32,352 nt of DNA from a virus: positions 1-32,352 of the IMG/VR virus record IMGVR_UViG_3300031787_004645; one strand, 5' to 3'. A program made the translations under genes and the position numbers. The notes under the pieces were generated by a model. The model was given only the letters and a program-made list of their open reading frames with translations. It was not told the DNA's origin and made no database searches. Shown one piece after another: positions 1-32,352 of the stretch (positions are counted from its first letter, which is position 1; the number at the start of each line of letters is the position of its first letter).

Positions 1-2
1 TG

Positions 3-494
3 TTTTTGGCACAGATTGGGCATGAATCTGCCGGTCTTAGTGTAGTAGAGGAAAATCTAAACTATAGAGCCGATAGACTAGCTGTAGTATTTCCAAAATA
101 TTTTAGAGATGTAAATCCTAATGACTACGCTCGTAACCCAGAAAAGATTGCCAATAGAGTCTATGCAAATAGAATGGGTAACGGACCAGAAAGCTCTGGC
201 GATGGTTGGCGCTACCGAGGTAGATCAATCATCCAATGCACAGGGAAATCCAACTATAGAAGTTGTTCAGAATATCTTTATGGTGATGAAAATATTTTAT
301 TAGAAGATCCTGATATTCTATTAAACCCAGAAGATAGTGTTGCATGTGCTGCTTGGTTCTGGACAACTAATAATCTTAATCAATGGGCTGATAATCAAGA
401 TATTCTTACAGTCACCAAAAAAATCAATGGTGGAACTCATGGTCTTGAAGATCGTACAAGACTATTTAACTTAGGAATGTCTTTACTCGGTTGA
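3..494 (+). CDS. Endolysin, GH19 chitinase-like, 5' end outside window
   Basis: The reading frame is open to the left edge, so this is the C-terminal part (about 164 residues) of a longer protein. The visible segment begins in a motif FLAQIGHESAG, which resembles the catalytic-glutamate region of family 19 glycoside hydrolases (the E of HES). It continues with NPEKIANRVYANRMGNG and GWRYRGRSIIQCTGKSNY, typical of phage GH19 lysozymes that cut peptidoglycan. The expected role is host wall degradation at lysis. The TGA stop (492-494) lies inside the -35 hexamer of the promoter for the next gene. A TTG at position 6 could be read as a start, but the family extends further upstream, so truncation by the window is the better explanation. 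Family assignment is from motifs only. Confidence 0.85.
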   Translation, partial: FLAQIGHESAGLSVVEENLNYRADRLAVVFPKYFRDVNPNDYARNPEKIANRVYANRMGNGPESSGDGWRYRGRSIIQCTGKSNYRSCSEYLYGDENILLEDPDILLNPEDSVACAAWFWTTNNLNQWADNQDILTVTKKINGGTHGLEDRTRLFNLGMSLLG

Positions 495-519
495 CATTCT
501 GACCTACACGTAATATAAT
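491..519 (+). promoter_or_regulatory. Sigma70-type early promoter for the DNA polymerase gene
   Basis: A perfect TTGACA (491-496) is followed after 17 bases by a perfect TATAAT (514-519). Expected transcription start is near 526, giving a leader of about 20 bases with GGAG at 537-540 before the ATG at 547. The -35 box overlaps the stop codon of the endolysin gene. Host RNA polymerase should read this early in infection. Confidence 0.85.
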
Positions 520-546
520 ACACCTTGGTTGTGATTGGAGTGATGA

Positions 547-3054
547 ATGAGTTATTTCTATACAAATGTTTTCAGCCGAGGTGATAAGGTATTTGTTCGT
601 GGATACCGTGAAGGTCGTTGTTTTTCAGAAGTAGTCAACTACAAGCCATATATGTTTATCCCTGCTCGTAGGGATTCAAGGACAGAGTTCCGAACTCTAG
701 ATGGAAAACCAGTAGAAAAACTAGAGTTCGACTCTATCTCCGATGCTCGTGACTTCCTCAAGAAGTACGATGGTGTGGATAATATGGAGATTTATGGTCT
801 CAATAACTTTCCATATCTTTACATCTATGATAAGTTCCGTGGTGAACTAAACTACGATTCATCCAAGATCAATATTATCTCACTTGATATCGAAACGAGG
901 AGTGATGGCTCATTTCCAAATATCGAAACAGCCGATAAGGAAATCACTGCCATCACTATCTCTCGACGTGGTGAAATGGTGGTCTTTGGTCTGAAGTCAT
1001 ATAAGCCTAAGTCTGACAAGATCACTTATGTTCATTGTAAAGACGAATGGGAATTACTTGATAAGTTTCTACAAGTGTGGCAGTCCGGTAGATTCCTACC
1101 TGATGTTCTTACTGGTTGGAATATTGAGTTCTTTGATATTCCATATCTTGTCAATCGAATCACAAATGTCCTAGGTAAGGAACAAGCCAAAAAACTCTCT
1201 CCATGGGGCTTCCTTGAAGAGCGTAAGATTGTTACTCACGGTAAAGAAAATACTACATACACACCTTCTGGTATCAATGTTCTAGACTATCTACAACTCT
1301 ACAAGAAGTTCTCGTTTGGTAATGAGGAAAGTTACAAGCTTGATAATATTGCCGAGGTAGTTCTTGGTGAACGCAAGGTAGACTATAAGTCCATGGGTTA
1401 TGAATCCCTAGAGGATCTATATCAACGGAATCCAGAACTGTTTTTCGACTACAATATCCAAGACGTAGCACTTATTGACCGCTTTGAGGAAAAACTTGGC
1501 TTTATTGAACTTGTCATGGCATTTGCTTATGATGCTAAGGTCAACTATGTTGATACTATGACAACTGTAAAGCCTTGGGATATTATCGTGCACAACTATC
1601 TTCTTGATAGATGCATTGTGGTCCCTCAGTTTACTAAAAAAACAACTGACGATCATCTTATGGGTGGTCACGTCAAGGAAGTCAAACCCGGTATGTATCG
1701 CTGGGTGGTTTCATTTGACTTGACTTCACTCTATCCACATCTTATCATGCACTATAATATCTCACCAGAGACTAAAGTTGGGCGTGAACAATATTGGCCT
1801 GCTCTCAAGTCACTGATTGATGGATATGCGGTGGTAGAAGATCATGGTTATTCCTATGCTGCAAATGGTGTAAAGTTCACAAAGCAAAAGCAAGGCTTTG
1901 CATCAGCACTCATGGAAAAGATGTTCAATGATCGTGCAAACTATAAGACAAAAATGCTTGAAGCCAAAAAGAAACTAGAGTCTCTTCCTACAGAGTCTTT
2001 GGAGCGTAAAGTGTTTTCAAATGAAGTAGCACGATATCACAATCTACAGCTTGCAAAAAAGATCCAACTCAACAGCTTCTACGGCGCTCTATCAAATCCA
2101 TACTTCCGTTGGTTCGATTTTGATATGGCTGAGGCTATTACTTCATCTGGTCAGCTCACAATTCAGTGGGCGGAACGATACATCAATGAGTACATGAATA
2201 CAGTTCTGAAAACTAAATCAGTCGACTATGTGATTGCATCTGATACGGACTCACTTTATATCAATATGGAACCACTAGTCAATCTACTTGGTGTAAAAGA
2301 TCCTCTAAAGATTGTGGATGCACTTGATAAGTTCTGTAATACTAAGATTCAGAATGTTATTAAAAAAGCATTTGACGATCTAGCAGACTACATGCACTCC
2401 TATGATAAAAAGATGTTTATGAAGCGTGAAACTATTGCTGACAAGGGCATCTGGAAAGCCGCCAAGATGTATATTCTAAATGCCTGGAATATTGAGGGTG
2501 TTCAATTCTCTGAACCACAACTCAAGATTCAGGGTATTGAGGCAGTCCGATCATCTACTCCTAAAGTATGCCGAGCACATATCAAAAAGTGTCTTAGTAT
2601 TATTATGAATAAGGATGAGGAAACTCTACATCAGTTTATTGCAGAGTTTAAAACTGACTTCATGAAACTACCATTTGAGGACGTAGCATTTCCACGTGGT
2701 ATGAATGGTATGGACAAGTACCGGGATCGGAATACTATCTATTCTAAAGGTACTCCAATCCATGTGAAAGGTGCTTTGCTCTACAATAATCTGATCCAGA
2801 AGCGTGGGCTTGATACAAAATATCAACTTATCGGTGATGGTGACAAGATTAGGTTTGCTTATCTAAAACTACCCAATCCGCTTATGGAACATGTCATTTC
2901 CGTTCCGGATGATCTACCTGAGGAACTTGATTTCTCAAAGTATATCGACTATGATTCTCAGTTCAACAAGTCGTTTCTAGAACCCATCAAGGCTATTGTG
3001 GAAATCATTGGCTGGGATGTAGAAAAACGGTCAACATTGGAGTCATTCTTCTAA
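547..3054 (+). CDS. 43: DNA polymerase, family B, T4 gp43-like
   Basis: Replicative DNA polymerase of 835 residues with proofreading exonuclease. Exonuclease motifs: Exo I LDIET (D114, E116), Exo II GWNIEFFD (N192, D197), Exo III YNIQD (Y302, D306). Polymerase motifs: motif A SFDLTSLYP (D391), motif B KKIQLNSFYG (N509 to G513), motif C ASDTDSLY (D566, D568). The C-terminus ends in TLESFF, like the short hydrophobic tail by which T4 gp43 binds its sliding clamp. Length is close to T4 gp43 (898 residues), somewhat shorter. The start at 547 follows GGAG with six bases of spacing; an overlapping ATG at 543 is out of frame. The gene heads the replication block and its stop overlaps the next ATG (TAATG). 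No intron or inserted endonuclease is present, unlike some T4-like relatives. Confidence 0.98.
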   Translation: MSYFYTNVFSRGDKVFVRGYREGRCFSEVVNYKPYMFIPARRDSRTEFRTLDGKPVEKLEFDSISDARDFLKKYDGVDNMEIYGLNNFPYLYIYDKFRGELNYDSSKINIISLDIETRSDGSFPNIETADKEITAITISRRGEMVVFGLKSYKPKSDKITYVHCKDEWELLDKFLQVWQSGRFLPDVLTGWNIEFFDIPYLVNRITNVLGKEQAKKLSPWGFLEERKIVTHGKENTTYTPSGINVLDYLQLYKKFSFGNEESYKLDNIAEVVLGERKVDYKSMGYESLEDLYQRNPELFFDYNIQDVALIDRFEEKLGFIELVMAFAYDAKVNYVDTMTTVKPWDIIVHNYLLDRCIVVPQFTKKTTDDHLMGGHVKEVKPGMYRWVVSFDLTSLYPHLIMHYNISPETKVGREQYWPALKSLIDGYAVVEDHGYSYAANGVKFTKQKQGFASALMEKMFNDRANYKTKMLEAKKKLESLPTESLERKVFSNEVARYHNLQLAKKIQLNSFYGALSNPYFRWFDFDMAEAITSSGQLTIQWAERYINEYMNTVLKTKSVDYVIASDTDSLYINMEPLVNLLGVKDPLKIVDALDKFCNTKIQNVIKKAFDDLADYMHSYDKKMFMKRETIADKGIWKAAKMYILNAWNIEGVQFSEPQLKIQGIEAVRSSTPKVCRAHIKKCLSIIMNKDEETLHQFIAEFKTDFMKLPFEDVAFPRGMNGMDKYRDRNTIYSKGTPIHVKGALLYNNLIQKRGLDTKYQLIGDGDKIRFAYLKLPNPLMEHVISVPDDLPEELDFSKYIDYDSQFNKSFLEPIKAIVEIIGWDVEKRSTLESFF

Positions 3055-3365
3055 TGGCAAAATATGATTATGGTGGTGGATGTCCGTGTGGATTATATAA
3101 AGAATGTGAACCAAACTGTGAATATAAGGAAACAAAAATGAAAGAAGAACATGACTTCGGCTTTTCATTTGCAGACTCTACAGAACTGTCGACTGAAGTA
3201 GATACAGCAAATGAAAAACTAGAAAAACTTCGAGCCATGATTCTACCATTTCTCACTAATCTTAAAAAGAATCCTGAAAAGGATATGATTAAGTGGAATG
3301 GTAAAGATCGTGTAGAAAAGATTGATGAGTTTATCAAAAAGATTAATAAGTTAGTTGACGATTAA
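3054..3365 (+). CDS. Conserved phage protein with Cys-rich N-terminus and possible internal start
   Basis: A 103-residue protein of unknown function, translationally coupled to the polymerase through TAATG. Residues 1-28 are rich in Gly and Cys (C10, C12, C18, C22), a possible metal-binding knuckle. Residues 29-103 are charged and probably helical. An internal ATG at 3138 (residue 29) has a good ribosome binding site, AAGGA at 3126-3130, seven bases upstream. A 75-residue product could therefore be made separately. From memory of T4-like genomes, the Cys-rich piece and the helical piece may occur as separate proteins, which I cannot check here. The position between polymerase and uvsX suggests a replication accessory, but nothing in the sequence proves it. 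Confidence 0.8.
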   Translation: MAKYDYGGGCPCGLYKECEPNCEYKETKMKEEHDFGFSFADSTELSTEVDTANEKLEKLRAMILPFLTNLKKNPEKDMIKWNGKDRVEKIDEFIKKINKLVDD

Positions 3366-3383
3366 TATTGTTTGGTATATAAT
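3355..3383 (+). promoter_or_regulatory. Sigma70-type promoter for uvsX
   Basis: TTGACG (3355-3360), a 17-base spacer and TATAAT (3378-3383) overlap the end of the preceding gene. Expected start is near 3390. The leader of about 19 bases contains GGAG at 3399-3402 ahead of the ATG at 3409. A second TATAAT at 3392-3397 has no matching -35 box. Confidence 0.75.
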
Positions 3384-3408
3384 TACCATAGTATAATTGG
3401 AGAGAAAT

Positions 3409-4443
3409 ATGAGCCTCAAAGAACGACTTATTAAAAATAGCACTATTGATTTTACTTCAACTCTTACAGAGTCTAAAGTTTATAATAAAAACGATATGAT
3501 TCCTACTCCAGTTCCAGGGATCAATATTGCATTGGGTGGAAGTATTGATGGTGGTATAACACCTGGTCTACTGGTACTTGCTGCACCATCAAAGCACTTT
3601 AAGACTGCTTTTAGCCTTCTCATGGCTGCTTCGTTTCTTAAGAAGTATCCTGATGGTATTATTCTATTCTATGATTCTGAGTTTGGTACTCCACAATCTT
3701 ACTTCACTTCATTTGGTGTTCCTCTAGAATCAGTTGTACATACACCTATTACTGATATTGAACAACTTAAGTTTGATATCATGCAACAGCTAAACGAACT
3801 TAAACGTGAAGATAAAGTAATGATTATTGTCGATTCTGTTGGTAATCTTGCTTCAAAGAAAGAAGTTGAGGATGCTCTGAAAGGTTCTTCTGCGGCAGAT
3901 ATGTCCAGGGCTAAGCAATTAAAAAGTCTCTTTAGGATGATTACTCCTCATCTCACGCTAAAAGATATTCCTATGGTAGTCGTGAATCACATCTATATGA
4001 CTCAAGAGATGTATTCAAAGCCAATTGTATCTGGTGGAACTGGAATTTATTATTCCGCAAGCAATATTTGGATCATTGGGCGTCAGCAGGATAAGGATGA
4101 CAAGGAACTAAAGGGATATCACTTTGTCATTAATGTAGAAAAGTCCCGACATGTAAAAGAAAAATCCAAGATTCCAATCACGGTAAATTTTGATTCTGGC
4201 ATTAATAAATGGTCAGGATTCCTTGACTTAGCTCTGGAAGCAGGTTATATTACAAAACCAAAGCAAGGTTGGTATGCAACTCTGGATAAAGAAACTGGTG
4301 AACTAGGTCCAAATAAACGTGCAGCAGATATCATTGACAATAATGACTTCTGGAAGACTCTTCTGGAAACAACAGATTTTGCTGATTGGATTAAAAACAA
4401 GTTTAGTTTGTCCCACGGTGAAATGATAGAAGAAGATGAATAG
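3409..4443 (+). CDS. uvsX: UvsX, RecA-like recombinase
   Basis: A strand-exchange protein of 344 residues that in T4 forms filaments on single-stranded DNA and drives recombination-dependent replication and repair. The Walker A loop APSKHFKTA is at residues 59-67, in the same unusual form as T4 UvsX (SK.FK rather than the classical GKT). Walker B VMIIVD is at 137-142. VVVNHIYM further on matches the RecA-fold motif 4 region. The C-terminus is acidic (MIEEDE). I chose ATG 3409, with GGAG seven bases upstream, over an upstream TTG at 3397, because the TTG would fall on the promoter and ribosome site. It has its own promoter and overlaps the next gene by eight bases. Confidence 0.96.
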   Translation: MSLKERLIKNSTIDFTSTLTESKVYNKNDMIPTPVPGINIALGGSIDGGITPGLLVLAAPSKHFKTAFSLLMAASFLKKYPDGIILFYDSEFGTPQSYFTSFGVPLESVVHTPITDIEQLKFDIMQQLNELKREDKVMIIVDSVGNLASKKEVEDALKGSSAADMSRAKQLKSLFRMITPHLTLKDIPMVVVNHIYMTQEMYSKPIVSGGTGIYYSASNIWIIGRQQDKDDKELKGYHFVINVEKSRHVKEKSKIPITVNFDSGINKWSGFLDLALEAGYITKPKQGWYATLDKETGELGPNKRAADIIDNNDFWKTLLETTDFADWIKNKFSLSHGEMIEEDE

Positions 4444-4693
4444 CAATACTTTAATAGAAACTTTCTATAGTAAAGATGGGAGAAAACAATCTCCCATCTA
4501 TCAGACTGATACTACATTTTACATTGAGTTTTATCACGATGATGTGCTAATCAGTGCTGTAGAACTTAAAGAACATAATATTCATTATGCTCAATCTATT
4601 GCAGAAAACTTTTGTAATGGTATACTTAAACTAGATCCATGGAGGGCTAATGAGTCTATCAAATCTCATCTTCACAAATCTTGTAACCAATGA
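4436..4693 (+). CDS. Small conserved phage protein between uvsX and helicase
   Basis: An 85-residue protein with no motif I recognise. The N-terminal half reads like a small beta-rich fold (TDTTFYIEFYHDD); the rest is amphipathic helix. It overlaps uvsX by eight bases and the helicase gene by 44 bases, which argues for translational coupling within the replication operon. The helicase ribosome site GGAGG (about 4640-4644) lies inside its coding region. A perfect stem-loop (4474-4499) lies about 38 bases after its ATG. Function unknown; a role in loading or regulating replication proteins is only a guess from location. Confidence 0.7.
   Translation: MNSNTLIETFYSKDGRKQSPIYQTDTTFYIEFYHDDVLISAVELKEHNIHYAQSIAENFCNGILKLDPWRANESIKSHLHKSCNQ
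4474..4499 (+). other. Perfect 9-bp stem-loop inside coding sequence
   Basis: AGATGGGAG (4474-4482) pairs without mismatch with CTCCCATCT (4491-4499) around an eight-base loop. No T-run follows, so it is not an ordinary terminator. It lies about 38 bases downstream of the start codon at 4436. Confidence 0.6.
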
Positions 4694-6050
4694 AGAGTAT
4701 GGTAGAAAGGTAATCCCATATCTAAAAGAAGAATATTTTGAGTCTTATTCCGACCGAATCATTTATAAAACTATCAATGCCTATGTAGAGAAATATAACA
4801 AGTTTCCTACAGCAAAAGCTATTGAACTTGATCTAGATTCTCTCAGTCTAGAGGATCGAGTCTATAAGGACTGTAAAGAAATTGTATCTACTATTTCTGA
4901 TAAAGATGATAGAGATCTAGAGTGGCTACTTGACAAGACCGAAAAGTTTTGTCAGGAACGTGCAGTCTATAATGCTATCATGTCAAGCATTCAGATCTTG
5001 GATAATAAAGATCCAAAAAACAACAAAGGATCCATCCCAAAGATCCTACAGGATGCTCTTGGTGTAAGTTTTGATACTCATATCGGACATGATTTCTTTG
5101 ATGATTCAGATCCTCGTTTTGAGTACTATCATCGTACTGAAGATCGAATCCCATTCAGACTTGAATATCTGAATAGAATCACTAAGGGTGGTCTACCAAA
5201 AAAGACACTCAATGTCATTCTTGCAGGACCACACGTTGGTAAATCACTATTCATGTGCTCTACTGCTGCTGGTAATCTTCTGGATGGAAAGAATGTTCTG
5301 TATATTACCATGGAAATGGCTGAGGAAGAGATTGCTCGCCGTATTGATGCTAATATTCTAGACATTCCGATTGAAGAACTCGACACTATCTCAAAGGAAC
5401 TATTTGATAAAAAGATGGCACGTGCCAAGGGTAAGACCTCTGGTAAACTTATTATCAAAGAATATCCTACTTCAACTGCTGGGTCTGCCAACTTCCGCCA
5501 TTTGCTTCAAGAACTAAAGCTAAAAAAGAACTTTATTCCAGATATCATCTATATTGACTATCTGAATATTTGTTCTAGCTCTAGATTGAAGATGGGTTCT
5601 AATGTCAATAGTTATACCTACGTAAAGGCTATTGCTGAGGAACTTCGTGGTCTGGCAGTAGAGTTTGAAGTTCCTATCGTTTCTGCTACTCAGACGACTC
5701 GATCTGGTTTTGGAAACTCTGACGTTGATATCACTGATACATCAGAATCTTTCGCACTTCCAGCAACTGTTGACTTCATGCTTGCTCTAGTAAGCTCCGA
5801 TGAACTTGAAGCACTAGAACAAATTATGGCTAAACAGTTGAAGAACCGATATACCAATCTTCATAAGTGTAAACGCTTTGTGATTGGTGTTGACAAGATC
5901 AAGATGAAGTTGTATGATGTAGAGGAATCTGCACAAGATCTAGTGGATGACTCACCTGTAATGGACAAAGGAGATTTTGGTGATCGTGAAAAAGCTATAA
6001 ATAAAAAGAAGTCTAAGTTTTCTCTCAACGAGTTTGAAGGATTTAAATAA
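4650..6050 (+). CDS. 41: Replicative DNA helicase, DnaB-like, T4 gp41
   Basis: A hexameric 5'-3' helicase of 466 residues that unwinds the replication fork together with the primase. Walker A GPHVGKS is at residues 193-199. Walker B PDIIYIDY is at about 298-304, followed by the RecA-fold segment with SATQTTR. The N-terminal 150 residues are the helical DnaB-type N-domain. The C-terminus is Lys- and acid-rich. Length is close to T4 gp41 (475 residues). A very strong ribosome site, GGAGG, lies a few bases before ATG 4650. The matching primase (gp61-like) is encoded 11 kb downstream behind its own promoter, so the primosome partners are not co-transcribed from one site. Confidence 0.96.
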   Translation: MSLSNLIFTNLVTNEEYGRKVIPYLKEEYFESYSDRIIYKTINAYVEKYNKFPTAKAIELDLDSLSLEDRVYKDCKEIVSTISDKDDRDLEWLLDKTEKFCQERAVYNAIMSSIQILDNKDPKNNKGSIPKILQDALGVSFDTHIGHDFFDDSDPRFEYYHRTEDRIPFRLEYLNRITKGGLPKKTLNVILAGPHVGKSLFMCSTAAGNLLDGKNVLYITMEMAEEEIARRIDANILDIPIEELDTISKELFDKKMARAKGKTSGKLIIKEYPTSTAGSANFRHLLQELKLKKNFIPDIIYIDYLNICSSSRLKMGSNVNSYTYVKAIAEELRGLAVEFEVPIVSATQTTRSGFGNSDVDITDTSESFALPATVDFMLALVSSDELEALEQIMAKQLKNRYTNLHKCKRFVIGVDKIKMKLYDVEESAQDLVDDSPVMDKGDFGDREKAINKKKSKFSLNEFEGFK

Positions 6051-6226
6051 TGAAACTTTATGAAGTCAAGCAGATTGATGATCTATTCTATGTCTTTGAA
6101 ACCGCAAGTGAAAATCAAATCCGGTGGTTCAAGGATAAGAATCAGGCTTGGAAATACTGTAAGTTAATGAACCGAGGACAACTTGGTTTTCAAGGATGGA
6201 CTCCGGCATTTATTACCAAAGAATAA
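6050..6226 (+). CDS. Small conserved phage protein, 58 residues
   Basis: A short gene whose ATG overlaps the helicase stop (TAATG). The protein starts MKLYEVKQIDDLFYVFETAS and contains several aromatic residues (Y, W, F), which suggests a compact beta fold. It is the last gene before the terminator at 6257. Similar length and position are common for small proteins after gp41 in T4-like phages, but I cannot name it. Confidence 0.7.
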   Translation: MKLYEVKQIDDLFYVFETASENQIRWFKDKNQAWKYCKLMNRGQLGFQGWTPAFITKE

Positions 6227-6256
6227 ATAATAATAAAAACTAAAATACTAACTTGG

Positions 6257-6287
6257 GAGCAGATCGAAAGGTCTGCTCTTTTTTTTT
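6257..6287 (+). terminator. Intrinsic terminator closing the replication block
   Basis: GAGCAGATC (6257-6265) pairs with GGTCTGCTC (6270-6278), nine pairs including one G-T, around a GAAA tetraloop. Nine Ts follow (6279-6287). This is a textbook rho-independent terminator. It separates early/replication transcription from the late promoter six bases further on. Confidence 0.93.
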
Positions 6288-6292
6288 AGTTT

Positions 6293-6300
6293 TATAAATA
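6293..6300 (+). promoter_or_regulatory. T4-type late promoter opening the virion block
   Basis: TATAAATA is a perfect match to the T4 late -10 element used by gp55-sigma polymerase. Expected start is near 6306, then AAGGA at 6311-6315 and the ATG at 6324. It lies immediately behind the terminator, as expected at an early/late boundary. Confidence 0.88.
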
Positions 6301-6323
6301 TACTAAAAAGAAGGATCAGTTGG

Positions 6324-6947
6324 ATGAAAAGATTTTTAGAGTTTCTAGAAGAAGGCAAGCGTAATGTACTTCATGCCTTCGACATGGACGAAACACTATT
6401 AGCACATGATTCTAAGCATCTTAAGATCCATATTAGGGATAATAATAATCATCTAATAAGAAGTCTTACTAACCAAGAGTTTAATAGATATAAACTGAAG
6501 CCAGGTGAGCACTATGACTTTAAAGATTTCAGATCAGCAAAGGTCCTTGGTCGTTCAGCTCATCCAATACATACAATGATTAATAAATTGAATAATCTCA
6601 AAAAAAGAGGTTTTAAAACTGAAATAGTGACTGCCAGATCTGATTTGGATGATAAACAACAAGTCAGAAAGCACCTTATGAAGCACAATATCAATATTGA
6701 TACTACTCATCTAAGAAGAGCAGGAAACGTCGAAGGTAGTTCTACTGGTGATAGAAAACGAAAGTTAATTTCTGATTTGATTAGTAAACATGGATATAAG
6801 GAAGTTCATCTTTATGATGATGATATTGGTAATCATAGACATTTTGCAAAACTAAAACAAGAACATCCAGGAGTAAGACTTGTGTCTCATATTGTAAAGC
6901 ACAATGAAAATACTGGTAAAACAGCAATAAAAACAGTGAGGCACTAA
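6324..6947 (+). CDS. HAD-superfamily phosphatase with capsid-targeting-like N-terminus
   Basis: A 207-residue HAD-like hydrolase. Motif I is FDMDET (nucleophile D20, general acid D22). TARSD at 103-107 fits motif II, basic residues near 145-147 fit motif III, and YDDDIGN at 164-170 fits motif IV. The expected chemistry is phosphate-ester hydrolysis through an aspartyl-phosphate. The substrate is unknown; a nucleotide or nucleic-acid 3' phosphate is possible given the neighbours. The N-terminus MKRFLEFLEEG matches the register of the T4 internal-protein capsid-targeting sequence (aromatic 4, F7, L8, E10, then G) and ends at a likely prohead-protease site after E10. First gene behind the late promoter. 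Codon use is more AT-rich than the helicase gene, suggesting separate acquisition. Confidence 0.85.
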   Translation: MKRFLEFLEEGKRNVLHAFDMDETLLAHDSKHLKIHIRDNNNHLIRSLTNQEFNRYKLKPGEHYDFKDFRSAKVLGRSAHPIHTMINKLNNLKKRGFKTEIVTARSDLDDKQQVRKHLMKHNINIDTTHLRRAGNVEGSSTGDRKRKLISDLISKHGYKEVHLYDDDIGNHRHFAKLKQEHPGVRLVSHIVKHNENTGKTAIKTVRH

Positions 6948-6948
6948 G

Positions 6949-7683
6949 ATGTCAGCAAAATCCGATGCTTATGAAAAGACTGTCGCTGATAATATCAACA
7001 GCGTTCCTGGTGTAAAAGCCATTAGGCCTCCTGGTGATACAGGGCTTTCAGATGTACTCATAACTCAATATAATAATAAATCTGCTCGTACTTGGGTTGA
7101 AGTTAAAATGAGTCATACTGATAATCTATCAAACCCTCGTGTTTTTTATTCTGATGGTAAATGGCAAACCACATATAAAACACCAGCAGCCAAAGCAGCT
7201 ATAGATATATTAAATTCTTCAAATCAAGCTCAAAAGTTTATTCAAGATCTTGCTAAATTCAGTGGTATCCCAGTTAGATCTATAAAAGTACCTACAACTC
7301 AATCTGGTTTAAAAGAAGAAGGTGCAGTGCCTTTAATGGTTATGAAGGCATTTTTTAATCAACCAGGTATTAATAGATATATTGCAAATCAAGAAAACTA
7401 CGATCTAGGAAAACTTGTTACAGAACATTATACAATAGGTAAAAAGGAACCTGCACATTATATGCAAGCAGGCGATGATTTTTATATGATAAGTTCTGCT
7501 AATCCACTAAAACTTTCAAATAAAATACCTCTATTAAAAGGTATAGGTGATTTTAAAGTTAGGGTATCAACAAGATCAAACTTTTATGAAGTTCAGGCCG
7601 AAATAAAAATATCTAAGATGCCAAATAGTAGTTTTTCAATGGCGCCTGGTACTAATAAAAATAATCCTTTTTTGAAGAAATAA
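6949..7683 (+). CDS. Probable PD-(D/E)XK nuclease-like protein
   Basis: A 244-residue protein whose N-terminal 60 residues fit the restriction-endonuclease-like core: E9 in an opening helix, D35 in GLSDVLI and E51-V-K53 in TWVEVKMS. This D-(15)-ExK spacing is the usual metal-binding arrangement of PD-(D/E)XK nucleases. The C-terminal two thirds are unfamiliar and could bind DNA or partners. It starts one base after the upstream phosphatase stop and ends three bases before the nucleotidyltransferase, so the three form one late operon. It lacks the capsid-targeting-like N-terminus of its two neighbours. Substrate is unknown. Nuclease assignment is inference from the motif alone. Confidence 0.7.
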   Translation: MSAKSDAYEKTVADNINSVPGVKAIRPPGDTGLSDVLITQYNNKSARTWVEVKMSHTDNLSNPRVFYSDGKWQTTYKTPAAKAAIDILNSSNQAQKFIQDLAKFSGIPVRSIKVPTTQSGLKEEGAVPLMVMKAFFNQPGINRYIANQENYDLGKLVTEHYTIGKKEPAHYMQAGDDFYMISSANPLKLSNKIPLLKGIGDFKVRVSTRSNFYEVQAEIKISKMPNSSFSMAPGTNKNNPFLKK

Positions 7684-7686
7684 GAT

Positions 7687-9975
7687 ATGATACCATTTTC
7701 AAAGTTTCTTATTGAATCACTAGATGTTGACAAGTTAAAACATTTAGAACATGCGGAAGATCACATCATCCATGGTGGAGAAGAAGGGTTAGTCCATGCT
7801 GCTGACAATCTCAATGATCTTCATTCTTTTCTTACTGGTGGTAAGTCTAAATCAAAAGTAACAACTAAGTATGATGGTTCTCCTTCTGTAGCTTTCGGGA
7901 TTAATCCTGAGAATGGTAAGTTCTTTGTGGGTTCAAAATCTGTATTCAACGTGAATCCAAAGATCAACTACACAGAGGAAGATATTGACAGAAACCACGG
8001 TCATGCTCCAGGTTTAGCTCAAAAGCTTAAAGTTGCACTAAAGCATCTACCCAAAGTGATGCCAAAGGATGCTAAAGGAGCACCATCTGGTGTCTATCAA
8101 GGTGATTTCCTTTATGATAAGAATGACCTTGAAGATGAAGATGGTAAGTACAAGTTTGCACCAAATACTATTACCTATGCTGCGCCAAAAGACTCTAGTA
8201 TGGGTCGAAAAGTAGGTGCATCACAGATGGGGTTTGTGATTCATACCAAATATAAAGGCAAGAATCTGGCTGATATGAAAGCGGGCTTTGACGTAGATCA
8301 TTCAAAGTTTAAACAAGACCCAGACGTAAATCTAGTCAATCCAGAGATTAATGATACTTCTAAATCAGTCTATTCACCAGTCCAACAAGCAGAATATAAT
8401 AAACACCTTGAAGCCGCAACTGAAAACTATAGAAACACTTCTTCTGATACACTCAAGAATTTAGGTAAGCATGATGCTTATATCAAACCCTACATAAATC
8501 AAACAGTCCGAGATGGAACAACACCATCAGTCGATGATTACAAATCATCACTAGAGGATAAAAGGGATAAAGAAGTTGCAAAAGTCAAGACCGAAGCTGC
8601 AAAACAAAAGAAGGCTTCTGTTTATGATGAGCTCATTACTGACCTCAATAACAACAAGCAGGACTACGGCAGAGCGTTTGCGATACATCATCATCTACAG
8701 AAAGCTAAAGATGTATTGGTTTCAGCTCTAGGTAATCCTACAGAGTTTGAACACACTGTCGGTGGTAAGAAAGTAAAACCTGAAGGGTTTGTTTCAATCC
8801 GTAACGGTAGACCTACCAAGCTAGTTGATAGAGCAGAGTTTAGTCGCTTGAACTTTGCCAATAATAGAGGTCGTGGTGAAAGTGCACCAACAGAACCAGA
8901 TGCTACTAAACCAGATGAACGTGATACCAAGAATCCACACGTACTAGCATTTGGTCGAATGAATCCACCTACAATAGGTCACGGTGCTCTAGTAGACAAA
9001 GTAAAAGAACTAGCTACTGAAAACAAAGCAAAGCATACAGTTGTATTGTCACACTCACAAGATCCTGAAAAGAATCCACTATCGGCTGAACAAAAGATCA
9101 AACATGCCAAGAGATTCTTTCCAGGTGCAAATATTCAAGCTGCAACTGATGAAGCACCTACATTTATTCATCAAGCAAAGAAACTACATCAACAAGGTGT
9201 AGATCATCTTATCATGGTCGGTGGATCAGATAGAGTTGATGAATATAAAAAGATTCTTGATAAGTATAACGGACCAGGTAAAGACTTCAACTTCAAACGA
9301 ATTGATGTAGTCTCTGCTGGTGAACGTGATCCAGACGCCGAGGGTGTTTCCGGTATGTCTGCATCAAAGATGCGTGCCCACGCTATGAATAGAAACTATA
9401 CTGAATTTAAAAAAGGAATACCTCAACATGTCCATCCTGAACACGCTAAAGAACTTTATAATGAAGTACGTAAAGCCATGCACATCGAAATCGGTCCAGA
9501 CACCTCAGGAATTGCTCTTGGTAAATACGCCAAGCGAGATGACGAAGTCGGTCACAGAGCCAGAGCAGAGCAAAAAAGAAGAGAACAAGCCAAGCTTGCA
9601 AGTAAAAGTAGTTCATCTAGGGTCAGTGGTAAAAGACCTGGAACAACCACCAGCGCCACCACCAGTAGTGCAAGTCCCAGTAGTAGAAGAACCAGTGCAA
9701 GCGCCAGTGGTAGCACCAGCACCAAAGCCAAAAAGACAATCAAAGAAGAAAGAAACTTTAAAGGTTTCAGTTCCTTTACCCAAGAAAAAGGTATCAAAGA
9801 ACAAACTACGACAGCAGACATAAGAGGTCTAGGTAATATTTCTGGTAACCCAGCTGGTGATATATCAAACTATGCTAGTGATAATATTGCAACAGCAGAT
9901 ACACTTAATGATGTTCTGAAAAAATTCATAAACACTTGGCATAGTAAATATCATTTATCAAAGGTTAAAAAATAA
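7687..9975 (+). CDS. Bifunctional ligase-like plus NMNAT/cytidylyltransferase-like protein
   Basis: A 762-residue fusion. Residues 1-11 (MIPFSKFLIES) match a T4-like capsid-targeting sequence with a cleavage site after E10. Residues about 55-300 resemble a covalent nucleotidyltransferase of the DNA/RNA ligase fold: motif I TKYDGSP (K61 as the nucleotidylated lysine), FVGSKS at 80-85, then QGDFLYD and GFVIHTKYKG in the expected order. Residues 418-600 are an HxGH-type nucleotidyltransferase: FGRMNPPTIGH (T429 to H432), VGGSDRVDEY and a C-terminal SASKMR signature. Residues 600-690 are a Ser/Thr/Arg low-complexity tail. Similar fusions occur in T4-like marine phages with no established role. 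Possible roles are nucleic-acid end joining, RNA capping or NAD metabolism; none is shown here. The stop overlaps the next ATG (TAATG). Confidence 0.85.
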   Translation: MIPFSKFLIESLDVDKLKHLEHAEDHIIHGGEEGLVHAADNLNDLHSFLTGGKSKSKVTTKYDGSPSVAFGINPENGKFFVGSKSVFNVNPKINYTEEDIDRNHGHAPGLAQKLKVALKHLPKVMPKDAKGAPSGVYQGDFLYDKNDLEDEDGKYKFAPNTITYAAPKDSSMGRKVGASQMGFVIHTKYKGKNLADMKAGFDVDHSKFKQDPDVNLVNPEINDTSKSVYSPVQQAEYNKHLEAATENYRNTSSDTLKNLGKHDAYIKPYINQTVRDGTTPSVDDYKSSLEDKRDKEVAKVKTEAAKQKKASVYDELITDLNNNKQDYGRAFAIHHHLQKAKDVLVSALGNPTEFEHTVGGKKVKPEGFVSIRNGRPTKLVDRAEFSRLNFANNRGRGESAPTEPDATKPDERDTKNPHVLAFGRMNPPTIGHGALVDKVKELATENKAKHTVVLSHSQDPEKNPLSAEQKIKHAKRFFPGANIQAATDEAPTFIHQAKKLHQQGVDHLIMVGGSDRVDEYKKILDKYNGPGKDFNFKRIDVVSAGERDPDAEGVSGMSASKMRAHAMNRNYTEFKKGIPQHVHPEHAKELYNEVRKAMHIEIGPDTSGIALGKYAKRDDEVGHRARAEQKRREQAKLASKSSSSRVSGKRPGTTTSATTSSASPSSRRTSASASGSTSTKAKKTIKEERNFKGFSSFTQEKGIKEQTTTADIRGLGNISGNPAGDISNYASDNIATADTLNDVLKKFINTWHSKYHLSKVKK
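9600..9735 (+). repeat. Low-complexity CCAGT/CCACC-rich segment
   Basis: An imperfect repeat of short CCAGT, CCACC and CAAG units encodes a Ser/Thr/Ala-rich linker in the main frame. A second frame (9428-9823) stays open through it and would read as Pro/Val-rich. Such slippage-prone DNA often varies in length between related phages. Confidence 0.6.
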
Positions 9976-11288
9976 TGGCACAATTTAGAAAAGATACGCA
10001 TCAATATCTTAATGATGGGCGTACCATCTTTGAAGTAGTCATGCTTTCTGATCAGTATGGAAATCTAGTAGGTCCTGCTAATCCCTCAGGTGTTGCTGTT
10101 GATGCATTTGGTAGAGCAAGAATGTCAACACCTCTTACTTTATTTGATTCTTCACATCGTTATAACGATAATGGTTTATGGTCGACCTCTAATACTGCGG
10201 GTGCTACTTATGCTCATGATGCAAATGCTGGTATTATTTCATTAAATCTACCAACAACATTAAATGCTGAAATTGTGCGTGAGACAACTAAAGTATTCTC
10301 ATATCAACCTGGTAAATCAATGCAGTCTCTAAACACGTTTGTATTCAATCCAGCAAAATCAGGATTGAGACAAAGAGTTGGTTATTTTGGTGCTCAAAAT
10401 GGAGTATATCTAGAATTAGATGGATCAAATCTTTATTTTGTTGAGAGATCATATTCTACTGGTACTTTGGTTGAGACTAGAGTTGCACAAGCAAATTGGA
10501 ATATTGATACATTACTTGGTAATGTAGCTTCTAGTCCTTCTCAGATTACACTTGATATATCTAAAGCACAGATTTTATTTACAGATATTGAATGGTTAGG
10601 GCTTGGTACCGTAAGATGTGGATTTGTTATTGATGGTAAACTAATTCACTGTCATTCATTTCATCATGCTAATATTATTCAATCTACATATATGACTACA
10701 GCAAGTTTACCTATAAGATATGAAATTAAGAATACTACTGCTACAGCTAGTGCAAGTACATTAAAACAAGTCTGTTCAACTGTTATTTCAGAAGGTGGTT
10801 ATGAACTCCGTGGAGATCAATCGTCTATCGGTACTCCTGTTCAAACACCCAAGACATTGACCACAGCTGGTACTTATTATCCTATTGTTTCTCTACAATT
10901 AAAGTCAACAAATCTAGATGCAATTGTTATATTAACTGCATTATCCATTTTGGGTATTAATTCTAATCCTTGCAGTGTTGCTTGGAAAGTTATAAGAGGT
11001 ACTACACTAACCTCACCATCATGGACTTCAGCTGGTACTGATAGTTCTGTAGAATATGATTTATCCGCAACTGGTCTTAGCGGCGGGCAAGTATTGGCAT
11101 CAGGTTATATTGGTATTACAAACCAAGCATCACAAACAATTGATGTTCTCAAAGAAGCCCTATTCAAGTTTCAACTACAACGTAATGGTCTAACAAGTAC
11201 ACCAGAACCAATTACAATTGCTATGGCGGCATCAGTTAATACTGTCAATGCACTTGCTTCTATGGATTGGGAAGAAATTACGAGATAA
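9975..11288 (+). CDS. Virion structural protein, fibre or decoration type
   Basis: A 437-residue protein of the kind found among T4-like and other marine phage structural proteins. Conserved blocks include DAFGRARMSTPLTLFDSSHRY near residues 45-65, the segment VFSYQPGKSMQSLNTFVF, and EWLGLGTVRCGFVIDGKLIHCHSF. The long run of short beta strands rich in Ser, Thr, Gly and Asn is typical of phage tail, neck or head appendage proteins. It begins with TAATG coupling to the nucleotidyltransferase and is followed by a fresh late promoter. Exact location in the particle cannot be decided from sequence. No signal peptide or membrane segment. Confidence 0.8.
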   Translation: MAQFRKDTHQYLNDGRTIFEVVMLSDQYGNLVGPANPSGVAVDAFGRARMSTPLTLFDSSHRYNDNGLWSTSNTAGATYAHDANAGIISLNLPTTLNAEIVRETTKVFSYQPGKSMQSLNTFVFNPAKSGLRQRVGYFGAQNGVYLELDGSNLYFVERSYSTGTLVETRVAQANWNIDTLLGNVASSPSQITLDISKAQILFTDIEWLGLGTVRCGFVIDGKLIHCHSFHHANIIQSTYMTTASLPIRYEIKNTTATASASTLKQVCSTVISEGGYELRGDQSSIGTPVQTPKTLTTAGTYYPIVSLQLKSTNLDAIVILTALSILGINSNPCSVAWKVIRGTTLTSPSWTSAGTDSSVEYDLSATGLSGGQVLASGYIGITNQASQTIDVLKEALFKFQLQRNGLTSTPEPITIAMAASVNTVNALASMDWEEITR

Positions 11289-11295
11289 CTTTTTT

Positions 11296-11303
11296 TATAA
11301 ATA
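11296..11303 (+). promoter_or_regulatory. T4-type late promoter
   Basis: A perfect TATAAATA eight bases after the stop of the structural gene. Expected start is near 11309, giving a 16-base leader with TTGGAG before the ATG at 11325. Confidence 0.87.
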
Positions 11304-11324
11304 TAAAAAAAATTGGAGATTTCT

Positions 11325-11807
11325 ATGTTAGACGAAAAAAGAGGACTATGGGATAATATCCATGCCAAGCGCAAGAGAATTGCCGCTGGTTCTGGTGAAC
11401 GTATGCGTAAGCCTGGTTCAAAAGGTGCACCTACTGCAGACGCACTTAAATCAGCAAAAGAAGAACGATCTGTTTTAAATACAGTAAAACGTGTTGTAAA
11501 AGAAGCACTTTATGAGTGTAATGGGAATTGTACATGTGGTAAACAACCACCAGTTACAGAGGCAGAATATCAAGGTCGTTCCGTTCCTCTTGGTAAGCCA
11601 ATGAAAGGTGATGTAAAGAAGTCTAAAGTATATGTAAAGAATGAAAAGGGTAATGTTGTCAAAGTAAACTTTGGTGACAAAAATCTTTCCATAAAGAAAA
11701 ATAATCCAGCTCGTAAACGTTCTTATTGCGCTAGATCATCTGGACAAGGTAACCTAAACAAAAGAACAAGTGCTAACTATTGGTCCAGAAAAGCTTGGAA
11801 TTGTTAA
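11325..11807 (+). CDS. Small basic late protein with C-terminal RKRSYCARSSG motif
   Basis: A 160-residue Lys/Arg-rich protein. The N-terminal half is helical and very basic (HAKRKRIAAGSGERMRK). A short Cys cluster, CNGNCTCG, sits in the middle. The C-terminal 60 residues (VYVKNEKGNVVKVNFGDKN followed by ARKRSYCARSSG and SANYWSRKAWNC) are a small domain that recurs in T4-like marine phages and is often tied to the head. I chose ATG 11325 because TTGGAG lies seven bases upstream; a TTG at 11313 would place the start on the ribosome site. It is transcribed from its own late promoter, so a virion or assembly role is likely, function unknown. Confidence 0.78.
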   Translation: MLDEKRGLWDNIHAKRKRIAAGSGERMRKPGSKGAPTADALKSAKEERSVLNTVKRVVKEALYECNGNCTCGKQPPVTEAEYQGRSVPLGKPMKGDVKKSKVYVKNEKGNVVKVNFGDKNLSIKKNNPARKRSYCARSSGQGNLNKRTSANYWSRKAWNC

Positions 11808-11808
11808 A

Positions 11809-12498
11809 ATGAGAAAACTTAGAATTTTGATATGCCAACAATGTAATAATCAATATGAAACACGACTTAAAACAATATGCTGCAGTCGTGATTGTTCCAA
11901 TAAATTACAAGGGAATTTGAGAAAAACTCAAATAAATCCCGAAACTGGATTGTCAAAATCAAAAGAAATAGCATTAAAATCATCTATTACGATGAAGGAA
12001 AATTCTTGGTACGGAAGTGAAAATCATTTAAAATGTTTAAAGCATACTCCTGACGTTTTAGAAAAAAGAGGTAAAAGTATAAGCAAGGCTCATCTAAAAA
12101 TAGATGAAAATACTGGTTTGACTAAAGCTGCTTTAGCAACTAAAAAAGCAATGAAAACAAAAGTAGATAAAGGCATTTATATTGATCCAATATACAAAGA
12201 TGCATATGAATTATATCGTGATAAAGTAAGACTGTTAACTGAAAAACAAGATCTTTCTAAATTAGATGGTTATAAGGAAAGAGCAAGAGCAGGTGTAATT
12301 AACGGGAAACATTTAGATCATATTTTTTCTATTAAAGCAGGATATACTCTTAATGTTGATCCTGTAATTATGTCCTCTTTATGTAATTTACGTTTTATTT
12401 CTTATCAACAAAATGTCTCAAAAAAAGATAAATGTGATATTGAATTAAATGAGTTATTAAAATTATATAAAGATTTAACTGAAAGTAAAACAATATGA
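11809..12498 (+). CDS. HNH homing endonuclease with N-terminal zinc finger
   Basis: A 229-residue, AT-rich gene inserted between two late genes. The N-terminus has a CxxC...CCxRxC zinc-binding pattern (C9, C12, C24/C25, C29), probably for target recognition. The catalytic part near the C-terminus reads KHLDHIFSIKAGY (H168, D170, H171), then NLRFISYQQNVSKK with N193 and N202, fitting the HNH/beta-beta-alpha-metal fold. The start at 11809 comes one base after the previous stop and has only a weak purine stretch upstream, so translation is probably low. Its last four bases overlap the ATG of the Dps gene. AT-rich codons such as AAA, ATA and TTA set it apart from its neighbours, typical of selfish mobile genes in T4-like phages. 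Confidence 0.85.
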   Translation: MRKLRILICQQCNNQYETRLKTICCSRDCSNKLQGNLRKTQINPETGLSKSKEIALKSSITMKENSWYGSENHLKCLKHTPDVLEKRGKSISKAHLKIDENTGLTKAALATKKAMKTKVDKGIYIDPIYKDAYELYRDKVRLLTEKQDLSKLDGYKERARAGVINGKHLDHIFSIKAGYTLNVDPVIMSSLCNLRFISYQQNVSKKDKCDIELNELLKLYKDLTESKTI

Positions 12499-12932
12499 CA
12501 GAACTAGTAGACCAAATGAAAGTTGTGCTTGCTAGCACTTTTTCACTTTATCTAAAAGCACATGGCTTTCATTGGAATATTGAAGGACCAGATTTTGTTC
12601 AGTATCACACTTATCTAGGTGAGTTTTATACTGAAGTATGGGGTGCGGTTGATACCATTGCGGAACATATCAGAATCCTAAATGCATATGCACCAGGCAG
12701 TCTTTCCAGATTTTCACAACTATCAGTAGTAGATGATCAGATCAATGTACCCTCTCCATTGAAAATGATTAAAGAACTAGAACTAGATAATGCTAGACTA
12801 AAGACTGAATTGACAAAGGCCTATAAACTAGCAGAGGATGCTGGTGAGTTAGGCCTTTCAAATTTTCTACAAGACAGAATTGATATTCATGCCAAGCACG
12901 GTTGGTTCCTCAAATCAATAGGTAAATCATGA
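12495..12932 (+). CDS. Dps/ferritin-like protein
   Basis: A 145-residue protein matching the Dps family: KAHGFHWNIEGPDF followed by a helix containing VDTIAEHIR. Against the known Dps ferroxidase pattern, H26, H38, D53 and E57 are present at the right spacing, while the position of the usual third acid (H+4) is Gly42 with Glu43 next to it. Dps proteins form 12-subunit shells that bind DNA, oxidise ferrous iron and remove peroxide. This copy lacks the usual Lys-rich N-terminal DNA-binding tail. It sits between a homing endonuclease and putative head proteins in the late block, so it could protect packaged or newly made DNA. Overlaps both neighbours by four bases. Confidence 0.88.
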   Translation: MTELVDQMKVVLASTFSLYLKAHGFHWNIEGPDFVQYHTYLGEFYTEVWGAVDTIAEHIRILNAYAPGSLSRFSQLSVVDDQINVPSPLKMIKELELDNARLKTELTKAYKLAEDAGELGLSNFLQDRIDIHAKHGWFLKSIGKS

Positions 12933-13336
12933 GCCTTCGTGAAGCAAGTATCATCAGCCAAGGTAAGTTAGTGGGCTCTAGAGGCGCAGAGTTCCGTAAG
13001 ACTTCTACATCTAAACCAGATGAATGGCGTGATTCTGGTGGTCTTGAAGTTGGAGCAATGAGAAACTTTGCCCATGAAAAGGCATCCAGAGATCGAGCTT
13101 CCGAAGAAAAAAAGAAAAAAGAGAAAGAAGTGACAAAGAGAACTAAAGACTCAGAGAAAAGATGGAAAGCGGTAACAGAAGATAATGAGTTATCAGGAAC
13201 TAAAGTGCGTAGAACTATCAGGAATGTTGGTCGTCCAGATGATGCTGAACCAACTTCACCCAACTCAAAGTTAAGCAAGACTACTGAAATTGTAAGAAAA
13301 ATCATAGAGGAGAAATTAGCCAATGTTCAGCGATAA
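12929..13336 (+). CDS. Charged coiled-coil late protein
   Basis: A 135-residue, strongly charged protein. Residues 50-85 are a nearly pure Lys/Glu/Arg helix (ASEEKKKKEKEVTKRTKD), likely coiled coil. It begins MSLREASI, with LRE followed by A fitting a T4 prohead-protease cleavage site at residue 5/6. The ATG overlaps the Dps stop (ATGA) and the end overlaps the next gene by 14 bases. Placement beside another charged, LDEA-containing protein suggests a prohead core or assembly protein. I do not recognise a named family. Confidence 0.72.
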   Translation: MSLREASIISQGKLVGSRGAEFRKTSTSKPDEWRDSGGLEVGAMRNFAHEKASRDRASEEKKKKEKEVTKRTKDSEKRWKAVTEDNELSGTKVRRTIRNVGRPDDAEPTSPNSKLSKTTEIVRKIIEEKLANVQR

Positions 13337-14786
13337 GCAATTTGGACTACCGGGCGGCTTAGTCGCTGCCGCAAAAGCTATTATGGAAGCAAAGCATGAC
13401 ACAAAGAGTGACACAAAGAGTGACAAAAAAGATGTCGATGCTAAAGAAATGAAGGGTGGAAAGACCAAGGTTGATCTAAACCCAGAAACTGACGATCAGT
13501 CAACTGATTCTGATGATATGAAGAAGAAGTCTATGAAGGAAGGTAAGGAACATACCGTTCCAAAGACTGAAAAAGAAAAGAAACTAGCTGCTCTTGCTCA
13601 TCCAAAAGACAAGATCACACACAAGGACGTACTTGTTGGTCGTGGTGTAGTGAAGGAAGAAGATCTTGAAGAAAAAATCACACCTTCTGAATTAAGAGCT
13701 CAATTAAGAGCAAAAGCTGCTGCAGCTGCCGCAAATAAACCTAAAGATGACAATGTTAAAGAAGCTGCCGGTTCTGTACCAAGTGTAAAAACTAAAGAAC
13801 CAAAAGCTGAAATGCCAAAGAAGAAGTTGGATTGGGATAAAATTCAAGCGGTCCGTGCGACTCGTAAAGCAACCAAAGCAGCTCGTCATGCCGACACCTC
13901 ACACCTACCAAAAGGTTGGTCTACTACATTCTACAGAGAAGATATTGAACTATCAGATGATGAACTGGTAGAGATTGAAGAAGCTCTAAAGAAAGCAGAT
14001 CCTGCTGGTAAGTGGATTTCTGATTTTGTTCATTCTGATGATCCAAAGTTCAAGGGTAAGTCACCAGAAAAGCGTAAGCAAATGGCTCTAGCAGCATATT
14101 ATGCTAAGCAGCGCAATGAGGAAGTTGAACTAGATGAAGCAAGCATGTTCAGTTCAAAAGTAAAACAAGGTAAGGGTGCTGCAGGGGATGTCGGTTCTGT
14201 TAGATATGACTTCGGTAAGAATGCAGCTCCACGCAGACCAGATGATATGGGTAAGAATGTTCTTTCACGTAGAGTCTTTGTAAAGGGTGTAAAACCAAAA
14301 GGTAAGTTACCAGAAGAAGTTGATCTAACAGATGAAGAACTAGATCGTCTAGAAGCTATTGCTCAAGAACTTGATGAAGCAAAGCCAACTATTGTTTCAG
14401 CTCCAATACGTGGTGCTAATCAAGATCAATCCGGTGAAAATACCAAGAGCACATCTACTGATTATACCATTTCCGATTCAAAGAAGATGAAGAAGGAAGA
14501 AGTTGAACTAGATGAAGCAAAGCGTGGGCGCCCAAAGAAGAATCCAACACCAGATGATGAACAAGAAGAACACGAACATGTCATCATGCAACTACGTAAG
14601 GTTGTATCAACTCATGGTGCACGCCCAGTAAAGCATCTTGACGGTAAGTCAACAAAAATGACACCACAACTTGCTCAACATGCTCTCAATAAGCATAATG
14701 CTATGAAAACCGCCGCCGAAAAGCAAGATTTTGAACAAAAACTACATAAGAGTCACGACTCCATGAAAAGTGCTCTCGGTCAGTAA
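13323..14786 (+). CDS. Charged, repeat-bearing prohead core-like protein with LDEA motifs
   Basis: A 487-residue protein made largely of Lys, Glu, Asp and Ala, with little sign of a folded enzyme. It carries VELDEA/QELDEA repeats at residues 268-273, 348-353 and 394-399, plus IEEA (218-221) and IMEA (20-23). Each fits the (L/I)xE-small cleavage rule of the T4 gp21 prohead protease. A block near 226-264 (PAGKWISDFVHSDDPKFKG, then KSPEKRKQMALAAYYAKQ) is a module that recurs in T4-like marine phage proteins. A likely reading is a scaffold or internal head protein cut up during maturation. The start at 13323 overlaps the upstream gene; GAGGAG lies about nine bases before it. A 12-base tandem repeat lies at 13398-13427. 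Confidence 0.75.
   Translation: MFSDKQFGLPGGLVAAAKAIMEAKHDTKSDTKSDKKDVDAKEMKGGKTKVDLNPETDDQSTDSDDMKKKSMKEGKEHTVPKTEKEKKLAALAHPKDKITHKDVLVGRGVVKEEDLEEKITPSELRAQLRAKAAAAAANKPKDDNVKEAAGSVPSVKTKEPKAEMPKKKLDWDKIQAVRATRKATKAARHADTSHLPKGWSTTFYREDIELSDDELVEIEEALKKADPAGKWISDFVHSDDPKFKGKSPEKRKQMALAAYYAKQRNEEVELDEASMFSSKVKQGKGAAGDVGSVRYDFGKNAAPRRPDDMGKNVLSRRVFVKGVKPKGKLPEEVDLTDEELDRLEAIAQELDEAKPTIVSAPIRGANQDQSGENTKSTSTDYTISDSKKMKKEEVELDEAKRGRPKKNPTPDDEQEEHEHVIMQLRKVVSTHGARPVKHLDGKSTKMTPQLAQHALNKHNAMKTAAEKQDFEQKLHKSHDSMKSALGQ
13398..13427 (+). repeat. Tandem repeat, 12-base unit, two and a half copies
   Basis: GACACAAAGAGT occurs twice in a row (13398-13409, 13410-13421), followed by a partial third copy. 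It encodes DTKS-DTKS-DKK, so copy number changes would keep the frame. Confidence 0.8.
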
Positions 14787-14792
14787 TAAATA
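14785..14792 (+). promoter_or_regulatory. Possible late promoter ahead of the GIY-YIG-like gene
   Basis: AATAAATA differs from the T4 late element at one base. Its expected start near 14798 would give a leader of 25 bases containing AGGAG (14809-14813) before ATG 14823, the same geometry as the clear late promoters in this window. The short AT-rich motif lowers certainty. Confidence 0.45.
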
Positions 14793-14822
14793 ATAAAAAC
14801 AGTTTACTAGGAGTACTGAAAA

Positions 14823-15452
14823 ATGTCAGTAGCATATACATATAGAGTAAAGTGGAGTGCTACTGGCATGTCTTATTATGGTATAAGATATGCTAAAGGT
14901 TGTAATCCAAGTGAATTATGGGTAACATATTTTACATCGTCAAATTATGTTAGTGCATATAGAAAAGAATATGGTGAACCAGATATAATACAAATTAGAA
15001 AGCAATTTAATTGTATTAAAGAAGCTAGATCCTGGGAGCAAAAAGTGATAACAAAACTAAATGCTCATAAAAGAAAAGATTATCTTAATAAAACAAATAA
15101 TATAGCAATTATTAATACAGAAGAAACAAATAAAAAAACATCTGAAAGAATGAAAATAAGTCGGAAAGGTGTTAAAAATCCAAAATTATCTGAATTGAAT
15201 AGATTAAAAGTTGGTGATTTAAACCCTTCAAGAAAACCTGAAGTAAGATTTAAATTATCAATTATCAATTCGGGTGAAAATAATGCTATGTATGGTGTTA
15301 AAGGTAGTCTTCATCCAAGATATGGTAAAATAGGGGCTTCAACAGGTAAAAAATGGTACCATGACCCTATAAATAATAAAGAGTTTTATTTTTTTGAAAA
15401 TGAAAAACCAAACAATTATCTTCCAGGAAGATTAAAAAAGAAGAAAGGATAA
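14823..15452 (+). CDS. Seg-like GIY-YIG homing endonuclease with NUMOD3-like tail
   Basis: A 209-residue, AT-rich gene placed between two late genes. The N-terminal 90 residues fit the variant GIY-YIG domain of phage Seg-type endonucleases: YTYRVKWSATGMSYYGIRYA at 5-24, LWVTYFTSS at 32-40, EARSWEQKVI at 67-76 with E72 as candidate metal ligand, then DYLNKTN. The tail holds short DNA-binding motifs of the NUMOD3 kind (GDLNPS at 131-136, SGENNAMYGVKG at 150-161). Codon usage is far richer in A and T than in the flanking genes. The gene contains a perfect TATAAATA near its 3' end (15368) that may serve the downstream structural gene. Confidence 0.82.
   Translation: MSVAYTYRVKWSATGMSYYGIRYAKGCNPSELWVTYFTSSNYVSAYRKEYGEPDIIQIRKQFNCIKEARSWEQKVITKLNAHKRKDYLNKTNNIAIINTEETNKKTSERMKISRKGVKNPKLSELNRLKVGDLNPSRKPEVRFKLSIINSGENNAMYGVKGSLHPRYGKIGASTGKKWYHDPINNKEFYFFENEKPNNYLPGRLKKKKG
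15368..15375 (+). promoter_or_regulatory. Possible late promoter inside the homing endonuclease gene
   Basis: A perfect TATAAATA followed by ATAAAGAG. Expected start near 15381 would give a 77-base leader for the structural gene at 15458. It is embedded in AT-rich coding sequence, so a chance match is possible. Confidence 0.5.
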
Positions 15453-15457
15453 ATCAT

Positions 15458-16183
15458 ATGCTTTGGGGACGCAACGACCAGGCGGTAACCGCCAACTCAA
15501 CTACAACAAAGGAGTCCTCAAACGGGGCTCCTATTGGAACTTATGCTCTAGTGAAAGGCGACCAAGTAGGTCGTACTTCTGGAGCAAATGCTCACTTTGG
15601 TAATACTTCACCAATGTCTAGAGCAAACGTCGACGTAAGAATGTTTAATAACGTAACACCTGGCGTATTCATTCCAGGGCAGGCAGTCGGTGTATTTGGT
15701 GCCGATGCTACTGAAGTTGCAGTAAGTAATACAAAAGGCATTGCTCATGCTGGTTGGGTTGTGCGTAGAGCAGGTACAGGTTCACTTGCTTCATTCACAA
15801 TCAATGCTTCAGCTACTGCACTAGGTTATAACAATGCTGATATCATCACGGTAAAGTCACAACAAGCAGGTGGTAATGCTACCGTTACATTCACAACAAA
15901 TGCAACTGGTGGTTCTCTTGTATTCACCATCACAAATGCTGGTGCAGGTTTTGATGTAGTAACCATTCCTACTTCAAATATCTCCATCACAAATGCAACT
16001 GGTGGTACTGCATCAGGTAACACCACTGTAACAAACTTTATTGCCACTGCTGGCGGTAGAGCAGGTCGTGTACACTTTGAAACACTAGTTGCTATGGGTT
16101 CACTTGGTGCTCAAACAGCCCCATATGGTACTCCAGCTCTAGTGGCAGATGCATCCGACGATACCATTCTTCCAGACTCATAA
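15458..16183 (+). CDS. Virion structural protein, head-associated type
   Basis: A 241-residue protein starting MLWGRNDQAVTANSTTTKES, a beginning I associate with structural proteins of T4-like marine phages. Early residues contain GTYALVKGDQVGRT and TPGVFIPGQAVGVFG. The remainder is rich in Thr, Ala, Asn and Gly with repeated short beta strands (ATVTFTTNATGGSLVFTITN), which fits an immunoglobulin-like or decoration fold. AAAGGA at about 15443-15448 precedes the ATG. Its codon use is much less AT-rich than the upstream endonuclease. Exact role (decoration, neck or fibre) cannot be settled from the sequence. Confidence 0.75.
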   Translation: MLWGRNDQAVTANSTTTKESSNGAPIGTYALVKGDQVGRTSGANAHFGNTSPMSRANVDVRMFNNVTPGVFIPGQAVGVFGADATEVAVSNTKGIAHAGWVVRRAGTGSLASFTINASATALGYNNADIITVKSQQAGGNATVTFTTNATGGSLVFTITNAGAGFDVVTIPTSNISITNATGGTASGNTTVTNFIATAGGRAGRVHFETLVAMGSLGAQTAPYGTPALVADASDDTILPDS

Positions 16184-16199
16184 GAGTTGATATAATATT

Positions 16200-16484
16200 A
16201 TGGCAAATGAATCTAAAAAGATTTCAGAACTTGCGGTAGCAACTACTCTGTCTGCAAATGACAGAGTAGTTGTTCTTGTGAATCCATCTTCAACTGCAAA
16301 TGTAAAGACTATTACTACAAGCAACTTTGCTAATAGTGTTGCAGCTAAGTTTATTTCAAATACTGTGCCTACTAGCAATACTTCAAATGGTACTCCAGGG
16401 CAGATTGCTTATAGTAATACTCATGTTTATATTTGTGTGGCAAATAATACCTGGGGAAGAGCAACACTCACTCTTTCCTGGTAA
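16200..16484 (+). CDS. Small virion structural protein
   Basis: A 94-residue protein with an N-terminus MANESKKISELAVATTLSAN typical of phage fibre or capsid-associated proteins (KISEL...LSANDRVVVLVNP). The C-terminus, GTPGQIAYSNTHVYICVANN followed by TWGRATLTLSW, is a common ending of phage tail-fibre domains. Its DNA carries a perfect 13-bp hairpin 40 bases after the start codon. The stop TAA and the next ATG overlap (TAATG at 16482-16486), so the next gene is coupled. Role in the particle is inferred from motif style and neighbours. Confidence 0.75.
   Translation: MANESKKISELAVATTLSANDRVVVLVNPSSTANVKTITTSNFANSVAAKFISNTVPTSNTSNGTPGQIAYSNTHVYICVANNTWGRATLTLSW
16240..16272 (+). other. Perfect 13-bp stem-loop inside coding sequence
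   Basis: CAACTACTCTGTC (16240-16252) pairs perfectly with GACAGAGTAGTTG (16260-16272) around a seven-base loop. No T-run follows. A perfect 13-bp inverted repeat with so short a loop is unlikely by chance in a window of this length. Confidence 0.75.
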
Positions 16485-16885
16485 TGATTCATGACCGACT
16501 TACCGATGATAACTTTCTGATCTATTGTGCTAAAATCTATGATAATCCTCAGATGGCAACTTCAGAAGAGTTCCTTGAAGATCTAGATAGAATAAAGTAT
16601 ATCAAGAAACTTATCACTCGGTATGTCGAATCACATGAACTAAAAGAACGATTGATATTAAATCATATCATAACTCTACACAATTGCTTTGGTGTTCACT
16701 TATCTAAAATATTATACTTGAAGCTTGAAAAACAGTTTCATTGTATAAAACCATTCTTGATCATGCTTAATGCTTTACCTGAAGTGATATATAATGTAGG
16801 TAACTACAATAAAGTATACACCGACGAAATACCTATGGACTTAAATATAATCAGAGCGCTAAGGAAGATCAACAATGGCTATTAA
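16484..16885 (+). CDS. Conserved phage protein, helical, unknown function
   Basis: A 133-residue all-helical protein beginning MIHDRLTDDNFLIYCAKIYD and containing RIKYIKKLITRYVESHELKE and RLILNHIITLHNCFG. I recognise this as a protein widely kept in T4-like marine phages, without a known function. It is coupled to the upstream structural gene by TAATG and overlaps the next small gene by 11 bases. Late-block location suggests an assembly or virion role. Confidence 0.75.
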   Translation: MIHDRLTDDNFLIYCAKIYDNPQMATSEEFLEDLDRIKYIKKLITRYVESHELKERLILNHIITLHNCFGVHLSKILYLKLEKQFHCIKPFLIMLNALPEVIYNVGNYNKVYTDEIPMDLNIIRALRKINNGY

Positions 16886-17048
16886 AGAAGATATGGCATC
16901 AGCTATGCCAGCAAATGCCGCCGGTTCTGGTGGTATTGATGGTATTGGAGTAGGTCCAAAGGGTGAACCTGGTGTTTATCCTAAAAAGAAGAAGTTGAGA
17001 GATATCACTCTCACAAAGACACCACTAAAAAGACTTCTACCGAAGTAA
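16875..17048 (+). CDS. Small Gly-rich late protein, 57 residues
   Basis: A short gene overlapping the end of the previous one. The protein starts MAIKEDMASAMPANAAGSGG, continues through GIDGIGVGPKGEPGVYPKKK and ends in a basic helix (KTPLKRLLPK). The Gly-rich middle with VGPKGEPG looks like a flexible linker or collagen-like patch. Small proteins of this style accompany T4-like structural genes. No enzymatic motif. Confidence 0.7.
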   Translation: MAIKEDMASAMPANAAGSGGIDGIGVGPKGEPGVYPKKKKLRDITLTKTPLKRLLPK

Positions 17049-17054
17049 AGTGCC

Positions 17055-17441
17055 ATGACTGAAGATCCACGTTTAAATCGCATAGAAGAAGCTATATCGC
17101 AACTGTCAAATGTAGCGCATGACGTTGCAAAGATGTTGGCTGTCCATGAGCAACGAATCCAACAACAAGAAAAGATTACTGATACAATCGGCAATCAGTT
17201 GGAGAAGAGGAAGGATGAGGTGGACAAGAAGTTCGAGAACGTCTATGAAGCAATAAAGGAAGGTGATGCCGTCATTATTGCTATGATGGAAAAGACGGCA
17301 GAAACTCGAGAAAAACAATTTTCTGCAATAGATAAAAAAATATCAAGACTAGAAAAATGGAGTTGGATGGCAATAGGCGGTGGTCTAGTTGTTGGTTTCC
17401 TACTCTCATTGGCTTTTAATATTATAAAGGTAGTGCATTAA
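17055..17441 (+). CDS. Coiled-coil protein with C-terminal membrane anchor (XhlA/holin-like)
   Basis: A 128-residue protein: residues 1-100 are a long heptad-patterned helix (HEQRIQQQEKITDTIGNQLE) and residues 104-124 are a single transmembrane segment (WMAIGGGLVVGFLLSLAFNI). Coiled coil followed by one C-terminal membrane helix is the layout of XhlA-type haemolysin/holin accessory proteins. A lysis or membrane-tethering role is therefore plausible. It is the last gene of the late block, just before the sigma70 promoter of the primase. It could equally be a membrane adaptor unrelated to lysis. Confidence 0.7.
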   Translation: MTEDPRLNRIEEAISQLSNVAHDVAKMLAVHEQRIQQQEKITDTIGNQLEKRKDEVDKKFENVYEAIKEGDAVIIAMMEKTAETREKQFSAIDKKISRLEKWSWMAIGGGLVVGFLLSLAFNIIKVVH

Positions 17442-17449
17442 AAAGGGGG

Positions 17450-17477
17450 TTGACATTTTCCTCTAAGCGTGTATAAT
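17450..17477 (+). promoter_or_regulatory. Sigma70-type early promoter for the primase operon
   Basis: Perfect TTGACA (17450-17455), 16-base spacer and perfect TATAAT (17472-17477). Expected start is near 17484. The leader of about 32 bases has TAGGAT shortly before ATG 17516. Confidence 0.85.
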
Positions 17478-17515
17478 AGTCTATGACTTAAAAATGAATG
17501 TTATAGGATATTGTC

Positions 17516-18547
17516 ATGAACTGGTTAGAGACCAAATATATTGGTATGATGTCGACTCGACTAAGGAACTTCAAGAGGAAGTCCCATAGTCTATATAACT
17601 TTTCCTGTAACCTTTGTGGTGATTCTGAAGTTGACAAGAGAAAGGCTAGAGCCTATTTCTATTCAAAAAAAGGAAAGACACTCATGCATTGTCACAACTG
17701 TGGCATTACCATGGGGTTTGAAAAGTTTCTTGAAAAAGTAGATACACTACTATATAATGAGTATTCAATCGAGAAGTTGAAGGATTCCAAGTCTCCACAA
17801 CAGTTGGATCTTGAAGAGTTTGTGAATAAAATGAAGAAGCCAAACTTCATGAAGTCCGAACCACTGAAAGGTCTAAGGAAAATCAGTCAACTGGATCCTG
17901 ATGATCCTGTTAAAGTACTAGTATCCAAACGTAAAATCCCTAATGCATATCATGCAAAGATGTTTAAAGTACCTAAGTTCTTTGAATGGGTTAATAGTTT
18001 TATCCCTGATAAGTTTGATGATGAGGCTTTGCTCTATGACGAGCCACGGCTTCTTATTCCGTTCTTAAACAAGAATGGTGATATGCATGCCTTTCAGGGT
18101 AGGTCACTGGATTCAAAGTCTAAGACCAAATATATTACTATTGTGTTAGACGAAAATCAACCAAAAGTTTATGGGCTAGATACAGTTGATCCCTCAAAGA
18201 AGGTTTATGTGTTTGAGGGACCGATTGATGCTTGTTTTATTCCAAACTCAGTTGCAACTGCTGGTGGTGATTTAGCTGCCGCAGTAGAGGTTGTTAGTAA
18301 GGATAAGATGGTGATTTGTTACGATAATGAGCCACGTAGTCGTGAAACCGTAAAAAAGATTGACAAGGCTATCCTAAATGGATATAATGTCTGTATATGG
18401 CCTTCCAATCTAGACTTTAAGGACGTGAACGATATGATTCTAGGTGGCCTAAGTACTGATTTTGTTCGGTATATCATCGACCAAAATACATTCAAGGATC
18501 TTAGGGCTAAAGCGGCTCTCAATGCATGGAAAAAGATTGATGCTTAA
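17516..18547 (+). CDS. 61: DNA primase, T4 gp61-like
   Basis: A 343-residue primase, almost the same length as T4 gp61 (342). It makes RNA primers at the fork with the gp41 helicase. An N-terminal zinc ribbon is formed by C31-x2-C34 and C59-x2-C62 (CNLC and CHNC). The TOPRIM catalytic core contains VYVFEGPIDACF (E234 in EGPID) and ICYDNEP (D270). The C-terminal tail is basic. It opens an early transcript behind a near-consensus promoter, separately from the helicase at 4650. The next small gene overlaps its end by eight bases. Confidence 0.95.
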   Translation: MNWLETKYIGMMSTRLRNFKRKSHSLYNFSCNLCGDSEVDKRKARAYFYSKKGKTLMHCHNCGITMGFEKFLEKVDTLLYNEYSIEKLKDSKSPQQLDLEEFVNKMKKPNFMKSEPLKGLRKISQLDPDDPVKVLVSKRKIPNAYHAKMFKVPKFFEWVNSFIPDKFDDEALLYDEPRLLIPFLNKNGDMHAFQGRSLDSKSKTKYITIVLDENQPKVYGLDTVDPSKKVYVFEGPIDACFIPNSVATAGGDLAAAVEVVSKDKMVICYDNEPRSRETVKKIDKAILNGYNVCIWPSNLDFKDVNDMILGGLSTDFVRYIIDQNTFKDLRAKAALNAWKKIDA

Positions 18548-18737
18548 ATGTGATGTTTGTGATGGAACTGGTGTTTATTCCTATGATGAAAACCATTCCA
18601 CTTGGTGCAAGAAGTGTTGCCGACATGAAGATGGTTATTATCTAGTAACTACTGATCATTGGGGTGAAGATTTAGTCGGTCAATGGCTTTGTAAAAAATG
18701 TGGTTGGATTAGGAAAGGGCTGAACTATGGGGATTGA
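18540..18737 (+). CDS. Small zinc-ribbon protein, 65 residues
   Basis: A Cys-rich protein with two knuckles near the N-terminus, CDVCDGTG and CKKC, and one near the C-terminus, CKKCGW. CxxCxGxG resembles the DnaJ-type zinc-finger repeat. I chose ATG 18540, which overlaps the primase stop and gives a protein that begins directly at the first knuckle. A longer open frame runs further upstream inside the primase but has no reason to be coding. A nucleic-acid or protein-binding adaptor role is possible. The end overlaps the next gene by 11 bases. Confidence 0.7.
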   Translation: MLKCDVCDGTGVYSYDENHSTWCKKCCRHEDGYYLVTTDHWGEDLVGQWLCKKCGWIRKGLNYGD

Positions 18738-19068
18738 TACTTATTTTTATACAATTTACGGTGTAAAGACCGAATGGGATGATAAGTTTAATGAAGATCA
18801 TGATTATTTATATGATGATCATGATACACCATGGGTTCTAATGGATGGAATGGGTGGTGAATATTTCATTTTTGGAAAGCCTCTATTTCAATCCGGTAGT
18901 CTACGATGGGGATTTGAAGAAGGTGATTTCTATAAAGAACTAGATCTTCAAAGTCTAACTGAACTTGAAGTAAAGTACCGTGAAGAGTTTGGTAAGAAGT
19001 TTCCAAATCATGTACATCTTCTAGGTTCGGAACCATTTAAGCTTATCAGCCTCATCCACTTCTCATAA
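18727..19068 (+). CDS. Conserved phage protein of unknown function
   Basis: A 113-residue acidic and aromatic protein starting MGIDTYFYTIYGVKTEWDDK, with several Asp/His/Tyr-rich stretches (EDHDYLYDDHDTPW). No catalytic motif is evident. It is coupled to the preceding zinc-ribbon gene by an 11-base overlap and belongs to the primase operon. The DNA contains two copies of ATCATGAT around 18800, which follow from the amino-acid sequence and do not look like a separate signal. Confidence 0.65.
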   Translation: MGIDTYFYTIYGVKTEWDDKFNEDHDYLYDDHDTPWVLMDGMGGEYFIFGKPLFQSGSLRWGFEEGDFYKELDLQSLTELEVKYREEFGKKFPNHVHLLGSEPFKLISLIHFS

Positions 19069-19080
19069 AGGATCTATATT

Positions 19081-19512
19081 ATGAACTCTCTCAGTCTTCT
19101 GATTTATTTTGCTGGTGTTGTAGGCAATCTTGCTAGTTTTTTAGCATTAATAACAGTATTACTAATACTAGCAATGATTGGTTCTATTATTTTTTGGGTC
19201 ATCTATCATGATGAAACAGATTCTTTATGGCACCCTCTTAAAGATGATGCATTAGTTGAATGCAGAAAAACACGTGAGCTATGGCGTAAAAGGGCGTTTA
19301 ACTTTGCTTTACTTGCAGTCTTTATTGGCGCCATTAATGCTATTATTCCATCTCGTCAAACTGTTCTTCTTATTGCTGCATCTGAAATGGGTGAAAAGGT
19401 ACTTAACAATGAAAAAGTTGGTCAGGTGATTGACCCTAGTATTGATCTGATTACAACTTGGATGAAGAACGAAACCGCTGAAATCAAGAAAAAGATGGAG
19501 ACAAAACAGTGA
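19081..19512 (+). CDS. Phage membrane protein with three hydrophobic segments
   Basis: A 143-residue membrane protein. Two adjacent hydrophobic stretches lie at residues 3-42 (SLLIYFAGVVGN, then ALITVLLILAMIGSIIFWVI) and a third at about 73-88 (FNFALLAVFIGAINAII). A conserved cytoplasmic or periplasmic segment SRQTVLLIAASEMGEKVL follows and the tail is a charged helix. This arrangement recurs in phages infecting Gram-negative hosts, without a proven role. AAAGGAT lies about six bases before the ATG. A holin or inner-membrane modulator is possible. Confidence 0.7.
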   Translation: MNSLSLLIYFAGVVGNLASFLALITVLLILAMIGSIIFWVIYHDETDSLWHPLKDDALVECRKTRELWRKRAFNFALLAVFIGAINAIIPSRQTVLLIAASEMGEKVLNNEKVGQVIDPSIDLITTWMKNETAEIKKKMETKQ

Positions 19513-19874
19513 TTCTAGAAGTACTAGATATCAAGGATAATGATGATGGTTCTGCCATCTTAACCGTTGATATGGATTATGAAACTTTAAAGACATTTGC
19601 TGGTATTGGTATCATCAAGGCACTAAAAGATAGTGCTGAGGAAGTTATCAATGCTCAAAATCTTGACGAGGTAGAACATAAACCATCAGACCCAAAGCCT
19701 GATGTTGCAGCTCAATATCTTGATGATGCAATCAAAGTTCTAGAGAATAGAATGACTGATATTTCATCTGCATGTGATCAAAAATATATCCTTGACACAC
19801 TGACAGAAACGTGTCAAAATGCACTAGAAATCCTTATTGTGGCTAGGTCATTTCTTGATAATAATAAAACTTGA
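19509..19874 (+). CDS. Small conserved phage protein, GTG start
   Basis: A 121-residue protein beginning with GTG at 19509, eight bases after GGAG (19497-19500), overlapping the upstream stop. The first 40 residues (VLDIKDNDDGSAILTVDMDY, then ETLKTFAGIGIIKALKD) form a beta-hairpin plus helix typical of small phage proteins. The remainder is helical. No catalytic residues recognised. Use of GTG in a coupled position may keep expression below that of neighbours. Confidence 0.68.
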   Translation: MILEVLDIKDNDDGSAILTVDMDYETLKTFAGIGIIKALKDSAEEVINAQNLDEVEHKPSDPKPDVAAQYLDDAIKVLENRMTDISSACDQKYILDTLTETCQNALEILIVARSFLDNNKT

Positions 19875-19978
19875 TAGCTTTACACAACTTCCTTGCCATA
19901 CTTGGTGTGGTCCCGATTGTACTTGTTATCCATATCGGATACAAGATAAAGATGAAAGCAAAAAGGAACAAGTATTAA
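19871..19978 (+). CDS. Possible 35-residue single-pass membrane peptide
   Basis: An open frame from TTG 19871 to TAA 19978 encodes a short peptide with one hydrophobic helix (FLAILGVVPIVLVIHIGY) followed by a Lys/Arg-rich tail (KIKMKAKRNKY). It overlaps the preceding gene by four bases and its stop abuts the next ATG exactly. The fit into an otherwise empty 104-base gap and the membrane layout support a real gene. The TTG start and lack of an obvious ribosome site weaken it. Confidence 0.42.
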   Translation: MIALHNFLAILGVVPIVLVIHIGYKIKMKAKRNKY

Positions 19979-20290
19979 ATGAATCTGGAAAGTTTCTTTG
20001 AAGATAAAAAGGAAGATCTTTATTCTGAGAGGGTTGATCTAGAGACTAGACGTAGGTCTAGACTTGCAGTTGCAGCATATGCATATGAAATCATCGGTCA
20101 ACCTATTATGACTGATGCAGAGTTTGATACTTTAGCAAAACAGATTGATCTCTCTATCAATACTCGGCGCCCAGAGTTGGATAAATGGTTTAGAGAAAAC
20201 TTTGAGCCACATACTGGAATGTGGGTACACAATCATCCAGACAGGCGCCGACTAGACCAACTTGCAACCAATATTTTAAGTAAAAGATAA
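19979..20290 (+). CDS. Conserved phage protein with a LigA Ia-like motif
   Basis: A 103-residue helical protein. The segment AYAYEIIGQPIMTDAEFDTLA resembles the N-terminal Ia domain of NAD-dependent DNA ligases (tyrosines followed by SDAEYDxL), which binds nicotinamide mononucleotide. A full ligase is absent. The second half carries ELDKWFRENFEPHTGMWVHN, which I remember as a conserved phage signature. The start abuts the stop of the upstream small open frame, and thyX follows four bases after the end. Function unknown; the ligase resemblance may be coincidental. Confidence 0.68.
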   Translation: MNLESFFEDKKEDLYSERVDLETRRRSRLAVAAYAYEIIGQPIMTDAEFDTLAKQIDLSINTRRPELDKWFRENFEPHTGMWVHNHPDRRRLDQLATNILSKR

Positions 20291-20294
20291 TATT

Positions 20295-20945
20295 ATGAAT
20301 ACAGCAAAGATTGTAGCTATTACTAACCCACTCGTCGATGGAGTAAAATCTGCCGACGAGTTTATTGCCTATACTGCCAGAGTTTCAAATCCTTCCAATC
20401 AAATGAACTCAGAAACGGCTGAAAAACTTTTACGTTATTGCATTCGGAATAAACATTTCAGCATTTTTGAAATGGTGAATGTAGTTATGGAAGTTACTAC
20501 TACCAGGGATATAGCTCGACAAATCCTTAGACATCGCTCATTTTCATTTCAAGAGTTCTCTCAACGATATGCTGATCCTACTAAAGATCTAGGGTTTGCT
20601 TCACGTGAAGCAAGACTTCAAGATAAAAAGAATAGACAAAACTCAATCTCAGTTGATGATATGTATTTACAACAAGATTGGGAAAATAGACAAAAATATT
20701 TACTAGAGATTGTAAAAGAACAATATAACTGGGCTATTGAGAATGGTATTGCCAAGGAACAAGCACGAGTAGTACTACCGGAGGGATTGACAGTATCCAG
20801 AATGTACATGAATGGTACTCTTCGGAGCTGGATTCATTATGCAGAGCTCAGAATGGCAAATGGAACTCAAAAAGAACATCAACTGGTTGCTGAATCCGCT
20901 TGGCAAGAGATTGGTAAATACTTCACATTTTTAACAAGAGAATAA
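20295..20945 (+). CDS. thyX: Flavin-dependent thymidylate synthase
   Basis: ThyX makes dTMP from dUMP using FAD, NADPH and methylene-tetrahydrofolate, supplying thymidine for phage replication. The 216-residue length is typical. The family signature RHRx7S is present as RHRSFSFQEFS (R79, H80, R81, S89), followed by QRY. The C-terminal LRSWIHYAELRMANGTQKEH matches the conserved active-site helix region. It precedes nrdA directly, so dNDP reduction and thymidylate synthesis are co-expressed. Confidence 0.96.
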   Translation: MNTAKIVAITNPLVDGVKSADEFIAYTARVSNPSNQMNSETAEKLLRYCIRNKHFSIFEMVNVVMEVTTTRDIARQILRHRSFSFQEFSQRYADPTKDLGFASREARLQDKKNRQNSISVDDMYLQQDWENRQKYLLEIVKEQYNWAIENGIAKEQARVVLPEGLTVSRMYMNGTLRSWIHYAELRMANGTQKEHQLVAESAWQEIGKYFTFLTRE

Positions 20946-20955
20946 GAGGGACTAT

Positions 20956-23244
20956 ATGACGATTAATGTAAAGAAAAGAGATGGATCTATTGAACCACTA
21001 AATCTGGAAAAGTTCCATCGAGTGGTATCATGGGCGTGTGAAGGATTATCAAATGTTTCCGAGTCCGAAGTAGAAATCAAGTCACAAATTCAGTTCTATA
21101 ATAATATCAAGACCAATGATATTCAGGAAACACTTATCAAAGCCGCTTCAGAACTAATCACTGAAGCTACTCCAAACTATCAATACGTAGCATCACGTCT
21201 TATCAACTATCATCTTCGCAAGCAAGTCTATAACGGACCAAATCCATGTTCTCTTTTTCAACATGTAGTCAATGTAGTTTCTGAAGGTTATTACGAACAA
21301 AATCTACTATCCTGGTATGATGATGAAGAATACAAGATTCTGAATAGTTATCTAGTACATGACCGGGATTTTAATATTCCATATGCAGGAATGGAACAAC
21401 TTCGTGGTAAGTATCTAATCAGAAACCGTGCTACAAATAAATATTATGAAACACCACAGATGAGCTACATGCTCATTGCTATGGTTCTATTCCACAAATA
21501 TCCAAAGAATGAACGTCTGAAGTGGGTAAAGGACTTTTATGATGCGACCTCAACTTTCGAAATCTCTCTGCCGACTCCTATCATGGCTGGTCTACGCAGT
21601 CCACAAAAGCAATTTAGTTCTTGTGTGCTGGTGGACTCGGATGATTCTCTAGATTCTATTAATGCCACTACATCATCTATTGTAAAATATGTTTCACAAA
21701 AGGCAGGCATTGGTATCAATGCAGGCCGAATCCGTGCTATTGGTTCACCTATTCGTAATGGTGATGCAACACACACTGGTGTGATTCCATTTTATAAGAT
21801 GTTTCAGTCTGCAGTTCGTTCCTGCTCTCAAGGTGGTGTTCGTAATGGTGCTGCAACTCTTTATTATCCAGTCTGGCACTATGAAGTTGAGGATCTTCTA
21901 GTCCTAAAGAACAATAAAGGGACTGAAGATAATCGAATTCGTCATATTGACTATGGTGTTCAGTTCAATAAACTCATGTATGAACGACTACTCTCTGGTG
22001 GTAATATTACACTATTTTCACCATCCGATATTCCTGGTCTATATAATGCATTCTTTGTGGATTATGACAAGTTCAAGCAACTATATGAGGAAGCTGAACA
22101 AAATCCAAATATCCGCAAAAAGAGTATTTCAGCTCTAACTTTATTTGGTTCGTTTATTCAGGAACGTAAAGATACCGGTAGAATCTATCTAATGAATGTG
22201 GATCATGCAAATGACCATGGTGCATTTATTAAAGAAGATGCTCCTATCTATCAAAGCAATCTTTGTGCAGAAATAGCATTGCCTACTAAACCATTACAGG
22301 ACGTTTTTGATCCTAATGGTGAAATCAGTCTCTGCACTCTTGCAGCAATCAACTGGGGAAAAATCCGTGCTACTTCTGACTTTGAGCGTCCTGCTCGACT
22401 TATCGTTCGGGCTCTTGACGAGCTTCTTGATTATCAAGATTATCCTGTTTTGGCAGCAAAGAACTCTACTATGGCGAGGCGCCCTCTTGGTGTTGGTATC
22501 ATTAACTTTGCTTACTGGCTTGCTAAAAATGATCTTACTTACTCTAATATTGGTGTAGAAGGTCTAAAGAAAGTACATGAATTTGCCGAGGCTTGGTCAT
22601 ATTACCTTATCAAGGCCTCTGCGGATCTAGCACAAGAAAGGGGTGCCTGTCCTAAGTCAACTGAAACCAAATATTCTCTCGGTATGCTTCCCATTGATAC
22701 TTACAAGAAAAATGTTGACAATCTAGTGGATCCGGTTTATAAAATGGATTGGAACTCTCTGCGTATTCAGCTATCAGAACATGGAATTCGTAACTCTACA
22801 CTAATGGCTCTAATGCCTGCCGAGACTTCCGCACAGATCAGTAACTCTACAAATGGTATTGAACCAGTACGATCACTTATTTCCATCAAACAAAGTAAGG
22901 ATGGAGTATTGAAACAGGTTGTACCAGAAATCAAAAGACTTAAAAATAAATATGATCTTCTATGGGATCAAAAGTCTCCAGAAGGTTATCTTCAAATCTG
23001 TGCAGTACTACAAAAGTTTATTGATCAAGCTATCTCCGTAAATACTAGTTATAATCCTAAGCATTATGATAATGACCAAATTCCAATGTCAGTCCTAATG
23101 AAGGATATCATTCAGTTCTATCAGATGGGTGGAAAAAATCTTTATTATTGCAACGTATTTGATGGCGCTGGTGAACAAGAAGTACTACCAGAACTAGAAC
23201 AATCTAAAGTTGATGATGAAACTTGTGATAGTTGCACAATATGA
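20956..23244 (+). CDS. nrdA: Ribonucleoside-diphosphate reductase alpha subunit, class Ia
   Basis: The catalytic large subunit, 762 residues, reduces ribonucleotides to deoxyribonucleotides with NrdB. The N-terminal ATP-cone is short (KKRDGSIEPLNLEKFHRVV). Substrate-site signatures include QFSSCVLVDSDD, GIGINAGRIRAIGSPIRNG and SNLCAEIALP, where C437 is the thiyl-radical cysteine equivalent (E. coli C439). NSTLMALMPAETSAQISN and NGIEPVRS follow. The C-terminus ends CDSCTI, the CxxC pair that glutaredoxin or thioredoxin reduces; a glutaredoxin gene lies at 26917. The gene is uninterrupted, unlike the endonuclease-split nrdA of some T4-like phages. A small gene overlaps its stop. Confidence 0.97.
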   Translation: MTINVKKRDGSIEPLNLEKFHRVVSWACEGLSNVSESEVEIKSQIQFYNNIKTNDIQETLIKAASELITEATPNYQYVASRLINYHLRKQVYNGPNPCSLFQHVVNVVSEGYYEQNLLSWYDDEEYKILNSYLVHDRDFNIPYAGMEQLRGKYLIRNRATNKYYETPQMSYMLIAMVLFHKYPKNERLKWVKDFYDATSTFEISLPTPIMAGLRSPQKQFSSCVLVDSDDSLDSINATTSSIVKYVSQKAGIGINAGRIRAIGSPIRNGDATHTGVIPFYKMFQSAVRSCSQGGVRNGAATLYYPVWHYEVEDLLVLKNNKGTEDNRIRHIDYGVQFNKLMYERLLSGGNITLFSPSDIPGLYNAFFVDYDKFKQLYEEAEQNPNIRKKSISALTLFGSFIQERKDTGRIYLMNVDHANDHGAFIKEDAPIYQSNLCAEIALPTKPLQDVFDPNGEISLCTLAAINWGKIRATSDFERPARLIVRALDELLDYQDYPVLAAKNSTMARRPLGVGIINFAYWLAKNDLTYSNIGVEGLKKVHEFAEAWSYYLIKASADLAQERGACPKSTETKYSLGMLPIDTYKKNVDNLVDPVYKMDWNSLRIQLSEHGIRNSTLMALMPAETSAQISNSTNGIEPVRSLISIKQSKDGVLKQVVPEIKRLKNKYDLLWDQKSPEGYLQICAVLQKFIDQAISVNTSYNPKHYDNDQIPMSVLMKDIIQFYQMGGKNLYYCNVFDGAGEQEVLPELEQSKVDDETCDSCTI

Positions 23245-23429
23245 TACTTCAACTTAATACACCACTTCCCCTTGAAACACCTCAGGGTAAAGCATGGGCA
23301 CATTTTATGATAGATTATGGACTTGAGCATGATCTACTTTGGGTGTGTTTTCAAGATGAAACAAGAGAATGTTGGACTTGGTCTAATAAACAAATTAAGA
23401 TACAGAAAAACATTACTATAGGTAGGTAA
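23241..23429 (+). CDS. Small protein encoded between nrdA and nrdB
   Basis: A 62-residue protein starting MILQLNTPLPLETPQGKAWA, with an ATGA overlap with the nrdA stop. The motif PLPLETPKGKAxAHxxIDYG is familiar from short genes in this position in T4-like phages. The Trp-rich C-terminal part (ECWTWSNKQIKIQKN) suggests a small beta fold. It ends three bases before nrdB. Role unknown; conservation of place hints at a link to ribonucleotide reductase, as inference. Confidence 0.75.
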   Translation: MILQLNTPLPLETPQGKAWAHFMIDYGLEHDLLWVCFQDETRECWTWSNKQIKIQKNITIGR

Positions 23430-23432
23430 AAA

Positions 23433-24515
23433 ATGACTTATAGCGTATTTGATTCTTCAAATAAAAAGAGTCATCTTAAATCCAGACTTTTCTTTGATGA
23501 AGCACCTACGATTGCTAGGTTTGATAAGCAAAAGTATCCTTTTCTAGAAAAGTTAACTAGAAGTTCTATGGGTTTCTTTTGGGTGCCGGAAGAGGTTGAT
23601 CTTCTAAAGGACTCAAAGGACTTCCGTGATCTATCAAAGCATGAACAACATATTTTTACAAGTAATCTAAAGCGCCAGATTCTGCTTGACTCAGTGCAGG
23701 GTCGGGCGCCCACGGTTGCATTTGGACCTATTTGTTCTTTACCTGAACTAGAAAACTGGATTGTGGCATGGACATTTAGTGAATCTGTCCATTCACGATC
23801 CTATACGCACATCATTCGTAATGTGTATTCTGATCCATCAAAGGTGCTAGATGAGATTTTAGAACTACAAGAGATTGTAGATTGTGCTAAGGATATCAGC
23901 AAGAACTATGATGAGTTGATTGAACATAATACTAGAACTAATATCGGTTCATTTGAACATAAAAAAGCTCTTTGGCTTACTCTTATGTCAGTCAATATTC
24001 TTGAGGGTATCCGTTTCTATGTTTCTTTTGCTTGTTCATGGGCATTTGCAGAACTGAAAAAGATGGAAGGTAATGCTAAAATCATCAAGCTTATTTGTCG
24101 TGATGAAAACTTACATCTAGCTAGTACACAACAACTTCTAAAAGTACTTCCTCTGGATGATCCTGATTTCAAGCAAATCCAAGAGGAAACAAAAGCGGAA
24201 TGTATTGCAATGTTCCGTAATGCAGCAGAGCAAGAAAAAGCATGGGCTGAATATCTATTCAAAGACGGCTCAATGATTGGTCTGAATAAACAACTTCTAA
24301 ATGAATATGTGGAATGGATTACCAATCGTCGTCTCACGGCAGTTGGTCTACCACATCTATATAAGACTGGATCTAATCCATTACCATGGACAGGTAAATG
24401 GATTTCTGGTGGAGAAGTACAAGTAGCTCCCCAGGAAACACAAATAACTTCCTACATTATTGGTGGAGTGAAGAACGATGTATCAACTGAATCATTAAAA
24501 GATTTTAAACTATAA
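23433..24515 (+). CDS. nrdB: Ribonucleoside-diphosphate reductase beta subunit, class Ia
   Basis: The 360-residue radical-generating subunit of class Ia ribonucleotide reductase. Residues of the di-iron site are visible: D86 in LLDSVQG, E117 and H120 in SESVHS, and the RDENLHL block for the last glutamate and histidine. The tyrosyl-radical residue is Y124 in SRSYTHIIRN, equivalent to E. coli Y122, so this copy should form a normal tyrosyl radical. Length and order match T4 NrdB. It is co-transcribed with nrdA and has no intron. Confidence 0.97.
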   Translation: MTYSVFDSSNKKSHLKSRLFFDEAPTIARFDKQKYPFLEKLTRSSMGFFWVPEEVDLLKDSKDFRDLSKHEQHIFTSNLKRQILLDSVQGRAPTVAFGPICSLPELENWIVAWTFSESVHSRSYTHIIRNVYSDPSKVLDEILELQEIVDCAKDISKNYDELIEHNTRTNIGSFEHKKALWLTLMSVNILEGIRFYVSFACSWAFAELKKMEGNAKIIKLICRDENLHLASTQQLLKVLPLDDPDFKQIQEETKAECIAMFRNAAEQEKAWAEYLFKDGSMIGLNKQLLNEYVEWITNRRLTAVGLPHLYKTGSNPLPWTGKWISGGEVQVAPQETQITSYIIGGVKNDVSTESLKDFKL

Positions 24516-24525
24516 GGAGAATAAT

Positions 24526-24789
24526 ATGGGTTGGTCAACGGGTAGTGATCTTTTTGCAGAGGTAGCAGAAAGCATTGAACGACATGTACATGATGAACAA
24601 ATCAAGATCAATATTTACTATGAGATAATTTCCTCATTTGAAGATTATGATGCTGATACACTTGAAGAATGTTTAGGAATCAGTGATGCACTAGATTCAG
24701 TTCTAAAAGAAGTCTATAATATAGATGATCCGGATAAAGATGAGGATGAGGATCTATGGGATGGTGGTGGTAGGGAAAACTTTGGTTAA
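24526..24789 (+). CDS. Small acidic conserved phage protein
   Basis: An 87-residue acidic protein starting MGWSTGSDLFAEVAESIERH, a beginning I associate with many unrelated phages. The N-terminal part is helical and the C-terminus is Asp/Glu-rich (DDPDKDEDEDLWD). AAGGAG stands about seven bases before the ATG. Function is unknown. It is the last gene before the hairpin-controlled GIY-YIG gene. Confidence 0.75.
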   Translation: MGWSTGSDLFAEVAESIERHVHDEQIKINIYYEIISSFEDYDADTLEECLGISDALDSVLKEVYNIDDPDKDEDEDLWDGGGRENFG

Positions 24790-24799
24790 ACTTAGGTAG

Positions 24800-24831
24800 T
24801 ATAAGTATAGGGAAAGGAGACTTTCCCTATG
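24800..24831 (+). promoter_or_regulatory. Late promoter plus start-site hairpin: candidate translational switch
   Basis: A perfect 10-bp stem (24807-24816 with 24821-24830) with a GAGA tetraloop buries the AGGAG ribosome site and the AT of the start codon at 24829. Overlapping its left edge is TATAAGTA (24800-24807), one base from the T4 late element. Late transcripts would start near 24813, inside the left arm, and so lose six of the ten pairs. Longer early transcripts would keep the full hairpin. Confidence 0.72.
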
Positions 24832-25239
24832 ACTTTATGGCTATATGATGGAAAACCTATAGACCCTGAAAAAACGGTTGACTTTATAGGCTTTATATAT
24901 ATAATAACTAATGAGACCAATGGTAGACAATATATCGGTAAGAAACTGTTGAAGGTCAAAAAGACCAAAACAGTCAAAGGTAAAAAGAAAAAGTTTTTAC
25001 ATGACTCCGATTGGCAAACCTACTGGGGTTCAAATGACGAACTAAAAGATGATATAAAACGATTAGGTGAATCCAACTTTAGAAGAGAAATCATAAGATT
25101 TTGTACTTCAAAAAGTGAGTTAACTTATTTTGAGTTGAAAGAACAAATACTTCGAGGTGCTCTAGAATCGGATGCTTATTACAATGCATGGATTATGGTC
25201 AGAGTCCGAAAAAGTCACCTCAAGTTAAAGGAGAAATGA
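24829..25239 (+). CDS. GIY-YIG endonuclease-like protein under hairpin control
   Basis: A 136-residue protein with a GIY-YIG core: FIYIITN (Y24) and RQYIGKK (Y35, G37), then WQTYWGSND, R86 in FRREIIRFC, E102 in YFELKEQIL and N119 near the end. These match the catalytic tyrosines, arginine and glutamate of the family. A Lys-rich insertion (about 41-56) separates the first and second blocks. No extra DNA-binding motifs (NUMOD) are seen, so it may be a free-standing phage nuclease rather than a complete homing enzyme. Its ribosome site is sequestered by the hairpin at 24807-24830. Confidence 0.8.
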   Translation: MTLWLYDGKPIDPEKTVDFIGFIYIITNETNGRQYIGKKLLKVKKTKTVKGKKKKFLHDSDWQTYWGSNDELKDDIKRLGESNFRREIIRFCTSKSELTYFELKEQILRGALESDAYYNAWIMVRVRKSHLKLKEK

Positions 25240-25240
25240 T

Positions 25241-25333
25241 ATGCCATGGGCACACAAAAGTAAATCAGGTAAAGGCCGACGTAAAATCGGTTCAGGTAAA
25301 CGAAAGAAACGACGTTTAAATAGAAAGAGGTAG
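25241..25333 (+). CDS. Very basic 30-residue peptide
   Basis: An ATG at 25241 with AAGGAG (25229-25234) six bases upstream opens a 30-codon frame. Fifteen of 30 residues are Lys or Arg (starting MPWAHKSKSGKGRRKIGSGK, ending in an unbroken basic run with Leu and Asn). It lies one base after the GIY-YIG stop and four bases before the next start. The strong ribosome site and snug fit argue it is translated. Likely binds nucleic acid or an acidic host protein. No family recognised. Confidence 0.7.
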   Translation: MPWAHKSKSGKGRRKIGSGKRKKRRLNRKR

Positions 25334-25337
25334 TATT

Positions 25338-25811
25338 GTGCAAAAGTTCGACTTGGAAAAGGTGAAGCAGTTTATTTCTGATTCTTCACAAGAGTCAAAG
25401 ATCTATATCGGTGCAGATTCTGAACGTTTCAAGCTTAATGGAGTTTGGCATGCCGATTATTGTGTTGCGGTTATTATTCACAAAGACGGTAAGCATGGTT
25501 GCAAGGTCTTTGGTGATATTGCAAGACAAAAAGACTTTGATGCAAAACCAGGTCGCCCAGCACTTAGACTCATGAACGAAGTTTACATGGTTCATGAAAT
25601 GTATGAAAAACTTGCCGAAGTTATTGGTGAGAGATATGTGGAACTACACTTGGATATTAATCCTTCAGAAAGGCATGGTTCATCCTGTGTAGTAAATCAA
25701 GCTATTGGCTACATTAGAGGTGCCTGTAATATTATACCTCAGGTTAAGCCACAAGCTTTTGCGGCTTCTATTTGTGCAGACAGACTAAAAGGTCTACTAG
25801 AAGCAGCTTAA
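25338..25811 (+). CDS. RNase H-fold protein, YkuK/DUF458-like
   Basis: A 157-residue protein starting with GTG after GAGG. Acidic positions fit an RNase H-like active site: D27 in IYIGADSE, E81 or E90 in the central helix, D106 in LHLDINPSE, D148 in ICADRL. HLDINPSERHGSSCVVNQA is the characteristic block of the YkuK (DUF458) family, predicted ribonuclease H-like. Its biological substrate is not established. It lies between the basic peptide and the exported RlpA-like protein. Activity on RNA or RNA-DNA hybrids is inference. Confidence 0.78.
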   Translation: MQKFDLEKVKQFISDSSQESKIYIGADSERFKLNGVWHADYCVAVIIHKDGKHGCKVFGDIARQKDFDAKPGRPALRLMNEVYMVHEMYEKLAEVIGERYVELHLDINPSERHGSSCVVNQAIGYIRGACNIIPQVKPQAFAASICADRLKGLLEAA

Positions 25812-25834
25812 ATAAAACAAAAAGGAGTAAAACG

Positions 25835-26215
25835 ATGAGAAAGCGTCTGATTGGCGCTATTCTGAGTGTAGGACTTTTGTTTTCAACACAAGCCTATGCT
25901 CATGAGCGCCCACCAGCAGCGGTCAAGGTCGTCAAAACTTATAAGGCTAAAGTTTCATGGTATAAACATGGTAGAAAAACTGCAAATGGAGAGTTCTTTA
26001 ATCCATATGCATATACTGTAGCCCATAAGACTTTACCATTTGGCACTCTTGTAAGATTTACAAATATGGAAACTAATAGACAAATCATTGCAAGAGTGAA
26101 TGATCGAGGGCCTTTTATCAGAGGACGAGAGTTTGATCTATCACTTAAATGTGCTGCCCTTCTTGGCATCAAGAAAGATGGTATTGCAACATTAAAGATT
26201 GAAATCATAGGATAA
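25835..26215 (+). CDS. Exported RlpA-like double-psi beta-barrel protein
   Basis: A 126-residue protein with a Sec signal peptide: MRKR, hydrophobic IGAILSVGLLFS, then QAYA with probable cleavage after residue 22. The mature part is an RlpA-like double-psi beta-barrel: VSWYKHGRKTANGE, YTVAHKTLPFGTLVRFTN, ARVNDRGPF and GREFDLSLKCAALLGI. H64 and D90 fall where the catalytic His and Asp of the lytic transglycosylase RlpA lie. It lacks the C-terminal SPOR domain of cellular RlpA. AAGGAG (25822-25827) fixes the ATG at 25835. It likely acts on periplasmic peptidoglycan, in lysis or host wall remodelling. A non-enzymatic wall-binding role cannot be ruled out. Confidence 0.88.
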   Translation: MRKRLIGAILSVGLLFSTQAYAHERPPAAVKVVKTYKAKVSWYKHGRKTANGEFFNPYAYTVAHKTLPFGTLVRFTNMETNRQIIARVNDRGPFIRGREFDLSLKCAALLGIKKDGIATLKIEIIG

Positions 26216-26781
26216 TGTTTATAAAATGGATAAAGGATAAAGTAATGAGTGGTATGAAACTTGGTTCGTTCTTTTGGTTTACAAATGGTGAAAAAGAGTT
26301 AAGAGTTCTCAAGGAAGAAGCAGAAGCATTTGCGGAAGCAAATCCTGAATATCGTCGTGGAAAACTGAGTACAGGACCTAGAAAAAAGGAAGTTGTTATG
26401 GAACAACCAAAAGAATATAACTATGAAGAAGACATGGCTCAACTAGGTCAAGCACCACGTTGGGTAGAAGCTGATGGTGTCAATAATAATGTATTGACAA
26501 TGAATAAACCAGTTGTAGAATCTAGACCGTTTCAACTAGGAGAAACAGTACCAGTAGGAACTCGTATTAGCACCAACATGTTCCTTGTAGAAGGAACTGT
26601 GCAAATGCGCCCAACACCTGGAAGCAATAGAACTCCTATTACAGCAGATCAACGTCGAATTGTTCTTGCCTCAAATATTGATGAAGCCATTCAGAAGTAC
26701 GTAAATCATTTTGCAAGTCTAAATACTGCTTTAGAGACTTATGTAGTAGTAAATGCCGCAGCATCTGAGGCTATTGGTTAA
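26215..26781 (+). CDS. Phage protein of unknown function, two possible starts
   Basis: A 188-residue protein, soluble and mixed in charge, without recognised motif. It may start at ATG 26215 (TAATG coupling with the RlpA-like gene) or at ATG 26245, residue 11, which has AAGGA at about 26232-26236 and good spacing. The region 80-130 is rich in Val, Pro and Thr and looks beta-structured; the C-terminal 40 residues form a helix ending AASEAIG. Its stop overlaps the next ATG. Confidence 0.65.
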   Translation: MFIKWIKDKVMSGMKLGSFFWFTNGEKELRVLKEEAEAFAEANPEYRRGKLSTGPRKKEVVMEQPKEYNYEEDMAQLGQAPRWVEADGVNNNVLTMNKPVVESRPFQLGETVPVGTRISTNMFLVEGTVQMRPTPGSNRTPITADQRRIVLASNIDEAIQKYVNHFASLNTALETYVVVNAAASEAIG

Positions 26782-26927
26782 TGACTACACGTTTGGTATG
26801 TGGTGAACTTGAAGTTATGGTGATTCAAGATATGATGGATCTAGGTATGGATCCAGCAAATCCAGATCACGTGCAACAGTTCTGGGAAGATAGATTACCA
26901 CAAGAGGAAGTAAAAGATGCTAATTGA
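26781..26927 (+). CDS. Small acidic protein, 48 residues
   Basis: A short frame linked by TAATG to the previous gene and overlapping the glutaredoxin start by 11 bases. The sequence MTTRLVCGELEVMVIQDMMD is followed by PANPDHVQQFWEDRLPQEEV, giving an acidic helical peptide. The tight overlap at both ends and codon use similar to its neighbours support it as a real gene. No function can be assigned. Confidence 0.6.
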   Translation: MTTRLVCGELEVMVIQDMMDLGMDPANPDHVQQFWEDRLPQEEVKDAN

Positions 26928-27174
26928 AATCTACACTAAGGATAACTGTGGATATTGTACTGCGGCTAAAAGTCTATTAGAGGATAATAAGATCAGTTTC
27001 AAAGAATATAAACTAAATGCTGATTTTACTCGTGAGATGGTGAAGGAAAAGTATCCATCTGCCACCAGTTATCCTGTAATAGTGGTTGACGGATACTACA
27101 TTGGTGGTTATAATGAGGTGAGACCTCTTGTTGAAGAACATAAACTTACCACTCAAAAATACCTAGCAGGATAA
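26917..27174 (+). CDS. nrdC: Glutaredoxin
   Basis: An 85-residue glutaredoxin with active site CGYC at residues 11-14, the TSYPVIVVDGYYIGGY segment carrying the cis-proline, and a glutathione-site GGY. It should supply electrons to the NrdA C-terminal CxxC (CDSCTI), so it works with nrdA and nrdB encoded 2.4 to 6 kb upstream. Length is typical of small phage glutaredoxins such as T4 NrdC. The symbol follows T4 usage. Confidence 0.92.
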   Translation: MLIEIYTKDNCGYCTAAKSLLEDNKISFKEYKLNADFTREMVKEKYPSATSYPVIVVDGYYIGGYNEVRPLVEEHKLTTQKYLAG

Positions 27175-27188
27175 AGGAATAATATATT

Positions 27189-27464
27189 ATGTTTCAGCGT
27201 GATACAGTACTCAAGGATCTTCGGAATAATGTTCTAGAAGTGACCTTTACAAAGGTAAATGGTGAAGAACGCCAGATGCGTTGCACACTTCTACCAAAGT
27301 TTCTACCAGAATCCTATCGTGAAAGTGTAGAAGAACAGACCAGTGAAAAGTCCTTTCATCGTGATAATCCAGATGTGATTGCCTGTTGGGATATTACTAA
27401 GGGTGGTTGGCGCTCTTTCCGGATCGACTCCATTATCTACACTCAAGTTATCGACTCTTATTAA
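27189..27464 (+). CDS. Small SH3-like beta-barrel phage protein
   Basis: A 91-residue protein with the layout LRNNVLEVTFTKVNGEERQM - RCTLLPKFLP - WDITKGGWRSFRIDSI, the pattern of a widespread phage family predicted to fold as an SH3-like beta barrel. The family's role is unknown. AAAGGAAT precedes the ATG. It lies between glutaredoxin and the SpeD homologue. Confidence 0.78.
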   Translation: MFQRDTVLKDLRNNVLEVTFTKVNGEERQMRCTLLPKFLPESYRESVEEQTSEKSFHRDNPDVIACWDITKGGWRSFRIDSIIYTQVIDSY

Positions 27465-27474
27465 GGAAAAATAA

Positions 27475-27846
27475 ATGACAGAAATCAAGAGCTGGGGTTA
27501 TCATCTAATGCTTGATGCCTCTGGATGTGACCATGAAAAGATTACATCCTATAATAATATTTTTGCTTTTGCTACTCAGCTAGTAAAAGATATTGATATG
27601 ATTGCTTATGGCGATCCACAGATTGTGAACTTCGGTTCTGGTGATAAGTCCGGATATACTCTAATTCAGCTTATTGAAACCAGTAATATTGCTTGTCATT
27701 TTGTAAATGAAATAGACACTATGTATCTTGATGTTTTCTCTTGTAAGAACTTTGATCAAAAAGTTGTTGAAGATCTAGTGGTTAAATACTTTGGTGCTAA
27801 AAGAGCTCGTAAGTCTTTCACACTAAGGCAAGCCCCAACTGAATAA
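27475..27846 (+). CDS. speD: S-adenosylmethionine decarboxylase homologue
   Basis: A 123-residue SpeD-like proenzyme. Conserved blocks are WGYHLMLDASGCD, the autocleavage region ETSNIACHF and LDVFSCKNFD. By spacing to bacterial SpeD, S70 is the pyruvoyl-forming serine, H75 (S+5) the processing histidine and C90 the catalytic cysteine. The residue before the serine is Thr, not the usual Glu. Active enzyme would make decarboxylated SAM for spermidine synthesis; polyamines help neutralise packaged DNA. speD is known as a metabolic gene of some marine phages. A methyltransferase using SAM is encoded two genes downstream. Confidence 0.85.
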   Translation: MTEIKSWGYHLMLDASGCDHEKITSYNNIFAFATQLVKDIDMIAYGDPQIVNFGSGDKSGYTLIQLIETSNIACHFVNEIDTMYLDVFSCKNFDQKVVEDLVVKYFGAKRARKSFTLRQAPTE

Positions 27847-28268
27847 TGAAAGATAATAATATTATTGGCTTCACTTGTGGAGCGTTTGATCTTCTTCACC
27901 CAGGGCATCTATCATTTCTAGAACGCTGTAAAAAAGAATGTGATGATCTTTGGGTCGGTTTACATACCGACCCAACTCTGGATCGACCAGAGACTAAAGA
28001 AAAACCTGTTCAGTCAATGTTTGAAAGATTTATTCAGATCAATACTTTAGGTTTTGTGTCGTCCATAATTCCCTATGATACAGAACTTGATCTAGAAAAT
28101 ATGATGGCTATTCTTCCAATCAAGAAGCGCTTTGTTGGATCTGAATATAGTGGCACTAGACTTACTGGTCAAGATATTTGTGACCACAGGAAGATCCAGA
28201 TCGTGTTTATTGACAGACTACATAACTATAGTTCTACAGAACTTAGAACCAGGATTCGAGGATATTAA
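27846..28268 (+). CDS. Cytidylyltransferase (glycerol-3-phosphate/heptose type)
   Basis: A 140-residue HxGH nucleotidyltransferase: GAFDLLHPGH (H18, H21), ERF around residue 60, VGSEYSGTRLTG and the C-terminal signature YSSTELRTRI (128-137), matching the ISTTxxRxRI motif. The family includes TagD (CDP-glycerol) and HldE-type enzymes (ADP-heptose). Neighbouring isomerase and glycosyltransferase genes suggest an activated sugar or polyol as product. The start overlaps the SpeD stop (TAATG). A 10-bp hairpin lies within the gene. Confidence 0.88.
   Translation: MKDNNIIGFTCGAFDLLHPGHLSFLERCKKECDDLWVGLHTDPTLDRPETKEKPVQSMFERFIQINTLGFVSSIIPYDTELDLENMMAILPIKKRFVGSEYSGTRLTGQDICDHRKIQIVFIDRLHNYSSTELRTRIRGY
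27950..27975 (+). other. Perfect 10-bp GC-rich stem-loop inside coding sequence
   Basis: TTGGGTCGGT (27950-27959) pairs perfectly with ACCGACCCAA (27966-27975) around a six-base loop. No T-run follows. It sits about 105 bases into the cytidylyltransferase gene. Confidence 0.7.
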
Positions 28269-28271
28269 AGT

Positions 28272-28967
28272 ATGGGTGTTATTCGATTTAATGATGAAGA
28301 AGTATTCGGTACTGATTCTCAAGAATATGAGATTCTACATCGGGCCGCAATGGCTATTAAAGGTGTAGAAGGCGCCATTGTAGAGATTGGCACTCGACGT
28401 GGTGGATCCGCAAAGCTTATTATTGATACTCTAGTCCATAATCAAGATACCAACCGTTCAATGTTCTGCATTGATCCATATGGTAATATTGAGATCGAAT
28501 GCACTAATAAGAATATCACATATCATATTCCACAAGTAAAGACTGAAGGCGATCCAGAATCCACTGAGATTACTAAGCCTCTACGATTTGATTACACAAA
28601 TGATATGAGAAACAGGATCATTCCTTCTCTCTATTATTATGCTTATTCTAAAGGTCTAAACTTTACTTTCTTTTGTATGGAAGATAATGAGTTTGTCAAA
28701 CGCTTTTCTGATGGTGTTCCAGTCTATAATGACTTCAAGAAACTAGAAAACACTTATGCATTAGTATTTTTTGATGGTCCACATCATAATGAAGCCGTTG
28801 ATCTTGAAACAAACTTCTTTGTTGAACGAGCTACAATCGGCACAGTTTTTGTTGCAGATGATATCTGGATGTATGACCATGAACGATTTGAAAAGATTGT
28901 TTTCAGTCATGGTTTTGAGATTCTAGAAAAGGGTAATGTCAAGGCATCTTATAGAAAGACTAAATAA
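28272..28967 (+). CDS. SAM-dependent methyltransferase, class I
   Basis: A 231-residue protein with motif I VEIGTRRGGS (37-46), acidic motif II in FCIDPYG, and VFFDGPHHNEAV near residue 163, the arrangement of the Methyltransf_24/macrocin O-methyltransferase group, which often modifies sugars. It starts three bases after the cytidylyltransferase and overlaps the isomerase start by one base. The setting implies methylation of a sugar or glycan made by this cassette. Substrate unproven. Confidence 0.82.
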   Translation: MGVIRFNDEEVFGTDSQEYEILHRAAMAIKGVEGAIVEIGTRRGGSAKLIIDTLVHNQDTNRSMFCIDPYGNIEIECTNKNITYHIPQVKTEGDPESTEITKPLRFDYTNDMRNRIIPSLYYYAYSKGLNFTFFCMEDNEFVKRFSDGVPVYNDFKKLENTYALVFFDGPHHNEAVDLETNFFVERATIGTVFVADDIWMYDHERFEKIVFSHGFEILEKGNVKASYRKTK

Positions 28968-29551
28968 TGAGTCACGTTGAAAACTTTTTAATCCTAGCAA
29001 GTACTACAGCTAATCTAATCCATACGACCGACATTGAAGATATCATTCAAGATCTTATTGAAGTTCGAGATAATGGTGGTAGAGTCTTTGTTCTAGGTGC
29101 TGGTGGTTCTGCCGCTAATGCATCCCACATGGTAAATGATCTTCGTAAGCTTTGTAATATTGAAGCTTATTGCCCTACTGATAATGTTTCGGAACTTACA
29201 GCTCGAGTCAATGATGAAGGTTGGGAAAGTTTCTTTGTTAAATGGCTAGCTGTTTCCAAGTTTAATAGTAAAGATGCTCTATTCATTCTGTCAGTTGGCG
29301 GTGGTGATGCTGAAAGAAAGATCTCTGTAAATCTAATCCGAGCTACTGATTATGCTCATGTACATGGCGGTAGAGTCATGGCTATTGTAGGTAAGCAAAA
29401 TGGATATGTTGCTAGATATGCTGAATCCTGCTGCGTGATTCCAGAATCCGAGCCAAGTCTAGTGACTCCAATGAGCGAAGCATTCCAGGGTATTGTCTGG
29501 CATTGCATTGTTTCTCATCCACTTCTACAAGTTCAAAAAACCACATGGTAA
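28967..29551 (+). CDS. SIS-domain sugar isomerase, GmhA-like
   Basis: A 194-residue protein with the SIS sugar-phosphate fold. GGRVFVLGAGGSAANASHMV at residues 38-57 is the substrate loop, close to the sedoheptulose-7-phosphate isomerase GmhA. LFILSVGGGDAER and RVMAIVGKQNGYVARYA match the later SIS strands. GmhA opens heptose synthesis for lipopolysaccharide, so the phage may make a heptose-type precursor. The start overlaps the methyltransferase stop (TAATG). Confidence 0.85.
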   Translation: MSHVENFLILASTTANLIHTTDIEDIIQDLIEVRDNGGRVFVLGAGGSAANASHMVNDLRKLCNIEAYCPTDNVSELTARVNDEGWESFFVKWLAVSKFNSKDALFILSVGGGDAERKISVNLIRATDYAHVHGGRVMAIVGKQNGYVARYAESCCVIPESEPSLVTPMSEAFQGIVWHCIVSHPLLQVQKTTW

Positions 29552-29568
29552 AATAGGATATATAATTA

Positions 29569-30567
29569 ATGTTTGAAGAAAATGAAATCTCCAAAAATGC
29601 CAATGGTGGCACAGAGATCGCTAAGAGAAAACTAGCATCTATTATTGATCCATCACTATTAGAACATTTTCAAATTATCTCTTCTCGTGTAAGAGAATTA
29701 AATGAAGATAAGATTAGAATACTTTGGCATCATGATTTACCAAATGATCCTGAATCAGCTAAACTGAAAGATAAAAGCTTTCAGGATAAATTTCATAAGT
29801 TTGTGTATATCTCAAACTGGCAAATGAATCAATATCATTCTTTTTATGGAATCCCTTATGACACTAAATCTATTGTTCTTGAGCACGGTATTGAACCTGC
29901 TGATCCAATAGCACGATGGTCACACGGTGATGGAAAGATCCGTCTAGTCTATACATCAACTCCACAACGTGGTCTGGATATTCTAGTCTCTGTCTTTCAA
30001 TATCTAGCAGAGAAATATGATGATATCCATTTAGATGTATTTTCTAGTTTTAAGATCTATGGTTGGGAAGATGCTGATAAGCAATATGAACCTCTATACG
30101 AACAAATCAGAAATCATCCTCAGATGACTTATCATGGTTTTGTTCCCAATGAACAACTTAAACATCATCTAAACTCATGTGATATTTTTGCTTATCCATC
30201 AATCTGGATGGAGACTAGTTGCCGTGCTATGCTTGAAGCTATGTCTGCTCAGTTAGTTTGTGTTCATCCAAACTACGGTGCTCTAGCCGAAACTTCTGGT
30301 GCATTAAATGTCATGTATCAAGGTACACTAGATAAAGTAGAACATTCAAATATTTTTGCTTCACATCTAGAAGCCGCAATCCAGTTTGTTCGTGATAAAA
30401 ACCATAAAGAAATGGTGCAATTCAATAAGGTTTATGTTGACAGCCGTTATTCTCTTGATAGAATCAAGAGGCAATGGGAGGTCATGCTTACTGATCTATT
30501 AAAGAAATATCCCACTGAAGAAAGTCGCCAATTCCCGAAACAACAATTTGTGTATAGAACTTCATGA
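29569..30567 (+). CDS. Glycosyltransferase, GT4-like (GT-B fold)
   Basis: A 332-residue GT-B enzyme. The N-terminal region starts MFEENEISKNANGGTEIAKR, followed by ILWHHDLPND. The C-terminal nucleotide-sugar domain carries IRLVYTSTPQRGLDILVSVF, the hinge HGFVPNEQL, and YPSIWMETSCRAMLEAMSAQ with the conserved E of the GT4 E-x7-E region. Expected role is transfer of a nucleotide-activated sugar to a phage or host acceptor. It closes the four-gene glycan cassette; a sigma70 promoter for the next gene lies directly behind it. Confidence 0.87.
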   Translation: MFEENEISKNANGGTEIAKRKLASIIDPSLLEHFQIISSRVRELNEDKIRILWHHDLPNDPESAKLKDKSFQDKFHKFVYISNWQMNQYHSFYGIPYDTKSIVLEHGIEPADPIARWSHGDGKIRLVYTSTPQRGLDILVSVFQYLAEKYDDIHLDVFSSFKIYGWEDADKQYEPLYEQIRNHPQMTYHGFVPNEQLKHHLNSCDIFAYPSIWMETSCRAMLEAMSAQLVCVHPNYGALAETSGALNVMYQGTLDKVEHSNIFASHLEAAIQFVRDKNHKEMVQFNKVYVDSRYSLDRIKRQWEVMLTDLLKKYPTEESRQFPKQQFVYRTS

Positions 30568-30596
30568 TTGACAACATATGAGAAGTGTGGTATATT
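30568..30596 (+). promoter_or_regulatory. Sigma70-type promoter with start at the ATG (leaderless candidate)
   Basis: Perfect TTGACA (30568-30573), 17-base spacer and TATATT (30591-30596). The expected start near 30603 coincides with the ATG at 30602. No ribosome site lies in the ten bases before that ATG. Confidence 0.75.
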
Positions 30597-30601
30597 AAAC
30601 T

Positions 30602-30979
30602 ATGACTCAAGCCAATAATGTTGTCCTATTTCCTACTCGGAATAATAAGTACAATGGACCTCAAACCATTGAGGAAGTTGATGAGTCGATGGATATGGTA
30701 AAACAGTTCCATATTCAGGAAACTATCGAGACTATTATACCATCACTTTTTGACCAGCTACATGTAGCTGGATTTCAACCAGATGAAGATGATGACGATA
30801 TTCTTAAGCATTCAGCAATGGTAGTAGAATCAATCCGTTCTTTACTTTGTATGCTCAAAGGTATTGACCATCCACTTCAACTGATTGCGGATAATCTTTT
30901 TATCCAAACTTCTGATGGACTAGCAGTTTCCGATAAAGTTAAAATCATTATCACTCCAAAAGAAGGAAAGGGTGAATAA
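30602..30979 (+). CDS. Conserved phage protein, possibly translated leaderless
   Basis: A 125-residue protein starting MTQANNVVLFPTRNNKYNGP, then QTIEEVDESMDMVKQFHIQE, then a helix pair ending HPLQLIADNLF. I recognise this pattern from T4-like marine phages, where its role is not known. The family normally begins with a short N-terminus before the NIVLFP-like strand, which supports ATG 30602 in spite of the missing ribosome site. Its end runs into the hairpin that precedes the RNase H gene. Confidence 0.75.
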   Translation: MTQANNVVLFPTRNNKYNGPQTIEEVDESMDMVKQFHIQETIETIIPSLFDQLHVAGFQPDEDDDDILKHSAMVVESIRSLLCMLKGIDHPLQLIADNLFIQTSDGLAVSDKVKIIITPKEGKGE

Positions 30980-30993
30980 CCCTTAAAAAAATG
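30963..30993 (+). promoter_or_regulatory. Hairpin-bridged ribosome binding site for the RNase H gene
   Basis: AAGGA (30963-30967) lies 23 bases before ATG 30991, too far for normal initiation. Between them AAGGGT (30968-30973) pairs with ACCCTT (30979-30984) around a five-base loop, followed by six As. Folding removes 17 bases and leaves an effective spacing of six. T4 gene 25 is a known precedent for this layout. Confidence 0.65.
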
Positions 30994-31494
30994 CTTATCA
31001 TTGATTTTTCCCAGGTGATGCTTTCCAATATCATGGTTCAGATTGGTAATCATACCAATGCTCAACTAGATGAAAATATGGTAAGACATATGGTATTAAA
31101 TTCAATCCGTATGTACAAGACCAAGTTTGGTCCAGAATATGGTGAAGTTATTATTGCATGTGACGCCACAAACTACTGGCGCCGCACACTCTTTCCTTAT
31201 TACAAGGCTAATCGTAAGAAGTCACAGGCTGCTTCCGAACTAGACTGGAAAGCAATCTTTGAATGTCTCAACAAGATTCGTGATGAACTTCTGACGGTAT
31301 TTCCATATCGTGTCATTCGAGTGGATACAGCAGAAGCCGATGATATCATCGGCACACTTGCCAAGGAGTTTGGTAATACTTCAGAGAAGCTTCTAATCAT
31401 CTCGGGCGACAAGGACATGGTACAATTAATGGTTTATGATAATGTAACCATTTATCAACCAGTAAAAAATGTCTTAATCAAGAGGAAAGATTGA
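30991..31494 (+). CDS. rnh: Phage RNase H / FEN-family 5' nuclease, N-terminal fragment
   Basis: The first part (167 residues) of a T4 RNase H-like 5'-3' nuclease that removes RNA primers. It contains most metal-binding acids: DFSQ near the N-terminus, CDATNYWRRTLFPYYKANRK (helical-arch region), AEADDIIG and SGDKDMVQL. Homology runs to about YQPVKN (residue 160); the last seven residues (VLIKRKD) come from the inserted DNA. The gene then meets an opposite-strand endonuclease. The missing C-terminal part, with the helix-three-turn-helix and the last acids, resumes at about 32163-32184. This looks like a gene split into two polypeptides, or a broken gene. Confidence 0.88.
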   Translation: MLIIDFSQVMLSNIMVQIGNHTNAQLDENMVRHMVLNSIRMYKTKFGPEYGEVIIACDATNYWRRTLFPYYKANRKKSQAASELDWKAIFECLNKIRDELLTVFPYRVIRVDTAEADDIIGTLAKEFGNTSEKLLIISGDKDMVQLMVYDNVTIYQPVKNVLIKRKD

Positions 31495-32121
31495 CCAACC
31501 AGTTGTATTTTCTCTTCTTTCTTTGTGCACAAGTTTGGTTGCCTTAATGCTTATTGATCCTATGGTACCGCCGTTATTTTCATTTAAACATCTATATAAA
31601 GTTTTAAAACTTATATTTTTCTCTTCACAAAAAGAAACAAGAGTACCATGAATAAAATATTCTTTGCCATTAGGATCAATAAGTTTTACTTTTCTTGCAT
31701 GTACATTACCAGCACCGCTATGTCTTTTCTTCATGGCAAGCTTATGATTTTCAACTTGTAGAGGGTTAAACCATTCTTCCATTTTCTTATTTTTTCGATG
31801 ATAACCTGGATTATCTTCCCCATGATATACAGGGAACTTTCCACCACCTTCACATATATTATAACCATCTTCTATAGTATTAAATAACTTAATAAAATGA
31901 TTTTCCATAACTTTCAATGTATATTCAGAATCATCATTTTCATATAATATTTCTTTTTCAATATTTTCAAATCCATATTTTCTAATAGCACAATGAAGTT
32001 TTGTTTTACCACCATTTAAAGCACTATAATGATGATCATGCCATCTTTTATTTACGCTATTTACTGTAAATCCTACATATTTTTTGCCATTGGGAAATGT
32101 TAATGCATATATAAAAGCCAT
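31474..32121 (-). CDS. GIY-YIG homing endonuclease inserted in the RNase H gene, antisense
   Basis: A 215-residue homing endonuclease, the only minus-strand gene. GIY-YIG core: FIYALTFPNGKKYVGFT (residues 3-19), R27 in KRWHDHHY, E73 in KVMENHFIKLF, then GYNICEGG. The C-terminus holds a NUMOD1-like helix-turn-helix (GTLVSFCEEKNISFKTLYRC) and the GWSI ending common in this class. A ribosome site AAAGG lies about 11 bases before the ATG and a perfect late promoter lies further upstream. It is very AT-rich. Being antisense to the host gene and filling nearly the whole insertion, it leaves little room for a group I intron core. Confidence 0.9.
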   Translation of the reverse strand: MAFIYALTFPNGKKYVGFTVNSVNKRWHDHHYSALNGGKTKLHCAIRKYGFENIEKEILYENDDSEYTLKVMENHFIKLFNTIEDGYNICEGGGKFPVYHGEDNPGYHRKNKKMEEWFNPLQVENHKLAMKKRHSGAGNVHARKVKLIDPNGKEYFIHGTLVSFCEEKNISFKTLYRCLNENNGGTIGSISIKATKLVHKERRENTTGWSIFPLD

Positions 32122-32151
32122 TTTATTATACCTTTAAGTTGTTATATTTGT

Positions 32152-32159
32152 TATTTATA
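32152..32159 (-). promoter_or_regulatory. T4-type late promoter for the antisense homing endonuclease
   Basis: Read on the minus strand, 32159 to 32152 is a perfect TATAAATA. Expected start is near 32146, giving a 25-base leader with AAAGG before the ATG at 32121. Geometry matches the clear plus-strand late promoters. Confidence 0.8.
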
Positions 32160-32183
32160 TTTATAAGGATTTCCACCAAAATC

Positions 32184-32352
32184 ATGCGCTACACAACAAA
32201 ATATATTACTAAATCGGAAGCAGAAAAGTTCCTTAAGGAACATATCATTAAGGGTGATTCTGGTGATGGTATTCCAAACTTCCTATCAGATGATAACTGT
32301 CTTGTGGTTGGTACTCGCCAGAAGCCAGTAACACAAAAGAAACTGGATGAAT
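32184..32352 (+). CDS. rnh: Phage RNase H / FEN-family 5' nuclease, C-terminal fragment (runs off window)
   Basis: From ATG 32184 the plus strand encodes MRYTTKYITKSEAEKFLKEH, then IIKGDSGDGIPNFLSDDN and on to the window edge. IIKGDSGDGIPN is the helix-three-turn-helix and last metal-ligand block of T4 RNase H, so this is the continuation of the fragment at 30991. The same frame is open back to about 32115 (FIRISTKI just upstream also looks native). If made separately, initiation could use AAGGA (32165-32169) 14 bases before ATG 32184, a somewhat long spacing. Frame differs from the first fragment, so read-through cannot join them. Confidence 0.8.
   Translation, partial: MRYTTKYITKSEAEKFLKEHIIKGDSGDGIPNFLSDDNCLVVGTRQKPVTQKKLDE

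Follow-up and report, generated by a model that had tools for sequence, protein, structure and literature searches.

Putative T4-type capsid-targeting sequences on a HAD phosphatase and a ligase-like nucleotidyltransferase fusion of an uncultured phage

Two predicted enzymes encoded in a DNA fragment of an uncultured T4-like phage, a HAD-superfamily phosphatase and a DUF6267-nucleotidyltransferase fusion, begin with N termini that are very likely T4-type capsid-targeting sequences. The fragment, here called the window, is 32 kb long (32,352 nucleotides) and carries no gp21, gp22, or gp23 of its own. In the explanation that we favor with high confidence, both genes would be transcribed late in infection from a promoter at 6293, and residues F4 and F7 of the tags would dock the two proteins on the prohead scaffold core. 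A gp21-type protease encoded outside this fragment would cut after L-x-E10, freeing the enzymes inside the head, from which they would enter the next host along with the DNA.

The HAD gene starts at 6324 and encodes 207 amino acids, and the fusion gene starts at 7687 and encodes 762 amino acids; each start is the first ATG of its open frame. The tags MKRFLEFLEE (6324 to 6353) and MIPFSKFLIE (7687 to 7716) lie on the plus strand, as do all features mapped below between 6257 and 9975. Experiments in T4 showed that the first 10 residues are enough, with positions 4 and 7 acting in targeting and positions 8 and 10 in processing (PMC9026906). Both window tags have an aromatic residue at position 4 and a phenylalanine at position 7 within these ten residues, in a shared register of F4, F7, L8, and E10 followed by G11 (HAD) or S11 (fusion). 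The preliminary description held that both starts match every position of the T4 tag; its coordinates and register stand, as do F4, F7, E10, and the small residue at 11, but position 8 is leucine in both proteins where T4 has isoleucine. L8 still fits the gp21 cleavage motif, because that motif is given as L/I-x-E (review PMC9026906), and it ends at residue 10 before a small residue in each case (L8-E-E10^G and L8-I-E10^S). Cleavage is predicted before G11 in the HAD protein and before S11 in the fusion. The strict motif occurs at 2 of 49 gene starts in the window, against 0.0048 expected from position-specific residue frequencies over the same 49 starts (Poisson P ~1e-5).

To place these tags in a wider context, we scanned 145 related loci together with the window, where the strict motif is found at 145 of 2236 gene starts and at 2 of 13336 internal start-like codons. 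The gene-start rate is inflated because two families served as search queries; at least nine further families also carry the motif. Overall, the tag is present on more than 20 unrelated protein families, including a SAM lyase, a kinase, DUF6321, and the T4 internal proteins. Among 28 HAD homologues F4 is invariant and E10 is at least 90% conserved, and in the fusion family M1 is invariant and E10 likewise at least 90% conserved; one HAD clade (L025, L044) keeps F..F and has lost E10. Such strong conservation within two families, in what would be a short amphipathic helix, could also reflect an intrinsic N-terminal helix for folding or dimerization whose likeness to T4 is due to chance. We regard this as very improbable, since the same motif recurs on unrelated families and the tag is kept at 30 to 50% identity and followed by linkers of variable length that separate it from the domain. 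Further, AlphaFold models residues 1 to 17 of the fusion with pLDDT below 50, so the tag is disordered and outside the fold in the model. Cyanophage DUF6267 proteins keep the domain and lack the tag entirely. The cultured phage Melnitz carries DUF6267 with a tag, and HTVC008M is more divergent. Fused ligase-nucleotidyltransferases carry one tag and split versions usually two (L071, L029, L058, L069, L099), the split nucleotidyltransferase usually having gained a copy of its own. Chance or an intrinsic helix was thus rejected on the internal-codon control, portability, and disorder. As for the processing machinery, a gp21 protease is present in all five searched relatives of at least 128 kb, and the gp23 propeptides of relatives carry L-x-E sites.

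We next combined published virion mass spectrometry of relatives with N termini read from their sequences. All four checked cyanophage nucleotidyltransferases reported in purified virions carry the tag: S-SM1 GC190 (MKKFSAFLNEA), S-SCSM1_91 (MKSFLQFLKEA), S-CREM2 gp154 (MKNFSSFLTEA), and S-SZBM1_140 (MRFRQFIIEA). These virion proteins, annotated as NMNAT or cytidylyltransferase (T4-GC190), are homologues of the C-terminal domain of the window fusion, but in all four phages they are encoded by a separate gene, and in S-SM1 and S-SZBM1 the partner DUF6267 is untagged, unlike the tagged window fusion. In S-CREM2, all three strict-motif genes encode virion proteins, against 47 of 217 other genes (Fisher p = 0.011). 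The S-PM2 homologue, an untagged fusion, was not detected in published virion proteomics. In S-SCSM1, one strict-motif protein (106 amino acids, 44215) is not among the reported virion proteins, and this phage alone gives no significant association between tag and virion, and none with the relaxed motif. Detection of the tagged enzymes could reflect carry-over of abundant cell proteins, with the tag serving another role; the authors of the virion studies raised CsCl carry-over as a possibility, and peptide counts of the nucleotidyltransferases are low where seen (2 to 3; S-CREM2 and S-SZBM1). We consider carry-over improbable: the tagged nucleotidyltransferase was caught in four independent preparations, the DUF6267 next to it in S-SZBM1, which has no tag, is missing from the virion protein table, and the S-CREM2 enrichment argues against it. 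The tag offers an explanation for the recurrent cytidylyltransferase/NMNAT in cyanophage virions, a repeated puzzle of cyanophage papers, whose consulted passages do not describe a tag on this protein. Literature searches found no publication on "capsid targeting sequence" that concerns cyanophages by title, no published N terminus of any cyanophage cargo, and no published virion detection of the HAD family.

Consistent with late expression, the gp41 transcription unit upstream ends in an intrinsic terminator, recognized by eye (6257 to 6287; a GAGCAGA/TCTGCTC hairpin and T9), which is directly followed by a T4-type late promoter element, TATAAATA (6293 to 6300), 23 bp ahead of the HAD ATG, in agreement with the preliminary description, which had placed the tagged genes in an operon behind a late promoter. 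Across the related loci, 30% of tagged and 8% of untagged genes have TATAAATA in the 150 bp before them, and none of the replication genes (gp41, polB, and the recombinase-like gene, 3397 to 4443) does. Similarly, the late promoter precedes 27 of 70 HAD genes and 0 of 53 gp41 genes; the pooled test took related loci as independent, and we do not rely on its p-value. The motif thus did not prove equally common in early genes, the outcome that had been named as counting against capsid targeting. T4 IPI to IPIII have no TATAAATA within 200 bp, so the late promoter is supportive rather than defining. Together with the conservation of the tag, its occurrence on unrelated proteins, its disorder beyond the folded domain, and the agreement with virion mass spectrometry of homologues, these promoters uphold the capsid-targeting reading. 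Packaging of tagged enzymes in the head is well supported; packaging in this phage, the cut after E10, injection (by analogy with T4), and enzyme function are inferences.

The predicted mature HAD phosphatase (6354 to 6947; DMDET ... TAR ... K ... DD) matches PF03767 above the family cut-off (8.4e-7) and phrog_415, polynucleotide kinase (5e-9). HAD motifs I to IV are present, with D20, D22, T24, T103, K145, D165, and D166 invariant in 28 homologues. It shares the DxDxT motif and weak profile similarity with the 3'-phosphatase of T4 PseT, but lacks a kinase domain; hhalign against PseT aligned 27 columns, the DxDxT stretch alone. Between the HAD and fusion genes sits an untagged PD-(D/E)XK nuclease-fold protein (6949 to 7683; AlphaFold pLDDT 88), whose structure matches HhaI endonuclease across 173 residues with Z 11.2 and which has both the fold and the D...ExK signature, with D35, E51, and K53 invariant in five homologues.

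The DUF6267 domain of the fusion (7738 to 8865; PF19782, 6e-102) is probably an RNA-ligase-like covalent nucleotidyltransferase. Ligase motifs I (KxDG), IV (EGxV), and V (Lys) were assigned by eye, and K61, D63, G64, E366, G367, and K378 are at least 90% conserved. The 50 structure matches listed are without exception ligases of nucleic acids or of RNA repair; the best reaches Z 8.8 across 185 residues, but its Foldseek E is 0.95, and Foldseek alone gave no significant match. The matches tentatively suggest an RNA-ligase-like identity for DUF6267. Naegleria RNA ligase, TbREL1, and T4 Rnl2 share the KxDG and EG motifs and may share the predicted fold (Z 7.1 to 8.8), whereas DUF6267 has a large helical insertion between the motifs; sequence-profile searches, including hhalign against T4 RnlB, gave no match to RNA ligases, and a literature search found no mention of DUF6267. 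The following domain (8914 to 9489) is an HxGH-type nucleotidyltransferase of the cytidylyl/NMN-adenylyl type (GRMNPPTIGH ... SASKMR; PF01467 over cut-off, 1.7e-5; phrog_3041, 5.6e-66; phrog_395, 4e-45), in which (H/T)xGH and [ST]xx(M)R were read by eye as TIGH and SASKMR. The C-terminal part (9490 to 9975) has no family match in profile searches. The functional labels first given to the two tagged proteins broadly stand. PDB sequence searches with the HAD, DUF6267, and nucleotidyltransferase profiles returned nothing useful, PADLOC gave no defense-family match for the HAD, PD-(D/E)XK, or fusion protein, and GenBank phages include no close DNA relative covering the region.

No catalytic residue varies across the HAD family, and those of DUF6267 are at least 90% conserved, which indicates that activity is under selection. 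This argues against a tag that serves head assembly only, with enzymes that are not injected or stay idle in the next cell. T4 IPIII does take part in assembly, and it binds gp22 (PMC9026906), but T4 Alt and IPI to IPIII act in the infected cell (PMC12373910), and we judge a purely assembly-related role unlikely. The cargo is probably an injected nucleic-acid end-repair or anti-defense set. As its most likely job we tentatively propose that the phosphatase, RNA-ligase-like enzyme, and nucleotidyltransferase arrive preformed and would heal and seal broken nucleic-acid ends against a host nuclease defense at entry. A more specific and still less certain idea is that environmental T4-like phages carry an in-head end-repair set, each polypeptide with a removable tag, that undoes tRNA- or DNA-cutting host defenses before phage gene expression. 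Alternatively, the HxGH domain could be an NMN adenylyltransferase restoring NAD after infection, perhaps against NAD-depleting defense; cyanophage homologues are annotated as NMNAT and NAD synthesis was proposed by the authors (PMC9602691, PMC10665884). However, the ligase fold, PNK-like phosphatase, and PD-ExK nuclease that accompany this domain speak for nucleic acid, and its family match does not go beyond the broad cytidylyl/adenylyl superfamily, so that NAD metabolism seems a rather doubtful role.

Few of the proteins that enter the cell with phage DNA are known beyond T4 and giant phages. A readable 10-residue tag allows sequence searches for candidate injected enzymes, and here names a ligase, a phosphatase, a SAM lyase, a kinase, nucleotidyltransferases, and DUF6321 in uncultured T4-like phages from marine and fresh waters. 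Because the tag is on many unrelated enzymes and on enzymes found in cyanophage particles, environmental T4-like phages probably deliver ready-made enzymes with their DNA.

The closest T4 counterparts of the window tags are those of IPII and IPIII (MKTYQEFIAE^A, cut by gp21), with the same 10-residue length and register, an L/I-x-E site, and a small P1' residue. The T4 internal proteins are small inhibitors of GmrSD restriction enzymes (PMC12373910), whereas the window cargo consists of conserved enzymes, one of 762 amino acids. T4 Alt, an injected ADP-ribosyltransferase, resembles the window proteins as a large enzyme with a gp21-cut N-terminal propeptide and the same terminator-TATAAATA-gene leader; it differs in its shorter propeptide, its match to the relaxed motif only, and its enzyme activity. 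In a T4 control, the relaxed pattern adds Alt and gp24, plus some chance matches, to the three strict matches, IPII, IPIII, and the uncharacterized gp61.1. Alt and gp24 are known gp21 substrates. By the same motif, gp61.1 is predicted to be a further tagged T4 protein, which would start at D11 (DMVAGDSGGNPENISIGTTSGAVVNK) once cut.

According to its virus record, the window is a 32-kb piece of a T4-like phage genome, in which a gp41-type helicase gene (4650-6050) lies upstream of a compact three-gene operon. The helicase unit ends in a hairpin followed by nine T residues (6257-6287), and directly after this terminator stands a late element, TATAAATA (6293-6300), 23 bp before the operon start. 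The genes encode a HAD protein (6324-6947), an unnamed middle protein (6949-7683), and a 762-aa DUF6267-nucleotidyltransferase fusion (7687-9975). The outer two open with M-x2-F-x2-F-L-x-E and then G or S, resembling the T4 capsid-targeting tag, whose ten residues are sufficient; positions 4 and 7 target, positions 8 and 10 direct processing, and the prohead protease gp21 cuts after L/I-x-E (PMC9026906). T-even phages are already known to have capsid targeting sequences and injected proteins, and a review of Black's work suggested that T4-like phages can use the tag to load a variety of proteins (PMC9026906). In the open-licence PMC literature, we found neither an extension of the tag to environmental T4-like phages, nor a link to the recurrent virion cytidylyltransferase, nor a description of a ligase-phosphatase capsid cargo.

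The strict motif occurs twice in the window versus 0.0048 expected (49 starts, position-specific null), and 14 times versus 0.28 in nine genomes or contigs under the same type of null. Across 146 sequences (the window and 145 related loci), it opens 145 of 2236 genes versus 2 of 13336 internal start-like codons, a count inflated by collecting the loci via two query families; this bias is absent for the other tagged families, about 20 distinct proteins. In the T4 genome it marks IPII, IPIII, and gp61.1 only; relaxing it brings in Alt and gp24, which are gp21 substrates, along with some chance matches.

Orthologues of 30-50% identity keep the tag, with linkers of varying length behind it. F4 is invariant in the HAD proteins (n=28) and M1 in the DUF6267 proteins (n=39), with E10 at least 90% conserved in both. 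Residues 1 to 17 of the DUF6267 protein have pLDDT below 50 in the AlphaFold model, and the domain begins at about residue 19. When all tagged proteins are clustered without their tags, the general motif yields 35 clusters. Strict or near-strict tags mark more than 20 of these, among them a DUF6321 protein, an S-AdoMet lyase, an APH-like kinase, and HEAT-repeat and unknown proteins. Nucleotidyltransferase-DUF6267 fusions (the window and related loci L087 and L134) carry one tag each, and stand-alone nucleotidyltransferase genes (L071, L029, L058, L069, L099) usually have their own; one tag per polypeptide, fused or split, fits an address label rather than an intrinsic helix. One HAD clade (L025:3491-4093, L044:3263-3865) keeps F..F(V/I) with glycine for the cleavage glutamate (KRFKEFVGSGT), possibly allowing targeting without cutting. 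In L090 and L096, the HAD domain is fused behind a long upstream protein with a tag-like start (MISFKKFLGGD; MILSFKEFSFK).

Published virion proteomes of cyanophages agree with the tag reading. A cytidylyltransferase/NMNAT was detected in purified virions of S-SM1 (T4-GC190; PMC3037559), S-SCSM1 (ORF91; PMC9602691), S-CREM2 (ORF154; PMC10665884), and S-SZBM1 (S-SZBM1_140; PMC9146016). All four are tagged, with N termini MKKFSAFLNEAERS, MKSFLQFLKEAAES, MKNFSSFLTEADEK, and MRFRQFIIEAVAAA, respectively. The S-PM2 homologue, a DUF6267 fusion starting MATQNKHLEHLED, has no tag and is reported as undetected in S-PM2 virions (PMC3037559). The DUF6267 proteins of S-SZBM1 and S-SM1 are also untagged; the former is absent from the virion protein table (PMC9146016) and the latter from the virion proteins named in the main text (PMC3037559). 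S-CREM2 has three strict-motif genes, for a SAM hydrolase, a kinase, and a cytidylyltransferase, and the products of all three are virion proteins, compared with 47 of the 217 other genes (Fisher p 0.011); with the relaxed motif the count is five of six (p 0.0026). For S-SCSM1, one of two strict-motif proteins is in the virion and the association is not significant. The peptide counts behind these detections are low, and the virion-proteome authors themselves allow for carry-over. Two further virion proteins have displaced tag-like segments: S-SCSM1_93 (L203:41626-41835) ends in RTFKEFLEYIE, as if a C-terminal tag existed, and S-CREM2 gp12 (L202:7704-10313, minus strand), Cas9-like by annotation, has LRFASFMAEA at residues 17-26 behind a short extension; either the tag may start at a CTG or the extension may be tolerated.

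The operon shares its terminator-TATAAATA-gene leader with T4 alt, which encodes an injected enzyme. Among related, nonindependent loci, TATAAATA is found no more than 150 bp upstream of 27/70 HAD, 9/62 DUF6267, and 12/54 other tagged genes, and of 0/53 gp41, 0/31 polB, and 0/42 genes of the 3397-4443 recombinase-like family. Because T4 IPI to IPIII themselves have no TATAAATA at that distance, we regard the late promoter as supportive only. The window is too short to contain gp21 and gp23; a gp21-family protease and gp23 are present in 5/5 searched relatives of at least 128 kb, and several gp23 N termini have L-x-E-A/S sites. With a tag that is conserved, portable, in a late-promoter context, and present on virion-detected homologues, the HAD phosphatase and the fusion are very probably packaged in the head, as the preliminary description proposed; their cleavage is probable, and their injection slightly less so.

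The 6324-6947 product is a HAD phosphatase by its profile matches (PF03767 above cut-off; phrog_415 polynucleotide kinase, 5e-9) and its catalytic residues, all invariant. For DUF6267, the predicted fold and conserved residues (K61-x-D63-G64, E366-G367, K378) support the label ligase-like given in the preliminary description, ligase activity itself being putative. The fold matches RNA ligases, among them that of Naegleria (Z 8.8, 185 residues), TbREL1 (7.7), and T4 Rnl2 (7.1), and all 50 matches listed are nucleic-acid ligases; Foldseek alone gave no significant match. Profile matches identify the C-terminal domain as an HxGH nucleotidyltransferase. The middle protein has a PD-(D/E)XK nuclease fold, matching HhaI with Z 11.2 across 173 residues, and its D35, E51, and K53 are invariant. 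It has no tag, and would either remain behind in the producing cell or be carried along by a partner. For the cargo, we tentatively favor nucleic-acid end repair or another anti-defense act at entry over a part in NAD metabolism, which seems unlikely. T3 SAM-degrading enzymes act in anti-restriction, and by analogy the tagged SAM lyase in S-CREM2 virions would fit such a role at the entry stage.

Elsewhere in the window, a second late element TATAAATA (11296-11303) lies just 5' of an open reading frame (11313-11807) matching phrog_16028 and the DUF6321-like phrog_11180, and 12495-12932 encodes a 145-aa Dps/ferritin-like protein, syntenic and of near-equal length in most related loci. T4 gp61.1 (NC_000866 18966-19130, minus strand; 54 aa, annotated hypothetical) starts with a full capsid-targeting sequence, MKTFKEFIKED, making it a candidate for an additional tagged internal protein of T4; short tagged proteins like it are encoded at L072:10244-10408, L068:9231-9401, and L164:11655-11825 (minus strand). 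The annotated start of the phage C48C1 cytidyltransferase (L197:7688-9031) falls inside the HxGH motif, and an upstream GTG yields a tag, VIKNFSQYLLEEE; the adjoining genes at 5998, 7254, and 9028 are also tagged.
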